A DNA stretch of 64,000 bases from Nocardioides zhouii (GTDB taxonomy: Bacteria; Actinomycetota; Actinomycetes; Propionibacteriales; Nocardioidaceae), in NCBI RefSeq assembly GCF_004137345.1, contig NZ_SDWV01000002.1, positions 1 to 64,000 of the forward strand, written 5' to 3'. Both the position numbers and the translations under genes were made by a program. Shown here piece after piece: positions 1 through 64,000 of the stretch. The notes under the pieces were generated by a model. It made no database searches. It worked only from the letters and a program-made list of their open reading frames with translations, and was not told where the DNA came from. The first letter of the stretch is position 1. Each line of letters opens with the position of its first letter.

Positions 1-690
1 ACCGCGAGCGCCTTCGCAGCGATCGTGATCGAGCCCTGCGTCACCGTGGTGTCGCCGAGCTTCGTCGCACCGTCGTACAGCTCCACCGTGCCGGTCGCAG
101 CAGCCGGAGCCACCGTCACCGTCACCGAGCCCGCATCGCCCCACGTGATGTCAGCAGCCGTGCCCGACACCGTCGAGGACGCCTTCACGACCGTCACCGA
201 CACCGTCCCCTCGTCGGCGGCGTGGTTGCCGTCACCGAGGTACTTCAGCGTGAGCGAGTGCGTGCCCACCGCGAGCGCCTTCGCAGCGATCGTGATCGAG
301 CCCTGCGTCACCGTGGTGTCGCCGAGCTTCGTCGCACCGTCGTAGAGCTCGACCGTGCCGGTCGCCTCCGACGGGTCGACCGTCACCGAGACCGAGCCCG
401 CGTCGCCCCAGGTGATGTCGGCAGCCGTGCCCGACACCGCCGAGGTCGCCTTCACGACCGTCACCTGGACCGACCCCTGCGACGGCTTGGTGGCGTCGTC
501 GCCGACGTACTTCAGGGTCAGGGTGTGGGCGCCGACCGGCAGCGCCTTTGCCGGTATGGCGATCGTCGTGGCGCCGCCCGTGAGGGTGCCTTCGCCGATC
601 TTCGTCGCACCGTCGTAGAGCTCGACCTTGACGCCGTCGGTGCCGCCCGTCGTGGTGACGTCGACCGAGCCGGCCTCGCCCCACGTGATG
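1..690 (-). repeat. Tandem Ig-like domain repeats, 267-bp period
   Basis: The 3' part of the nuclease gene contains direct repeats of 267 bp (89 residues). The same stretch begins at 1, 268 and 535. Copies at 1 and 268 are nearly identical in DNA, and the third is more diverged and slightly longer. Each encodes a bacterial Ig-like (Big_3-type) domain with the signature VELYDGATK and an SGTAADITWG start. The array continues past the window edge, so the copy number is unknown. Confidence 0.85.
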
Positions 691-3600
691 TCGGCGGCCG
701 TGCCCGACACCGTGGAGTCGGCGCGGGTGTCGGTCACCTGGATCGGGACGGTCGCGACCGTGCCAGTGGAGCCACCGGTGAGGGTGACCAGCTGCGTGCC
801 CGACAGGCCGGAGGGCAGGACGAAGCTCACCGTGCCGGCACCCGGGATGTCGTACGGCGTCGCGGGGAGGTTGGTCGTCACGGCGAACGACCCGAGGTCA
901 CGCGCCCCGATCGAGATCGCCATCGCCGCGTCGGTCACATCGCCCTCGCCCGTCATCGACAGGGAGTTGACGTCGAAGGTGACGGTGTCGCCGGCCGCGT
1001 ACGGACCGTTCGGGACGCGCGCGCCGACGGCGTGCTGCCGGTAGTCGACGGCCAGGGACGGGTGCGCCTCCAGGTAGTCGACCGTGGCCTGCAGGTCGGT
1101 GACGCCGGTGTCTCGCTTGTCCGTGCCCAGGGTCAGCGCACGGAAGTTGTCACCGCCGCTGGCGACGAAGCTGTTCGCGGCGACCGTGTAGGTCTCCCCC
1201 GCATCGACGGCGGTGCCGTCGAGCCACATGCCCGTGATCCGGCTGCCCTCGGCGCGCGAGGAGTCCTCGGTCCAGGTGAAGCCCTTCGACGTCCCCAGCC
1301 GCAGGAACGGACGCGACGGGACGTTGTTGTCGGGGTCGCGCTGCCACTGCTGCTCGAGCAGCAGCTTGAGCTGCGCACCCGTCAGCTCGGTGGTCACCAG
1401 GGTGTTGGCGAACGGCTGGACGTTGGCTGCCTCGCGGTAGGTCACCGGGCCGGGACCGTTGCCGGTGCCGATCAGGTCGTCACGCAGGCCACCGGGGTTC
1501 ATCACGCCGATCTCGGCGCCGGTCGCCTCGCGCTGGATCTCCGCGACGAGGTTGCCCAGGGTGGACTCGCCCCCGCGGTTCTCCACAATGCCGCTCGGGT
1601 CGGTGCGGCGGGCCCGCTTGAACGGTCCCATGACCTCGCCGAGCTCGACGGCACCCTTGACCGCAGCGACGCTGACGGCTGCGTCGACGATGGCCTTGGT
1701 GTCGGCGTCGTCGTCGAAGTCCTTCATGGCGAGCACGTGCTGGCGGATGCCCACCAGGTCGGCCGTGTCGGGCGCGAAGTCGAACTGCAGCTGGTTGAGG
1801 TAGGAGCCGTACTGGCCGGCCGACACGACGGGGCGCTTGTACTGCTTGCCGTCGGAGAAGGTCTTGCCGGTCACCTCGACCTTGCAGTTGTACTTGAGGT
1901 GGGTGTGGCCGGACACGATGGCGTCGACGTCGTCGCTGGCGCCGTGGACGATCCGCCCGAAGGTGGAGTCCTCGTCGTCCTTGATCACGTCGCAGCTCGG
2001 GCTGGGCGCGCCCTCGTGGACGAGCTCGACGACCAGGTCGCAGGGCTCGCCGCCACAGCCGTCGGTCTTGAGGACCGTGGCTGCGTCGTTGACCTCGTCG
2101 ACGATGCTCGTGATGGCGAGGCCGTCGAGGTTGCCCGGTGCGACGAGGGACTCGAGGTCCTCGGTGACCGCGCCGACGAACCCGACGCGGATGCCCGCGC
2201 CGTCGTTGAGGCCGTCGAACTGCTTCCACCACGTGGCGCCGTTGGAGTGGGCGAAGTTGCCGTCCTCACGGTCGGTCTCGAGCGCATACGCGTCGAGGTC
2301 GCCCGCCTCGCGGACGTTGGCAGCGATGTACGGCCAGGCGGTGCCGCCCTCGGCGTCGGTCGCGGACATGATGCGGTTCATCAGGTCGTCGTAGCCCTGG
2401 TCGAACTCGTGGTTGCCCGCAGCGGACACCTCGAGCCCGGCCTCGTTCATCGCGTCGATCGTCGGCTTGTCGTTCTGGATGAACGACTCGAACGTCGAGG
2501 CGCCGACGATGTCGCCGGCCATCGCGAACACGGTGTTGGGGTTGCCCGTCACCGGGTCACGCAGGCCCTTCACAGCCGTGGCCATCGCCGCGGCACCGGC
2601 CGAGGCGCTCGCCGGGTCGTCGAGGAGACGACCGTGGAAGTCGTTGGACGCCAGCACCTGGACGGTGTCGAGGTCCGCGACCGGCGGGTTCTTGGGCGCG
2701 TTGACGCCGATGATCTCCGGGTTGTGGTCGGAGGAGCGGAACGGGTTGACCGCGTAGAGGTCCGTGAAGTTGAAGTTGTGGCGGCTGTACTCGTAGAAGA
2801 CCGGCTCGTTGGCGTTGATCGTCCACACGGTGCTGCCGGTGACCATGGCGAGAGCCGCGTCGTTGGCGAGCGCGTGGTCGAGCGAGCCCGAGAATCCGCC
2901 GAACGAGTACGACTTCTCACCGTTGTCGGACTCGAGCGTGTGCCAGCCGGTGTCGCGCAGTGCCTCGATCGGGTCCTCGTGGCTGTAGGCGTTGAGGTCA
3001 CCGGTCAGGAACACGGCCGGGATGTCCAGGTCGGCGGCCAGGCCGTCGGCGAAGGCGTCGAGCGCCTTGGCCTGCCGGGTGCGGTCACCGTTGTAGGAGC
3101 CCGCGCCGTCGCCCTTGTCGACGTTGTCGCCGGTGGCACCGGCGGGGCTCTTGGACTTGAAGTGGTTGGCGATGACGATGAAACCGTCGTCGCGGTTGCC
3201 ACCTACCCGCTTGAAGCCCTGGGCCAGCGGCTCACGGGCGTTGCGGAACGGGGCCGAGTTCACCAGCATCTGCGACCGGCCCACCGTCTCGACGGTGCGG
3301 GGGTTGTAGATGAAGGCCGGCCGGATCGCGTCCTGCTCGAGGATGGTCGCCTGGGCGGCCAGTCGCGGGCTGGCGACGTACGCCCAGCGGTCTCCGAGAG
3401 CGGGGTCCTCGCCCGGGTGGGCGGCGGCCCAGTGCGCGTTGAGCGCCGGGACCAGCTGCTGCAGCGCGGCGTCGCGGTCGTAGTCGCCGATCTTGATGGC
3501 GTTCTCGACCTCCTCGAGGCTGAGCACGTCGGCGTCGATCTTGTTGATCGACTCGAGCTCCTTGTCCTCCTGGCGCTTGAATGCGGCGGGGGTGGCAGCA

Positions 3601-5951
3601 CCACGCGGTCCCGGGGAGTTCGCCGTGTCGGGCTCGGTCCGCCTGTCGGTCCACGAGCAGTTGCCGGCGGTGGTGAGGGCGCCGGCCCGGTCGGTGTTGT
3701 TGTCGGTGCACGTGCGCAGGGCGCCGGTGGCGTCGTCCGGCAGTGCGTCCCACGCCTGCGACGTGTGGACGAAGTAGTTGAGCATGTTGAACGTGGCGAT
3801 CTTGAGGTTTCCGGTGCCCTTCAGCACGTCGGCGGGGGCCGCGGGGCGGTCCTGCTCGATCGAGACCTTGGACTCGCCGTCGTCGGTCACCTTGGACTGC
3901 GGCTGGAGCTTCCACAGGTTGTCGCGGTAGTCGAAGACGACGGGCTGCACGAAGGTCACAGCCGCGCCGACACGCACGGTGTGCGTCGCCGTGAGCCAAG
4001 GCATGGCGATCCCGCGGTTGGCCGAGGTCGTGTAGTCGGCGTTGTGGCCGTCGTCGAGCGTGACGCGGTGCGCCTCGTTCCACACGATCCGTGCGGCGTG
4101 CGCCGCGGGCTCGCGGGTCGGGTTCGCGACCTCGGTCGGAGCGATCAGCGGCTCGGTCGAGTTGGCGGCGAGGCCGATCTCGCCCTTCATCTTGAATCCC
4201 TCGGAGGGGCCCTGGTCCCACGGGCTGCCGTCGTAGGAGTCGGTGACCGTGTAGGGCGCGACGGGCAGGAAGAGCTCGCCCTCGTGCGCTTCACGGGCGG
4301 CCTCGAGGGTGGCACCCGTCAGGCAGTTGGTGCCCGGGAGGGCACAGTCGCTGCCGGGCAGCACCGTGCCGGCCTTGACGCCCTCGGCGAGGGTGGCCGC
4401 ACGGACCGTCAGGTTGGCCGGGTTGGTCACGGTCAGCTCGGTCATGCCGCGGAACTCGCTGACCTTGGCGCTGGACAGCGTGACGTGCTGGCCGACCGTG
4501 GGGGTCGGGAAGGTGGCCGACGAACCGGTGAAGACGAAGATGCCGTCGGAGCTGCCGGGCGTGGCGTCGGCGGCCGGGTCGTAGCCCGCGGTCTGCAGGT
4601 AGAACCCGCTGAAGTTGTCCGCGCCGTTGGCGTAGGCCGCCGTCACGACACCGGACGTCGACACGTTGGCGTTGGCCAGCGTCGTGGCCGGGCCGGTGCC
4701 CTGGATCTCGGGGATCGTCTTGACCGGGATGGCTGGCTGGGCGTTCGGGCTCGGGGCGTACGACGCGAAGTCGGCCGAGTTGTCGCCGGAGTCCACGCCG
4801 CCGTTGGCACGCTGGATCGACAGGATCGGCCCGAGGTCGGTCGCGTCGGCGGCCGTGGTCTCGAAGGCACCCGCGGTGCCCCAGCCGACGAGGTCGCCGC
4901 GGAACTGGTCGACAGCCACGGCACCGGTGCCCGGGTCGATCGGGGTCGCCGACTTCGCGACGAAGAGCGTGCCGCCGGCCGCGGAGAGGTCGAGCGCCGC
5001 GGTGTACTCGGGGGTCGGGAGCGCGGCGCCGTTGCCGTCGGTGCCCGCGAGCTGGACCACGTCGAACGAGCTCGCGGCCATGCTGCCGCTGAGGGTCGCC
5101 ACGACCGTGGCCGGTCCGGTGGCGCCCGGGGCGCGGTACTGCAGGGTGAGCCCGGTCATCGGAAGCGTCGAGCCGCTCGTGTTCTGGAGCTCGACGAAGT
5201 CGTGGTCGTAGGCCGATCCCGTCAGGCCGCCGTCGGTGTAGACCTCAGTCACCTTGAGGGCCGCCGGCGCGAAGCAGTCACAGTTCAGCGGAGTGCCCGG
5301 GGCGCTGGCCGCGAACTCGGCGCTGTTGTCGTCGGCGTCGGTCGCGGTGCGCTTCAGCGTCGTCGTGTTGCTGGGCGCCGGCGCCGGGGCGGTCGCCGCC
5401 GTGGCGGCGTTCTCGAACACGTTGGCGGTGCTGCCGTAGCCGACGAGGTCGACGATCTTCGGGTGGTTGACCACGCTGCCCGCACCGATGACCGCATTGG
5501 TCAGGAGGGTGGCCTCGTTGGAGAGGATGACCACACCGGCCGTGCCGGAGAGGTTCATGCTCCCGTTGCTGGCGTCGGGCGTGGGGATCGTGTTGGTGCA
5601 CGCGGGCGTGCACGTGGAGGCCTGGCCACCGGCGAGGAGGGTGCCCCCGGCGGGGATCTTGCCGACGAGGTCGATCTTGGACGAGGCACCCGACGTGGAG
5701 GCGGCCGCTCGGTACTGGACGGACCAGCCGGTGACGTCCACGGCGGACGCCGAGGTGTTCGTGAGCTCGACGAAGTCCTGGTTGTACAGGTTCGTCGCTC
5801 CGTTTCCACCGAACACCTCGGTGATGACGACGCCCGAGCTGGCTGCCGCGGCCGGGGCGGTGAAGCCCAGGGCCAGCGGAGAGGCCACGAGGGCGAGGAG
5901 GGTCGTGAGGTGGAGCGCGGCGCGGGGGGCGCGGCGGGTGCGTGAGCGCAA
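1..5951 (-). CDS. Secreted ExeM/NucH-type nuclease fused to 5'-nucleotidase, with Ig-like repeats (C-terminus outside window)
   Basis: About 1,983 residues are visible and the C-terminus runs off the window. I chose the TTG at 5951 because AGGGA lies about 9 nt upstream and a good signal peptide follows (basic start, hydrophobic core, cut near residue 36 after APAAAA). An in-frame GTG at 6005 is an alternative. Domains in order: two lamin-tail-like domains (about 40-150 and 235-400); an ExeM/NucH endonuclease region with FNMLNYF near 714, TGDLNAY near 987 and SSDHNPE near 1078; a UshA-type metallophosphatase with SNDFHG near 1095, GNHEFD near 1177 and SGHTH near 1347; its C-terminal nucleotide-binding domain to about 1640; then Ig-like repeats. 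By family it would degrade extracellular DNA or RNA and release phosphate and nucleosides. The domain order is seen; the substrate is inferred. Confidence 0.9.
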   Translation of the reverse strand, partial: MRSRTRRAPRAALHLTTLLALVASPLALGFTAPAAAASSGVVITEVFGGNGATNLYNQDFVELTNTSASAVDVTGWSVQYRAAASTSGASSKIDLVGKIPAGGTLLAGGQASTCTPACTNTIPTPDASNGSMNLSGTAGVVILSNEATLLTNAVIGAGSVVNHPKIVDLVGYGSTANVFENAATAATAPAPAPSNTTTLKRTATDADDNSAEFAASAPGTPLNCDCFAPAALKVTEVYTDGGLTGSAYDHDFVELQNTSGSTLPMTGLTLQYRAPGATGPATVVATLSGSMAASSFDVVQLAGTDGNGAALPTPEYTAALDLSAAGGTLFVAKSATPIDPGTGAVAVDQFRGDLVGWGTAGAFETTAADATDLGPILSIQRANGGVDSGDNSADFASYAPSPNAQPAIPVKTIPEIQGTGPATTLANANVSTSGVVTAAYANGADNFSGFYLQTAGYDPAADATPGSSDGIFVFTGSSATFPTPTVGQHVTLSSAKVSEFRGMTELTVTNPANLTVRAATLAEGVKAGTVLPGSDCALPGTNCLTGATLEAAREAHEGELFLPVAPYTVTDSYDGSPWDQGPSEGFKMKGEIGLAANSTEPLIAPTEVANPTREPAAHAARIVWNEAHRVTLDDGHNADYTTSANRGIAMPWLTATHTVRVGAAVTFVQPVVFDYRDNLWKLQPQSKVTDDGESKVSIEQDRPAAPADVLKGTGNLKIATFNMLNYFVHTSQAWDALPDDATGALRTCTDNNTDRAGALTTAGNCSWTDRRTEPDTANSPGPRGAATPAAFKRQEDKELESINKIDADVLSLEEVENAIKIGDYDRDAALQQLVPALNAHWAAAHPGEDPALGDRWAYVASPRLAAQATILEQDAIRPAFIYNPRTVETVGRSQMLVNSAPFRNAREPLAQGFKRVGGNRDDGFIVIANHFKSKSPAGATGDNVDKGDGAGSYNGDRTRQAKALDAFADGLAADLDIPAVFLTGDLNAYSHEDPIEALRDTGWHTLESDNGEKSYSFGGFSGSLDHALANDAALAMVTGSTVWTINANEPVFYEYSRHNFNFTDLYAVNPFRSSDHNPEIIGVNAPKNPPVADLDTVQVLASNDFHGRLLDDPASASAGAAAMATAVKGLRDPVTGNPNTVFAMAGDIVGASTFESFIQNDKPTIDAMNEAGLEVSAAGNHEFDQGYDDLMNRIMSATDAEGGTAWPYIAANVREAGDLDAYALETDREDGNFAHSNGATWWKQFDGLNDGAGIRVGFVGAVTEDLESLVAPGNLDGLAITSIVDEVNDAATVLKTDGCGGEPCDLVVELVHEGAPSPSCDVIKDDEDSTFGRIVHGASDDVDAIVSGHTHLKYNCKVEVTGKTFSDGKQYKRPVVSAGQYGSYLNQLQFDFAPDTADLVGIRQHVLAMKDFDDDADTKAIVDAAVSVAAVKGAVELGEVMGPFKRARRTDPSGIVENRGGESTLGNLVAEIQREATGAEIGVMNPGGLRDDLIGTGNGPGPVTYREAANVQPFANTLVTTELTGAQLKLLLEQQWQRDPDNNVPSRPFLRLGTSKGFTWTEDSSRAEGSRITGMWLDGTAVDAGETYTVAANSFVASGGDNFRALTLGTDKRDTGVTDLQATVDYLEAHPSLAVDYRQHAVGARVPNGPYAAGDTVTFDVNSLSMTGEGDVTDAAMAISIGARDLGSFAVTTNLPATPYDIPGAGTVSFVLPSGLSGTQLVTLTGGSTGTVATVPIQVTDTRADSTVSGTAADITWGEAGSVDVTTTGGTDGVKVELYDGATKIGEGTLTGGATTIAIPAKALPVGAHTLTLKYVGDDATKPSQGSVQVTVVKATSAVSGTAADITWGDAGSVSVTVDPSEATGTVELYDGATKLGDTTVTQGSITIAAKALAVGTHSLTLKYLGDGNHAADEGTVSVTVVKASSTVSGTAADITWGDAGSVTVTVAPAAATGTVELYDGATKLGDTTVTQGSITIAAKALA

Positions 5952-6141
5952 GGCGAAGTTCCCTGAGATAGAGGGCCGCAGAGAACCCGATTGGCGGCCT
6001 CGCACAGGCTAGGTCGGCCCACCGACATGTGGTGCAAAACACCTGCCAATTTCGCGACGTCGGATTGGTGAACACTCGCCATCCCACCTCCGACTGCGTG
6101 ACTCCTGGGACGGATGGGACTGGGCGGGCTATCGTCGGTCG

Positions 6142-7347
6142 GTGCCCCGACCCGTGATCCGAGCCCTCTCGCTGGCGCTGCCGCTCGTTGCCTCCCTCCT
6201 CGCGCCGATCGGCGCGGGCGCGGCCGGTGCCACCGATCCCCGGGCCACTGCCCAGGTGGGCGGCGCCTCCTGGAGCTCGTACGCCGACCTCAAGTCCGGC
6301 ACCCGCAGCGGGCTCAAGTTCGGCCGCGGCCAGGTGTCACTGCTCGAGCCGAAGCCCCGCACGGTCGCCGGCCGTGCGTACGAAGTCGGCACGTGGACCT
6401 CACCGTGGTCGACCCCGGGCTTCGCCGCATCGGCCCTGATCCCCACGTGGGAGGCCACCACTCCCGGCAAGAGCCTGGTCCGGGTCGAGGTCCGCGCGAT
6501 GGCCGCCGACGGCGCCACGGGCAGCTGGGACACGATGGCCGACTGGTCCCGCACCGGACGCCCGGTCCCGCGCACGACGTACAGCGGGCAGACCGACGAC
6601 CTGGGACGCGTCAGCGTCGACACCTGGTACGCCGCGAGCACGATCACGTCGTGGCAGGTCCGCGTGACGCTGATGCGACCGCGCGGCTCGAGCCTGGCCG
6701 TCAGCCTCGAGCGCGTCGGCGCCGTCGCGTCCGCCGACGCGGCCGCCCCGCGGCCCACCTCGACGCCCGGTCCGGGCGTCGGCACGGTGCTGCCGGTACC
6801 GGCGTACTCCCAGATGGTGCACAGCGGTCACTACCCGCGGTGGGGCAGCGGCGGCGAGGCGTGGTGCTCGGCCACGTCGACCGCGATGGTGCTGGGCTAC
6901 TACGGCATCTCCCCCACGCCGACCGGCATCGCGGCCGGGCACGTCGACGCGGTCGTGGACCACACGGCCAAGATGGTCTACGACCACGGCTACCGCGGCA
7001 CCGGCAACTGGGCCTTCAACACCGCGTACGCCGCGACGCTGGTCGCCGGCGACTCGTACGTCACCCGGATGCGCGACCTGCGCGAGGCCGAGGACTACAT
7101 CGCCGCCGGGGTCCCGCTCATCGTCTCCATCGCGTTCGGGCGCAACCAGCTGGTCGGCGCGCCGATCTCGGCGAGCAACGGCCACCTGCTCGTCGTCGTG
7201 GGCTTCGAGGCCGACGGCGACGTGGTAGTCAACGACCCGGCCGGCGCCACGAACGCGGAGGTCCGACGCGTGTACGACCGTGCGCAGTTCGAGCGGATCT
7301 GGATCGCGGCGTCCGGCGGGACGGCGTACGTCATCACCAACAGCTGA
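6142..7347 (+). CDS. Secreted C39-like cysteine peptidase
   Basis: This is a 401-residue protein with a signal peptide (hydrophobic core to about residue 28). Its C-terminal half resembles the peptidase C39-like family. A catalytic-type Cys is at 242 in EAWCSATSTAMVLGYYG, a His at 348 in NGHLLVVVGF, and Asn364-Asp365 in VVNDPAG, giving the expected Cys-His-Asp order. The first 200 residues look like a beta-rich accessory region and I do not recognise them. The GTG start is supported by a TATCGT -10 box ending 6 nt upstream, which implies a leaderless mRNA. The gene is divergent from the nuclease and ends 3 nt before a convergent gene. The substrate is unknown. Confidence 0.8.
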   Translation: MPRPVIRALSLALPLVASLLAPIGAGAAGATDPRATAQVGGASWSSYADLKSGTRSGLKFGRGQVSLLEPKPRTVAGRAYEVGTWTSPWSTPGFAASALIPTWEATTPGKSLVRVEVRAMAADGATGSWDTMADWSRTGRPVPRTTYSGQTDDLGRVSVDTWYAASTITSWQVRVTLMRPRGSSLAVSLERVGAVASADAAAPRPTSTPGPGVGTVLPVPAYSQMVHSGHYPRWGSGGEAWCSATSTAMVLGYYGISPTPTGIAAGHVDAVVDHTAKMVYDHGYRGTGNWAFNTAYAATLVAGDSYVTRMRDLREAEDYIAAGVPLIVSIAFGRNQLVGAPISASNGHLLVVVGFEADGDVVVNDPAGATNAEVRRVYDRAQFERIWIAASGGTAYVITNS

Positions 7348-7350
7348 GAG

Positions 7351-8868
7351 TCAGCTCGCGCTGATCTCGATGGTGTGCAGCCCGGTCGACCCGTCCGGGT
7401 CGGGTCGGGCGATGGCGCTCGTCTGGGTCTCGCCGTCCTTGCCGATCGCGCGTACGCGCACCTCGTGGTCGCCCTCGGGGACGTCGAGGGTGACGGCCCA
7501 CTGGACCCAGGTGTCCACCGACGGCACCTCGCCCAGGTCGGCGCGCTCCCACGGACCGCCGTCGACCTGCACCTCGACCGCCTCGATGCCGGTGTGCTGG
7601 CGCCAGGCGACGCCGCCGAAGGAGACCTCGCCGGCGGCGACACCGTCGCCGGAGCGCGGCACGTCGATGCGCGAGGCGATCTTGACCGGCCCCTCGGCCG
7701 ACCAGCCCTTGTCCGTCCAGTAGCCCACTGCCGTGTCGAAGGTCGTGACCTCGTAGTCCACGACCCACTTCGTCGCGGAGACGTAGCCGTAGAGCCCCGG
7801 CACGACGGTGCGCACCGGGAAGCCGTGCTCGATCGGGAGCGGGCGACCGTTCATCGCCACGGCCAGCATCGCGTCCCGGTCGTCGGTCAGCGCGGCGAGC
7901 GGCGTCGCGCAGTACCAGCCGTCGTGGGAGGTCTGGAAGACGCAGTCGGCGTCCGCGCTGACCCCGAGGTCGGCGAGCAGGTCCGCGATGCGTACGCCGC
8001 TCCATCGCACGTTGCCGATCAGGCCGCCGCCCACCTCGTTGCTGACGCAGTTGAGCGTGATCCACGACTCGGTCATCTGTCGGGCGACGAGGTCTGCGTA
8101 GCTCAGCGTGACCTCGCGGTCGACGAGCCCGTGGATGCGCAGCGACCAGTCCTCGGGCGCGATGGTCGGCAGCGCGATGGCGGTGTCGATCCGGTAGAAG
8201 TCCTCGTTGGGCGTCTGCCACGGCGCGATGCCCTTCAGCCCGACGGACGTGGCGGGAGGGGGCTGACGCCGGGTGACGCCCGGGATGCGCAGCAGCCGGC
8301 GGCTCGACTCGACGTGGCGTCGACCGGCACCCACGAAGCGACCGGCGCCCGCGATGGCAACGGTCGACACCGCCACCGCACCGGCGACCATCAGGAAGAC
8401 GCGGCGCTCGCGCGACTCCAGCTCAGGACGCTGGCGCCCGCGCCTCAGCGCGTCGACGAGGGCCGAGTGCACGGCGACCCAGGTGACCGCCCCGACACCG
8501 ATCGGGAGGATGTCGGTGGCCCCCGAGCTCGGGAGCGACAGCACGGCCGCCAGGCCCAGCGCGGCGATCGCGGCCCACACGAGCATCGGCCGCCACCAGG
8601 CACCCCGCGCCAGCAGGCCGGCGCCGGCGAAGCAGCCGAGGAGGATGACGAGGATGCCCGTCACCAGGGCCGGCTTGTCGTAGTGGCCCAGCACGGAGAT
8701 GGCCCGCTCCGCCGCCGCCCCGGGGGTGAGCTTGATGACCGACTCGGCCACCGCCACCACCGGGGACTCGCGGATGCTGAGCACGTTGGCGGTGGCGTAG
8801 CTGGTCGCCAGGCCCGCGAGTCCGGCGAGGACTCCGGCGAGCGCCCAGGGCGTACGTCGTGTGGTCAC
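7351..8868 (-). CDS. Membrane-anchored sulfite-oxidase-family molybdopterin oxidoreductase
   Basis: This 505-residue protein has an N-terminal block of about four or five membrane helices (residues 1-175). A molybdopterin-binding domain of the sulfite oxidase/YedY family follows, then a C-terminal Mo-co dimerisation domain (about 400-500). The Mo-ligand Cys is visible at 274 in [12 protein letters not shown]. The open frame extends upstream to 9396, but that part is antisense to ispF. GTG 8868 is the plausible start because the membrane segment begins directly after it, and a weak GACAAT box lies 6 nt upstream. The family oxidises sulfite or reduces oxidised methionine. With a fused membrane anchor and no haem partner nearby, the substrate cannot be assigned. 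Confidence 0.85.
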
Positions 8869-8905
8869 CCGATCATTGTCCCTCGCCCTCGGGCATGATG
8901 CCGAC

Positions 8906-9403
8906 GTGAGGTCCTTACAGTCCGGAGACGTCCCCGAGAGCCGCATCGGCGTCGGCACCGACGTGCACCGGCTCGTGGTGGGCGTACCGATGCACCTCGC
9001 CGGCCTCTCCTGGCCGGACGAGCCTGCGGGGCTCGAGGGCCACTCGGACGCCGACGTCGCCGCGCACGCCGCCTGCGACGCCCTCTTCTCGGCGGCCGGG
9101 CTGGGCGACCTCGGGACGAACTTCGGCACGACGGAGCCCGAATGGGCGGGCGCCTCCGGGGTGACCCTCCTGACCGAGACGGCCCGGCGCGTGCGCGATG
9201 CCGGCTGGGAGATCGGCAACGTCGCGGTGCAGGTGATCGGCAACGTCCCGCGCCTGGGTCCGCGTCGCGACGAGGCGACTCGCGTCCTCTCCGACGCCCT
9301 GGAGGCGCCCGTCAGCCTCTCCGCCACCACCACGGACGGGCTCGGCCTCACCGGCCGCGGCGAGGGCGTCGCCGCCATCGCCACCGCGCTCCTCACCCGC
9401 TAG
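8906..9403 (+). CDS. ispF: 2-C-methyl-D-erythritol 2,4-cyclodiphosphate synthase
   Basis: IspF converts CDP-ME 2-phosphate to ME-2,4-cyclodiphosphate in the MEP isoprenoid pathway. The protein is 165 residues, a usual family length. Metal-binding residues are visible: Asp19 and His21 in TDVHRL, and His54 in [12 protein letters not shown]. The C-terminal [15 protein letters not shown] block is present. GTG 8906 fits the family N-terminus better than the upstream GTG at 8861, which would overlap the divergent molybdoenzyme start; a weak CATGAT box lies 6 nt upstream. In mycobacteria ispF follows ispD next to carD. Here it stands about 9-11 kb away from the IspD-family genes and carD. Confidence 0.95.
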
Positions 9404-9498
9404 GTCCACCCAGGGATCCGGTCGCGGCGCACCCGTGCGTCCGTGCGACCCCACGACCCGTCCGTCCGGACGTCGTCGCATCTCGTCGACCCTGCCTC

Positions 9499-9528
9499 TT
9501 GCGCACCGTGACGCAGGTCACCTACTCT
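9499..9528 (+). promoter_or_regulatory. Promoter of the E1alpha-E1beta-E2 operon with Crp/GlxR-type site
   Basis: The -35 TTGCGC (9499-9504) and -10 TACTCT (9523-9528) are separated by 18 nt. The palindrome GTGACGCAGGTCAC fills 9508-9521, inside the spacer. It matches the Crp/GlxR core GTGA-N6-TCAC exactly. Its position suggests repression by steric exclusion. Confidence 0.6.
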
Positions 9529-9551
9529 CTGGTCATACGTGACGAGCATAC

Positions 9552-9563
9552 GCACATATGTGC
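9552..9563. promoter_or_regulatory. Perfect 12-bp palindrome, candidate SorC-family operator
   Basis: GCACATATGTGC is its own reverse complement. It lies between the predicted transcription start and the ribosome-binding site of the E1alpha gene. The 20 bases at 9547-9566 share 12 positions with 12871-12890, upstream of the SorC regulator gene, as expected if one regulator controls both units. Confidence 0.5.
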
Positions 9564-9575
9564 ATAGGAGATGCG

Positions 9576-10553
9576 ATGAGCACCAGCCCCGGCACCGACC
9601 ACGACACGGCGCGACACGCGCTGCTGACCATGTGGACCATCCGCCGCTTCGAGGAGGCCGTCGACGACCTCTTCGCGCGGGGCCTCATGCACGGCACCAT
9701 GCACCTGTCCATCGGCCAGGAGGCGTCGGCCACCGGCGCCTGCCTGGCGCTGCGCACCGACGACGCGATCACGTCCACCCACCGCGGCCACGGTCACTGC
9801 ATCGCCAAGGGTGCCGACCTCACGCGGATGATGGCCGAGCTGCTCGCCAAGGAGACCGGCTACTGCCGCGGACGCGGCGGCTCGATGCACATCGCCGACA
9901 CCGCGACGGGCAACCTCGGCGCCAACGGCATCGTCGCGGGCGGCATCCCCATCGCCGCGGGCGCGGCGCTGGCGTACCAGATGCGCGGCGAGGACCGCGT
10001 CGTCGCCTGCTTCTTCGGCGACGGCGCCGCCAACGAGGGCGCCTTCCACGAGGCGGTCAACCTCGCCGCGATCTGGAAGCTGCCGGTCGTCTTCATCTGC
10101 GAGAACAACAAGTACGGCATGTCGTTCTCCACCGAGAAGTCGATGGCCATCGAGAACATCTCCGAGCGCGCCGCCGGCTACGGCATCCCGGGCGTCACCG
10201 TCGACGGCAACGACCTGGACGCGGTGTACGACGCGGTCAGCACGGCGGTCGCACGCGCCCGCGCCGGCGACGGCCCGACGCTCGTCGAGAACCTCACCTA
10301 CCGGTGGAAGGGCCACAGCAAGTCCGACAAGAACCTCTACCGCACCAAGGAGGAGATCGCGGACTGGCGCAGCAGGGACCCGATCCTGCGCTTCGAGGCG
10401 CAGATCAAGGAGGCCGGCGTCCTCACGGACGAGGAGGTCCAGGCCGTCCGCACCCAGGCGATGGAGCAGATGCGCGACGCCGTACGCCAGGCGAACGCTG
10501 CCCCTGATGCCGATCCGTCCGACCTCCTCGACGCGGTCTTCGCGCGAGCCTGA
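9576..10553 (+). CDS. TPP-dependent dehydrogenase E1 alpha subunit (acetoin dehydrogenase / PDH type)
   Basis: This is a 325-residue alpha subunit of a thiamine-diphosphate 2-oxoacid or acetoin dehydrogenase. The TPP-binding motif [13 protein letters not shown] is clear, followed by [15 protein letters not shown]. The phrases [13 protein letters not shown] and [10 protein letters not shown] are strongly like acetoin dehydrogenase AcoA. ATG 9576 is chosen because TAGGAG lies 5 nt upstream. It is first in a three-gene operon with E1beta and E2, and no E3 gene follows. The length and motifs fit the acetoin type better than branched-chain 2-oxoacid enzymes, but the substrate cannot be read from sequence. 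The neighbouring PTS locus makes a DXP-like acyloin worth testing. Confidence 0.9.
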
Positions 10554-10581
10554 CCGCGACTTCGAACAGGGAGCACACACC

Positions 10582-11583
10582 GTGACCACAGCAGGGACCG
10601 ACCGCGTCATCACCTACTCCGAGGCCGTGCGCGAGGCCATCGGCCAAGCCATGGAGGCGGACGACCGCGTCTTCATGCTCGGCGAGGACATCGGGGTGTA
10701 CGGCGGCGCCTTCGGCGTCAGCGGTGACCTCTACCACCGCTTCGGCGGCGACCGGATCCGTGACACCCCGATCTCCGAGCTCGGCATCGTGGGTGCGGCC
10801 GTCGGCGCCGCCCTCGCCGGGATGCGACCGATCGTGGAGATCCAGTTCTCCGACTTCACCAACCAGGCGATGGACCAGATCGTCAACCAGGCCGCCAAGA
10901 TCCACTACATGCTCGGCGGCGCGATGTCGGTGCCGATGGTGCTCCGCGCCCCCCTCGGCTCGGGCACCGGCGCAGCCGCCCAGCACTCGCAGAGCCTCGA
11001 GGCCTGGTTCGCCCACGTGCCCGGGCTCAAGGTCGTGATGCCGGCGACCGCGGCCGACGCCAAGGGGCTCCTGCTCTCCGCCATCGACGACCCCAACCCG
11101 GTCATCGTGCTCGAGCACAAGCTGCTCTACCGCACGTCCGGTCCCGTCCCCGAGGAGGCCGTCCGCGTCCCCCTCGGCAAGAGCGCCATACGTCGGCGGG
11201 GCGAGCACCTCACGGTGGTCGCCACCGGCGTGATGGTTTCGCGCTCGCTCGAGGCCGCCGAGATCCTGGCGCAGGACGGCATCGACATCTCGGTGATCGA
11301 CCCCCGCACCCTGACGCCGCTCGACGACGCCCCGATCCACGAGGACGTCTCCCGCACTGGTCGCGCCCTGCTCGTGCAGGAGGCCCCCGGCCACGTCGGC
11401 TTCACGGCCGAGCTGTCGGCCCGGATCGCCGAGTCGCCGACGATCTACCGCCTGCTCGCACCCGTACGCCGGCTGAGCGGGCTCGACGCCCCGATCCCCT
11501 ACGCCCCCCAGCTCGAGCGCGCGTCCGTGCCGCAGGTGGAGGACATCGTCGAAGCAGCCACGAAGCTGATGAAGGAGTCCTGA
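10582..11583 (+). CDS. TPP-dependent dehydrogenase E1 beta subunit
   Basis: This is a 333-residue beta subunit with the transketolase pyrimidine-binding domain first ([18 protein letters not shown], then [13 protein letters not shown]) and the C-terminal transketolase domain after about residue 190. It pairs with the upstream alpha subunit to form the alpha2beta2 E1. GTG 10582 is the family-consistent start, preceded by an AGGGAG-like site. The stop TGA shares one base with the ATG of the E2 gene (11581-11583), so translation is coupled. The length matches AcoB and PDH-E1beta proteins. Confidence 0.9.
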
Positions 11584-12788
11584 TGGCACGGCTCGCGATC
11601 CGGATGCCCAAGATGTCGATGACCATGACCGAGGGCGAGGTCTCGGAGTGGATGGTCCGCGTCGGTGACGAGGTCGCCGAGGGCGACGTCGTCTGCGAGG
11701 TGATGACCGACAAGGTCGACATGGAGGTCGAGAGCACGGTCACCGGCGTCCTCGTCGAGATCGTCGTCGAGTCCGGCATGGCCACGGTCGGCGAGCCCAT
11801 CGGCTGGGTCGAGGGCGAGGACACCGGAGGTGGCTTCGGCGACCTGCTGAGCGAGCCCGACCCCGAGCCCGACGCGGTCGCAGAGCCGGAGCCGTCGGTC
11901 GCGGCAGCGCCCGCAGCGCCCGAAGCCGAGCCCGCGCCCGCGCCGGTCGTAGCGGTCGGACCGGTCGCCGCCGTCCCCCGGGCCCGCGGCCTGGCGCGCG
12001 AGCGCGGTGTCGACCTCGCCTCCGTCACGGGCACCGGCCCCGACGGACTGGTGCGGGTCGAGGACGTCGAGGCCGCGAGCCGGCCTGCGCCCGCCCCAGC
12101 CGCGCCGGCTCCCGCAGCCCCCGCAGCGGCCGTCGCCGTACCTGCTGCGCCGCGGCAGGACCGCGCCGCCAAGGTCCGCGCCGCGGTCGCCCGCAAGATG
12201 ACCGAGAGTGCGGCCGTGCCGCAGTTCACCGTGTGGCGCGACGTCGTGCTCGACGGGGCCGACGAGACCCGCAACGGCGTCTCCTGGACCACCGTCCTGC
12301 TGCAGGCGTACGCCGCCGCGATGCGCGAAGTGCCCGAGCTCCTCAACCGCTGGGACGCAGCCGGCTCGGCAGCGGTCCCCAGCGGCCCGCCGTCGGTCGC
12401 ACTCGCGGTCGCGACGCCCGGCGGCCTGATGGTGCCGGTGTTCACCGAGCCCGACGCCCGCGACCCGCACGAGCTCGACGCCGAGCTGAAGTCGGTCGTC
12501 GCGGCCGCCCACGCCGGGCGGCTCGACCCGTCCTACCTCGGCCTCGCCAACGGCTCGCTGTCCAACCTCGGCGGGCTGGGCGTGGACCGGTTCCAGGCCC
12601 TCGTCACGCCGCCCCAGGCGAGCGTGCTCGCGCTCGGAGCGATCGCCCCGAGGCCGGTCGCGGTGCCCGGGGGCGTCGGCCTGGCGCTGTCGGTCACGGC
12701 CGGGCTCACGGTCGACCACCGGGTCGGCGACGGCGCCCACGCGGCCGCCCTGCTGCAGGCGTTCGTCGTACGGCTGAGCGGTTCCTGA
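11583..12788 (+). CDS. Dihydrolipoamide acyltransferase (E2) with one lipoyl domain
   Basis: This 401-residue E2 transfers the acyl group from E1 to CoA. A single lipoyl domain occupies residues 1-78, with the lipoylated lysine at Lys44 in VMTDKVDME. An Ala/Pro/Glu-rich linker and a peripheral-subunit-binding domain (about 129-165, PRARGLARERGVDL) follow, then a second Ala/Pro linker and the catalytic domain. The active-site motif HRVGDG contains His379 and Asp383. The catalytic domain is somewhat short for the family (about 200 residues). No E3 (lipoamide dehydrogenase) gene is in the window, so a shared housekeeping E3 must serve. Confidence 0.92.
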   Translation: MARLAIRMPKMSMTMTEGEVSEWMVRVGDEVAEGDVVCEVMTDKVDMEVESTVTGVLVEIVVESGMATVGEPIGWVEGEDTGGGFGDLLSEPDPEPDAVAEPEPSVAAAPAAPEAEPAPAPVVAVGPVAAVPRARGLARERGVDLASVTGTGPDGLVRVEDVEAASRPAPAPAAPAPAAPAAAVAVPAAPRQDRAAKVRAAVARKMTESAAVPQFTVWRDVVLDGADETRNGVSWTTVLLQAYAAAMREVPELLNRWDAAGSAAVPSGPPSVALAVATPGGLMVPVFTEPDARDPHELDAELKSVVAAAHAGRLDPSYLGLANGSLSNLGGLGVDRFQALVTPPQASVLALGAIAPRPVAVPGGVGLALSVTAGLTVDHRVGDGAHAAALLQAFVVRLSGS

Positions 12789-12842
12789 TCGCCATGACTG
12801 CCACGTTGGTCCAGACCCCTCCCGCCATCCGGGTCCCGACCC

Positions 12843-12871
12843 TTGACGTGATGCACATCACATGCTCTGAT
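12843..12871 (+). promoter_or_regulatory. Promoter of the SorC-PTS operon with Crp/GlxR-type site
   Basis: The -35 TTGACG (12843-12848) and -10 TCTGAT (12866-12871) are 17 nt apart. GTGATGCACATCAC at 12848-12861 matches GTGA-N6-TCAC exactly and lies in the spacer. This is the same arrangement as at the E1alpha promoter. Both units therefore look subject to carbon-source control by a Crp/GlxR-family protein. Confidence 0.6.
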
Positions 12872-12890
12872 ATGCGAGCAAATGTGAGCA
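12863..12890. promoter_or_regulatory. Inverted repeat, candidate SorC autoregulatory operator
   Basis: TGCTC-N8-GAGCA (12863-12880) overlaps the -10 box of the regulator promoter. The adjacent bases 12871-12890 resemble the palindrome upstream of the E1alpha gene (12 of 20 positions). This fits autoregulation by the downstream SorC protein. Confidence 0.45.
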
Positions 12891-12910
12891 CGCTACGCAC
12901 AGAGGTGACA

Positions 12911-13897
12911 ATGCCCAACCCCCGCGACCCGTCGATGCTGCTGGCGGCCGCCCGGCTGTACTACCAGCAGGGTCGGTCGCAGGCAGAGGTCGCGACCGCG
13001 CTCGGCACCAGCCGCAGCAACGTCTCGCGGATGCTCACCGAGGCGCTGCGCCAGTCGATCGTCGAGATCCGGATCAACGACCCGGAGGGTCGGGTCAACG
13101 AGCTCGAGGACGAGCTGCGTACGACCTTCGGCCTCCGCGAGGTGCGGGTGGCGCACACCCGCAACATCCCCGGGCTCCGGGTCGAGGACGCCGTCGGGTC
13201 GCAGGCGGCCCGCCTCCTGCTCGACGAGCTCAGGGACTCGATGACCGTCGCGCTGTCCTGGGGCCACGCCCTGCAGGCGATGGTCTACGCGACCACGGCG
13301 GAGCACGAGTTCCACCGGCTCACCCTGGTCCAGCTCGTGGGCGGCCTGTCCTCCATCAGCAACGAGATCAGCGGCCAGGAGCTGGTCCGCGAGCTCGCCC
13401 TCCGCCTCGGCGCCGAGTACCGCTTCCTCCACGCCCCCGCCACGCTGGAGAGCGTCACCTCCCGCGATGCCCTGCTCGCCGAGTCCTCGATCGGCGCCGC
13501 GCTCGACGACGCCAACAGGGCCGACATGGCGTTCATCGGGATCGGCACGCCGACCCACGGCTCGTCGGCCGCCATCCTCGACTCGCTCAACCTCGACCGG
13601 GCTGAGGCCGACGCGTTCTGGGCCCAGGAGCCCGCGGGCGACGTCGCCGCGCGCTACTACACCGCGCAGGGCACGCCGCTGCACGGCGTGGTCGAGGACC
13701 GGGTCCTCGGGGTCAGCCTCGCTGGCCTCCTCGAGATCCCCAACGTCGTCGGCGTGGCCTCGGGCCGCGCCAAGACGCCCGGCGTCCTCGGAGCGCTCCG
13801 CGGCCGCATCATCGACTCCCTCGTCTGTGACGAGGCGCTCGCCCGCAGCGTGCTCAGCGCTGCGGGATCCGGCACTACCGAAGGGACGCGCCCGTGA
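12911..13897 (+). CDS. SorC-family sugar-phosphate-responsive transcription regulator
   Basis: This is a 328-residue regulator. Residues 10-60 form a helix-turn-helix (ARLYYQQGRSQAEVATALG, then TSRSNVSRML). Residues 65-320 are the sugar-phosphate-binding domain of the SorC/DeoR-related family, with the conserved IGIGTPTHGS near 215. Family members sense a phosphorylated sugar or polyol and control the adjacent transport operon. The ATG 11 nt after AGAGG is preferred; an in-frame GTG two codons upstream is possible. The stop overlaps the gutM-like start by 4 nt, so regulator and PTS genes form one operon. The effector is probably the polyol phosphate made by the PTS. Confidence 0.9.
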   Translation: MPNPRDPSMLLAAARLYYQQGRSQAEVATALGTSRSNVSRMLTEALRQSIVEIRINDPEGRVNELEDELRTTFGLREVRVAHTRNIPGLRVEDAVGSQAARLLLDELRDSMTVALSWGHALQAMVYATTAEHEFHRLTLVQLVGGLSSISNEISGQELVRELALRLGAEYRFLHAPATLESVTSRDALLAESSIGAALDDANRADMAFIGIGTPTHGSSAAILDSLNLDRAEADAFWAQEPAGDVAARYYTAQGTPLHGVVEDRVLGVSLAGLLEIPNVVGVASGRAKTPGVLGALRGRIIDSLVCDEALARSVLSAAGSGTTEGTRP

Positions 13898-14292
13898 GCC
13901 CCGGATTCGTCATCATCGCCGCGCTCGTGGCCGGCTGGCTGGTGCAGATCTACTTCACCTACCGCCAGTCCAAGGCCTTCAACGACGCCGTACGCCCCCT
14001 GCGATCCTCAGGCACGGTCAGCGTCGGGGTCGGCGGCAACCGCTACAAGGGACGACGCTCCTTCGTCGCCATCTCGGTCGACGACGGGGGTGTCGTGCGC
14101 GACGCACTCACCCTCAGCGGACTCACCACGTTCGCGAGGGCGCGCGCCCTGCCTGGACTGCTCGACGTCAAGGTCTCCGTGCTGCGCGGCGACCGCGACC
14201 TCCCCCACGTCTCGCCGTCGCAGCGGGTGGCCGCCCGCCAGGCGGCCGAGCTGTACGGCGCAGCACGCACGACGGTTCGGGCCACCGTGTGA
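13894..14292 (+). CDS. gutM: GutM-like glucitol operon activator
   Basis: The protein is 132 residues with one N-terminal membrane helix (about 4-20) followed by a small soluble domain, as in GutM/SrlM proteins of glucitol operons. The family is described as an operon activator in E. coli, but its membrane segment makes a direct DNA-binding role doubtful. It starts at GTG 13894, overlapping the regulator stop by 4 nt. The position between a SorC regulator and glucitol-family PTS genes supports the call. Confidence 0.8.
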   Translation: MSPGFVIIAALVAGWLVQIYFTYRQSKAFNDAVRPLRSSGTVSVGVGGNRYKGRRSFVAISVDDGGVVRDALTLSGLTTFARARALPGLLDVKVSVLRGDRDLPHVSPSQRVAARQAAELYGAARTTVRATV

Positions 14293-14302
14293 CCAGCACC
14301 AA

Positions 14303-14344
14303 CCGCTGACCGGCCCCGGGGTGGAGCCCGGGACCAGTCAGCGG
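14303..14344 (+). terminator. Strong hairpin between gutM and the PTS genes
   Basis: CCGCTGAC (14303-14310) pairs perfectly with GTCAGCGG (14337-14344), and an inner CCCGGG pair extends the stem. No T-run follows. It could be an attenuator that lowers or separates PTS expression relative to the regulator, or a processing or stability element. Confidence 0.6.
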
Positions 14345-14439
14345 GTCAGACGCCGAGCGGACCGCTTCCGCCGGTGAGAACGATGCCGGGCAAGCATCAC
14401 GACCAGGCTCGACAGAGAGCCGACTCGACAGGAGCAATC

Positions 14440-15069
14440 ATGCCATTCACCTCCATGCTGGCCGCGGGGATCCCCCTGGCCGCCGACACCCCCACGGTGG
14501 ACCCGCCGACCGGCGTCTTCGGCGCCCTCGCCGACGCTGCCGACTGGTTCATCGGGCTCTTCCAGGCCGGCGGAGACGTCTTCCTCGGCCTTGTCACAGG
14601 CATCATCCCGACGCTGATCGTCCTGCTCACCTTCGTCAACGCGCTCATCCGGTTGATCGGGCCCGAGAGGATCGACAAGCTGGGCGAGGTGGCCGCACGC
14701 CCGGGGCTGCAGTACTACCCCGTGCGCTACCTCGTGCTGCCACTCCTGGCCGTCTTCTTCCTCACCAACCCGATGGCCTACACGATGGGCCGGTTCCTCC
14801 CCGAGAAGTACAAGCCCGCCTTCTACGACTCGGCCGTGAGTTTCGTGCACCCGATCACCGGCATCTTCCCGCACGCCAACCCCGGTGAGCTGTTCGTCTA
14901 CCTCGGCATCGCGGCCGGCATCACCACGCTGGGCCTCAACACCAGCGACCTGGCCGTGCGCTACCTGCTGGTCGGCCTGGTCGTGATCCTGATCCGCGGC
15001 ATCCTCACCGAGATCATCACCACGCGCATGCTCGCCCGCCGCGCCAGCCAGGCGGAGGTGTCGGCATGA
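14440..15069 (+). CDS. srlA: PTS glucitol/sorbitol-family EIIC component (SrlA-like)
   Basis: This 209-residue membrane protein is homologous to SrlA/GutA, the EIIC2 part of the glucitol PTS. It has several hydrophobic segments, with conserved [18 protein letters not shown] and [17 protein letters not shown]. It forms part of the membrane channel that takes up a polyol during phosphorylation. ATG 14440 is preferred because GGAG lies 5 nt upstream. A frame extension upstream lacks a ribosome site. The stop overlaps the next start by 4 nt. The substrate need not be sorbitol, since no sorbitol-6-phosphate dehydrogenase is nearby. Confidence 0.9.
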
Positions 15070-15653
15070 GCACCACGACCAAGACCCCGTCCGGACGTGG
15101 CGGCATGGACGGCATCAACAAGGTGCTCGTCACCATCGGCACCAAGGTGGGCGGCGTCGTCGGCGTCCTCTACCAGGCCGGACGCGACACCATCGAGACC
15201 GTCATCCGCAACATCCTGCCCTTCATGGCCTTCATCGCGGTCCTGATCGGCATCATCACCGAGACCGGCCTGGGCGACGCCCTGGCCCACCTCATCGAGC
15301 CGCTCGCCAGCAACCTCGTCGGGCTGCTCGCGATCAGCGTCTTCTGTGCCCTCCCGGTGCTGTCGCCGGTGCTCGGCCCCGGCGCGGTCATCGCGCAGGT
15401 GGTCGGCGTGCTGCTCGGCACCCGGATCGGCGAGGGCGACATCCCGCCCCAGTACGCCCTCCCGGCGCTGTTCGCGATCGACCCGCAGGTCGGCTGCGAC
15501 TTCATCCCCGTCGGTCTCGCTCTGGGCGAGGCCGAGCCGGAGACCGTCGAGGTCGGCGTCCCGGCCGTCCTCATCTCGCGACTGATCACCGGGCCCGTGT
15601 CCGTCGTGATCGCATACTTCGCGAGCTTCGGCCTGTACACCAGCAGCAACTGA
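15066..15653 (+). CDS. srlE: PTS glucitol-family EIIC membrane domain (SrlE C-terminal part)
   Basis: The 195 residues match the C-terminal membrane half of E. coli SrlE ([21 protein letters not shown], then [20 protein letters not shown]). The EIIB domain that starts E. coli SrlE is missing here and is encoded by the next gene but one-hairpin downstream. It overlaps srlA by 4 nt (ATGA). Together with SrlA it makes the translocation unit. Confidence 0.88.
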
Positions 15654-15660
15654 GTCAACG

Positions 15661-15693
15661 CTGGACCGGTCGGTGCACCACCGGCCGGTCCAG
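15661..15693 (+). terminator. Near-perfect hairpin between the EIIC and EIIB genes
   Basis: CTGGACCGG (15661-15669) pairs with CCGGTCCAG (15685-15693), and an inner CGGTG/CACCG stem leaves a tiny loop. No T-tract follows. Within an operon this more likely sets subunit ratios or stabilises an mRNA end than stops transcription. Confidence 0.55.
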
Positions 15694-15718
15694 CCCCTCC
15701 CACCCATCAGGAGAAGTC

Positions 15719-16090
15719 ATGAGCGAGTACAAGTCAGTCGTCGTCACCAAGGGCCGTGGCGGCTGGGGCGGTCCCCTGACCATCACCCCCACCGACGAGC
15801 GCCCTCTGGTGGCTTCCATCACCGGCGGGGGCATCCACCCGGTGGCCCAGCGCATCGCCGACCTCACCGGCGGTGAGGTCGTCGACGGCTTCAGGTCGTC
15901 GGCCCCCTTCGACAAGCTCGCCGTCGCGGTCATCGACTGCGGCGGCACCGCCCGCGTCGGCGTCTATCCCATGAAGAAGGTCATGACCGTCGACGTGCAC
16001 GCGACGAGCCCCGCCGGCCCCCTGGCGCAGTTCATCACCGAGCAGCTGTTCGTGTCGGGCGTGAAGCCCGAGGACGTGACGGAGACGTGA
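15719..16090 (+). CDS. PTS glucitol-family EIIB component as a separate protein
   Basis: This 123-residue soluble protein aligns with the N-terminal EIIB domain of E. coli SrlE (TKGRGGWGGPLTI, then VAVIDCGGTARVGVYP). Cys74 in IDCGG is the predicted phosphocysteine. It accepts phosphate from EIIA and passes it to the incoming polyol. It has a good ribosome site (AGGAGAAGTC before ATG). As a split domain placed after the EIIC gene, it reverses the domain order of E. coli SrlE. Confidence 0.9.
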   Translation: MSEYKSVVVTKGRGGWGGPLTITPTDERPLVASITGGGIHPVAQRIADLTGGEVVDGFRSSAPFDKLAVAVIDCGGTARVGVYPMKKVMTVDVHATSPAGPLAQFITEQLFVSGVKPEDVTET

Positions 16091-16488
16091 GCACGGCCCC
16101 GACCACCGTCTACGAGTCCACGGTGACAGCGGTCGGAGCCCAGGTCACCGCGTTCCTCGAGCACGGCATCCTCATCTTCTTCGCGGACGAGGCGCCCCCG
16201 GAGCTGCACGACATCTCCGTGCTGCACCGGGCCACGGTGGCCGACGACGGCCCCCGTCCCGGCGACACCGTCCACCTCGGCGCAGCCACCCTCGAGGTGC
16301 TGGCCGTCGGCGAGGTCGTGCGGGACAACCTCCTCAACCTGGGCCACCTCGACCTCAAGGCGGACGGGCTCACCGAGGCCAAGCTCCCCGGCGACGTGTG
16401 CGTGCCCAAGGGCGAGATCGCGCTCCTCGCGGTCGGCGACTCCTTCCGCATCACCCGCCCCGCCTCCACCGACACCGGACAGGACTGA
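16087..16488 (+). CDS. srlB: PTS glucitol-family EIIA component (SrlB-like)
   Basis: This is a 133-residue cytoplasmic phosphocarrier. His47 in ISVLHRA corresponds to the phosphorylated His of SrlB. The conserved block NLLNLGHLDLKADG and LPGDVCVPKG is present. It takes phosphate from HPr, which is not in this window, and gives it to EIIB Cys74. The GTG start overlaps the EIIB stop by 4 nt. Confidence 0.9.
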   Translation: MSTAPTTVYESTVTAVGAQVTAFLEHGILIFFADEAPPELHDISVLHRATVADDGPRPGDTVHLGAATLEVLAVGEVVRDNLLNLGHLDLKADGLTEAKLPGDVCVPKGEIALLAVGDSFRITRPASTDTGQD

Positions 16489-16489
16489 C

Positions 16490-17815
16490 ATGAGCTACCG
16501 AGACAGGCTGCAGGAGCGGCTGGACACGACGGGACGACCCCTGCGGGTCGGCCTCGTCGGCGCCGGCCAGATGGGCCGCGGCTTCGCCGCCCAGCTGCTC
16601 CGGATGCCGGGCATCACGCTGTCCGCCGTGCTGGACGTCCAGCACGAGCGCGCCGTGGAGGCGCTGACCCAGGCCGGCATCGACCCGTCCGAGGCCGACG
16701 ACACCGCCACCGCTGTCCAGGTGATCGAGGACGGCGGGAGCATCGCGCTGACCAGCGTGGACCGGCTCGCCGGCCTGCCGCTCGACGTGGTCGTCGAGGC
16801 GACGGGAGTGCCCGACGTGGCGGTCGCGGTCGCCGTACAGGCGCTGGCCGCCGGGATCAGCGTCGCCACGCTCACCGTCGAGGCGGACGTCACCGTCGGC
16901 CGCTACCTCAAGCAGCTGGCCGAGCAGTCGGACGCGATCTACTCCGTGTGCCGCGGCGACGAGCCGGTGGAGACGAAGATCCTCGTCGACTACGCGCGCG
17001 ACCTGAACTTCGAGGTGATCTGCGCGGGGAAGGGCAAGAACAACCCGCTCGACCCCTATGCCACGCCCGAGTCGCTCGCCGAGCGGGCGGCGCAGAAGCA
17101 GATGAACCCCAAGATGCTCACCAGCTTCGTGGACGGTTCGAAGGCGATGATCGAGATGGCCTCCCTGGCCAACACGACGGGCCTCGGCGTGAGCCGGCGC
17201 GGCATGTTCGGTCCGCCGTCCACCGTCGGGACGCTGCACGAGACCTTCGCGCTCGTGAAGGACGGCGGCATCATCGAGGAGGCCGGCGTCGTCGACTACT
17301 GCACCGGCCCGGTGGCGCCCGGCGTCTTCGTGGTCATCCGCACCGACGACCCCTACGTCCACCACGAGATGACGTACCTCCAGATGGGCGACGGGCCCTA
17401 CTTCGCGCTCTACCGGCCCTACCACCTGGCCAGCATCGAGGCACCGCTCACGGTGTACGAGATGGTGCTCGACAAGCGCCCCAGCCTGACCTCGGACCAC
17501 TGGACCGCCGAGGTCGGCGCCCAGGCCAAGCGGGCGTTGAAGGCCGGCGAGCGGATCGACGGCATCGGCGGGATGATGGTCCGCGGGCTCATCGACAAGG
17601 CCGAGGACTTCGCCGCGGAGGGCCTCGTGCCGCTGGGCGTGCTCGCCGGCGCGACGCTGAAGCACGACGTACCGGTCGACCACACGCTGACCTACGACGA
17701 CGTCGACCTCGACGAGTCGGCCCTCATCGTGCGGATGCGCCGGATCCAGGAGTCGATGTCCTCCGGCGGCGAGGTCCCCGACCTCGCCACGCTGAGCGCG
17801 ATGATCGCGGGCTGA
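16490..17815 (+). CDS. COG4091 NAD(P)-dependent oxidoreductase with SAF domain (DXR-like/DRL family)
   Basis: This is a 441-residue protein. The N-terminal Rossmann domain has GAGQMG at 24-29, the middle domain resembles homoserine dehydrogenase, and the C-terminal SAF-like domain spans about 365-435. It belongs to COG4091. The Brucella DXR-like (DRL) enzyme, an alternative DXP reductoisomerase making MEP from DXP, was described as a homoserine-dehydrogenase-like protein of this group, but many members have no proven function. It starts 1 nt after the EIIA stop and is the only obvious catalytic enzyme in the PTS operon, so it should act on the PTS product. If DXR-like and reversed, it would turn MEP into DXP. 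True homoserine dehydrogenase is unlikely because no threonine-pathway genes are near. Confidence 0.8.
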   Translation: MSYRDRLQERLDTTGRPLRVGLVGAGQMGRGFAAQLLRMPGITLSAVLDVQHERAVEALTQAGIDPSEADDTATAVQVIEDGGSIALTSVDRLAGLPLDVVVEATGVPDVAVAVAVQALAAGISVATLTVEADVTVGRYLKQLAEQSDAIYSVCRGDEPVETKILVDYARDLNFEVICAGKGKNNPLDPYATPESLAERAAQKQMNPKMLTSFVDGSKAMIEMASLANTTGLGVSRRGMFGPPSTVGTLHETFALVKDGGIIEEAGVVDYCTGPVAPGVFVVIRTDDPYVHHEMTYLQMGDGPYFALYRPYHLASIEAPLTVYEMVLDKRPSLTSDHWTAEVGAQAKRALKAGERIDGIGGMMVRGLIDKAEDFAAEGLVPLGVLAGATLKHDVPVDHTLTYDDVDLDESALIVRMRRIQESMSSGGEVPDLATLSAMIAG

Positions 17816-17877
17816 CGCGCTCGACCCGAGCCGACGACGGCAGGACGGGGCGGACGTGAGGACGGCACGACGGGCGC

Positions 17878-17883
17878 TAGGCT
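17878..17883 (+). promoter_or_regulatory. -10 box giving a leaderless start for the IspD-family gene
   Basis: TAGGCT ends 6 nt before GTG 17890. This spacing is typical of actinobacterial leaderless mRNAs. It means the gene has a promoter independent of the PTS operon. Confidence 0.6.
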
Positions 17884-17889
17884 CGCTCG

Positions 17890-18678
17890 GTGTCGCTCCC
17901 CCCGTCCGCCCGTGCTGCGGTCGTGATGCTCGCAGCCGGCGAGGGGCGCCGCAGTGGCCACCACACCAACAAGGTCCTCCTCCCGCTCGCCGGTCGCCGT
18001 GTCTTCACGTGGTCGATCGAGTCGGCCCGCCGGCTGGTGGCCGTGACCCGCACCGTGCTCGTCATCCGCGAGGAGGACCGCGATGCCGTGATGTCGACGA
18101 TCGACCGTGAGATCGGACCGCCCGACGTCACCGTCGTCGTGGGCGGCGACAGCCGGCACAGCTCGGAGTGGCAGGCCCTCCAGGCGCTGGCCCCGGCGAT
18201 CGAGGCCGGCGAGCTCGACGTCGTGGTCATCCACGACGCGGCACGGCCGCTGGCCGTCACCGCGATGTTCGCCTCGGTGATCGACGCGGCGCTCGAGCAC
18301 GGCGGCGCGATCCCCGTACGCGACCAGGGCCACCTCGCCGCGCTCGGCGAGGGCGTCCAGCCGCCCGAGCGCGTGGTCGCCGTACAGACTCCTCAGGCGT
18401 TCCGCGCGGCTCCCCTCCTCGAGGCCTACCGCCAGGCCGAGGCCGACGGCTTTGTCGGCACCGACACGGCCAGTTGCATGGAGCGCTACACCGACGTCCC
18501 GGTCTTGTGCGTCGACGGCGACGCGGGCAACATCAAGATCACGTTCCCCGAGGACCTGTTCCTGGCCGAGCGGCTCCTCGCCAAGGCCGACTGGGACCTC
18601 TCCGGACGCCCACGCCAGCGACGGGAGTCTGCGATGTCTCACCTGCGGGACCTCCTGCCCCACGGCGAGCGGCAGTGA
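17890..18678 (+). CDS. IspD-family cytidylyltransferase (MEP or related polyol-phosphate substrate)
   Basis: This is a 262-residue CTP:polyol-phosphate cytidylyltransferase of the IspD/TarI family. The nucleotide loop AAGEGRR (15-21) with Lys28, GGDSRHSS, HDAARP, VQTPQAF, GTDTAS and NIKITFPEDL are all visible. It differs from textbook IspD in one place: the usual PVxDT(I/M)K is PVRDQGH, losing the Thr and Lys, and the C-terminus is extended by about 25 residues. It is the best IspD candidate in the window, but a related substrate is possible. It lies 74 nt after the DXR-like gene, with its own leaderless promoter. Confidence 0.8.
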   Translation: MSLPPSARAAVVMLAAGEGRRSGHHTNKVLLPLAGRRVFTWSIESARRLVAVTRTVLVIREEDRDAVMSTIDREIGPPDVTVVVGGDSRHSSEWQALQALAPAIEAGELDVVVIHDAARPLAVTAMFASVIDAALEHGGAIPVRDQGHLAALGEGVQPPERVVAVQTPQAFRAAPLLEAYRQAEADGFVGTDTASCMERYTDVPVLCVDGDAGNIKITFPEDLFLAERLLAKADWDLSGRPRQRRESAMSHLRDLLPHGERQ

Positions 18679-18685
18679 GAACCCG

Positions 18686-18994
18686 ATGAGCCACGAGGAG
18701 GCGGAGCTGCACTGCGAGGTCTGCGGCCAGCTGACCGACCACGAGCTCCACTACGCCGGACGGCTGCTCGACTCCGTGCGCTGCACCCGCTGCGGCACCC
18801 ACGTCGAGCTGTCGGCACGCGCGCTCATCCCGGCGTACGCCCTCGACCTCGAGCAGCGGCTGCTCAGCAAGCCGCGGCGGATGCTGCGCCGGATCGCGCG
18901 CGACCCCGGGGGCTACCTGCGGCAGCTCCCGCGCGCCGTGCTGCGCCAGCCGAGGAAGTTCCTCAGCGAGTTCCGGGGCCTGCTGCGTCGTTGA
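18686..18994 (+). CDS. Small zinc-ribbon protein
   Basis: This is a 102-residue protein. Two CxxC pairs (Cys10/Cys13 and Cys33/Cys36) form a likely zinc ribbon at the N-terminus. A basic, Arg/Leu-rich helical tail (about residues 50-102) follows. ATG 18686 lies 7 nt after the IspD-family stop, so it is probably cotranscribed. Its last 32 nt overlap the convergent IspD-like gene. I do not recognise a function; it could bind nucleic acid or act as a membrane-surface protein. Confidence 0.7.
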   Translation: MSHEEAELHCEVCGQLTDHELHYAGRLLDSVRCTRCGTHVELSARALIPAYALDLEQRLLSKPRRMLRRIARDPGGYLRQLPRAVLRQPRKFLSEFRGLLRR

Positions 18995-19688
18995 GCGCGC
19001 CGGCGGGACGATCGGCGGGCTCGCGGCGCACGCTCCGTGACAGCTCGTCGACGCACTCGAGCAGGTTGACCGACGAGGCGTCGTCGACCCGGCGAGCCAG
19101 CGACGGCGCTCGGACGAGCTCGACCTCCCCGCGCGTACGCAGCCAGGCGGCGAGCCGGCCGAAGTCGTCGATCGGCGGAGGGACGTCCTGGGTCAGCGCC
19201 GACGCGAGCACCCCGGACGCCACGACCGCGGGTGACACCAGCGCGGCCAGGCCCTCGCGGTCGATCGTGCCCTGGATGCGCGAGTCCACCACGGTCTTCA
19301 CCGTGTCGGTCACGGGTCGGTAGGCGAGCACCGAGCGCTCGGGGTGCGCTGCCGCCTGGCGGCGGACCTCGCGGATGAACTCGCTGGACGCCAGCGGGCA
19401 GAGCGCGTCGTGCACGAGCAGTCCGGCGGCCACATCACGGGTGCGCAGGGCCTCCCACCAGTCGTCGCCGGCGCGTACGTCGGCCGCCATGCCGCTGCGT
19501 CGTACGTCGGTCACGACGCGTTCCAGGTCGGCCTCATCCACGACCACGAGCAGGTCGTCCTGGCCCGCTGCCGCCAGCGCCCTGAGGGCGTGCAGGTAGA
19601 GGGGGACCTTGTGCAGCGCGGCGAAGGGCAGCCCACCGCGCCCGGCCAGGGCCAGCACCGCAGGCAGCGGGCCTTGCGGGCCGGTCAT
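18963..19688 (-). CDS. Degenerate IspD-like protein B
   Basis: This is a 241-residue protein with the IspD fold pattern but a broken active site. The glycine-rich CTP loop (AAGxGxR) is replaced by LALAGRGGLPF. HDAARP has become HDALCP. The DT(V)K motif survives in RPVTDTVK, but the C-terminal NxKxT block is missing. ATG 19688 overlaps the stop of the preceding gene by 4 nt, so the two are coupled, and both lie downstream of carD, the position of ispD in mycobacteria. It may be a catalytically altered descendant of the original ispD, possibly acting as a heteromer with protein A. Confidence 0.65.
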   Translation of the reverse strand: MTGPQGPLPAVLALAGRGGLPFAALHKVPLYLHALRALAAAGQDDLLVVVDEADLERVVTDVRRSGMAADVRAGDDWWEALRTRDVAAGLLVHDALCPLASSEFIREVRRQAAAHPERSVLAYRPVTDTVKTVVDSRIQGTIDREGLAALVSPAVVASGVLASALTQDVPPPIDDFGRLAAWLRTRGEVELVRAPSLARRVDDASSVNLLECVDELSRSVRREPADRPAGALNDAAGPGTR

Positions 19689-20197
19689 GCCGGCTCGGGC
19701 ATCGTGAGGAGCTCGAGAGCTGCCACGTCCGCGGCCGACGACACGCGAGCCGCGGCCGCCGGGGCGACCAGCCGCTCGACGGCGTACGCGACCTCCAGCC
19801 GGCCGACGAGCTCGGCGAGGTCCGTGGAGGGCAGGTCGGGGAGCGCGGCGACCACCGTTGCCGGCAGCACGACCGGGGACAGGACCGTCCCGGCCTCGTC
19901 GACGCCGGCAACGACCGTCCCGGTCTCCACCGAACGGGCGACACACGCGGCGATGAAGGCTGCGGGCGTCATCGGGCAGAGGGAGTCGTGCACCACGAAG
20001 GGCTCACCACTGTCGATGAGGCCCTCCCACGTCGTGCCGAGGTCGACGGCGGTGACGCGAGCGTCACCGAGGGCCCAGGCAGCACACGCCACGAGCGACT
20101 CACCGTGGACGAGCTCGAAGGGCAACGCGCCGCGGCCCTCGTCCACGATCATGCCGAAGGCGGGCGTTGCGTCGTCGTCGTCGTACTCAGTGGTCAT
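19685..20197 (-). CDS. Degenerate IspD-like protein A (short)
   Basis: The protein is 170 residues. It parallels protein B: GRGALPFELVHGESLVACAAWAL corresponds to GGLPFAALHKVPLYLHALRAL, and VHDSLCPMTPAAFI to VHDALCPLASSEFI. It is shorter than any active IspD (about 220-240), and neither the CTP loop nor the terminal Lys motif is recognisable. It lies 86 nt after carD and is coupled to protein B by an ATGA overlap. A tandem duplication followed by decay or new function explains the pair. Confidence 0.6.
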   Translation of the reverse strand: MTTEYDDDDATPAFGMIVDEGRGALPFELVHGESLVACAAWALGDARVTAVDLGTTWEGLIDSGEPFVVHDSLCPMTPAAFIAACVARSVETGTVVAGVDEAGTVLSPVVLPATVVAALPDLPSTDLAELVGRLEVAYAVERLVAPAAAARVSSAADVAALELLTMPEPA

Positions 20198-20283
20198 CGC
20201 GGGCCACGCTATCCGTAGACGCCGACGACTCCCGGCGCAGGACGTGTGCCGGGAGTCGTCGGGTGTTCAGGTGGGGCGGTGGA

Positions 20284-20769
20284 TCAGGAGGCGAGGACCT
20301 CGTCGAGGGTGGCCTCGGCCTTGTCCTCGTTGGTCTTCTCGGCCAGGGCCAGCTCGGAGACGAGGATCTGGCGCGCCTTGGCCAGCATCCGCTTCTCGCC
20401 GGCCGACAGCCCACGGTCACGCTCGCGGCGCCACAGATCGCGGACGACCTCCGACACCTTCATCACGTCGCCGGAGTGCAGCTTCTCGAGGTTCGCCTTG
20501 TAGCGGCGCGACCAGTTGGTCGGCTCCTCGACGTGGGCGGCCCGCAGCACGTCGAAGACGCGGTCGAGACCCTCCTTGTCGACGACGTCGCGGACGCCGA
20601 CGAGATCGAGGTTGCAGGCCGGTACGCGAACGACCAGGTCCTGCTGGGCGACAATCCGGAGGACGAGATACTCGCGGTCCTCTCCCTTGATCGTCCGCGT
20701 CTCGATGTCCTCGATGACTGCGGCCCCGTGATTGGGATAGACGACCGTTTCGCCAACGGTGAAAGTCAT
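20284..20769 (-). CDS. carD: CarD-family RNA polymerase-binding regulator
   Basis: This 161-residue protein has an N-terminal RNA polymerase interaction domain ([20 protein letters not shown]) and a helical C-terminal DNA-contacting domain (about 65-161). The family binds the beta subunit and stabilises the open promoter complex, mainly at rRNA and ribosomal promoters. Its length matches mycobacterial CarD (162). A leader with AGGAAAGGGAA precedes ATG 20769. It heads an operon with the two IspD-like genes. Its target, RpoB, is also encoded in this window. Confidence 0.96.
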
Positions 20770-20796
20770 ATGTTCAGTTCCCTTTCCTAGGTGACC

Positions 20797-20802
20797 ATTC
20801 TA
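20797..20802 (-). promoter_or_regulatory. Extended -10 promoter of carD
   Basis: On the minus strand the sequence reads TGTTAGAAT, an extended -10 (TGn-TAGAAT). It lies about 28 nt upstream of the ATG. No good -35 is seen, which suits an extended -10 promoter. Confidence 0.5.
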
Positions 20803-20923
20803 ACACGGGTTCGGATCACCTCCCGCCGCGTTTGTGCAGGTCAGAGGCCACATCCGGGCTTGACAGATCGCCAGTTCCTGTGGTCGCGGCCCCTCGCCAC
20901 GCGCGCTGGGACATACTTCCGCC

Positions 20924-21622
20924 ATGCCCACGCCCACCGCAGTGCTGCTGCTGCGCGCGGCCCACCCGCGCCAGGCCGTCGCCACGGCCGTCGCGCTCGC
21001 CACGGCGGCCGCCGTCGCCGGCCGCCCACTGCGCGAGGTGGCCCTCGCCGCCGCCACGGTCCTCGTGGGCCAGGGCATCATCGGCTGGGCCGACGACCTC
21101 GCCGACCGACGTCGCGACGAGCGGCGTCGCCCCGACAAGCCGCTCGTCGGCGCGCGGCTCGACCCCGGCACGGTGTGGTTCGCGCTCACCTGCGCGGTCC
21201 TCCTCGTCGTACCCCTCTCCGTCTCGCACGGACGCCGCGCGGGAGCGGCCTACCTCGCCGTGCTGATCATCTCGGCGGTCGGCGACCGCTTCCTCCACGC
21301 GCGGGTGGTGTCGTTCCTCCCGTGGGTGGCGAGCTTCGCGCTCTACCCCGCCTTCCTGGCGTACGGCGGCTGGAACGGCGTCGGCGCGACCACCGCGCCC
21401 ACCGTGGCGATGACCGCACTCGTGGGCGCGCTCGGCCTCGGGGTCCACCTCCTGCTCGCGCTCCCCGGCCTCGTCGACGACCACGAGGAGGGCGAACAGT
21501 CCCTCCCGATGGTGCTCGCGCTGCGCACCGGCACCCCTCGCCTGCTGCTGCTCGCGAGCGTCTTCACCGGCGTGGTCGCGGTCGCGATCCTCATCGCAGG
21601 ACGCACCGTCGGGCTGACCTGA
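20924..21622 (+). CDS. UbiA-family prenyltransferase-like membrane protein
   Basis: This is a 232-residue protein with about seven membrane helices. The first Asp-rich motif is GWADDLADRRRD, followed by RRPDKPLVGA. The second is DDHEEGEQSLP. Both positions match UbiA-type enzymes that move a prenyl chain onto an aromatic or other acceptor. It is a little short (family usually 280-300). A weak CATACT box lies 6 nt before the ATG, so it may be leaderless. The acceptor is unknown. Confidence 0.75.
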   Translation: MPTPTAVLLLRAAHPRQAVATAVALATAAAVAGRPLREVALAAATVLVGQGIIGWADDLADRRRDERRRPDKPLVGARLDPGTVWFALTCAVLLVVPLSVSHGRRAGAAYLAVLIISAVGDRFLHARVVSFLPWVASFALYPAFLAYGGWNGVGATTAPTVAMTALVGALGLGVHLLLALPGLVDDHEEGEQSLPMVLALRTGTPRLLLLASVFTGVVAVAILIAGRTVGLT

Positions 21623-21643
21623 GCCGACGCTAGGCTGTGGGCC

Positions 21644-22114
21644 ATGCAGCATCGTCTCCTCGTGACCGCCGCCGCGGTCGTCGCGCTCGCCGCTCCGCTG
21701 TCCTCCTGCGGCTTCGACTACGCCACCGACCGCGTCTACAACGTGACCAGCGCGTCCGAGAACCGCGAGGGCGAGGTCGACGTGCTCTCCGCCGTCGTGG
21801 TCTCGGCCGCCGCGGGGTCGGGGACCTTCATCGCGTCGCTGTCCAACAACGTGCCGGACAAGGAGCAGACCTTCACCGCCGTGGCGGGCGAGGACGCGAC
21901 CGTGACCGCCGCTGAGTTCGAGCCGATCGCCATCAGTCCGGGCGGGCTCGTCAACCTCGCCGAGCCGGCCGCCGGCATCGTGCTGACCGGCGAGTTCGAG
22001 GCCGGTGACGTCGTGCCGCTCACGGTCGACTTCGGCAACGGCGAGCGCGTCTCGCTCAACGTCCCGGTCGTCGCCGACGACACCGGCTACTGGGAAGGCA
22101 TGGACGCATCGTGA
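21644..22114 (+). CDS. LpqE-like lipoprotein
   Basis: This is a 156-residue lipoprotein. The signal peptide ends in a lipobox LSSC with Cys22 as lipidation site. The rest is a compact beta-rich domain (about 40-150). In mycobacteria the lipoprotein LpqE lies beside carD-ispD, and this gene has a similar place. TAGGCT ends 7 nt before the ATG, implying leaderless mRNA. The stop overlaps gpmA by 4 nt. The function is unknown; the LpqE name rests on context and general form. Confidence 0.65.
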
Positions 22115-22854
22115 CGTACACCCTGGTCCTGCTCCGCCACGGCGAGAGCGACTGGAACGCCAAGAACCTCTTCACGGGCTGGGTCGACGTCGCGCTCACC
22201 GAGAAGGGCCGCGGCGAGGCCGTCCGCGGCGGCGAGCTGATGCGCGAGTCCGGCGTGCTGCCCGACGTCGTACACACCTCGCTGCAGCGCCGCGCGATCA
22301 ACACCGCCGCGCTCTCCCTCGACGCCGCCGACCGCCACTGGATCCCCGTGAAGAGGTCGTGGCGGCTCAACGAGCGCCACTACGGCGCGCTCCAGGGCAA
22401 GGACAAGAAGCAGACGCTCGCGGAGTACGGCGAGGAGCAGTTCATGCTCTGGCGCCGCTCCTTCGACACGCCCCCGCCGCCGCTCGACGACTCCGACGAG
22501 TGGTCGCAGGCCGGCGACCCGCGCTACGCCGACCTCGGCGACGAGCTGCCCCGCACCGAGTGCCTCAAGGACGTCATCGCGCGCTTCCTGCCCTACTGGG
22601 AGGCCGAGATCGTGCCCGACCTGCAGAGTGGGAAGACCGTCCTGGTCGCGGCGCACGGCAACAGCCTCCGCGCCCTCGTCAAGCACCTCGACGGCATCAG
22701 CGACGAGGACATCGCCGGGCTCAACATCCCCACCGGCATGCCGCTCGTCTACCGCCTCGACGCGTCGATGCAGCCGACCGTCGCCGGCGGCGAGTACCTC
22801 GACCCCGAGGCCGCCGCGGCCGCTGCCGCAGCCGTCGCGAACCAGGGTCGCTGA
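22111..22854 (+). CDS. gpmA: 2,3-bisphosphoglycerate-dependent phosphoglycerate mutase
   Basis: This is a 247-residue glycolytic enzyme that interconverts 3- and 2-phosphoglycerate. The catalytic histidine is His10 in [22 protein letters not shown] and the second histidine in [10 protein letters not shown] are present. GTG 22111 overlaps the lipoprotein stop by 4 nt. As in mycobacteria, it is close to senX3-regX3. The C-terminus ends in a run of alanines. Confidence 0.96.
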
Positions 22855-22859
22855 GCAGC

Positions 22860-22903
22860 CGCTGACCTCCCGCTGACCTCCCGCTGACCTCCCGCTGACC
22901 TCC
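22860..22903. repeat. Four tandem copies of an 11-bp repeat
   Basis: CGCTGACCTCC is repeated four times without interruption, directly after the gpmA stop. A partial fifth copy leads into the first of two hairpin repeats. Confidence 0.9.
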
Positions 22904-22908
22904 GCTGA

Positions 22909-22959
22909 GCGGTGGTCCACCCACATTTCGGCACTGGTGGAATGTGGCTCCGCCACCGC
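22909..22959. repeat. REP-like palindromic element, copy 1
   Basis: This is a 51-bp imperfect palindrome. GCGGTGG at the left pairs with CCACCGC at the right, and CCACATTTC with GGAATGTGG inside. It lies between the convergent genes gpmA and phoU and could also terminate transcription in both directions. Confidence 0.75.
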
Positions 22960-22990
22960 TCGCGGGCGCGTCGCCGTACGACACGCGCGG

Positions 22991-23040
22991 GCGGTGGTCC
23001 ACCCACGTTCTCCGCGGGCGAAAGGTGGCTCCACCACCGC
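22991..23040. repeat. REP-like palindromic element, copy 2
   Basis: This is a 50-bp palindrome similar to copy 1, with the same GCGGTGGTCCACCCAC left end and CCACCACCGC right end but a different loop. The two copies are in direct orientation 82 bp apart. Confidence 0.75.
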
Positions 23041-23063
23041 CCGCGGGAGCCGGGGCGCGAACG

Positions 23064-23714
23064 TCAGTCGCGCTGGGGCCGCTCGCCGGTGACCACGAAG
23101 ACCACGCGGTTGGCGACCGAGACGGAGTGGTCGGCGATCCGCTCGTAGTAGCGGCCGAGCAGGGCGATGTCGACCGCGGCCTCGACGCCGTGCTGCCAGT
23201 CGGTCGAGAGCAGCTCGGTGAAGCTGCGGCGACGGAGCTGGTCCATCACCTCGTCGTCGCGACCGAGCTCGATGGCGGCCTCGACGTCGCGGTCGATGAT
23301 GATGCCGCGCACCCGGCGGACCATGTCCTCGGCCACCTCCGCCATCCGCCCCATCGTCGGGCGCAACTCCTCGGGCACCGCGACCTGCGGCACGCGCAGG
23401 CGGGCGATCTTGGCGACGTGCACCGAGAGGTCGCCCATCCGCTCGAGCTCGCTGACCATCCGCAGCGCGGAGACGATCATCCGCAGGTCGCCGGCGACGG
23501 GCTGCTGCAGCGACAGCAGCTGGAACGACGTGTCGTCCACCCGCTCGCGTGCGTCGTCGATCGCCTTGTCGCTGCTGATGACCTGGTCGGCGGTGTGCAC
23601 GTCGCCGGTCATCAACGCCTTGGTGGCCTCGCGGACCGCCACCTCGACCAGGCCGCAGATGTCGGACAGGTCGGCGAAGATGCCGTCGAGCTGGTCATGG
23701 AAAGCCTCACGCAT
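23064..23714 (-). CDS. phoU: Phosphate signalling protein PhoU
   Basis: The protein is 216 residues, built of two PhoU three-helix bundles (about 5-95 and 115-205). Metal-binding patterns such as ERMGDLSVHVA and ERIADHSVSVA are clear. PhoU damps phosphate two-component signalling. A long frame continues upstream but is antisense to senX3. ATG 23714 follows TAGGGT by 7 nt, implying leaderless mRNA. It is divergent from senX3, with about 120 nt between starts, so both promoters are close. Confidence 0.93.
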   Translation of the reverse strand: MREAFHDQLDGIFADLSDICGLVEVAVREATKALMTGDVHTADQVISSDKAIDDARERVDDTSFQLLSLQQPVAGDLRMIVSALRMVSELERMGDLSVHVAKIARLRVPQVAVPEELRPTMGRMAEVAEDMVRRVRGIIIDRDVEAAIELGRDDEVMDQLRRRSFTELLSTDWQHGVEAAVDIALLGRYYERIADHSVSVANRVVFVVTGERPQRD

Positions 23715-23834
23715 GCCCACCACCCTAGGCAGCCCAAGCGAACAGATGTGCGTGCCCGGTGAACGGGGCATGAACACTCGGCGCCCGACGTCCAGCCGGC
23801 AGGGCCGCCCGGCCCGGTTGCGTACGATGTGAGC

Positions 23835-25076
23835 GTGGATCCGACGATGCAGGCTGGTCTGGCCGCGATCGTCGGAGCCGTGATGGCAGGCGGCGCGGTG
23901 CTCGCGTGGCACATCAGCGACCGCCAGCGCCACACGCTCCCCGAGGTCGAGAAGCCCCTGGTGCAGGAGGGCGTCGCCGCGGTGCTGAGCATCCTGCGCT
24001 CCAGCGCGGTCGTGCTCGACGAGTCCGACCACGTGCTCAAGGCCTCCGCACCGGCGTACGCCTTCGGGCTGGTGCGCGGCAACACCCTGGTCGTCCCCGA
24101 GCTGCTGGAGGTCGTCGCGCAGGTGCGTCGCGACGGGCAGATCCGCGAGAGCGAGCTCGAGATGCCGGCGCCGGCCGGTGGCACGGCACGCACCCTGACC
24201 GCGCGCGTCGCCCCGCTCGGTGCGCGGCTGGTGCTCGCGCTGATCGAGGACCGGACCCGCGAGAAGCGCGTCGAGGCCGTACGTCGCGACTTCGTCGCCA
24301 ACGTGAGCCACGAGCTCAAGACCCCGGTGGGCGCGATCCGGCTGCTCGCCGAGGCAGTGAACGACGCCTCCGACGACCCCGAGGCGGTGCAGCGCTTCGC
24401 CGGCCGGATGCTCACCGAGAGCGACCGGCTGTCCAAGCTCGTGCAGCAGATCATCGAGCTGTCCCGCCTGCAGGGCCACGACCCCCTGGAGAAGCCGGTG
24501 ATGGTCGACCTCGACACCGCGGTCGCCACCGCCGTCGACACCAGCGCCATGGAGGCCGTGGCCAAGGAGATCACCGTGGAGTCGCGCGGCGAGCACGGGC
24601 TCGAGGTCTTCGGCTCCCAGGAGCAGATCGGAGCTGCGGTCAGCAACCTGGTCGCCAACGCCGTGGCCTACTCCGGCAACGGCTCGCGGGTCGTGGTGAC
24701 GACGCGTTCCGAGGGCGACCAGGTCCAGATCTCGGTCGTCGACCAGGGCATCGGCATCCCGGCCGAGGACATCGACCGCATCTTCGAGCGGTTCTACCGC
24801 GTCGATCCCGCCCGGCACCGCTCGACGGGCGGCACCGGCCTGGGCCTCTCGATCGTCAAGCACGTCGCGGCCACCCACGGCGGCGACATCTCCGTGTGGT
24901 CGGTCCAGGGCCAGGGCTCGACCTTCACGCTGACCCTCCCGCGCAACTCCAGCCCCGAGCACGGCTCGGGCAGCACGCCGGTCGAGGTCGTCGTACCGGT
25001 CAGCACACCGACCACCCCCATCCGGACCTCCCCTTCCGCCCATCGCAGAACACAGCAGGAGACACGTTCACCATGA
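23835..25076 (+). CDS. senX3: Phosphate sensor histidine kinase SenX3
   Basis: This is a 413-residue kinase with one N-terminal membrane helix (about 5-22), a PAS-like region (40-140), a HisKA domain with the phospho-His159 in NVSHELKTP, and an HATPase domain with VANAVAYS, DQGIGIP and GGTGLGLSIV. It phosphorylates RegX3 under phosphate limitation. GTG 23835 is chosen because TACGAT ends 6 nt before it; GTG 23829 directly abuts the -10 and is less likely. The stop overlaps regX3 by 4 nt (ATGA). The C-terminal tail is Ser/Thr/Pro-rich and probably disordered. Confidence 0.93.
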   Translation: MDPTMQAGLAAIVGAVMAGGAVLAWHISDRQRHTLPEVEKPLVQEGVAAVLSILRSSAVVLDESDHVLKASAPAYAFGLVRGNTLVVPELLEVVAQVRRDGQIRESELEMPAPAGGTARTLTARVAPLGARLVLALIEDRTREKRVEAVRRDFVANVSHELKTPVGAIRLLAEAVNDASDDPEAVQRFAGRMLTESDRLSKLVQQIIELSRLQGHDPLEKPVMVDLDTAVATAVDTSAMEAVAKEITVESRGEHGLEVFGSQEQIGAAVSNLVANAVAYSGNGSRVVVTTRSEGDQVQISVVDQGIGIPAEDIDRIFERFYRVDPARHRSTGGTGLGLSIVKHVAATHGGDISVWSVQGQGSTFTLTLPRNSSPEHGSGSTPVEVVVPVSTPTTPIRTSPSAHRRTQQETRSP

Positions 25077-25750
25077 CCCGCGTACTCGTCGTCGAGGACG
25101 AAGAGAGCTACAGCGACGCGCTCGCCTACATGCTCCGCAAGGAGGGCTACGAGGTGGCCATCGCCGCCGACGGCAACACCGCCCTCACCGAGTTCGACCG
25201 CTTCGGGCCCGACATCGTGCTCCTCGACCTGATGCTCCCCGGCATCCCCGGCACCGAGGTCTGCCGCCAGATCCGGGCGACCTCGTCGGTCCCGGTGATC
25301 ATGGTCAGCGCCAAGGACGACGAGGTCGACAAGGTGGTCGGCCTCGAGCTCGGCGCCGACGACTACGTCACCAAGCCCTACTCCCCCCGCGAGCTGGTCG
25401 CCCGGATCCGTGCGGTGCTCCGTCGCGGCCAGGAGCCCGACCTGATGCCCGACACCCTCGAGGCCGGACCCGTCCGGATGGACGTCGAGCGCCACGTCGT
25501 CACCGTCGACGGGACCGAGCAGCGCTTGCCGCTCAAGGAGTTCGAGCTCCTGGAGATGTTCCTGCGCAACCCCGGCCGCGTGCTCACCCGCGGACAGCTC
25601 ATCGACCGGGTCTGGGGCTCCGACTACGTCGGCGACACCAAGACCCTCGACGTCCACGTGAAGCGGCTGCGCGCCAAGCTCGAGCCCGACCCGAGCGACC
25701 CCCGCTACCTCGTCACCGTCCGCGGGCTGGGCTACAAGCTGGACCTCTGA
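25073..25750 (+). CDS. regX3: Phosphate response regulator RegX3
   Basis: This is a 225-residue OmpR/PhoB-type regulator. The receiver domain holds the phospho-acceptor Asp52, with conserved Thr/Ser79 region and Lys101. The winged-helix DNA-binding domain spans about 130-225 and ends in RYLVTVRGLGYKL. It controls phosphate uptake and scavenging genes. It is translationally coupled to senX3. The secreted nuclease/5'-nucleotidase at the start of the window is a plausible target. Confidence 0.95.
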   Translation: MTRVLVVEDEESYSDALAYMLRKEGYEVAIAADGNTALTEFDRFGPDIVLLDLMLPGIPGTEVCRQIRATSSVPVIMVSAKDDEVDKVVGLELGADDYVTKPYSPRELVARIRAVLRRGQEPDLMPDTLEAGPVRMDVERHVVTVDGTEQRLPLKEFELLEMFLRNPGRVLTRGQLIDRVWGSDYVGDTKTLDVHVKRLRAKLEPDPSDPRYLVTVRGLGYKLDL

Positions 25751-25836
25751 CCCGGGCTCGGCAGCACGGCGGGATGTCGGCGTACGACGTCCGAAAAGCG
25801 CTGGTGGCCGGTCATGACCGTCCGTAGCCTTGACCC

Positions 25837-26757
25837 GTGACGACGACCCACTCCACCGACCCCGAGACCACGCCCGCCGCGACCACCGGGCCGGCACCCT
25901 GGCTTCCCGTGGCTGCCGGTGGGATCACGCTGGTCATGTGGGCCTCGGCGTTCGTGGTGATCCGCCACGTCGCCCACGACATCAGCCCCGGCGCCCTCGG
26001 CTCCGGCCGCCTGCTGGTGGCGGCGCTCGTGGTGCTGCCCCTGCTCCTGCGTCGCGGCTGGGTCGCACCGACCCGGCGCGAGTGGACGCTGCTCGCGCTC
26101 GGCGGCATCGGCTGGTTCGGCGTCTACAACCTCGCCCTCAACGCCGGCGAGCGCCACGTCGACGCCGGCACCGCCGCGATGATCATCCAGATCGGGCCCG
26201 TCATCGTCGCCGTCCTCGCCGTGCCGCTCTTCGGCGAGCGCCTGCACGGCTGGCTGTTGGCCGGGATGGTCGTCGGCTTCGCCGGGGTCGCGGTGATCGC
26301 GCGCGGCTCCTCGACCGATGCCGACGCCAGCCTCCTCGGCGTGCTGCTCGTGCTCCTGGCTGCCGCGATGTACGCCGTCGGGGTGCTGACCCAGAAGGTG
26401 CTGCTGCGTCGGCTGCCGTCGGTCCAGGTCGTCTTCGTGTCGTTCCTGACGGGCGCGGCGATCTGCCTGCCCTTCTCCGGCGACCTGCCGGGCATCGTCG
26501 CCGACGGCGGCGCCGAGCTGTGGTGGATCGTCTACCTCGGCGTGCTGCCCACCGCGGTCGCCTTCACCACCTGGGCGTACGCCCTCACCCACACCGACGC
26601 TGGAGCGCTGTCACTGACGACGTTCCTCGTGCCCGCCATCGCCACCCTCATCGCGTGGCTGACCATCGACGAGGTGCCCCCGTCGTTGACGTTCGTCGGC
26701 GGCGCGCTCGCGATCGTCGGCGTGCTGATGACGCGACGCAGGCCCAAGAAGGCCTAG
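25837..26757 (+). CDS. EamA-family (DMT) exporter
   Basis: This is a 306-residue membrane protein with ten predicted helices in two EamA repeats (about 28-155 and 170-300). The family exports amino acids or other small metabolites. GTG 25837 is preceded by TAGCCT ending 6 nt upstream, so it is leaderless. The TAG stop overlaps the TAG stop of the convergent ybjN-like gene in a shared CTAG. No substrate can be assigned. Confidence 0.88.
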   Translation: MTTTHSTDPETTPAATTGPAPWLPVAAGGITLVMWASAFVVIRHVAHDISPGALGSGRLLVAALVVLPLLLRRGWVAPTRREWTLLALGGIGWFGVYNLALNAGERHVDAGTAAMIIQIGPVIVAVLAVPLFGERLHGWLLAGMVVGFAGVAVIARGSSTDADASLLGVLLVLLAAAMYAVGVLTQKVLLRRLPSVQVVFVSFLTGAAICLPFSGDLPGIVADGGAELWWIVYLGVLPTAVAFTTWAYALTHTDAGALSLTTFLVPAIATLIAWLTIDEVPPSLTFVGGALAIVGVLMTRRRPKKA

Positions 26758-27248
26758 GACTCGAGCCAGCCGCGGAAGGCCTCGAGGTTGCGGGTCGACT
26801 CCCCGCGCGAGATCCGCCACTCCCACTCCTTGCGGATGGACGAGGCGAAGCCGAGCTCGAGGATCGCGTTGAACGACTCGTCGGCGTTGGCCAGGACCGA
26901 GCCGAGGATGCGGTCGAGCTCGTCGGCGCTGACTGACGCCAGCGGCAGCCGCGCCTCGAGGTAGATGTCGCCGGCGTGGTCGACCGCGAACGAGACGGCG
27001 TACATCCGCAGGTTGCGCTCGAGCAGCCAGCGGTAGACGCGGGCGTGGTTCTCGTCGGGGTTGCGGCAGACGAAGGCGTGGACACCGAGGGAGTGCGGTC
27101 CGACGTCGAGCCGCACCGGGGTCTGCAGCTTCTTCTCGCCGGGCAGGGTCAGCGAGAAGCTCGCCCCGTCGACGCCTTCGCGCGAGGTCTCCTGGTGCTC
27201 GATCTCGTTGTCCACCAGGTAGGCGCGGACGGTGTCGAGCTCCTTCAC
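26754..27248 (-). CDS. YbjN-domain protein
   Basis: This is a 164-residue protein of the YbjN / type III-chaperone-like fold. Conserved features include [20 protein letters not shown] and [20 protein letters not shown]. It matches the gene next to mshA in mycobacteria by position. The start overlaps the mshA stop by 4 nt, so the two are cotranscribed. Its biochemical role is not known. Confidence 0.85.
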
Positions 27249-28501
27249 AGGGCCATCTCAGCACGCATCCGGCCCGCGGCGCGCTCGTACGCCGCGAGGG
27301 TGCGCTCGGCCGTGTGCTCCCAGCTGAACTCCTGGGCGTGCGCGACCGCTCCCCTGCCGAGCCGGTCGGCCAGCTCGGGGTCGTCGACGAGGCGGCGCAG
27401 CGCGGCCGCCCAGTCGCGTGGCTCGTGGGTGTCGACGAGCAGCCCGCTGATGCCGTCGCGCACGACCGTCGTCAGGCCGCCCACGGCGGCCGCGACGACG
27501 GGCGTCCCGGTGGCCTGCGCCTCGACGGCGACGAGCCCGAACGACTCGTTGTACGACGGAACCGCGACGGCCGTCGCGGCGGATGCCCAGACGGCGAGGT
27601 CGGCCTGGGTCACGGGCGGCACGAAGCGTACGACGTCGCTGATGCCGAGGTCGGCCGCCAGGTCGGCCAGCGCGGTGGGGTGCTGGAGCCCGGAGCCCGA
27701 GGGGCCGCCGACGACGGGCACGACGAGGCGATGGCGCAGCGACGGGTCCTGCTGCAGCATCACGTCGACGGCGCGCAGCAGCACGTCGGGCGCCTTGAGG
27801 GGCTGGATCCGGCCGGCGAACATCAGCACGACCGCGTCCTCGGGCAGGCCGAGCCGGCGCCGGGCCTCCGCCCTCCCGCGCGGGGCGAAGACCGTCAGGT
27901 CGACGCCCGGGTGGATCACCTCGACGGCATCCGGGCTGGCACCGTAGAGGTCGACGAGCTGACGTGCCTCGGTGTCGGTGTTGGCGACGAGGAGGTCGGC
28001 GGCCTCGACCACCTGCTCCTCCCCGATCACCCGGGAGAGGGGCTCGGGGGTGTCACCTGCGGCCAGTGCCTCGTTCTTGACCTTGGCCATCGTGTGCATC
28101 GAGTGCACCAGCGGGACGTTCCAGCGGTCGCGGGCGAGCGCGCCGACCTGGCCCGAGAGCCAGTAGTGGGAGTGCACGGCGTCGTAGTGGCCGAGCGGCT
28201 GCAGCGCCTCGGCGCGCAGCACCTCGCGCGCGAACGTGCACAGCTGACCGGGGAGCTCGCCCTTGGTGAGGCCCTCGAACGGCCCGGCGGCGATGTGGCG
28301 GACGAGCACCCGCTCGGCCGCCTCGACGACCTGGGGCAGCGTGGAGGAGGTGGCCCGGGTGAAGACGTCGACGTCGATGCCCTTGGCGCCGAGGCGCTTG
28401 GCGAGCTCGATGACGTACACGTTCATCCCGCCCGCGTCACCGGTGCCCGGCTGGTCCAGGGGTGAGGTGTGGAGGCTGATCATGGCCAACCGCTCGCCCA
28501 T
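27245..28501 (-). CDS. mshA: D-inositol-3-phosphate glycosyltransferase (mycothiol synthesis)
   Basis: This is a 418-residue GT4 glycosyltransferase. MshA adds GlcNAc to inositol 3-phosphate, the first step of mycothiol synthesis. The N-terminal MISLHTSPL and [22 protein letters not shown], the sugar-nucleotide site [12 protein letters not shown] and the [16 protein letters not shown] block are all present. ATG 28501 is chosen because GGAGACAGC precedes it; the frame extends upstream to 28558 without support. It marks the organism as a mycothiol-making actinobacterium. Confidence 0.95.
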
Positions 28502-28600
28502 GCTGTCTCCTTCGTCCACTCGTCCGGGGTCGCCCGTGTCAGGGCACCTCCGGTGCAACCACGTGCCTCCGCGTGGGATTCCCGCGCGCGGCGTGGTGGG

Positions 28601-28972
28601 TCAGCGGGAGTGGGCGCCGTGCCGCGCCCGGCCGGGCGACTGGCCGCGACCGCGCAGCAGGGCGATCCCGCCGATGAGGGCTGCCACGATCCCCCAGAAC
28701 CCGTCGTACCACGCACTGTCGGTGACCCGGAACGCCTCGACCAGCGCGAGGGCGAGCAGCCCGGAGGCGAGCGCCACGACGACCCGCATGGCCACGGCGT
28801 CGCTCTTCACGAGGGTGCTGCCGAAGACGGCCGAGGCGACGATGATGAAGGCGAGACCGACGAAGTGGAGCGTGGCGGGCAGGGGGTCGCTGCCGCCGCC
28901 GAGCAGGGCGTGCACGATCCACAGCACGCCACCCACGAGGGCGGCGCCAGGTGCGAGCTTGGCCGGAATCAT
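28601..28972 (-). CDS. Small four-helix membrane protein
   Basis: This is a 123-residue protein with about four hydrophobic helices (near 8-25, 33-52, 60-80 and 90-108) and a basic tail. ATG 28972 has GACAAT 6 nt upstream, a weak leaderless signal. It lies between mshA and the RNase HI fusion gene on the same strand. I do not recognise a function. Confidence 0.65.
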   Translation of the reverse strand: MIPAKLAPGAALVGGVLWIVHALLGGGSDPLPATLHFVGLAFIIVASAVFGSTLVKSDAVAMRVVVALASGLLALALVEAFRVTDSAWYDGFWGIVAALIGGIALLRGRGQSPGRARHGAHSR

Positions 28973-28997
28973 CCCGCGATTGTCCCACGATCGCCGC

Positions 28998-29885
28998 TCA
29001 CGGCTCGTCGGTCCCCTGGTGGAAGCGCTGCCGCCACTGACCGCCGTGCCGCACCCACAGGCTGCTGCGCAACGTGGAGCGGCCGTCGGCGCTCGCGCGC
29101 CACAGCAGCAGGATGGTGTCCGGGCCCAGCCGGTCCGTCGAGACGACCTCGAGGCCCACCGCGTCGATCGGAGCGATCTCGTCGAGGATGTCGTCGCGGG
29201 TCCAGAGCCGGCCCGAGCGGCCGACCTCCTGCCAGTCGGGGTGCAGCAGGCCGGCGACCGCGGCCCGGTCGGCGCGTACGTCGTCGGTGAGCAGGGCACG
29301 CTCCATCGCGACGACGTGCTCCTCGTCGGAGAGCTCGGCGTCCTCTGCTGCGAGGCCGGAGAAGAGGTCGGGCTCCGGCTCGACCTGGCCCACCGCGGCG
29401 GCGGGGTGGGCGACGACGCTGTGGGCGAAGCCCGGCCCCGGGTCCGGCTGCCGGCCGTCGCGGAAGGCGGTCGCGGCAGCGTTGGCGCGTACGTCGGCTG
29501 CCTCGTTGAGGACGTGGCCCGCGTGCCCCTTGACCCAGACGTACTCGACGCTGTCCCAGCGGCCCTCCATGGCGGCGTCGAGCGCCTTCATGAGCTCGAC
29601 GTTCATCACGGGCTTGCCGTCGCCCTTCTTCCAGCCCTTGCGCTTCCAGCCCTTCATCCACTTGGTGACGGCGTTGATGACGTACGTGCTGTCGCAGTAG
29701 ACCTGCAGCGGCTCGTCGAGGTGCGCGGTCTGCTGGAGGAGGTCGAGGACGGCCATCAGCTCGCCCATGTTGTTGGTGCCGTGCGGCCACCCGCCCGACG
29801 CCCAGCAGTCGTCGTCGACGTACCACGCCCAGCCGGCCGGACCGGGGTTGCCGAGTGCCGAACCGTCGGCCGCCGCGATGATCAC
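28998..29885 (-). CDS. RNase HI fused to an NTF2-like (DUF4440-type) domain
   Basis: This is a 295-residue protein. Residues 1-145 are RNase HI, which cuts the RNA of RNA-DNA hybrids. The catalytic acidic residues are visible: Asp7, Glu42, Asp65 and Asp131, with His121/His124 in KGHAGH. A linker of about 35 residues leads to a C-terminal NTF2-like domain (about 180-290, HPDWQEVGRSGRLWTRDDIL). GTG 29885 is the simplest start; an ATG at 29912 would overlap the divergent SDR gene. The fused domain may bind a small ligand or mediate dimerisation; its role is unknown. Confidence 0.82.
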   Translation of the reverse strand: MIIAAADGSALGNPGPAGWAWYVDDDCWASGGWPHGTNNMGELMAVLDLLQQTAHLDEPLQVYCDSTYVINAVTKWMKGWKRKGWKKGDGKPVMNVELMKALDAAMEGRWDSVEYVWVKGHAGHVLNEAADVRANAAATAFRDGRQPDPGPGFAHSVVAHPAAAVGQVEPEPDLFSGLAAEDAELSDEEHVVAMERALLTDDVRADRAAVAGLLHPDWQEVGRSGRLWTRDDILDEIAPIDAVGLEVVSTDRLGPDTILLLWRASADGRSTLRSSLWVRHGGQWRQRFHQGTDEP

Positions 29886-29910
29886 CGGGCCATCTTGGCA
29901 GGATGGACAC

Positions 29911-30663
29911 ATGAGCGAAGACACCACCCAGACCCGCACCGCCGTCGTCACCGGTGCCTCCAGCGGCATCGGCGCGGCGACCGCACGCGCACTGGCCGCG
30001 CAGGGCTTCCGCGTCGTGTGCGCGGCCCGCCGGACCGACCGCATCGAGGAGCTGGCCGCCGAGATCGGCGGCGTGGCCGTCAGCTGCGACATCCAGGATC
30101 CCGACTCCGTGGCGGCCCTCGCCGCGGCCGTGCCGACGTGCCACGTCCTGGTCAACAACGCCGGCGGGGCCATCGGCGCCGACCGCGTGGAGGACGCCGA
30201 CCTCGACGACTGGCGCTGGATGTACGAGATCAACGTGCTCGGCCTGGTGCGCGTCACCCAGGCCCTGCTGCCCGCCCTGCGCGCGAGCGGCGACGGCGTC
30301 ATCGTCAACGTCGGATCCACGGCGGGGCGCTGGGCGTACGAGGGCGGTGCCGGCTACACCAGCGCCAAGCACGCCGTGAAGGTCGTCTCGGAGACCCTGC
30401 GCCTCGAGCTCAACGGCGAGCCGATCCGCATCTGCGAGGTGGCGCCGGGGATGGTGCGCACCGAGGAGTTCTCGGTCAACCGGTTCGGCGGAGACCAGGC
30501 CAAGGCCGACGCGGTGTACGCCGGCGTGGACCACCCGCTGCTCGCCGAGGACGTCGCCGACGCGATCACCTGGGTGGCCACGCGACCGTCCCACGTCGAC
30601 ATCGACGAGCTGGTGATCAAGCCCCGCGCCCAAGCAGCGGCACACAAGGTCCACCGGTCCTGA
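29911..30663 (+). CDS. Short-chain dehydrogenase/reductase
   Basis: This is a 250-residue classical SDR. The cofactor motif TGASSGIG is near 15-22, NNAGG near 85, the catalytic Ser in VNVGSTAGRW, and YTSAKH gives Tyr-x3-Lys. The most similar known type is the YdfG-like NADP-dependent 3-hydroxy acid dehydrogenases (APGMVRTEEF, and a C-terminal VATRPSHVDIDELVIKPR). CAGGAT ends 6 nt before the ATG, a weak leaderless signal. It is divergent from the RNase HI gene. Confidence 0.88.
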   Translation: MSEDTTQTRTAVVTGASSGIGAATARALAAQGFRVVCAARRTDRIEELAAEIGGVAVSCDIQDPDSVAALAAAVPTCHVLVNNAGGAIGADRVEDADLDDWRWMYEINVLGLVRVTQALLPALRASGDGVIVNVGSTAGRWAYEGGAGYTSAKHAVKVVSETLRLELNGEPIRICEVAPGMVRTEEFSVNRFGGDQAKADAVYAGVDHPLLAEDVADAITWVATRPSHVDIDELVIKPRAQAAAHKVHRS

Positions 30664-30683
30664 CCCGTGGCAGACTGCCGCGC

Positions 30684-31373
30684 GTGAAGACCATCGGACT
30701 CGTCGGCGGGATGAGCTGGGAGAGCAGCGCGGTCTACTACCGCGACCTCAACCTCGGGATGCACGAGCGGCTCGGTGGTCTCTCCTCCCCCAAGCTGGCG
30801 CTGACGACCGTCGACTTCGCCGAGGTCACCCACCTCGAGGACGACGAGCGCTGGGACCAGGTCGGCACCCTGCTGGCCGATGCCGCGCAGGCCGTCGAGC
30901 GCGCCGGAGCGGACTTCCTCCTGCTGTGCACGACGACGTTCCACAAGGTCGCCGACCAGGTCGAGGAGGCCGTGGACATCCCGGTCCTGCACCTCGCCGA
31001 CGTCGTCGCGGCGGCGGTCCGCGCCGCGGGTGTCGAGACCGTCGGCCTGATCGGCACCAAGGTCGCGATGCAGGAGTCGTTCTTCGTCGACCGGCTCGCC
31101 AGCCACGGCCTGACCGTGATCGTCCCTGATGCGAAGCACCACGACTTCCTCAACGACGCGATCTACGAGGAGCTCGTCCACGGCGTCGTGCTGCCCCGCA
31201 CCCGCAGCCGGGTCGTCTCGATCATCGAGGAGCTGTGGGACGCCGGAGCCGGTGGCGTGCTGCTGGGCTGCACCGAGCTCGAGCTGCTGGTCAAGCAGGC
31301 CGACGTGGAGCTCCCCGTCTTCCCCTGTACGACCCTCCACGTGCAGGCCGCGCTCGACGCGGCCCTCGCCTGA
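30684..31373 (+). CDS. Aspartate/glutamate racemase family protein
   Basis: This is a 229-residue cofactor-independent racemase. The N-terminus is GLVGGMSWESSAVYYRDLN. The two catalytic cysteines are in LLCTTTFHK and LLGCTELELL. The family racemises aspartate, glutamate or a broad set of amino acids. GTG 30684 is the only plausible start. It follows the SDR by 20 nt. A large hairpin lies directly after it. Confidence 0.9.
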   Translation: MKTIGLVGGMSWESSAVYYRDLNLGMHERLGGLSSPKLALTTVDFAEVTHLEDDERWDQVGTLLADAAQAVERAGADFLLLCTTTFHKVADQVEEAVDIPVLHLADVVAAAVRAAGVETVGLIGTKVAMQESFFVDRLASHGLTVIVPDAKHHDFLNDAIYEELVHGVVLPRTRSRVVSIIEELWDAGAGGVLLGCTELELLVKQADVELPVFPCTTLHVQAALDAALA

Positions 31374-31392
31374 CCGTCCGGTCTGCAGAGCG

Positions 31393-31440
31393 GGACGTCA
31401 TACGGACAGGGCAACCGCCGACGCCCTCTGTATGACGTCC
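31393..31440. terminator. Hairpin between convergent genes
   Basis: GGACGTCATAC at the left pairs with GTATGACGTCC at the right (11 bp), and the stem continues through GACAGGGC/GCCCTC with a bulge. It lies between the stops of the racemase and the secreted protein and can serve both strands. There is no T-run. Confidence 0.65.
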
Positions 31441-31448
31441 TCAGAACG

Positions 31449-32333
31449 TCAGCCGGAAAGAGGGACACCCCGGACCGTCGCGAGCATCCGCAGGGCGATC
31501 CAGGCCGGACCGGCGAGGTCGGTGGCGCGCGCCTCGGGAGGCAGCGCGACCGCGAGGACCTCGGAGCGTGCGCCCTCGCTGCTGAGGAGCAGCTGGCGGC
31601 CGGCGAGGGTGATGCCCTCGCCCTGGTCCTGCGCGGGCAGCTCCCACGAGGAGACCGGCTCCCAGGACGGGAACGCCGCAAGGTGGGCCTGGGAGTAGGT
31701 ACGCAGCACCACGCCCCCGCCGCCGGGCAGGAACGTCGCGTCAGTGACGATGCCGGGCGCCTCGCCGACCTCCACGAGGCGGTTCGGCTGGTCGGCCCGC
31801 AGCGGCACCGGAGCGGCGTACACGGTCCCGGCGAAGACTCCCTTGGTGACGACGAAGAGCTGTCCGGTCACGGGGTGGCGCAGCAGCGCTTCCGCGTCGC
31901 GGGCACCGTCGGGGTAGACCAGCTCGTACGTCGTGGGCGCGACCTGCCTGTCTCCGCGCCCGACCGGAACCCGCAGCACCTCGACCGACCTGCGCGCGGC
32001 CCGGTTGTCGCCGATGTCGGCGACCCAGACGTGACCCGGGTCCGCCGGCGCCAGCGCCTCCACGTCGACCGGTTCGTTGCCCCACGAGGTGACGCCCACC
32101 GTGCTGCCGGTGCTGACGTCGACGGTGAAGACCCGACCGGAGTCCCCGGAGTCGTTGGTGGTGACGACGAGCCCGGGGGCGCCGGGGAGCGCGACGAGCC
32201 CGCTCGACTCGACGATCTCGGTGTCGGTGAACCTGAACGCCGTACTGCCGCCGGGCGGCGAGGTGCCCGCTGCCGCGCCCAGCAGGAACGGCACGGCCAC
32301 GAGCACTCCTGCACCCAGCCGCCTCGCCTCCAC
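31449..32333 (-). CDS. Secreted protein, probable beta-propeller
   Basis: This is a 294-residue protein with an N-terminal signal peptide (LGAGVLVAVPFLLGAAAG). The mature part has repeated short beta-rich stretches with Asp/Gly turns (TTNDSGDSGRVFTVD, VWVADIGDNRAARRSVEV), suggesting a propeller. No catalytic motif is clear. GTG 32333 is chosen because TACCGT ends 6 nt upstream (leaderless) and the signal peptide starts there, although the frame is open to 32420. The function is unknown. Confidence 0.65.
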   Translation of the reverse strand: MEARRLGAGVLVAVPFLLGAAAGTSPPGGSTAFRFTDTEIVESSGLVALPGAPGLVVTTNDSGDSGRVFTVDVSTGSTVGVTSWGNEPVDVEALAPADPGHVWVADIGDNRAARRSVEVLRVPVGRGDRQVAPTTYELVYPDGARDAEALLRHPVTGQLFVVTKGVFAGTVYAAPVPLRADQPNRLVEVGEAPGIVTDATFLPGGGGVVLRTYSQAHLAAFPSWEPVSSWELPAQDQGEGITLAGRQLLLSSEGARSEVLAVALPPEARATDLAGPAWIALRMLATVRGVPLSG

Positions 32334-32463
32334 CCCGCCACGGTAGCCGCGGGCCGCTCGTCGCTCCGTGCCGACCGCTCGTCGTCGCCCCACCCCTGAG
32401 GTCGATGACAGATCAACCACCCGTTCGTAACGTGACTGCGGTCACTTCGGGAAAGGACAGTCC

Positions 32464-33858
32464 ATGTCGCGGCTCGACAAGCAGGCGATCGTCGCCGGAC
32501 CGGGATACAGCCGTTGGCTGATCCCCCCGGCCGCACTCGCCGTCCACCTCTCCATCGGCCAGGTCTACGCGTTCTCGGTGTTCAAGAACTCACTGGTCGC
32601 CAGCTTCGACACCAGCCTGACGGCGATCGGCTGGGTGTTCTCGATCGCGATCGTGATGCTCGGCCTCTCCGCCGCCGTGCTCGGCACCTGGGTGGAGAGG
32701 TCCGGCCCGCGCAAGGCGATGCTGGCCTCGGCCCTGTGCTGGGGCGTCGGCTTCATGGTCGGCTCGGCGGGCATCGCGAGCGGCCAACTGTGGCTGCTCT
32801 ACCTGGGCTACGGCGTGATCGGCGGCATCGGCCTCGGCATCGGCTACATCTCGCCGGTCTCGACGCTGATCAAGTGGTTCCCCGACCGTCCGGGACTGGC
32901 CACCGGCATGGCGATCATGGGCTTCGGCGGCGGCGCGCTCATCGCCTCGCCGCTCTCCAACAAGCTGATGGCGCTGTACGACCCCGACTTCGTGTCCACC
33001 GAGCCGGGAGCCGTCGCCTCGGGCTCGGCGCTCGCGCAGACCTTCGTCACGCTCGGGCTGATCTACACGGTGTTCATGCTGATCGGCGCCGCCCTCGTGC
33101 GCGTGCCGCCCGGCCACGGCGACGACAGCACCGCCGAGCACTCCCCCGGCACCAACGGCGCGCTGGTCCGCGCCTCGCAGGCGATCCGTACGCCCCAGTT
33201 CTGGTTCCTGTGGGTGGTGCTGTTCTGCAACGTGACCGCCGGCATCGGCATCCTGGAGCAGGCCGCGCCGATGATCCAGGACTTCTTCCGCGACGGCAGC
33301 GACAGCTCGATCTCCGCGGCCGCGGCCGGTGGTTTCGTCGGCGTCCTGTCGCTGGCCAACATGCTCGGGCGCTTCGTCTGGTCGAGCCTGTCCGACAAGA
33401 TCGGCCGGAAGCCGACGTACGTCATGTACCTCGGGGTGGGGCTCGTGCTCTACCTCCTGCTCGCGCTGTTCGGCAGCTCGAGCACGGTGGTGTTCGTGGC
33501 CCTGGCGGTCGTGATCATCTCCTATTACGGCGGCGGCTTCGCCACCGTCCCGGCCTATCTGAAGGACCTCTTCGGGACGCTGGAGGTCGGCGCGATCCAC
33601 GGTCGCCTGCTGACCGCCTGGGCGGCAGCCGGCGTCGCCGGGCCGCTCATCGTCAACGGCATCCTCGACAGGGTCGGCGAGCCGGGCAACCTCGTCGCGG
33701 CCGACTACCGGCCGGCCCTGCTCACGATGGTCGGGGTCCTCGCAGTCGGCTTCCTGTCGAACCTGATGATCAAGCCGGTCGCGGAGACCCACTTCGACGA
33801 CGACGCACACGCGGCCAACGAGGACCGCATCTCGATCCGGCAGGAGGCCGTCCGATGA
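32464..33858 (+). CDS. OFA-family major facilitator transporter
   Basis: This is a 464-residue MFS protein with twelve membrane segments. It begins with a typical OFA (oxalate/formate antiporter family) start, IPPAALAVHLSIGQVYAFSV, and has the loop motif GPRKAM and a second-half SDKIGRKPTYV. AAAGGAC precedes the ATG. The stop overlaps the next small gene by 4 nt. OFA members exchange small carboxylates; the substrate here is not known. Confidence 0.9.
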   Translation: MSRLDKQAIVAGPGYSRWLIPPAALAVHLSIGQVYAFSVFKNSLVASFDTSLTAIGWVFSIAIVMLGLSAAVLGTWVERSGPRKAMLASALCWGVGFMVGSAGIASGQLWLLYLGYGVIGGIGLGIGYISPVSTLIKWFPDRPGLATGMAIMGFGGGALIASPLSNKLMALYDPDFVSTEPGAVASGSALAQTFVTLGLIYTVFMLIGAALVRVPPGHGDDSTAEHSPGTNGALVRASQAIRTPQFWFLWVVLFCNVTAGIGILEQAAPMIQDFFRDGSDSSISAAAAGGFVGVLSLANMLGRFVWSSLSDKIGRKPTYVMYLGVGLVLYLLLALFGSSSTVVFVALAVVIISYYGGGFATVPAYLKDLFGTLEVGAIHGRLLTAWAAAGVAGPLIVNGILDRVGEPGNLVAADYRPALLTMVGVLAVGFLSNLMIKPVAETHFDDDAHAANEDRISIRQEAVR

Positions 33859-33986
33859 GCACCGACGACACCACCACCACGACCAGTCCCGCACTGGTGA
33901 CCCTCGCCTGGCTCCTGGTCGGGATCCCCCTGGCCTACGGCCTCTGGCAGACGCTGGTGAAGGCCTCGGCCCTCTTCACCGGCTGA
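33855..33986 (+). CDS. 43-residue MFS transporter small subunit
   Basis: This is a 43-residue protein with a single membrane helix (about 14-34, LVTLAWLLVGIPLAYGLWQT). ATG 33855 overlaps the OFA transporter stop by 4 nt (ATGA). Small single-helix partners coupled to OFA-type MFS genes are a known pattern in annotated genomes. It is a likely accessory subunit of the transporter. Confidence 0.75.
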   Translation: MSTDDTTTTTSPALVTLAWLLVGIPLAYGLWQTLVKASALFTG

Positions 33987-33990
33987 CGCC

Positions 33991-35214
33991 TCACCCGTCG
34001 AGCAGTATGCCGAGCCGGGGCTGTACGCCCCACGCGGCCGTCAGGGCGGCGTACTCGTCGTGGGTGCCGCTCGCGTCGCGTCCCGCCACCCGTACGGCCC
34101 GGATCATCGTGTTGCGCGGGGTGTGGGCGCTCTCGACGAACTGCACCACGTCGACGCGGTAGCCGAGGCCGCGCAGCAGCTCGGCGCGCAGGGCGTCGGT
34201 GAGCGTGTCGGCCAACCGCTCGCGGAGGATGCCGTCGCGCGTCAGCGCCGCGTACGGGGGCGGCGGCGGGGACTTCCTGAGCTGGGCCGCGATGTCGTGG
34301 TGGCAGCACGGCGCCGCCAGCACCAGCGGCGCGCCCCACTCGACCGCGCGGGCCAGCGCGTCGTCGGTGGCGGTGTCGCAGGCGTGCAGGGCCAGCACGA
34401 CATCCGGCGCCTCCTCCAGGCGTACGTCGGAGATCGAGCCGACGACGAAGTCGGCCTCGATGCCCAGCCGGGCGGCGATCTCGGAGTTGTGGTCGGCGGA
34501 CTGCTGCCGTACGTCGACCCCCGTCATCCGGACGGGCAGGCCGCGGCCGCCCTCCGAGACCGGGCCGGTGAGGAACTGGTGCGCCGCGAACGTGAGGTAG
34601 GCGTTGCCGCACCCGAGGTCGACGACGCGCAGCGGGTCCTCGGGCGTGGGGGTGCGCAGGTGGCCCTTCGCGAGCCCGTCGCCGAGGCTCGAATCGAGCA
34701 GCCGGAGGAACTCCTCGACCTGGCGGTACTTCGCCTGCCGGCTCGGCTTGACCCGCCCCTCGGCGTCGCTGATGCCCAGCGCGACCAGCGCCGGGTCGTC
34801 CTCACGCAGCCGCCGGCCCTTGTCCCGGTCGTGGCCGCGCGACGTCGCGACGGCCTCCTTCCGGGCGGAGGTGTGCACGAGGACGGCGCCCTTCTTCGTC
34901 ACCCGCGCCTGGTGGGTGTGGGTCGTCGTGTCGACGTGCCAGTGCGCGAAGGGCTGGTCGGTCAGCGCGTGCACCGCGGCCTCGGCCTCCTCCCCCAGCG
35001 GGTGGTTGACGGTGTAGGCCTGCGTGTCGTCGTACGACGACACCTGCAGGTGGCGGCCCGCCTTGAGGTCGACGGTCCGAACCTCGACGCGCGCCACCTC
35101 ACGACCCTCCACGACCGGTGCAGGCTGGCCCTTGCGGCGGCCGCTGGCCAGCGCGCGCACCAGCCCGTCGGCGTCGAGGATCGCCGACCGGAGACGCTCC
35201 CAGTCGTCGCTCAC
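33991..35214 (-). CDS. Class I SAM-dependent methyltransferase (Methyltransf_32 type)
   Basis: This is a 407-residue protein. The N-terminal part (1-190) is charged and unrecognised. The methyltransferase domain follows with DLGCGNAYLTFAAH as SAM motif I, GVDVRQQSADHN as motif II, LALHACDTATDDAL and the signature PCCHHD. This pattern is typical of the GSTCD-like family, in which an RNA or protein target is suspected. The GTG start overlaps the stop of a tiny upstream ORF by 4 nt, so translation is coupled to it. Confidence 0.83.
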   Translation of the reverse strand: MSDDWERLRSAILDADGLVRALASGRRKGQPAPVVEGREVARVEVRTVDLKAGRHLQVSSYDDTQAYTVNHPLGEEAEAAVHALTDQPFAHWHVDTTTHTHQARVTKKGAVLVHTSARKEAVATSRGHDRDKGRRLREDDPALVALGISDAEGRVKPSRQAKYRQVEEFLRLLDSSLGDGLAKGHLRTPTPEDPLRVVDLGCGNAYLTFAAHQFLTGPVSEGGRGLPVRMTGVDVRQQSADHNSEIAARLGIEADFVVGSISDVRLEEAPDVVLALHACDTATDDALARAVEWGAPLVLAAPCCHHDIAAQLRKSPPPPPYAALTRDGILRERLADTLTDALRAELLRGLGYRVDVVQFVESAHTPRNTMIRAVRVAGRDASGTHDEYAALTAAWGVQPRLGILLDG

Positions 35215-35294
35215 AGGACGGCGGCGAGGATGACGATGAGGATCAGTGCCCCGAGGGCCACCGGGATCACGAGGCGGCGGTGGCGGGGGTTCAT
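35211..35294 (-). CDS. 27-residue single-helix membrane microprotein
   Basis: A short ORF of 27 residues starts at ATG 35294 with a basic start (MNPRHRRL) followed by one hydrophobic helix (VIPVALGALILIVILAAVL). TACGAT (35301-35306) ends exactly 6 nt before the ATG, the leaderless spacing seen at many genes here. The TGA overlaps the GTG of the methyltransferase by 4 nt. The promoter, start and coupling together argue that it is translated. It may be a functional microprotein or a leader that feeds ribosomes to the next gene. Confidence 0.65.
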   Translation of the reverse strand: MNPRHRRLVIPVALGALILIVILAAVL

Positions 35295-35326
35295 GTGGTC
35301 ATCGTAGTGACCGCCCGCCCATCGGC

Positions 35327-36616
35327 TCACCAGTGCTCGAGCGAGCTCCGGAACACCGTGGCGAGGTCGTCGGCAGTGACGTCGATCGGGGCGGTGGCGA
35401 GGAGGCGTTGCTGCTGGAGCGCGCCCTCGACCAGGTCGTCGACGTCCGCGGCGCCGTAGCCGATCTCGGCCAGACCGCTCGGCAGCCCCACGTCGCGCAT
35501 CAGGTCGCGCAGCACCGCGGGCAACGTGTCGGGGCCGGCGGACGCGGACGCGGATGGCCCGCCCAACAGCTCTGCGGCGCGCAGGTGGCGCTCGGGCGAG
35601 GCCTCGAAGGTCAGGGCGAAGGCGGCGGGCGCGGTCATCACCACGGCCATGCCGTGCGGCACGATCGGCTCGTCGTCGGGGTAGCCGGCCGGCCTGTAGT
35701 CCCGCACCCGGCCCGCGATCGGGTAGGCGCAGGCGTGGGGCACGTGGACGCCGGCGTTGCCGAAGCCGAGGCCGGCGAACGTGGCGGCCAGCGCCATCTG
35801 CTCACGGGCCGTCTCGTCGGAGCCGTCGCGGACCGCCGTCCGGAACGCCCCGGCCAGCAGGGTCAGGGCCTTCTCCGACCACATGTCGGCGATCGGGTTG
35901 GCGCCGCAGTAGGGCACCCGCTGCTCCGGCCGCTTGGCGTCGAAGTCGGCGAACCACCGCGCGGTCCAGCTCTCGAGGGCGTGGCAGAGGATGTCCATGC
36001 CGCACGACGCGGTGACCATCGCCGGCTGGGTCATCGTCAGGTCGGGGTCCACCACCGCCAGGGTCGGTCGCAGGCGCGCGTGCGAGATGCCGGTCTTCAC
36101 CTTGAGGGCGAGCACGTCGAGCACGCAGATCGTCGTCGACTCGGCGCCGGTGCCGGTGGTGGTCGGCACCGCGACGAGCGGGAGGAGCAGGTGCTCGGGG
36201 GCGCGACCGCCGCCCACGGGCGCGTTGACGTAGTCCATGAGCGTGCCCGGGTTGGTGAGGAGCAGGTCGACGGCCTTGGCCGTGTCGATGGCCGAGCCGC
36301 CGCCCACCGCGACGACGGCGTCGAACGGGCCGGTGCTGCGGGCGTACGCGATCGCCTCCTCCAGCGACGCGTCCGTCGGCTCGACGCGCGCGCGGTCGAA
36401 CACCGAGACCTCGATGCCCTGGCCCCGCATCGCGTCGGCGATCCGCTCGGGGTGGCCCGTCGCGGCCACGCCGGGGTCGGTGACGAGCAGGACCCGGCGC
36501 GCCGCCCCATCGGCCCCCGCCGCAACGAGCTGCTGGACGTCCCAGCCGATCTCGGCGCTGGCGCCTCGCCCGAACTTCAGGCCGGGTGCGGCATAGGTGA
36601 AGACGCTCTCAGTCAT
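35327..36616 (-). CDS. Iron-containing alcohol dehydrogenase, ADHFE1/HOT-like
   Basis: This is a 429-residue group III (Fe-dependent) alcohol dehydrogenase. GGGSAIDTAKA binds the cofactor, and metal ligands fit MDILCHALES and VPHACAYP with a later His in VPHGMAV. The sequence pattern (YAAPGLKFGRGASAEIG, PVGGG, VPTTTGTGAEST) is closest to hydroxyacid-oxoacid transhydrogenase, which couples 4-hydroxybutyrate and 2-oxoglutarate. ATG 36616 overlaps the stop of the double-Nudix gene. The exact substrate is uncertain. Confidence 0.82.
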   Translation of the reverse strand: MTESVFTYAAPGLKFGRGASAEIGWDVQQLVAAGADGAARRVLLVTDPGVAATGHPERIADAMRGQGIEVSVFDRARVEPTDASLEEAIAYARSTGPFDAVVAVGGGSAIDTAKAVDLLLTNPGTLMDYVNAPVGGGRAPEHLLLPLVAVPTTTGTGAESTTICVLDVLALKVKTGISHARLRPTLAVVDPDLTMTQPAMVTASCGMDILCHALESWTARWFADFDAKRPEQRVPYCGANPIADMWSEKALTLLAGAFRTAVRDGSDETAREQMALAATFAGLGFGNAGVHVPHACAYPIAGRVRDYRPAGYPDDEPIVPHGMAVVMTAPAAFALTFEASPERHLRAAELLGGPSASASAGPDTLPAVLRDLMRDVGLPSGLAEIGYGAADVDDLVEGALQQQRLLATAPIDVTADDLATVFRSSLEHW

Positions 36617-37527
36617 CGCTCTGTCCCTTCGGTCTCCAGACCCAGCGCGTGGTGCACGAGATCGAGGACCTCGACCTCGCCCGACGCGACGTCGGCGACG
36701 CGCACCCAGGCGGCAGCGTCGGTGGTGCCGTCGACCTCGCGGACGTACGGCTCGCCGGCACCCACGGTGGCGGCGTAGAGCAGGTGGACGCCGTGGTAGT
36801 CCTCGAGGCGACCCGACGGCGCGTTGCCGGAGAAGTGGGTGTCGTGCACGCCGACCAGCGCTCCCACCTCGCACGTCAGACCGCACTCCTCCTCGACCTC
36901 GCGCGCGAGCGCGAGGGACGGGTGCTCACCGTGGTCGATGCCGCCGCCGGGCAGCGTCCACCGGCCCGGGTGGGCAGCGCGTGGCGAGAGGCGGGTGAGC
37001 AGCAGCTGCTGCTCCGGGACCGATCCGCGCAGCACCACGGCGTACGCCGCCACGCGCTGCAGCCGGAACGGGAGGTGGTCGGCGAGGGCTTCCCCCACGA
37101 GTGCCGCGGTCGGGACCACACCGGAGATCACGTCGTCGAGCGGCTTCCAGGCCGCTTCACTGGTGGACCCGTCGACCTCCAGGACGCGGGGCGTCGGTGC
37201 GTCGGGCGGCACCCATCCGTCGTAGACGATGCGAATCGCGTGGGCGTCCACGAGCTTGCCGTCGCGCGACGCCCGCGGCAGGTGGGCGCTGTAGACGCGG
37301 GCCGTCTCGCTGACGGTCGCGTCGAGCCCGGTCTCCTCGTGGATCTCGCGGACGACCGCCGTCCGGGGGTCCTCGCCGTGGTCGACGCCGCCTCCGGGGA
37401 GGGTCCACAGCTCGGTGCGCGACACGCGTTGCGCGAGCCGGCTCAGCAGCACCTCGACCCGGTCCGCGCGCTCGCGGAGCACGACGGCGTACGCAGCCAC
37501 ACGCTGACGCTGCGGAAGGGATGCCAT
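36613..37527 (-). CDS. Double Nudix hydrolase (two domains in tandem)
   Basis: This 304-residue protein has two complete Nudix domains (about 8-150 and 157-295). Both Nudix boxes are intact: GGGVDHGEDPRTAVVREIHE with ETGL following, and GGGIDHGEHPSLALAREVEE with ECGL. Both domains share an RVAAYAVVLR start, so they arose by internal duplication. The family hydrolyses nucleoside diphosphates linked to another group. TAGGTT ends 6 nt before ATG 37527 (leaderless). It is coupled to the Fe-ADH gene by a 4-nt overlap. Confidence 0.9.
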   Translation of the reverse strand: MASLPQRQRVAAYAVVLRERADRVEVLLSRLAQRVSRTELWTLPGGGVDHGEDPRTAVVREIHEETGLDATVSETARVYSAHLPRASRDGKLVDAHAIRIVYDGWVPPDAPTPRVLEVDGSTSEAAWKPLDDVISGVVPTAALVGEALADHLPFRLQRVAAYAVVLRGSVPEQQLLLTRLSPRAAHPGRWTLPGGGIDHGEHPSLALAREVEEECGLTCEVGALVGVHDTHFSGNAPSGRLEDYHGVHLLYAATVGAGEPYVREVDGTTDAAAWVRVADVASGEVEVLDLVHHALGLETEGTER

Positions 37528-37533
37528 GCCCCC

Positions 37534-37551
37534 AACCTAGTGAAGTACGGT
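37534..37551. promoter_or_regulatory. Back-to-back -10 boxes of divergent leaderless genes
   Basis: AACCTA at 37534-37539 is TAGGTT on the minus strand, 6 nt before the Nudix ATG. TACGGT at 37546-37551 lies 7 nt before GTG 37559 on the plus strand. The two promoters point away from each other, so their upstream regions overlap. Confidence 0.55.
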
Positions 37552-37558
37552 GAGCGCC

Positions 37559-38611
37559 GTGTCCCCCGCGTCCCGTGATCCGTGGCTCGACAACGTCAAG
37601 ATGGCGCTGGTCACCCTGGTGGTCATCGGGCACGCCATCGGCCTGGTCGAGGCCACTGCGGGCAGCCACTGGGTCTACGACTTCATCTACCTGTGGCACA
37701 TCCCGGCGTTCGTCTTCGTGAGCGGCTACCTGTCGAAGTCGTTCGAGTGGGACCGGCGCCGGCTGAAGAGCCTCGTCTACACCCTCGCCATCCCCTACCT
37801 GCTCTTCGAACCGGCCCTGTTCTACTTCCGCCGCGACGTCGTCGGCGAGGGCGTCGAGTACCCGCTGTGGATCGAGCCGCACTGGACGATGTGGTACCTC
37901 ATCGTCCTGCTGATGTGGCGGCTCATCACGCCGATCCTCAAGCGGCACTGGCTCTTCCTGCCGCTGTCGGTGGTCGTCAGCCTCGCCGGTGGTCTCTGGG
38001 ACACCGAGGCGCTGATGATCCCCCGGTTCCTGGGCCTCCTGCCGTTCTTCGTCCTCGGCCTGCACCTCAAGCCGCGCCACCTCGCGCACCTCGACGATGT
38101 CTGGGTGCGGGTCGCCGCGGTGCCGACGCTGATCGGCATCGGCGTGATGGCCGCCTACACCGACACGTGGGCCGACGCCGCCCTGCTCTGGTACGACACC
38201 GGCTACAACGAGATCCCGATCGCCGACGAGATCGTCTTCCAGACCCGCCTCACCGTGATGATGGTCGGCCTGCTCGGCGCGTTCGCGGCGATGTCGCTGA
38301 TCCCGCGTCGGCCGCTCGGGTGGTTCACCACGATGGGCACCGCGACGATGGTGATCTACCTCTTCCACGGCTTCGTGATCAAGACGTTCAAGGCAGTCGG
38401 CTGGCCGGAGTTCACGACCACCTATCCCGTGCTCGGGCTGGTGCTGACGATTCTCGGGGCCGTGGCCCTTGCGCTGCTGCTCGCCAGCCCGCCCGTACGA
38501 CGCGTGCTGGAGCCGTTCACCAACCCGCTGGGCTGGCTGGAGGAGCGCCGCGCCCGGCACGCGGAGACCCGCGAGGCCGAGCGGCCTACCCCGGCCCCCA
38601 CGTCGGACTGA
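37559..38611 (+). CDS. Acyltransferase-3 family membrane protein
   Basis: This is a 350-residue integral membrane protein with about ten helices. The N-terminal WLDNVKMALVTLVVIGHA with its conserved His is typical of the acyltransferase-3 family, which acylates sugars or other surface molecules. GTG 37559 is chosen from the TACGGT box 7 nt upstream; GTG 37550 overlaps that box. The last 26 nt overlap the convergent PlsC-like gene. The C-terminal tail is hydrophilic. Confidence 0.85.
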   Translation: MSPASRDPWLDNVKMALVTLVVIGHAIGLVEATAGSHWVYDFIYLWHIPAFVFVSGYLSKSFEWDRRRLKSLVYTLAIPYLLFEPALFYFRRDVVGEGVEYPLWIEPHWTMWYLIVLLMWRLITPILKRHWLFLPLSVVVSLAGGLWDTEALMIPRFLGLLPFFVLGLHLKPRHLAHLDDVWVRVAAVPTLIGIGVMAAYTDTWADAALLWYDTGYNEIPIADEIVFQTRLTVMMVGLLGAFAAMSLIPRRPLGWFTTMGTATMVIYLFHGFVIKTFKAVGWPEFTTTYPVLGLVLTILGAVALALLLASPPVRRVLEPFTNPLGWLEERRARHAETREAERPTPAPTSD

Positions 38612-39371
38612 CCGCGGACCGCGGCACCGAGTCGAGGTGGGCCGCCTCGGCCCGTGTCGGTGCGTGACCGCCGAGGTGCGCTGGGTACCACGGCGCGCGC
38701 TCGCCCGGCGCTGGCACGTGGTGCGGCAGCCGCTGCAGCTCCTCGAGCTGGTCGGTGAGCAGCGCGCCGAGCCGGCGGGTCCAGGCGATCACGTCGTCGT
38801 CCGGACCGACCGACAGCGGCGCGCCGAACGAGACGTCGACCCGCCGTCCGCGGGTGAGATCGGGTCGGGGCTTCCTGCCCCGGGCGTCCGGCACGCCGAC
38901 GGACCAGACGCGCTGGGAGCCCCAGATCGCCACCGGCACGACCGGCGCCCCGGTCTCCTGTGCCAGGCGAGCGACGCCGCGCATCAGCGAGCGCACCGTG
39001 TAGGAGTGGCTGATCCCCGCCTCCGGGAAGGAGCACACCGCCTCCCCCTGGAGCAGCAGGCGCCGCGACCGTAGGTACGCGGCCGCCGGTGCCTCGCGAT
39101 CCACGGGGACGTGCTGCATGCGGTCCATCGCCGCCCGGACGAACGGGACGTTCCAGATGTCGTGGCGGCACATGAACCGCAGGTAGCGCCCGCGCTCCAC
39201 CGCCGCCTGCTCGAGCAGGACGAAGTCGGGATAGCTGGCGTGGTTCGCCGCGACGATGACCGGACCCTGCTCGGGAAGGTGCTCGATCCCGATCCACCGC
39301 GTGTCCACGCCCAGAGCCCGGATCACGCCACGGCCCAGGACGTTGGTGGCGCGGTAGACGCGCTCGGTCAC
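38586..39371 (-). CDS. PlsC-family lysophospholipid acyltransferase
   Basis: This is a 261-residue acyltransferase. The HX4D motif is in AANHASYPDF, and the acceptor-binding FPEAG in VCSFPEAGISH. The family acylates lysophosphatidic acid or related lipids at the membrane. GTG 39371 overlaps the upstream reductase stop by 4 nt. The C-terminus overlaps the convergent acyltransferase-3 gene. Confidence 0.87.
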   Translation of the reverse strand: MTERVYRATNVLGRGVIRALGVDTRWIGIEHLPEQGPVIVAANHASYPDFVLLEQAAVERGRYLRFMCRHDIWNVPFVRAAMDRMQHVPVDREAPAAAYLRSRRLLLQGEAVCSFPEAGISHSYTVRSLMRGVARLAQETGAPVVPVAIWGSQRVWSVGVPDARGRKPRPDLTRGRRVDVSFGAPLSVGPDDDVIAWTRRLGALLTDQLEELQRLPHHVPAPGERAPWYPAHLGGHAPTRAEAAHLDSVPRSAVSPTWGPG

Positions 39372-40618
39372 TGGAAGGGCGGGCGCGCGTCGCGAGCGAT
39401 CGACCGTCGGCCTGCCCAGCGCCAGACCCTCGCCGCCCGGTCTCGGTCGGCGTCGTCCACGAGGTTGCCCATCCACCGCAGCGCCAGGGTCATCAGCCAG
39501 TCCGAGCGCATCCCGGCCGGGCCGAGCGCCGCGACGACCTTCGGCTGGGTGGCGATGCCCGCCAGCCGGCGCGCGATGGAGAACGACTCGCCGTAGTGCT
39601 CGACCAGCGTCGAACGCCACGCCTCGCCCAGCCCGGTGCCGCTCGCGATGTGCTCGGCCACGAACCGCCCGGTCTCGAGGCCGTAGTCGATGCCCTCGCC
39701 GTTGAGCGGGTTGACGCACGCAGCGGCGTCGCCGATCAGCGCCCAGTTGGGTCCGGCCACGTTGCTGACCGCGCCGCCCATCGGCAACAGCGCGGACGTG
39801 GGCATCCGCAGCGAGCCTGCGAGGCCGAAGTCCTTGCCGATCGTGTTGGCGTAGGTCTGCATGAGAGGCTTGATCGCGACCTCGGCGGGCCGCCTGCTGG
39901 TGGCGAGCGTGCCCGCGCCGAGGTTCACCGTCCCGTCGCCGAGCGGGAAGATCCAGCCGTAGCCCGAGACCAGGTCGCCCTGCTCGTCGCGGAGCTCGAG
40001 GTGCGAGCTGATCCACGGGTCGTCCGACTGGTCGGAGTCGACGTACGCGCGGCCGGCGACGGCGTACACGGTGTCGCGGTGCCACTCGCGGCCCAGGAGC
40101 TTGCCCAGCGGCGACCTGACGCCGTCGGCGCCGACCAGCCACTGGCAGGCGACCTCGTAGGAGCCATCGGCGTCGCGGAGCTCGACTGACGCGACCCGCT
40201 CGCCGTCACGACGTACGCCGACCGCGCGGGTGCCGTCGATGGCACGGGCCCCGCTCTCGATGGCCACCGTGCGCAGGTGGTCGTCGAGCTCGGTGCGGGC
40301 GACCGCGGAGCCCCAGTCGGGCAGGGACCCTCCGGGCCAGGGCAGCAGCAGCGTCTGGCCGAAGCCGTGGGCGCGCAGGCCGTGGTTGACGGTGTGCGCC
40401 CGCAGCCAGTCCTCGAGGCCGAGCTTCTGCATCTCCCCGATCGCGCGCGGGGTGAGGCCGTCACCGCAGGTCTTGTCGCGCGGGAAGGTGGCCGCGTCCA
40501 CCAGCAGGACATCCAGCCCCGCGCGGGCCGCCCAGGCCGCCGCAGCAGACCCGGAAGGACCGGCTCCGACGACGAGGACGTCGGCCGAGGTCGGGCGCGA
40601 GGTGGGGGGCTGGCTCAC
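39368..40618 (-). CDS. Geranylgeranyl-reductase family FAD-dependent oxidoreductase
   Basis: This is a 416-residue flavoprotein. The FAD-binding VVGAGPSGSAAAAWAARAG is at the start, DKTCGDGLTPRA follows, and GDAAACVNPLNGEGIDYGLE closes the FAD domain. The family reduces prenyl side chains, such as menaquinone (MenJ-type) or archaeal-type lipids. It is coupled to the acyltransferase gene by a GTGA overlap, so the two may act on a membrane lipid. GTG 40618 is the family-like start. It follows the rpoC terminator. Confidence 0.87.
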   Translation of the reverse strand: MSQPPTSRPTSADVLVVGAGPSGSAAAAWAARAGLDVLLVDAATFPRDKTCGDGLTPRAIGEMQKLGLEDWLRAHTVNHGLRAHGFGQTLLLPWPGGSLPDWGSAVARTELDDHLRTVAIESGARAIDGTRAVGVRRDGERVASVELRDADGSYEVACQWLVGADGVRSPLGKLLGREWHRDTVYAVAGRAYVDSDQSDDPWISSHLELRDEQGDLVSGYGWIFPLGDGTVNLGAGTLATSRRPAEVAIKPLMQTYANTIGKDFGLAGSLRMPTSALLPMGGAVSNVAGPNWALIGDAAACVNPLNGEGIDYGLETGRFVAEHIASGTGLGEAWRSTLVEHYGESFSIARRLAGIATQPKVVAALGPAGMRSDWLMTLALRWMGNLVDDADRDRAARVWRWAGRRSIARDARPPFQ

Positions 40619-40661
40619 ACCCAGAATCCTCTCAGGCCGGTCCTCATCCTCCGAAATGCGC

Positions 40662-40697
40662 CGAGCCCCGGCCCCCCGTGAAGGGGACCGGGGCTCG
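40662..40697 (-). terminator. rpoBC operon terminator hairpin
   Basis: CGAGCCCCGG (40662-40671) pairs with CCGGGGCTCG (40688-40697), and an inner CCCC/GGGG run extends the stem. It lies 12 nt after the rpoC stop. No T-run follows, as is common in actinobacteria. Confidence 0.8.
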
Positions 40698-40709
40698 ACA
40701 GTGACTTGC

Positions 40710-44555
<3,846 letters not shown>

Positions 44556-44607
44556 GGTGTGTTCCTTTGGTTGCTGTTTGAGTCAATAAGGCTGTGGGAC
44601 CGAGGGG

Positions 44608-44635
44608 CCCCGGGCGACGCGTACGCCGCCCGGGG
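44608..44635 (-). other. rpoB-rpoC intergenic hairpin
   Basis: CCCCGGGCG and CGCCCGGGG form a 9-bp GC-only stem with a 10-nt loop. It lies between rpoB and rpoC with no T-run. It could be a partial terminator or an RNA processing site that tunes the beta to beta' ratio. Confidence 0.6.
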
Positions 44636-44642
44636 ACTCGCC

Positions 44643-48224
<3,582 letters not shown>

Positions 48225-48321
48225 GAGGTGTCCTCACAAATGAGCAAGTGATCGGCGCTTGCCGACCACCATGACAGCCGTCCGGAGGGCGTCGGGCATC
48301 TGAGGGCAGGCGCAAGGGGAC

Positions 48322-48351
48322 ACGATAGCGCACATGAGGACACGCCTCAAA
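48322..48351 (-). promoter_or_regulatory. rpoBC promoter, downstream
   Basis: On the minus strand TTTGAG (48346-48351) and TATCGT (48322-48327) are 18 nt apart. This is a second candidate, nearer to rpoB; two promoters would fit a housekeeping operon. Confidence 0.4.
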
Positions 48352-48395
48352 CGCGGGGTCAATTCCCGAAGGGAAAACGCCACGCGTTGCGGATG

Positions 48396-48424
48396 ACTAT
48401 GAACTCCCGATGCCCTCGGGTCAA
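48396..48424 (-). promoter_or_regulatory. rpoBC promoter, upstream
   Basis: On the minus strand TTGACC (48419-48424) and CATAGT (48396-48401) are 17 nt apart. A leader of about 165 nt precedes the TTG of rpoB. Confidence 0.55.
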
Positions 48425-48454
48425 GCGGAACACACCGATTGGGTGACCCGTGGC

Positions 48455-49261
48455 TCAGCCCTGGACGGGTGAGGTGACCATGTCGTCGACGAGCCACTCG
48501 CCGTCGACGAGCTGCATCGACAGCGTCACCTGGTCCTTGTAGACGACAGGGTCCGCGCTCAGCTTGTTGGTCGTCGGGCGGTCCACGAAGACGAGCACCT
48601 GCACCCGGTCGGCCGACGCCCTGACGATGCCCGAGGCGATCACGGAGGTGGTCACCCTGGTCTGCGTCTCGGGAGCGTTCTCCTCGAGCAGCGTGAAGAG
48701 CTTGTCGTAGTCCTGGCGATAGGTGCCCGTCATCAGCGCCTGGGCAGCGCTCTTGTCCTCGGCGAGGGTCTCGTAGTCGTAGGACAGCACGGGCACGACG
48801 GCACGCTCGGCCGCCACCTGGGCCTGCCGCGCCGCGGAGTCGTCGCCCGCGTCGTCGCCGGCGATCCACATCCACAGCGTCGCCGCCACCAGGCCGGCCG
48901 CCACGACCGCGAGGCCCGCCAGCAGCCAGCCGGGGACCGTGCGGGTGGCGGGTGAGGCACCGGCGGGCTCCGTCGTGCGCTCGGCCTCGACGTCGGTGAG
49001 CCCGGGCACGGTGTGTGTCGCGACCGGAGGCTCGTCCGTGGCCGGCTCCTCCTCGGTCCCGGTGAACGCCGGGTGCTGGAGGTCGTACGCCTCCCGCGCG
49101 TCGGGGTCGAGCAGGACCTTCGCGGCCCGGTTGAGCGCGTCGAAGCGCCGGTCGCCGGGGTCGAGGTCGGCGACCTGGGACCTCCAGGCCGCCCGGATCT
49201 CCTCGGTCGAGGCGTCGCGGGGGACGTCGAGGACGTCGTACCAGGTGGGGGCGTCGCTCAC
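48455..49261 (-). CDS. Mce-associated membrane protein with J-like domain
   Basis: This is a 268-residue protein. Residues 1-65 look like a DnaJ J domain (WYDVLDVPRDASTEEIRAAW and KVLLDPDAREAYDL), but the HPD tripeptide needed to stimulate Hsp70 is absent: the region reads ADLDPGDRR. A linker and one membrane helix (about 110-130) follow, then a Mce-associated, VirB8-like domain ending in LVDGEWLVDDMV. GTG 49261 overlaps the preceding stop by 4 nt. It is the last gene of the mce operon, before rpoB. The J-like part may be a protein interaction module. Confidence 0.82.
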   Translation of the reverse strand: MSDAPTWYDVLDVPRDASTEEIRAAWRSQVADLDPGDRRFDALNRAAKVLLDPDAREAYDLQHPAFTGTEEEPATDEPPVATHTVPGLTDVEAERTTEPAGASPATRTVPGWLLAGLAVVAAGLVAATLWMWIAGDDAGDDSAARQAQVAAERAVVPVLSYDYETLAEDKSAAQALMTGTYRQDYDKLFTLLEENAPETQTRVTTSVIASGIVRASADRVQVLVFVDRPTTNKLSADPVVYKDQVTLSMQLVDGEWLVDDMVTSPVQG

Positions 49262-49878
49262 GGCGTGACTCCCCCGTCGGCAGGCGGCTGCTCGTCGGCG
49301 CCGGTGACGGGTGAGAAGTCGTCGACGAGCCACTCACCGTCGATCATCACCAGGTCGACGGTGAAGCGGAACGGCAGCGGCTCCTGGTCGACCGTCTGCG
49401 ACTCGTCGTCCGACCCCTGCTCGTACCTGTCGGTGAAGGCACCGGCCACCAGGACCCGTGCGGAGTCGTCGTCGATCGAGGACACTGCGGTCGCGAACAC
49501 GTCGGCCGTGCGCGTGATGCCGCCCTGGGCGACGAGCTGCTCGGCCGTCGCGACCTCCTTGTCGAAGTCCGCGGCGAACTTGGGCGTGATGACCTCGCGG
49601 ACCTGCTCGCGGTAGTCGGGCATCTGGCCGGAGTCGTCGATCATGTCGGGGCTGTAGGTGCCGAGCCGCTTCACGAACTGGTCGGTCAGGCTCATCACCT
49701 GCTCGCGCTCGTCGGGCTGGTCGAGGCCACCATCGGCGGACGCGCGTCCGCTCACGGACATCCAGATGAGGAGCGCGACGCAGGCGGCCACGACCAGCGC
49801 CAGCGAGGCAGCGACCGCGACCCGGATCCGAGGAGTCAGTCGCGTGTCAGCAGGGGCTGGAGGTAGAGCCACTTCCAC
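49258..49878 (-). CDS. Mce-associated membrane protein
   Basis: This is a 206-residue protein with one membrane helix (about 20-42) and an exported Mce-associated/VirB8-like domain ending in MIDGEWLVDDFSPV, parallel to the next gene. The GTG 49878 start makes it overlap mceF by 43 nt, and a later start is possible. Such proteins are thought to stabilise the Mce transporter. It is coupled to the J-like protein gene. Confidence 0.82.
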   Translation of the reverse strand: MEVALPPAPADTRLTPRIRVAVAASLALVVAACVALLIWMSVSGRASADGGLDQPDEREQVMSLTDQFVKRLGTYSPDMIDDSGQMPDYREQVREVITPKFAADFDKEVATAEQLVAQGGITRTADVFATAVSSIDDDSARVLVAGAFTDRYEQGSDDESQTVDQEPLPFRFTVDLVMIDGEWLVDDFSPVTGADEQPPADGGVTP

Positions 49879-51125
49879 GTCTCCTCTCCCAGGCTGCGAG
49901 GGGCCACGCTACCGCCACGCTCGAGGCGCTGGATCTCGACGGGGTCGGACGTCACGTTCCCGGTCTCGGGGTCGTACGCGAAGTCCGCCGGACCCCAGCC
50001 GGTCGCGGGCCGCGGCGCCTGGATGTTCTGGGCACCACGGGCGTTGGTCTCCGAGGCGGGAGCCGTGCAGCGGGTGTCCTCCTTCATCGGCCGGTTGCTG
50101 CCGTCGAGCGGCGAGCGGCGGTCGGTGCCCTCGTAGCCGGCCAGGCAAGGGTGCGGCTCGTTGGTCAGGATCATCCCGAAGTGGGCGTCGTACAGGCCGG
50201 TCGACGGCGTCTTCGACACGACGGTGTAGCCGCCCTCGACCACGTAGGGGTAGATCACGAGCAGCTGCTCGATGCCGTCGAGGTGCTTGACCACGACCTC
50301 GCCGGTGGTGACGAGGTTGTTGATGAGCTCGCCGAGCTCGACCTCGTTGTCCTCGAGGAAGACCCGCAGCTCGTTGGCCCCGAGCGAGCCGTCCTCGATG
50401 AGGGTGCGCAGGTCCTCGTCGTGGTTGGCCACAGTCGTGGAGAAGGCGGACAGGTCGCGCGCGAACCGGCGGAACGCGCTCTCGGAGTCGATCTGGCCGT
50501 TGAGGACGGTGTTGCCGTCGCGGATGAGGTCGACCGTGACGTCGAAGTTCGCCTCGGCGGTGGTGATGAAGGAGTTGCTGCTGTCGAGGATCGTCTGCAG
50601 GTCGCCGCCGGCGTCGTTGAAGGCCAGGCCGAACTCGGACGTCACCGTGCGGAGGTCGTCCCCGTCGACGCTGCGCACCGTCTCGTCGAGGTGGGTGAGC
50701 AGCGTGTCGGTGGAGATCGGCACGGCCGTACGGTCGAGCGCGATCTCGGAGCCGTCGTCGAGGAATGGCTTCGCGTTGCTCTGCGGCTGCAGCTCGACGT
50801 ACTGCTCGCCGACCGCCGAGCGGTTGCCGACGAGGGCGCGCGCGTCGGCGGGGATGTCGTCGAACTCGTTGTCGATGTCGAGCACCACGTCGACGCCGTC
50901 GGCGGTCAGCACCAGCTTCTCGACCTGGCCGATGCGGACGCCGCGGTAGGACACCTCGGCGCCGGCGAACGCGCCGCCCGAGTCGGCGAAGTGGGCGACC
51001 ACGGTGTAGCTCTGGTCGAGGAACACCCGGTCCAGCCGGGCATAGCGGGCGCCCACGAAGCTGACGCCGATCAACGTGATCAGCGCGAAGACGAGCAGCT
51101 GCACCTTGGTGCGACGGGTGATCAT
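49836..51125 (-). CDS. mceF: Mce family protein, position F
   Basis: This is a 429-residue Mce subunit. One N-terminal membrane helix (about 8-26) is followed by the MCE domain (about 38-115, YRGVRIGQVEKLVL) and a long helical part. Six different Mce subunits build a tunnel through the periplasm for lipids such as sterols or fatty acids. ATG 51125 overlaps mceE by 4 nt. The C-terminal 100 residues are low in helix and rich in Pro, Asn and Thr. Confidence 0.9.
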   Translation of the reverse strand: MITRRTKVQLLVFALITLIGVSFVGARYARLDRVFLDQSYTVVAHFADSGGAFAGAEVSYRGVRIGQVEKLVLTADGVDVVLDIDNEFDDIPADARALVGNRSAVGEQYVELQPQSNAKPFLDDGSEIALDRTAVPISTDTLLTHLDETVRSVDGDDLRTVTSEFGLAFNDAGGDLQTILDSSNSFITTAEANFDVTVDLIRDGNTVLNGQIDSESAFRRFARDLSAFSTTVANHDEDLRTLIEDGSLGANELRVFLEDNEVELGELINNLVTTGEVVVKHLDGIEQLLVIYPYVVEGGYTVVSKTPSTGLYDAHFGMILTNEPHPCLAGYEGTDRRSPLDGSNRPMKEDTRCTAPASETNARGAQNIQAPRPATGWGPADFAYDPETGNVTSDPVEIQRLERGGSVAPRSLGEETWKWLYLQPLLTRD

Positions 51126-52558
51126 CGCTGCACCACCCCAGGCAGGAGCAGGCTGACGAGCGCCGGGTCGTAGACGTCCATCAGGTCACGCACGGTAAGC
51201 CCCCCACGTCGCGGCCGCTCGGCGACACCGGCCCGGCCGAGTCCCGTCGGGGCACCGAGCGTGGGCAACGGCGGGAGCGTGGTCGGGATCGCCGTCGTCG
51301 GGATGACGGTGGTCGGGACCGGGACCGGCGGCGACGGCAGTCCGGGGATCTGGTTGAGCTCGCGGCACACGTCCTTGTCAGTGTTCTCCGGCTTGGCGCA
51401 CTCCTCGCGCAGCTGGAGCAGCTTCTGTGCGTTGGCCAGCACCTTCTTGCACGCCTCGCTCGTGAGCGAGCCGCTCTGGAGGCAGGCCAGCACGTCGTTG
51501 ACGATGACCGTCGGGTCGATGACCGTCGGGAGGTTGGTCGGCAGCGACGGGGTCGCACCGGCTCCTCCCGCGACGTCGACGTCGAGGGTGATCGAGAGGT
51601 TCGTGTAGTCGCCCATGTGCAGGTTGCGCGCCACCTGGGGGTCGCGACCGACCACCTCGTCGACGAACGGGTAGGTCAGGAAGACGTTGAAGGCGTTGGT
51701 GAAGTCGTCCCCGGACGCAGCGAGCTGTGTCAGCACCGGATCGAGCCGCTCGAGCGAGGTGATCGTGGCGCCCTTGGACCTCGCGATCACGTCGACGGCG
51801 ACGGAGGAGAGCTGATCCAGCGCCGTCAGCATCTCGACGAGGTCGTCGCGCTGGCGGTCGATCGAGTCAAGGGCGCTGGGCAGCTCCTCGAGGGCCGCGT
51901 CGATCGTCGGGAGCTGCTTCTCGGCGGCGATCGCCAGCCGGTTGAGCGACTCGATCGCGTCGACGATGTCGGCCTTGTTCTCGTCGAGCTGACCGGTGAA
52001 CACGCGGAGCTGCTCGAGCACCGACCTCGCCGAGTCCTCACGACCCTCGAGGGCCAGGTTGAGCTCCTGGGTGATGGTCTTGAGCTGGGCGACACCGCCG
52101 CCGTTGAGCAGCAGGCTCAGGGCGCCGAGCACCTCCTCGACCTCGGGGTTGCGGCCGGCGCGCTCGATCGGGATCTTGTCGCCATCGGCCAGCGCGTTGG
52201 CGCTGGCACCCTGGTCGGGCGCACTGAGCTCGACGAACTTCTCACCGAGGAGGCTGGTCTGACGCAGCTCGGCGACCGCGTTGTCGGGCAGCTCGACGTC
52301 GCGGCGCATCTCGAGGGTGACGAGGGCCTGGTAGCCCTCGAGGTCGATCGCGGTCACCTTGCCGACGCTGATGTCGTTGACCTTGACCGTCGACTGCGGG
52401 ACGAGGTCGAGGACGTCGGCGAACTCCACCTTGATCGTCATCGGGTTCTCGCCGACGTCGGGCCCGCCGGGAAGCGGCAGGGAGTAGACGCTGGCGTCGC
52501 ACGATGACAGGGCCAGCGCGGCCGCTCCGGCCATCGCGAGCGCCTTCAGCCGCTTCAC
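51122..52558 (-). CDS. mceE: Mce family lipoprotein, position E
   Basis: This is a 478-residue subunit. It has a lipoprotein signal with lipobox LSSC and Cys20, as mceE proteins do. The MCE domain is about 43-120 (VNDISVGKVTAIDLEGYQ). A coiled helical region spans about 150-300, and a Pro/Thr-rich stretch (about 415-440) precedes the end. GTG 52558 overlaps the mceD stop by 4 nt. Confidence 0.9.
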   Translation of the reverse strand: MKRLKALAMAGAAALALSSCDASVYSLPLPGGPDVGENPMTIKVEFADVLDLVPQSTVKVNDISVGKVTAIDLEGYQALVTLEMRRDVELPDNAVAELRQTSLLGEKFVELSAPDQGASANALADGDKIPIERAGRNPEVEEVLGALSLLLNGGGVAQLKTITQELNLALEGREDSARSVLEQLRVFTGQLDENKADIVDAIESLNRLAIAAEKQLPTIDAALEELPSALDSIDRQRDDLVEMLTALDQLSSVAVDVIARSKGATITSLERLDPVLTQLAASGDDFTNAFNVFLTYPFVDEVVGRDPQVARNLHMGDYTNLSITLDVDVAGGAGATPSLPTNLPTVIDPTVIVNDVLACLQSGSLTSEACKKVLANAQKLLQLREECAKPENTDKDVCRELNQIPGLPSPPVPVPTTVIPTTAIPTTLPPLPTLGAPTGLGRAGVAERPRRGGLTVRDLMDVYDPALVSLLLPGVVQR

Positions 52559-53700
52559 CGCTCCACCTCCACGAGTCCACCCAGAGTGGGGTCGAACACG
52601 TCCTGGGCGGGCAGGACCTCGGCCTTGCCGAGCGCGCCGGGGCGACTCCGGCCGAGCAGCTGCGTGATCTGGTCGCACGCCTGTCCCGACCGCTCGACCT
52701 GGCCGACGAAGCCGCAGAGGAGCGCGGCGGGGTCCGCCTCGAGCTGGTTGATGGTCTCTCCGAAGTTGGCGCGGGTGTCGAGCGTGCCGGCCTGCGGGTT
52801 GTAGGTCAGGCCGAGGTTGTTGAGGGCCGCTGGCGCCACGTGCAGGATCTCGTCGAGCGCCGCGCGCTGGCGTACGAGCACCTTGGACACCCGGTTGAGG
52901 CCGGTGATGTTGCGGCTCAACGAGTCCTTGTTCTCCTCCACGAAGCCCTTCACCTCGGTCAGCGCGACCGACAGGTTCTTGGTCGCGGCGACCAGCTCCT
53001 CGCGCTCACCCTCGAGCATGGTCGAGACGTCAGCCAGGGACTGGTTGAACTGCCGCACGGTCTGGTCGTTGTCGGCGAGCGTCTTGACGAAGCCCTCGAG
53101 CGCCTGGACCGAGCCGAAGAGCTCCTCCTTGTTGCCGGCCAGAGTGGCGCTGAGCCGGGAGAAGTCCTTGATGGTCTGGCGGAACGTCGTGCCCTGGCCC
53201 CCGAAGTTGTCGGCGGTCACGGACAGCAGGTCGGACAGCGCGCCGGTCTTGTTGGCGCCACGCGGCCCGAGGGCCACGTTGAGCCGGTCGAGGCTCTCGT
53301 AGATCTGGTCGAGCTCGAGCGGCTGCGAGGTCTCGTCGGTGCTCAGCTCGGCGCCGTCGGTGAGCACGTCACCGGTGCCGGAGTACGCCGGCGTCAGCTG
53401 GACGTAGCGGTCGCCGACGACGGACGGCGCGATGATCACGGCCTTGGCGTCGCCCGGCAGCCGCACCGAGTCGTCGTACGCCATGGTGACCGTGACGTCG
53501 GTGCCCGTCGGCTCGACCTTGGTCACGGTGCCGACCGGCACGCCGAGCACGCGGACGTCGCTGCCCTCGTAGACCGAGATGGCGCGCGGGAAGTGCGCGA
53601 CGACGGTCTTGGAGCTGTCGCCGCCGAAAACGCTGACGGCGGCCGCCACCACGAAGAGCAGCACGATGAGGGGGACGAGGAATCGCTTCACGAGGTCCAT
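52555..53700 (-). CDS. mceD: Mce family protein, position D
   Basis: This is a 381-residue subunit with an N-terminal membrane helix (about 7-25) and the MCE domain at about 32-110 (VRVLGVPVGTVTKVEPTG). The rest is predicted helical with heptad-like patterns (about 130-290). It starts 3 nt after the mceC stop. It has no lipobox or other special feature. Confidence 0.9.
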   Translation of the reverse strand: MDLVKRFLVPLIVLLFVVAAAVSVFGGDSSKTVVAHFPRAISVYEGSDVRVLGVPVGTVTKVEPTGTDVTVTMAYDDSVRLPGDAKAVIIAPSVVGDRYVQLTPAYSGTGDVLTDGAELSTDETSQPLELDQIYESLDRLNVALGPRGANKTGALSDLLSVTADNFGGQGTTFRQTIKDFSRLSATLAGNKEELFGSVQALEGFVKTLADNDQTVRQFNQSLADVSTMLEGEREELVAATKNLSVALTEVKGFVEENKDSLSRNITGLNRVSKVLVRQRAALDEILHVAPAALNNLGLTYNPQAGTLDTRANFGETINQLEADPAALLCGFVGQVERSGQACDQITQLLGRSRPGALGKAEVLPAQDVFDPTLGGLVEVER

Positions 53701-53703
53701 GGG

Positions 53704-54666
53704 TCAGCCCACCTGCGGAACGGGAGGGAAGTTGGAGATCCAGGTGTCGAACCACGGACCGGTGCCGAGCGTGTTGGCGAAGACGCGGTAGAACGGCGCC
53801 ATCAGCCGCAGGCTGCTGTCGAGGTTGTCCTCGTTCTTGTTGAGGACCGCGACCACGTTCTCCAGGTGCGCCAGGGCCGGCGCGAGATCCTCGCGCGACT
53901 CCCGGATCAGCGCCGTCAGCTCCTTCGAGAGTGTCGTGGTGGACACCAGCAGCTCGTGGACGGCGTCGCGACGGGCGACGAGCGCGCGGAAGAGCACGTC
54001 GCCGTCCTCCATCAGCGCGATGATGTCCTGGTCGCGCTCGTCGAGCACGGTGGACACCCGTTGGAGGTTGACGAGCAGCGAGTTGAGCTGCTCGTCCTTC
54101 TCGGCCACGTTGGCCGACAGCCGGCTCAGGCCGGACAGCGCGCCGCGGAACTCGTCGGGGGTGTTGCGGGTGAGGTCGGCCATCGTGGTCAGCGACTCGG
54201 CGAGCTGGTCGGTGTCGATCTGCTCGGAGGTGGACGCCAGGCCCTCGAAGGCCTCGACCACGTCGAAGGGAGACGACGTACGCGCGGCGGGGATGGTGCC
54301 GTTCTCGTCGAGCTGGCCGCCGCCAGCCGGCTCCAGGGCGAGGAACATCGAGCCGAGGATCGTCTTGACCTTGATGGCGGCCCGCGTGTCGGTGCCGAAG
54401 TCTGCGGCCTCGTCGACCTTGAAGGTCACCTTCACCTGGTCCTGGTCGAGCTCGATCGAGTTGACCTTGCCGACCCGGACGCCGGCGATCCGCACCTCGT
54501 CGTTGGGCTTGAGGCCACCGGCCTCGGTGAACATCGCGTGATAGGTGTCGCCCCCGCCGATGATCGGCAGGTCGTCGGCGCGCAGGGCCGCGACGAGGAG
54601 CACCGCCAGGATGGCAAGGCTCACGGCGCCCACGAGGACGGGGTTGCGCTCCCTGAAGGGTTTCAT
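53704..54666 (-). CDS. mceC: Mce family protein, position C
   Basis: This is a 320-residue subunit. A membrane helix near 10-28 is followed by the MCE domain (about 38-115, VRIAGVRVGKVNSIELDQDQ) and a helical tail. It ends in WFDTWISNFPPVPQVG, without the long Pro-rich tail some MceC proteins carry. ATG 54666 overlaps the mceB stop by 4 nt. Confidence 0.9.
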   Translation of the reverse strand: MKPFRERNPVLVGAVSLAILAVLLVAALRADDLPIIGGGDTYHAMFTEAGGLKPNDEVRIAGVRVGKVNSIELDQDQVKVTFKVDEAADFGTDTRAAIKVKTILGSMFLALEPAGGGQLDENGTIPAARTSSPFDVVEAFEGLASTSEQIDTDQLAESLTTMADLTRNTPDEFRGALSGLSRLSANVAEKDEQLNSLLVNLQRVSTVLDERDQDIIALMEDGDVLFRALVARRDAVHELLVSTTTLSKELTALIRESREDLAPALAHLENVVAVLNKNEDNLDSSLRLMAPFYRVFANTLGTGPWFDTWISNFPPVPQVG

Positions 54667-55700
54667 CCGAGATCACACCTGTCGGAGCCGGTGCTGTACT
54701 TGACCGGCAGCGAGACCCCACCGGGCAGGTTGACCCGGCCCTGGAACTCGCAGAGGTAGAAGTTGAAGAACGAGCCGTAGATCGCGGTGCGACCGATCTT
54801 GTCCAGCTTGATCGGCAGAACCTGCAGTGCCCGGTCGAGCTCGGCCTTGTTCTTGTCGATGTTGCCGGCCACGGTCCGCAGCTCCTTGATGTCCTTCACG
54901 AACGGCTCGCGGATGCCGTCGACGAGGGACGCCGTCTCGACCGACAGGGCGGAGACGTCCTCGAGCGAACCGAGGATGGCATTGCGGTCCTTCTTCAGGC
55001 CGCCGACCAGGGTCCGGAACGACTGGATGAGCCGGGTGAGCTGCTCGTCGCGGTCGGCCACGTGGTCGAGGACGAGCGACAGGTTGTCGATCAGGTCGCC
55101 GATCACCTCGTCCCGGTCGGCCAGCGTCGAGGTCACCGACGCGGTGTGGGCGAGCAGTCCCTCGAGGGTGCCGCCCTCGCCCTGGAAGACCTGGATCAGC
55201 TCGTAGGACAGCTGGTTGACGTCATCCGGCGACAGCGCCTGGAAGAGCGGCTTGAAGCCGTTGAAGAGCACGGTCAGGTCCAGGGCGGGCCGGGTGCGGG
55301 AGACCGGGATGGTCGTGCCGGACGGCAGCCGCTGGGTGTCGCCGACCTCCTGGGTGAGCGAGATGTAGCGCTGTCCCACGAGGTTGCGGTAGCGGATGGA
55401 GGCGTTGGTGCCGCCGTTGACCGACGTGCCCTCGGCGACGGTGAAGCTGATGAGGGCGCGGGTGCGGTCGATGATCTCGACCTTGTCCACGGTGCCGACG
55501 CGGACGCCGGCGACCCGGATGTCGTCACCCTTGTTGACCCCGGTCGCGTCGGTGAACTCGGCCTTGTAGTCGCGGGAGTCGCCGAAGCTGAGGTTGCCGA
55601 TCGTGACGACCAGGACCGTGGTGGCGAGCGAGGTCACGACGACGAACACCAGGAGCTTCACCAGGTCGATGGAGGTCTTCTTGTCGAGGATCGGGCTCAT
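54663..55700 (-). CDS. mceB: Mce family protein, position B
   Basis: This is a 345-residue subunit. A membrane helix near 14-34 is followed by the MCE domain (about 44-122, IRVAGVRVGTVDKVEIIDRT) and a helical region, and a Cys near the C-terminus (NFYLCEFQGRVNLPGG) is typical of MceB. ATG 55700 overlaps the mceA stop by 4 nt. Confidence 0.9.
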   Translation of the reverse strand: MSPILDKKTSIDLVKLLVFVVVTSLATTVLVVTIGNLSFGDSRDYKAEFTDATGVNKGDDIRVAGVRVGTVDKVEIIDRTRALISFTVAEGTSVNGGTNASIRYRNLVGQRYISLTQEVGDTQRLPSGTTIPVSRTRPALDLTVLFNGFKPLFQALSPDDVNQLSYELIQVFQGEGGTLEGLLAHTASVTSTLADRDEVIGDLIDNLSLVLDHVADRDEQLTRLIQSFRTLVGGLKKDRNAILGSLEDVSALSVETASLVDGIREPFVKDIKELRTVAGNIDKNKAELDRALQVLPIKLDKIGRTAIYGSFFNFYLCEFQGRVNLPGGVSLPVKYSTGSDRCDLG

Positions 55701-56971
55701 CGCAGCGACACCTCCGCCCCGCGTGCCATCGGCCCGACCAGCAGCACGCCCAGGTCGGGTACGTCGTCCTTGCTGACGCCGAGCCCGGGCGCGAGGAGGG
55801 CCTTGAGGAGCGCCGACTCGTCGCGTCCGCCGGCATAGCCCGCGCCCGTGCCGGACCAGCCCGGTCCGACCCGGCTGGTGCCCTTGCCCGTCGGCGAGTC
55901 GACCCCGTCGACGAAGTCGGGCTGGGCGTTGAACGGGTTGGCCTGGGTGAAAGGAGGGTTGGGCAGGGTGCCGCAGTAGGGACCGTTCTTCGCCCCGTAG
56001 ACGGGGACGTCCTGCGGTCCGTAGGCGCGCGGCTGGTTGGGCAGGGTCTCCAGCACGATGTGCAGCGTGAAGCCGCGGAACGCCTCGGCCTGGAGCTTGC
56101 CGGCGCCGACGATGCCGCCGAGCAGGCAGGGGTACTCCGGCGCGTACTTCGCGAACACCTCGAGCTGCGCGGCACCCAGCTCGCCGAGGCGTACGAGGTT
56201 GTCACCGTTGGCGCGGGTGAACCGCTCGGCGACGGCCGAGAACTTCGAGACGTCGTTGAAGAGCGCCTTGAGCTTCTCCTCGCGGTCCTCGAGCGTCGTG
56301 GTCGTGGTGATCGTGTTGCGCAGGATCGTCGCGACCTCGGGCAGCACGTCGGCGTACGTGTCGGAGACGTCGGCGGTCAGGCGCAGGTCCTCGATCAGGC
56401 CCGGGAGCTCGGGGTTGAAGCGGACCAGGTAGCGGTCGAGCGTCTCGATGCTCTCGCCGAGCTGGTCGCCGCGGCCCTCGAGCGCGGTCGCGACCGCGTT
56501 GAGGGTGGTGTTGAGGTCGGCCGGCTGCACCGCGCGCAGGAGCGGGTAGAGATCGCTGAGCACCTGCTCGACCTCGATCGAGAGGTTGGTGCGCTCGATC
56601 ACGTCGCCGGCGGCGATCGTCTGGCCGGACGAGCCCCCCTCGGGGATGATCAGCGACACGAACTTCTCACCGAACAGCGTCTTGGGCAGGATCGAGGCGG
56701 TCACGTTCTCGGGGATGTCCGTGGTGCGGTCCTGGTAGAGGCCGAGCGTGATGTCGGCGCCCTCGACGGTCGGCTCGTAGTCGAGCACCTCGCCGACGAT
56801 GACGCCCTTGATCTTCACGTCCGCCCGCATCGGGAGCTGCAGCCCGATCTTGGAGGCCTTGACCGTCACCTCGTCGTAGTCGGTGAACTTCTTGGTGAAC
56901 ACGCCGTAGGTGAGCCACACCGAGGCCAGCATGAGGGTCAGGAAGATGATGCCGAGTGCCTTGAGCTTCAT
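55697..56971 (-). CDS. mceA: Mce family protein, position A
   Basis: This is a 424-residue subunit. The membrane helix is near 5-24, and the MCE domain about 35-112 (ADVKIKGVIVGEVLDYEP). It includes PKTLFGEKFVSLI and the conserved CLLGG in PEYPCLLGGIVGAG. The C-terminal 100 residues are Gly/Pro/Asn-rich. It starts 7 nt after the second permease gene. Confidence 0.92.
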   Translation of the reverse strand: MKLKALGIIFLTLMLASVWLTYGVFTKKFTDYDEVTVKASKIGLQLPMRADVKIKGVIVGEVLDYEPTVEGADITLGLYQDRTTDIPENVTASILPKTLFGEKFVSLIIPEGGSSGQTIAAGDVIERTNLSIEVEQVLSDLYPLLRAVQPADLNTTLNAVATALEGRGDQLGESIETLDRYLVRFNPELPGLIEDLRLTADVSDTYADVLPEVATILRNTITTTTTLEDREEKLKALFNDVSKFSAVAERFTRANGDNLVRLGELGAAQLEVFAKYAPEYPCLLGGIVGAGKLQAEAFRGFTLHIVLETLPNQPRAYGPQDVPVYGAKNGPYCGTLPNPPFTQANPFNAQPDFVDGVDSPTGKGTSRVGPGWSGTGAGYAGGRDESALLKALLAPGLGVSKDDVPDLGVLLVGPMARGAEVSLR

Positions 56972-56978
56972 GTCGGCC

Positions 56979-57788
56979 TCACCCCGCCAGTCGCACGGTG
57001 GTGGAGGTGCCCCAGATGGCCATGGAGAGCAGCAGGTCGAGCACGTTGATCGCGACGATGCTCGAGCGCACGGCCCGGCCCACGGCGACGCCCACGCCGG
57101 CCGGACCGCCGGAGGCGTTGTAGCCGTGGTAGCAGTGGATCAGGATGACCGTGACGGCGAAGACCAGGACCTTGCCGAACGACCACAGCACGTCGCCCGG
57201 CGGCAGGAACGCGTTGAAGTAGTGGTCGTACGTGCCGGGCGACTGGCCGTAGAACTGGGTCACCACGAGCCTGCTCGCGAAGTACGACGACAGCAGGCCG
57301 ACGACGTAGAGCGGGATGATCGCGATCAGGCCGCCGACCACGCGGGTGGCGACCAGGAACGGCATCGACGGGATCGCCATCACCTCGAGGGCGTCGACCT
57401 CCTCGGAGATGCGCATGGCGCCGAGCTGGGCGGTGAAGCCGCAGCCGACCGTGGCGGCCAGGGCGATGCCGGCGACCAGCGGAGCGATCTCGCGGGTGTT
57501 GAAGTAGGCCGAGACGAAGCCCGAGAAGGCCGCGGTGCCGAGCTGGTTGAGCGCGGCGTAGCCGGAGAGGCCCACCTGGGCACCGGTGAAGAAGGTCATG
57601 CCGATGATGACGCCGACCGTGCCGCCGATGACGGCGAGCGCGCCGGTGCCGAGGGTCACCTCGGCCAGGATCCGCAGGATCTCGCGCGGGTAGCGGCTGA
57701 CCGAGCGGGGCACGGCCTTGAGCACCCCGAGGTGGAAGGCGAGCTGTCCGCCGAGGGTGTCGAGCGAGGAGAGGGGCTTGAAGGCCAT
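56979..57788 (-). CDS. yrbEB: Mce transporter permease YrbE type, second
   Basis: This is a 269-residue MlaE/YrbE-family permease with about five helices. Conserved features are GAQVGLSGYAALNQLGTAAF, the SEEVDALEVMAIPSMPFLV EQ-loop-like region (interrupting helices) and a C-terminal SSIVAINVLDLLLSMA. It pairs with the first permease to form the inner membrane channel driven by the Mkl ATPase. It starts 2 nt after the first permease stop. Confidence 0.92.
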   Translation of the reverse strand: MAFKPLSSLDTLGGQLAFHLGVLKAVPRSVSRYPREILRILAEVTLGTGALAVIGGTVGVIIGMTFFTGAQVGLSGYAALNQLGTAAFSGFVSAYFNTREIAPLVAGIALAATVGCGFTAQLGAMRISEEVDALEVMAIPSMPFLVATRVVGGLIAIIPLYVVGLLSSYFASRLVVTQFYGQSPGTYDHYFNAFLPPGDVLWSFGKVLVFAVTVILIHCYHGYNASGGPAGVGVAVGRAVRSSIVAINVLDLLLSMAIWGTSTTVRLAG

Positions 57789-57790
57789 GG

Positions 57791-58576
57791 TCAGCCGCCC
57801 TTCGGGGGGATGATCTGGAGGTAGATCAGGCTCAGCACGAAGTTGGCCACGAAGAGCAGCAGGAACGTGATGACCACGGACTCGTTCACCGCGTCACCCA
57901 CGCCCTTCGGCCCGCCGTTGGCGTTCATGCCCTTGTAGGACGCCACGATCGCCGCGATCAGGCCGAACACGAGCGCCTTGATGAGGCCGATCCAGAGGTC
58001 GGGGAGCTGCGCGAGCGCGGTGAAGCTGGCCAGGTAGGCGCCGGGGGTGCCGTCCTGCAGGATCACGTTGAAGACGTAGCCGCCGGTCACGCCCACGACG
58101 CTGACCATGCCGTTGAGGAAGAACGCGACGAGCATGCACGCCAGGACGCGCGGCACGACCAGGCGCTGGATCGGGTCGATGCCCAGCACCATCATCGCGT
58201 CGAGCTCTTCACGGATCTTGCGGGCACCGAGGTCGGCGGCGATCGCCGAGCCGCCGGCGCCGGCGATCAGGAGGGCCGTACCGATGGGCGCCGCCTGCTG
58301 GATCACCGCGAGCACCGAGGCGGAGCCGGTGAACGACTGCGCGCCGAACTGCTTGATGAGGCCACCGACCTGCAGCGCGATGACCGCACCGAACGGGATG
58401 GCCACGAGCGCCGTGGGCACGATCGTGACCGAGGCGATGAACCACGCCTGCTGGATGAACTCGCGCAGCTGGAACGGTCGCCGGAAGAGCCCCCGGAACA
58501 CGTCGAGGGCGAAGGCGAAGAGGTTGCCCGCGACACTGAGGGGCGCGAGCGCGCGCGAGGACATGGAGGTGGCCAC
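57791..58576 (-). CDS. yrbEA: Mce transporter permease YrbE type, first
   Basis: This is a 261-residue MlaE/YrbE permease. It has the same fold as its neighbour: LQVGGLIKQFGAQSFTGSAS, then REELDAMMVLGIDPIQRLVV and a final hydrophobic helix. GTG 58576 begins it. It lies 6 nt after the ATPase gene. Confidence 0.92.
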   Translation of the reverse strand: MATSMSSRALAPLSVAGNLFAFALDVFRGLFRRPFQLREFIQQAWFIASVTIVPTALVAIPFGAVIALQVGGLIKQFGAQSFTGSASVLAVIQQAAPIGTALLIAGAGGSAIAADLGARKIREELDAMMVLGIDPIQRLVVPRVLACMLVAFFLNGMVSVVGVTGGYVFNVILQDGTPGAYLASFTALAQLPDLWIGLIKALVFGLIAAIVASYKGMNANGGPKGVGDAVNESVVITFLLLFVANFVLSLIYLQIIPPKGG

Positions 58577-58582
58577 TGGTCG

Positions 58583-59539
58583 TCAGGCTCCCGGGGCCAG
58601 GCCGGCGTTGCTGGTCTCGAACGATCCGGGCGGCGGCGTGATGCCGTGCTCCTTGCACCACTCGCCCGGCGGGCGCTGGCTGCGGCGCGGGATCCCGTTG
58701 GACGGCTCCTGCTGCAGCGGGATGGGGGGCAGCGGGGGCAGCTCCTGGCCCTCCTCGGAGGCGAGCTCGTCGGCGTCCTTCTCCTCCGACATGCCGATCG
58801 GCCCCACACGCTGCGCGTTGAGGAACTGCCGGACGACCGGCTCCTCCGAGCTCAGCAGCTGCTCGCGCGGACCGAACATCGCCAGGTGGCGGTGGTAGAG
58901 CAGGCCGATGTTGTCGGGCACCGTACGGGCGGTGTTGACGTCGTGGGTGACGATCAGGAAGGTCGCGTCGATCTGGGCGTTGAGGTCGATGATGAGCTGG
59001 TTGAGGAACGCCGTGCGCACGGGGTCGAGGCCGGAGTCGGGCTCGTCGAACAGGACGATCTCCGGGTCGAGCACGAGGGCGCGGGCCAGGCCGGCGCGCT
59101 TGCGCATGCCGCCGGAGATCTCACCGGGGAGCTTGTCCTCGGCGCCCAGGAGGCCGACGAGGTCCATCTTCTCCATGACGATCGCGCGGACCTCGGACTC
59201 GCTCTTCTTCGTGTGCTCGCGCAGCGGGAAGGCGACGTTGTCGTAGAGGTTCATCGAGCCGAACATGGCGCCGTCCTGGAACAGCACGCCGAAGAGCTTG
59301 CGGATCTCGTAGAGGTCGCGCTCGGAGCAGCTCGCGATGTCGGTGCCCTCGATGAGGATCGAGCCCTTGTCGGGCTTGAGCAGGCCGATGAGGGTCTTGA
59401 GGAAGACCGACTTGCCCGTGCCGGACGGGCCGAGCATCACGCAGATCTCCCCCGCCGGGATCGTGAGGCTCACGTCGCCCCAGATCAGCTGCTTGCCGAA
59501 CGACTTCGAGAGGTCGTTGACCACGATTTCCACGCCCAT
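58583..59539 (-). CDS. mkl: Mce transporter ATPase (Mkl/MlaF type)
   Basis: This is a 318-residue ABC ATPase. Walker A is GPSGTGKSVFLK, the signature is ISGGMRKRAGLARAL, and Walker B is EIVLFDEPDSGLDP, followed by the switch His in VTHD. It powers lipid import by the Mce complex. A C-terminal extension of about 80 residues is acidic then Pro-rich. ATG 59539 is chosen because GGAGGAAGGGG precedes it; the frame is open to 59590. Finding mkl upstream of rpoB is also seen in mycobacteria. Confidence 0.93.
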   Translation of the reverse strand: MGVEIVVNDLSKSFGKQLIWGDVSLTIPAGEICVMLGPSGTGKSVFLKTLIGLLKPDKGSILIEGTDIASCSERDLYEIRKLFGVLFQDGAMFGSMNLYDNVAFPLREHTKKSESEVRAIVMEKMDLVGLLGAEDKLPGEISGGMRKRAGLARALVLDPEIVLFDEPDSGLDPVRTAFLNQLIIDLNAQIDATFLIVTHDVNTARTVPDNIGLLYHRHLAMFGPREQLLSSEEPVVRQFLNAQRVGPIGMSEEKDADELASEEGQELPPLPPIPLQQEPSNGIPRRSQRPPGEWCKEHGITPPPGSFETSNAGLAPGA

Positions 59540-59564
59540 GTACGTCGCCCCTTCCTCCCAGTCG

Positions 59565-59578
59565 CTACTGCTCAGTAG
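59565..59578. promoter_or_regulatory. Inverted repeat upstream of the mce operon
   Basis: CTACTG-CT-CAGTAG (read on the plus strand) has perfect 6-bp arms. It lies 26 nt upstream of the mkl ATG, within the leader or at the promoter. It is a candidate operator, for example for a TetR- or FadR-type lipid regulator. Confidence 0.45.
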
Positions 59579-59661
59579 AGCAACGGACAAGTGGGCGTGA
59601 GGTTACGCCCTGGTGCGACGATCGTCACTCAACCTAGGGGTGAGGCGCGGCAGATGTGAGG

Positions 59662-60642
59662 TCAGGCGCGACGGCGGCGGATCTCGGCGTTGATCGCCGG
59701 GATGACCTCGTGCAGGTCGCCGATCACGGCGTGGGTCGCCTTGGTGACCATCGGGGCGTCCGGGTCGGTGTTGATGGCCAGGATCGCCTTCGCGGTGCTG
59801 CACCCCGCCCAGTGCTGGATGGCGCCGCTGATGCCGCACGGGATGTAGAGGTCGGGCGAGATCCGGCTGCCGGTCTGGCCGACCTGCTCGTGGTGCGGCC
59901 GCCAGCCCAGGGACGTCACGACGCGGGAGACCCCGAGCGGGGCGTCCAGGAGCTCGGCCAGCTCCAACAGGTCGCCGAAGCCGTCGGCCGAGCCGGCGCC
60001 GCGACCGGCGCCGACGACGACGCGCGCTGACTTGAGGGCGCCCGACAGGTCGGGCTCGGGCTCGTCGGTCGAGACGACCCGTGCCACCAGGTCCGCGTCG
60101 GCGATGTCGGGCTTCTCGACCACCAGCTCACCCGCACCGGCGGCGTCCGCGGGGGCGGCCTGCACGGCGTGCCCCGCGACGGTGAAGATCGCCGGTCGCT
60201 GTGACAGCCGCATCTCCTCGAGCGCTGCGCCACCGACGACCTGCCGGGTCACGGTGAACGGCGACAGCCCGCCGAAGGAGATCACGTTGGCTGCCATCGG
60301 CACCCCGGTCCGGGCGCCGACGTGGGCGAGCACCTCGTTGCCGCGGGGCGTGCCGGCGGCCATCACGACGACCGATCCCGCCCGCTCGCGGACGTCGAGC
60401 AACCCCGCGGCCCACGCGGCGCCGGCGAAGGAGTCGTACGCCGACCCGGTGAGGGCGTGCACGCGCCGGACGCCGTAGGAGGCGAGCACGCCGACGAGGG
60501 CGTCGTGGGGCGTGCCGACCACGACCGCGTCGATCGGCACCCCGCCGCCGGCGGCGGACAGCTCGCGGGCGAGCGTGACGGCTTCGCGGGAGGTCTCGAC
60601 GGCCTCGCCCGCGGGCGAGACCTCGACCAGGACGAGGATCAT
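59662..60642 (-). CDS. etfA: Electron transfer flavoprotein alpha subunit
   Basis: This is a 326-residue subunit. The FAD-binding C-terminal domain has GAGRGAG, LGVSRVVTSLGWRPHHEQVGQTG, YIPCGISGAIQHWAG and AILAINTDPDAPM. With EtfB it carries electrons from the dehydrogenase to the quinone pool. The start overlaps the EtfB stop by 4 nt. It is dedicated to the neighbouring dehydrogenase, as judged by the three-gene operon. Confidence 0.93.
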   Translation of the reverse strand: MILVLVEVSPAGEAVETSREAVTLARELSAAGGGVPIDAVVVGTPHDALVGVLASYGVRRVHALTGSAYDSFAGAAWAAGLLDVRERAGSVVVMAAGTPRGNEVLAHVGARTGVPMAANVISFGGLSPFTVTRQVVGGAALEEMRLSQRPAIFTVAGHAVQAAPADAAGAGELVVEKPDIADADLVARVVSTDEPEPDLSGALKSARVVVGAGRGAGSADGFGDLLELAELLDAPLGVSRVVTSLGWRPHHEQVGQTGSRISPDLYIPCGISGAIQHWAGCSTAKAILAINTDPDAPMVTKATHAVIGDLHEVIPAINAEIRRRRA

Positions 60643-61412
60643 CGGGCCAGCACCCCCAGCTGCTCGAAGAGGTCGACCACCGCGGGTGCGGCGGCGGCGC
60701 CCTCACCGAGGACCTGGACGGTCGAGGGCGACGGCGGCGGGAGCACGAGGCGTACGCGGGACGGGCCAACGGGAGCGGCCGCGGGCTGGCGCTCCTCGAT
60801 CGGGACCTTCTTGGCCTTCATCCGGCCGGGCACGGACGGGTAGCGCGGCTCGACCCCGCCCTCGAGCACGGTCACCACCGCGGGCAGCGGCAGCCGGAAG
60901 GTCTCGTGGCCGTCCGGTCCGGAGCCGTTGGCGGTGACCTCGCCCCCCGACACCGACACGGAGCTGACGCCGTTGACGACCGGCCAGCCGAGCTCGTACG
61001 CCAGCCGGATCCCGACCTGGAAGTCGCCGCTGTCGGCGGCGTCGTTGCCCAGCAGCACGAGCTGGTGGGGCGTGCCGGCCGCCTCGTGGTCGCGTACGAC
61101 CGCGGCGATCTCCCGGGCGACGTCGGCGGGGCCGTAGGTCTGCGACTCGGCCACGACGTGGGTCGCGGCGGTGCACCCGACGGCGAGCGCGGCGCGGAGC
61201 TGCTCGACCGCGTCGGCGTCACCGAGGGTCATGACCGTGGCCGTGCCGCCCTCGGCGGCGGCCACCTGGACGGCGATCTCGACGGCGCACTCCTCGTGGG
61301 CGCTCATGGTGAAGCCCGCGAAGCGGCCGTCGACGCCCTGGCCGTCCTCGGTCAGGACGACCTCGCTCGAGGAGTCGACGACGCGCTTGACGCAGACCAG
61401 CGGGTTCGTCAT
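60639..61412 (-). CDS. etfB: Electron transfer flavoprotein beta subunit
   Basis: This is a 257-residue subunit that binds AMP. The N-terminus CVKRVVDSSSEVVL, MSAHEECAVEIAVQ and the C-terminal RMKAKKVPIEER correspond to the ETF-beta pattern. ATG 61412 overlaps the dehydrogenase stop by 4 nt (ATGA). The three genes are translationally coupled. Confidence 0.92.
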   Translation of the reverse strand: MTNPLVCVKRVVDSSSEVVLTEDGQGVDGRFAGFTMSAHEECAVEIAVQVAAAEGGTATVMTLGDADAVEQLRAALAVGCTAATHVVAESQTYGPADVAREIAAVVRDHEAAGTPHQLVLLGNDAADSGDFQVGIRLAYELGWPVVNGVSSVSVSGGEVTANGSGPDGHETFRLPLPAVVTVLEGGVEPRYPSVPGRMKAKKVPIEERQPAAAPVGPSRVRLVLPPPSPSTVQVLGEGAAAAPAVVDLFEQLGVLAR

Positions 61413-63934
61413 CTGATGCGCTCGTTGGTCGGGTCGAGGAGCGGGGTGGCGTCGATCGAGCCGACGGTGACCGGGTAGAGCTCCTCCATGTAGGACACGG
61501 CGAGCTCGGTGCCGATGACGGCCTGCTCGGGCGGGAGGTAGGCGAGCAGCACGTGCTTGCCGAGCGACGGCGCGGAGCCCGCGCTGGTGACGTACGGGTG
61601 GTGGCCGTGGCCGTCGGTGAGCGCACCGCCCTCGCGGGTCAGGATCGGCTCGCCGCCGAGCATGTAGCGTTTCACCCCGGACGCGGACGTGTGGTCGTCG
61701 ACGGTCAGCGTGCACAGCACCGTCTGCAAGGACGCCTCCCGCTGGGCGAGGTATGCCTCCTTGCCGACGAAGTCGGCCGCCTTCACCTTGGGCCGCTGCA
61801 TGCCGGCCTCCATGATGCTGCGCTCGCCGTCGAGCTCGGCGCCGTAGGCGCGGTAGCCCTTCTCGATGCGACCGGTCGTGCCGTACACACCGATGCCGGC
61901 CGGGACCGCTCCGTGCGGAGCGCCCGCCTCGAGCAGCGCCTCCCACAGGTCGGCCGCCTGCGACATCGGGACGTAGAGCTCCCAGCCGAGCTCGCCGACG
62001 TACGAGATGCGCGACGCCAGCACGGTGATGCCTTGGACGTCGACCTCGCGGCAGGACAGGAACCCGAAGCCGCCGTCTGAGACGTCGGCGGAGGTCAGCG
62101 AGGAGAGGATGTCGCGGGCGCGTGGACCCCAGATGCCGATCGTCGAGACGTCGTCCGTGAGGTCGGTCAGGGTGGTGGTGCCGGCCTCGGGCAGGTGGCC
62201 GGAGAACCAGGCGCGGTCGGCCATGCCGTGGGCGCCGCCGGTGACCACGCGGAAGTGGTCGTCGCCGAGCCGCATCACCGTGAGGTCGGAGCGGAAGCCG
62301 CCCTTTGCGTCGAGGACGGGCGTGTAGATGACCTTGCCGACGGCGACGTCGCACTGCGCCACGCAGGTGCCCTGGACGACGTCCAGCGCCTCGGGTCCCT
62401 CGATGTCGAAGATGCAGAACGCCGACAGGTCGATCACGGCGGCGGCCTCGCGCATCCGGAGGTGCTCGGCGTTGATGATCGGGCTCCACCAGCGCGAGTC
62501 CCACTCGTGCTCGCGCGGCATCACGGCGTCGCCGTACTCCTCGAGCAGCGCGGCGTTGGACTCGTACCAGAACGGCCGCTCCCAGCCGGCGGTCTCGAAG
62601 AACACCGCCCCGAGCTTGGCCTGCGAGTCGTGCATCGGCGCGAGCCGCTGGTCGCGGTCGGACTCGTACTGCTCGGCCGGGTGGATGATCCCGTAGGTCT
62701 TGATGAACGACTCGGTGGTGCGCAGCCGGGTGTGCTCGCGCCGCTTCTGGTGCTGGTGGAAGCGCGCGATGTCGCTGTGGTGCAGGTCGATCTCGGAGTG
62801 GCCGTGGGTCATCCACTCCGCGACCGCGCGACCGACGCCGGGGCCTTCCTTGATCCAGACGGCCGAGGCGGTCCAGAGCCCGCCCACCTCGCTCTCGCCC
62901 AGGATCGGGTTGCCGTCGCAGGTGAGCGACAGCAGGCCGTTGATGGCGTAGCGCATCTCCGCGCCCTCGGCGCCGAGCAGCTCCGGCATCAGCTCGTAGG
63001 CCTGCTCGAGCTGCGGGTCGAAGTCGTCCTCGGTGAAGGGCATCTCGGTCGGCGACAGCTTCGCCTGCTCGATCGAGGGAATGTCCTCGGGCTCGTGGAG
63101 GATCGCGCGGTGGGCGTACGAGCCGACCTCCATGTCGGCGCCGTGCTGGCGCTCGTAGCAGAAGGTGTCCATGTCGCGGACGATCGGGAACGAGATCTCG
63201 CCCTCGGTCCCGGCCAGCTGCGGGCAGGGCCCGACGCTGATCATCTGGTGGACCGCGGGGGTCAGCGGGATGCTGATGCCGGCCATGTCGCCGAGCTTCG
63301 GGCTCCAGACGCCGGCGGCGATGACGACGGTCTTCGCCTCGATGTCGCCCCCCGTCGTACGCACGCGGGTGATGCGGCGCGTGCCGTGGGGGCCGTCCTC
63401 GGTGTCCAAGCCGATGACCTCGACGGTCGGCACGACCGTCAGCTCACCGGTCGCGAGGGCCCGCTCGCGCATGATCGTGCCGGCGCGCAGCGAGTCGACC
63501 ACCCCGACGCCAGGGGTCCAGAAGGCGCCGATGAACTGGTCCTCCTCGATGAAGGGGACCTTCTCCTTCACGAACGCGGGGCTGACCAGCTCGGCCTCGA
63601 TGCCCCACGCCTTCGCGCTCGACATGCGGCGGCGCAGCTCCTCCATCCGCTCCTCGGTGCGGGCGATCTCGAAGCCGCCGGACTCGGTGAAGACGCCCAT
63701 CTCCTTGTACTGCGCGACCGAGTCGAGCGTGATGTCGGTGATCTCGCGCGAGTGGTCGACGGTGAAGATGAAGTTGGAGGCGTGGCCGGTCGAGCCGCCC
63801 GGGTTGGGCAGCGCCCCCTTGTCGATCTGCACCACGTTCTTCCACCCGAGGCGGGTGAGGTGGTGCACGAGGCTGTTGCCGACGATGCCGGCTCCGATGA
63901 CGACGACGTCGGCGGTCGCGGGGACCTCTGCCAT
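61409..63934 (-). CDS. Dimethylglycine/sarcosine-dehydrogenase-type flavoprotein with GcvT domain
   Basis: This is an 841-residue protein. The FAD domain starts with VVVIGAGIVG (Gly14-Gly19). His51 in GGSTGHASNF fits the covalent FAD site known in dimethylglycine oxidase and sarcosine dehydrogenase. The middle part (about 380-430) is the FAO_M type, and the C-terminal 400 residues form a GcvT tetrahydrofolate-binding domain. The enzyme would demethylate an N-methyl amine and hand the one-carbon unit to folate. Coupled etfB and etfA indicate a dehydrogenase rather than an oxidase. ATG 63934 has AGGAGG 8 nt upstream; the frame extends to 63991 into the operator. The exact substrate is not known. 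Confidence 0.88.
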   Translation of the reverse strand: MAEVPATADVVVIGAGIVGNSLVHHLTRLGWKNVVQIDKGALPNPGGSTGHASNFIFTVDHSREITDITLDSVAQYKEMGVFTESGGFEIARTEERMEELRRRMSSAKAWGIEAELVSPAFVKEKVPFIEEDQFIGAFWTPGVGVVDSLRAGTIMRERALATGELTVVPTVEVIGLDTEDGPHGTRRITRVRTTGGDIEAKTVVIAAGVWSPKLGDMAGISIPLTPAVHQMISVGPCPQLAGTEGEISFPIVRDMDTFCYERQHGADMEVGSYAHRAILHEPEDIPSIEQAKLSPTEMPFTEDDFDPQLEQAYELMPELLGAEGAEMRYAINGLLSLTCDGNPILGESEVGGLWTASAVWIKEGPGVGRAVAEWMTHGHSEIDLHHSDIARFHQHQKRREHTRLRTTESFIKTYGIIHPAEQYESDRDQRLAPMHDSQAKLGAVFFETAGWERPFWYESNAALLEEYGDAVMPREHEWDSRWWSPIINAEHLRMREAAAVIDLSAFCIFDIEGPEALDVVQGTCVAQCDVAVGKVIYTPVLDAKGGFRSDLTVMRLGDDHFRVVTGGAHGMADRAWFSGHLPEAGTTTLTDLTDDVSTIGIWGPRARDILSSLTSADVSDGGFGFLSCREVDVQGITVLASRISYVGELGWELYVPMSQAADLWEALLEAGAPHGAVPAGIGVYGTTGRIEKGYRAYGAELDGERSIMEAGMQRPKVKAADFVGKEAYLAQREASLQTVLCTLTVDDHTSASGVKRYMLGGEPILTREGGALTDGHGHHPYVTSAGSAPSLGKHVLLAYLPPEQAVIGTELAVSYMEELYPVTVGSIDATPLLDPTNERIR

Positions 63935-63975
63935 GGGGGGTGCCTCCTGGGCCGGGCGGGGAGTGGTGTTTCGGT

Positions 63976-63992
63976 GTTGCGTATCATGCAAC
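63976..63992. promoter_or_regulatory. Operator-like palindrome upstream of the dehydrogenase-ETF operon
   Basis: GTTGC-GTATCAT-GCAAC has perfect 5-bp arms. Another GTTGCG follows at 63995-64000, at the edge. It lies about 40-60 nt upstream of the ATG, where a GntR-type repressor could block transcription. Confidence 0.5.
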
Positions 63993-64000
63993 GTGTTGCG

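What the first reader, a model, noticed from the sequence alone, without database searches (positions are those of the whole stretch)
17890..20197. Three IspD-family genes within 2.5 kb, none of them textbook
The gene at 17890 keeps the CTP loop and the NIK motif but has PVRDQGH instead of PVxDTxK. The two genes after carD, where ispD stands in mycobacteria, have lost the CTP loop and look like a duplicated, decayed ispD. One keeps VTDTVK. The cell may have moved IspD function to the 17890 gene and kept the old pair for another role, or they could act as a complex.
Basis: partly seen in the sequence, partly recalled or inferred. Interest (0 to 1): 0.65.

Follow-up and report, generated by a model that had tools for sequence, protein, structure and literature searches.

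The report
Essential enzyme split between two partners
In Nocardioides and its relatives the essential isoprenoid enzyme IspD, elsewhere a pair of identical subunits, appears to have become a pair of unequal subunits, one keeping only the CTP site and the other only the substrate-binding arm, so that neither gene should work without the other.

Summary
The window (a Nocardioides genome) has three IspD-family genes at 17890-20197 and no other IspD in the genome, although DXR, IspF and IspH are present. What looks like decay is reciprocal. In related genomes the full-length IspD keeps every CTP-site residue but has lost the dimer arm that binds MEP (T140, K142, R157 in E. coli); the carD-linked gene has lost the CTP site but keeps exactly that arm. 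In homodimeric IspD the arm lies at the subunit interface that forms the active site, so the two halves should make one working heterodimer. Evidence: a column-level split in 74 + 82 proteins; 80 of 80 named loci; 178 Nocardioides genomes with both halves and none found with one only; predicted folds with the arm in one and not the other; purifying selection on both. 17890 = catalytic half; 18963-19688 (degB) = arm half; 19685-20197 (degA) = the older resident arm half, whose arm was deleted where a second pair had arrived, independently three or four times. That pair sits with a conserved polyol operon that may handle methylerythritol. Heteromer formation is inferred, not shown.

The parts
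17890..18678 (+). IspD catalytic half: intact CTP loop, HDAARP, TPQ and NIKIT, no MEP-binding beta-arm (PVRDQGH in place of PVxDTxK)
17929..17973 (+). CTP (P-loop) segment of the catalytic half, LAAGEGRRSGHHTNK
   Evidence: sequence; aligned to B. subtilis R15 and K22
18963..19688 (-). degB: arm half, no CTP site, keeps PVTDTVK...TIDR
19230..19316 (-). beta-arm of degB, PVTDTVKTVVDSRIQGTIDREGLAALVSP (equivalents of E. coli T140, K142, R157)
19685..20197 (-). degA: resident carD-linked copy, CTP site and arm both lost; overlaps degB by 4 bp
20284..20769 (-). carD, the anchor of the locus
18686..18994 (+). small protein with two CxxC pairs, travels with this IspD type; 3' end overlaps degB tail to tail
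16490..17815 (+). DXR-II-like oxidoreductase (DRL family), gene before IspD
   Evidence: PF21135 213.6 bits; Brucella DRL 3upl 287 bits
14374..16488 (+). glucitol-type PTS: IIC, IIBC (C part), IIBC (N part), IIA
9558..14292 (+). E1 alpha, E1 beta, E2 of a TPP-dependent dehydrogenase complex, a regulator with a sugar-binding domain, GutM
8861..9403 (+). ispF, at the head of the same run of + strand genes

Best explanation
The genes encode one MEP cytidylyltransferase made of two unlike subunits. The 17890 protein binds CTP and magnesium and does the chemistry but lacks the beta-arm. The degB protein has no CTP site but lends its beta-arm (T and R equivalent to E. coli T140 and R157) to the active site of the 17890 protein, as the second subunit does in the ordinary homodimer. 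The mirror-image site of the heterodimer is dead. The pair arose because two complete IspDs once shared a cell, formed mixed dimers, and each lost what the other supplied. degA is the arm half of an earlier resident pair; its arm was lost once degB was present, so it is now dispensable for arm supply. Shown here: the reciprocal loss, its conservation, the coupled presence and absence, selection, and the folds. Inferred: physical association and activity only as a pair.
For: (1) Reciprocal loss by column (B. subtilis numbering): 74 full-length IspDs keep R15, K22, G80, S86, D104, R107, T160 in 74/74 and K209 in 73/74, but T137 is L or V in 73, K139 and R152 are lost, and the R107-to-T160 stretch is mostly 47 residues instead of 54. 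82 carD-linked ORFs lack K22 (82/82), S86 (81/82) and R107 (C in 80/82), yet D136 and T137 are kept in 77 (gaps in the other 5), K139 in 74, R152 in 78. (2) Per genome every genome with an arm-less IspD has exactly one arm-bearing partner gene. (3) Replicated in 80/80 named Nocardioides loci. (4) Coupled distribution in 197 Nocardioides genomes: both halves in 178, the partner never without the arm-less IspD; five partner-less genomes looked at have a complete arm-bearing IspD of another type. (5) Arm of degA lost only where degB is present, at least 3-4 times on the tree. (6) Predicted folds: degB has the arm strands (129-133, 136-141), 17890 has coil there; both match IspD. (7) Median dN/dS 0.23 and 0.26. 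(8) No other IspD in the genome while DXR, IspF and IspH are present. (9) The arm links the two monomers, their interface is the active site, and the arm holds the MEP site (PMC11796317; PMC11770629; Thr140 contacts, PMC3111433).
Against: No interaction or activity data. A heteromer could not be modelled here. I found no open text saying outright that T140 and R157 reach into the neighbouring subunit's site; that detail is from my memory of the E. coli structure. The 17890 protein has an Arg two residues off the R152 column (PPERVVAVQTPQ); it is not conserved in the family. Five partner-less genomes (G212, G225, G274, G293, G500) have an IspD of intermediate score that I could not read.
Confidence: 0.85

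Rival explanations
1. 17890 is a self-sufficient homodimeric IspD that binds MEP without the usual arm, and the carD-linked protein is a regulator or scaffold of it.
For: All CTP-site residues are intact; pseudoenzyme regulators are common in general.
Against: The residues kept in the partner are the MEP-binding ones, not surface residues; the partner's arm is lost only when a second arm gene is present; partner and arm-less IspD are lost together.
Confidence: 0.1
2. The 17890 protein acts on another polyol phosphate handled by the neighbouring PTS and oxidoreductase, and IspD function lies elsewhere.
For: It follows a glucitol-type PTS and a DXR-II-like gene; the changed motif is in the polyol-binding part.
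Against: No other IspD in a 99.86% complete genome while IspF, DXR and IspH are present; relatives without the PTS operon have the same arm-less IspD next to ispF.
Confidence: 0.03
3. The carD-linked genes are decaying pseudogenes of the old ispD.
For: They lack the CTP loop and degA also lacks the arm.
Against: Open frames in nearly all genomes, median dN/dS 0.23 over 43 pairs, invariant PVTDT and DR columns across genera.
Confidence: 0.02

Closest known systems
Homodimeric IspD (E. coli YgbP 1I52/1INI, B. subtilis 5HS2, M. tuberculosis 3Q80)
   Same: Fold of both halves, CTP-site residues in 17890, arm residues in degB; active site at the dimer interface
   Different: Two unlike subunits, each with half of the site; at most one working site per dimer; 17890 falls under the TIGR00453 cut-off
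TarI / CDP-ribitol-type cytidylyltransferases
   Same: Same fold (S. aureus TarI Z 27)
   Different: Those in this family of genomes keep the DT..R arm and lie in longer open frames; 17890 lacks the arm and lies by ispF
DXR-II and DXR-II-like oxidoreductases (PMC3847144)
   Same: Neighbouring gene keeps K191, K193, R320, Y322
   Different: T229 is A in all copies of this operon; H250 is kept in most but is F in the window, so DXR-II activity is doubtful
Heteromeric enzymes in which an active and a degenerate paralogue complete one site
   Same: General principle of shared-site heteromers (my own knowledge)
   Different: I found no report of this for IspD in the papers searched; two surveys of MEP pathway variation did not mention it

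Membership tests
IspD (MEP cytidylyltransferase), catalytic half 17890 | PF01128 over its cut-off, full length | tested here: met
   135.6 bits, 2-220/221
IspD (MEP cytidylyltransferase), catalytic half 17890 | TIGR00453 equivalog cut-off (181.3) | tested here: not met
   157.1 bits
IspD (MEP cytidylyltransferase), catalytic half 17890 | CTP-site residues R15, K22, S86, D104, R107, K209 (B. subtilis) | tested here: met
IspD (MEP cytidylyltransferase), catalytic half 17890 | MEP-binding arm residues T137, K139, R152 (B. subtilis) | tested here: not met
IspD (MEP cytidylyltransferase), arm half degB | CTP-site residues | tested here: not met
IspD (MEP cytidylyltransferase), arm half degB | MEP-binding arm residues | tested here: met
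IspD (MEP cytidylyltransferase), the pair | CDP-ME formation from CTP and MEP | not testable with these tools
   needs enzyme assay
IspD (MEP cytidylyltransferase), the pair | Dimer joined by the beta-arm | not testable with these tools
   only single chains could be modelled
DXR-II (16490-17815) | Catalytic and anchor residues K191, K193, T229, with H250 | tested here: not met
   K191 and K193 kept, T229A and H250F (criteria from PMC3847144)

The most novel reading that the evidence does not exclude
Besides the heterodimeric IspD, the operon in which it lies is a route for 2-C-methyl-D-erythritol: the glucitol-type PTS imports it as MEP, which IspD and IspF send to isoprenoids, while the DXR-II-like enzyme oxidises MEP back to DXP and the TPP-dependent dehydrogenase complex splits DXP, an acetoin-like ketol, into acetyl-CoA and glyceraldehyde 3-phosphate.
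Probability: 0.3. Interest if true: 0.85.

Novelty: new variant of a known kind. Interest (0 to 1): 0.72.

Why it matters
IspD is essential wherever the MEP pathway is the only isoprenoid route, is a drug and herbicide target, and was judged evolutionarily rigid in a 2023 survey (PMC10663253). A natural division of its active site between two genes would be a clean case of two enzymes becoming each other's necessary half, with repeated natural swaps of partners to learn from. It also warns annotators: the arm half is scored as a broken ispD or is not recognised, and the catalytic half falls below the ispD cut-off. The claim is testable by a two-gene complementation.

Tried and rejected
A canonical IspD elsewhere in the genome: none, the one further match is GlmU. 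Pseudogene decay of the carD-linked genes: rejected by selection and conservation. Calling degA and degB a tandem duplicate: rejected by the tree, in which each groups with a different set. Recent duplication of one IspD into both halves: the best tree puts the arm half with the carD-linked canonical IspDs (96/95) and the catalytic half apart, but the AU test does not reject the two halves as sisters (p 0.3), so their origin is left open. Calling the 16490 gene DXR-II: residue test not met. Literature searches for a split or heteromeric IspD, or for Listeria DXR-II with sorbitol PTS, found nothing. Their PTS operon link was not examined either.

Full report
What is there. The window lies in contig C22 of a 4.6 Mb genome, 99.86% complete, whose relatives bearing this locus are Nocardioides. 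Three IspD-family genes stand tail to tail: 17890-18678 on the + strand and, after carD on the - strand, degA (19685-20197) and degB (18963-19688), which overlap by 4 bp. Pfam scores 17890 as IspD at 135.6 bits and degB at 37.7; degA is not recognised. The ispD equivalog model gives 17890 157 bits against a cut-off of 181.

No other IspD. The third PF01128 match of the genome is GlmU. DXR, IspF (in this window at 8942-9394) and IspH are present, so an IspD activity is expected and must come from these genes, unless an unrelated enzyme does it.

Not one odd gene but a family-wide arrangement. In 150 genomes of the family several genera have an ordinary carD-ispD pair of neighbours. In Nocardioides and several other genera of the family the order is instead carD, then a short degenerate ispD, then, converging on it, a full-length IspD. 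That IspD lacks PVxDTxK in every case.

The split. Aligned to B. subtilis IspD, the full-length IspDs keep all CTP-site residues and have lost T137, K139 and R152, with the arm stretch usually shortened from 54 to about 47 residues. The carD-linked proteins have lost K22, S86 and R107 and keep D136, T137, K139 and R152 with the arm at full length. T137 and R152 are E. coli T140 and R157: Thr140 bonds to the C1 and C3 hydroxyls of methylerythritol (PMC3111433), and Arg157 and Lys213 to MEP (PMC11770629). The arm joins the two monomers and their interface forms the active site (PMC11796317); the same arm is the main dimer contact in B. subtilis (PMC5099578). So what one protein lacks, the other keeps, and the kept part is one that in known IspDs acts at the subunit interface. 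That it acts in trans is my recollection of the E. coli structure and is consistent with these papers, but no text held here says it outright.

Replication and co-dependence. In 80 of 80 named loci the pair is present with the same split. In 197 Nocardioides genomes I find both halves in 178. Nineteen lack a good match to either. Of these, five were read and have a complete, arm-bearing IspD of another type; seven more have similarly weak matches to the arm-less model, two have none, and five (G212, G225, G274, G293, G500) have an intermediate score that I could not inspect. A few genomes with both have frame-shifted copies, mostly single-contig or draft assemblies. A Fisher test of the 178/19 split is formally tiny but ignores kinship, so I rest more on the next point.

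A natural experiment. About a dozen genomes of three or more genera carry a second type of pair, 17890-like IspD plus degB, together with a polyol operon. In nine of them with two carD-linked genes (G000, G118, G134, G180, G193, G247, G033, G499, and AVDCRST_MAG06, which is G479), the resident one has lost its arm by a deletion and degB has kept it. On a tree built without the arm columns the arm-less residents fall in separate places among residents of their own genus, needing four losses (three if the arm columns are used). Single partner genes never lack the arm. This is what one expects if the arm, and only the arm, is what the partner must supply. The window is one of these cases: 17890 with degB is the incoming pair and degA the disarmed resident.

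Folds and selection. AlphaFold models, made from alignments of named loci, are confident: 17890 mean pLDDT 88, with coil where the arm should be (146-162); degB 91, with the arm strands 129-133 and 136-141. Both match IspD structures best (VIA Z up to 28.9 and 22.4). Median dN/dS is 0.23 for partners and 0.26 for arm-less IspDs.

Origin. In a careful tree the partners group with the carD-linked canonical IspDs (96/95) and the arm-less IspDs lie elsewhere, as if a second IspD had joined the native one and the two had specialised. The AU test does not exclude a sister relation (p 0.3), so this is a preference, not a result.

Mechanism. Most likely a heterodimer with one live site: CTP, Mg and Lys from the 17890 protein, Thr and Arg of the arm from degB. 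Shown: the sequence split, its conservation, coupled distribution, selection and folds. Inferred: association and activity.

The neighbouring operon. ispF, a TPP-dependent E1/E2 complex, a regulator, GutM, a glucitol-type PTS, a DXR-II-like oxidoreductase, IspD and a small CxxC protein run in this order here and in eight of ten other stretches read in full, the two exceptions lacking ispF in the part fetched; in ordinary Nocardioides ispF stands next to ispD without the operon. The sorbitol PTS of Salmonella carries 2-C-methyl-D-erythritol (Testa 2004, as cited in PMC3994034). The oxidoreductase keeps K191, K193, R320 and Y322 but has T229A. Salvage or breakdown of methylerythritol is a plausible reading, not tested.

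Verdict. Ordinary parts, unusual division of labour: a new variant of a known enzyme, with strong comparative evidence and an easy decisive experiment.

Noticed in passing
8861-18994 +: Conserved run ispF, E1 alpha, E1 beta, E2, sugar-binding-domain regulator, GutM, glucitol-type PTS, DXR-II-like oxidoreductase, IspD, CxxC protein, in several genera of the family; a possible methylerythritol uptake and breakdown operon set between ispF and ispD.
   Followed up: partly
16490-17815 +: DXR-II-like enzyme with T229A; the copies in this operon keep H250 in most genomes, so they fit neither DXR-II nor the published DLO groups cleanly.
   Followed up: partly
G000 C43:59048-59362, and the whole genus: DXR of these genomes matches PF02670 in two pieces with about 18 model positions (58-76) skipped, in contrast to other genera of the family.
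   Followed up: no
15066-16090 +: The PTS IIBC subunit is split into two genes in reversed order: C part first, N part second; the same order in most relatives with the operon.
   Followed up: no
L317, L318, L319, L320: Relatives have a second regulator-like gene and about 2-3 kb of extra sequence between E2 and the first PTS regulator, absent here.
   Followed up: no
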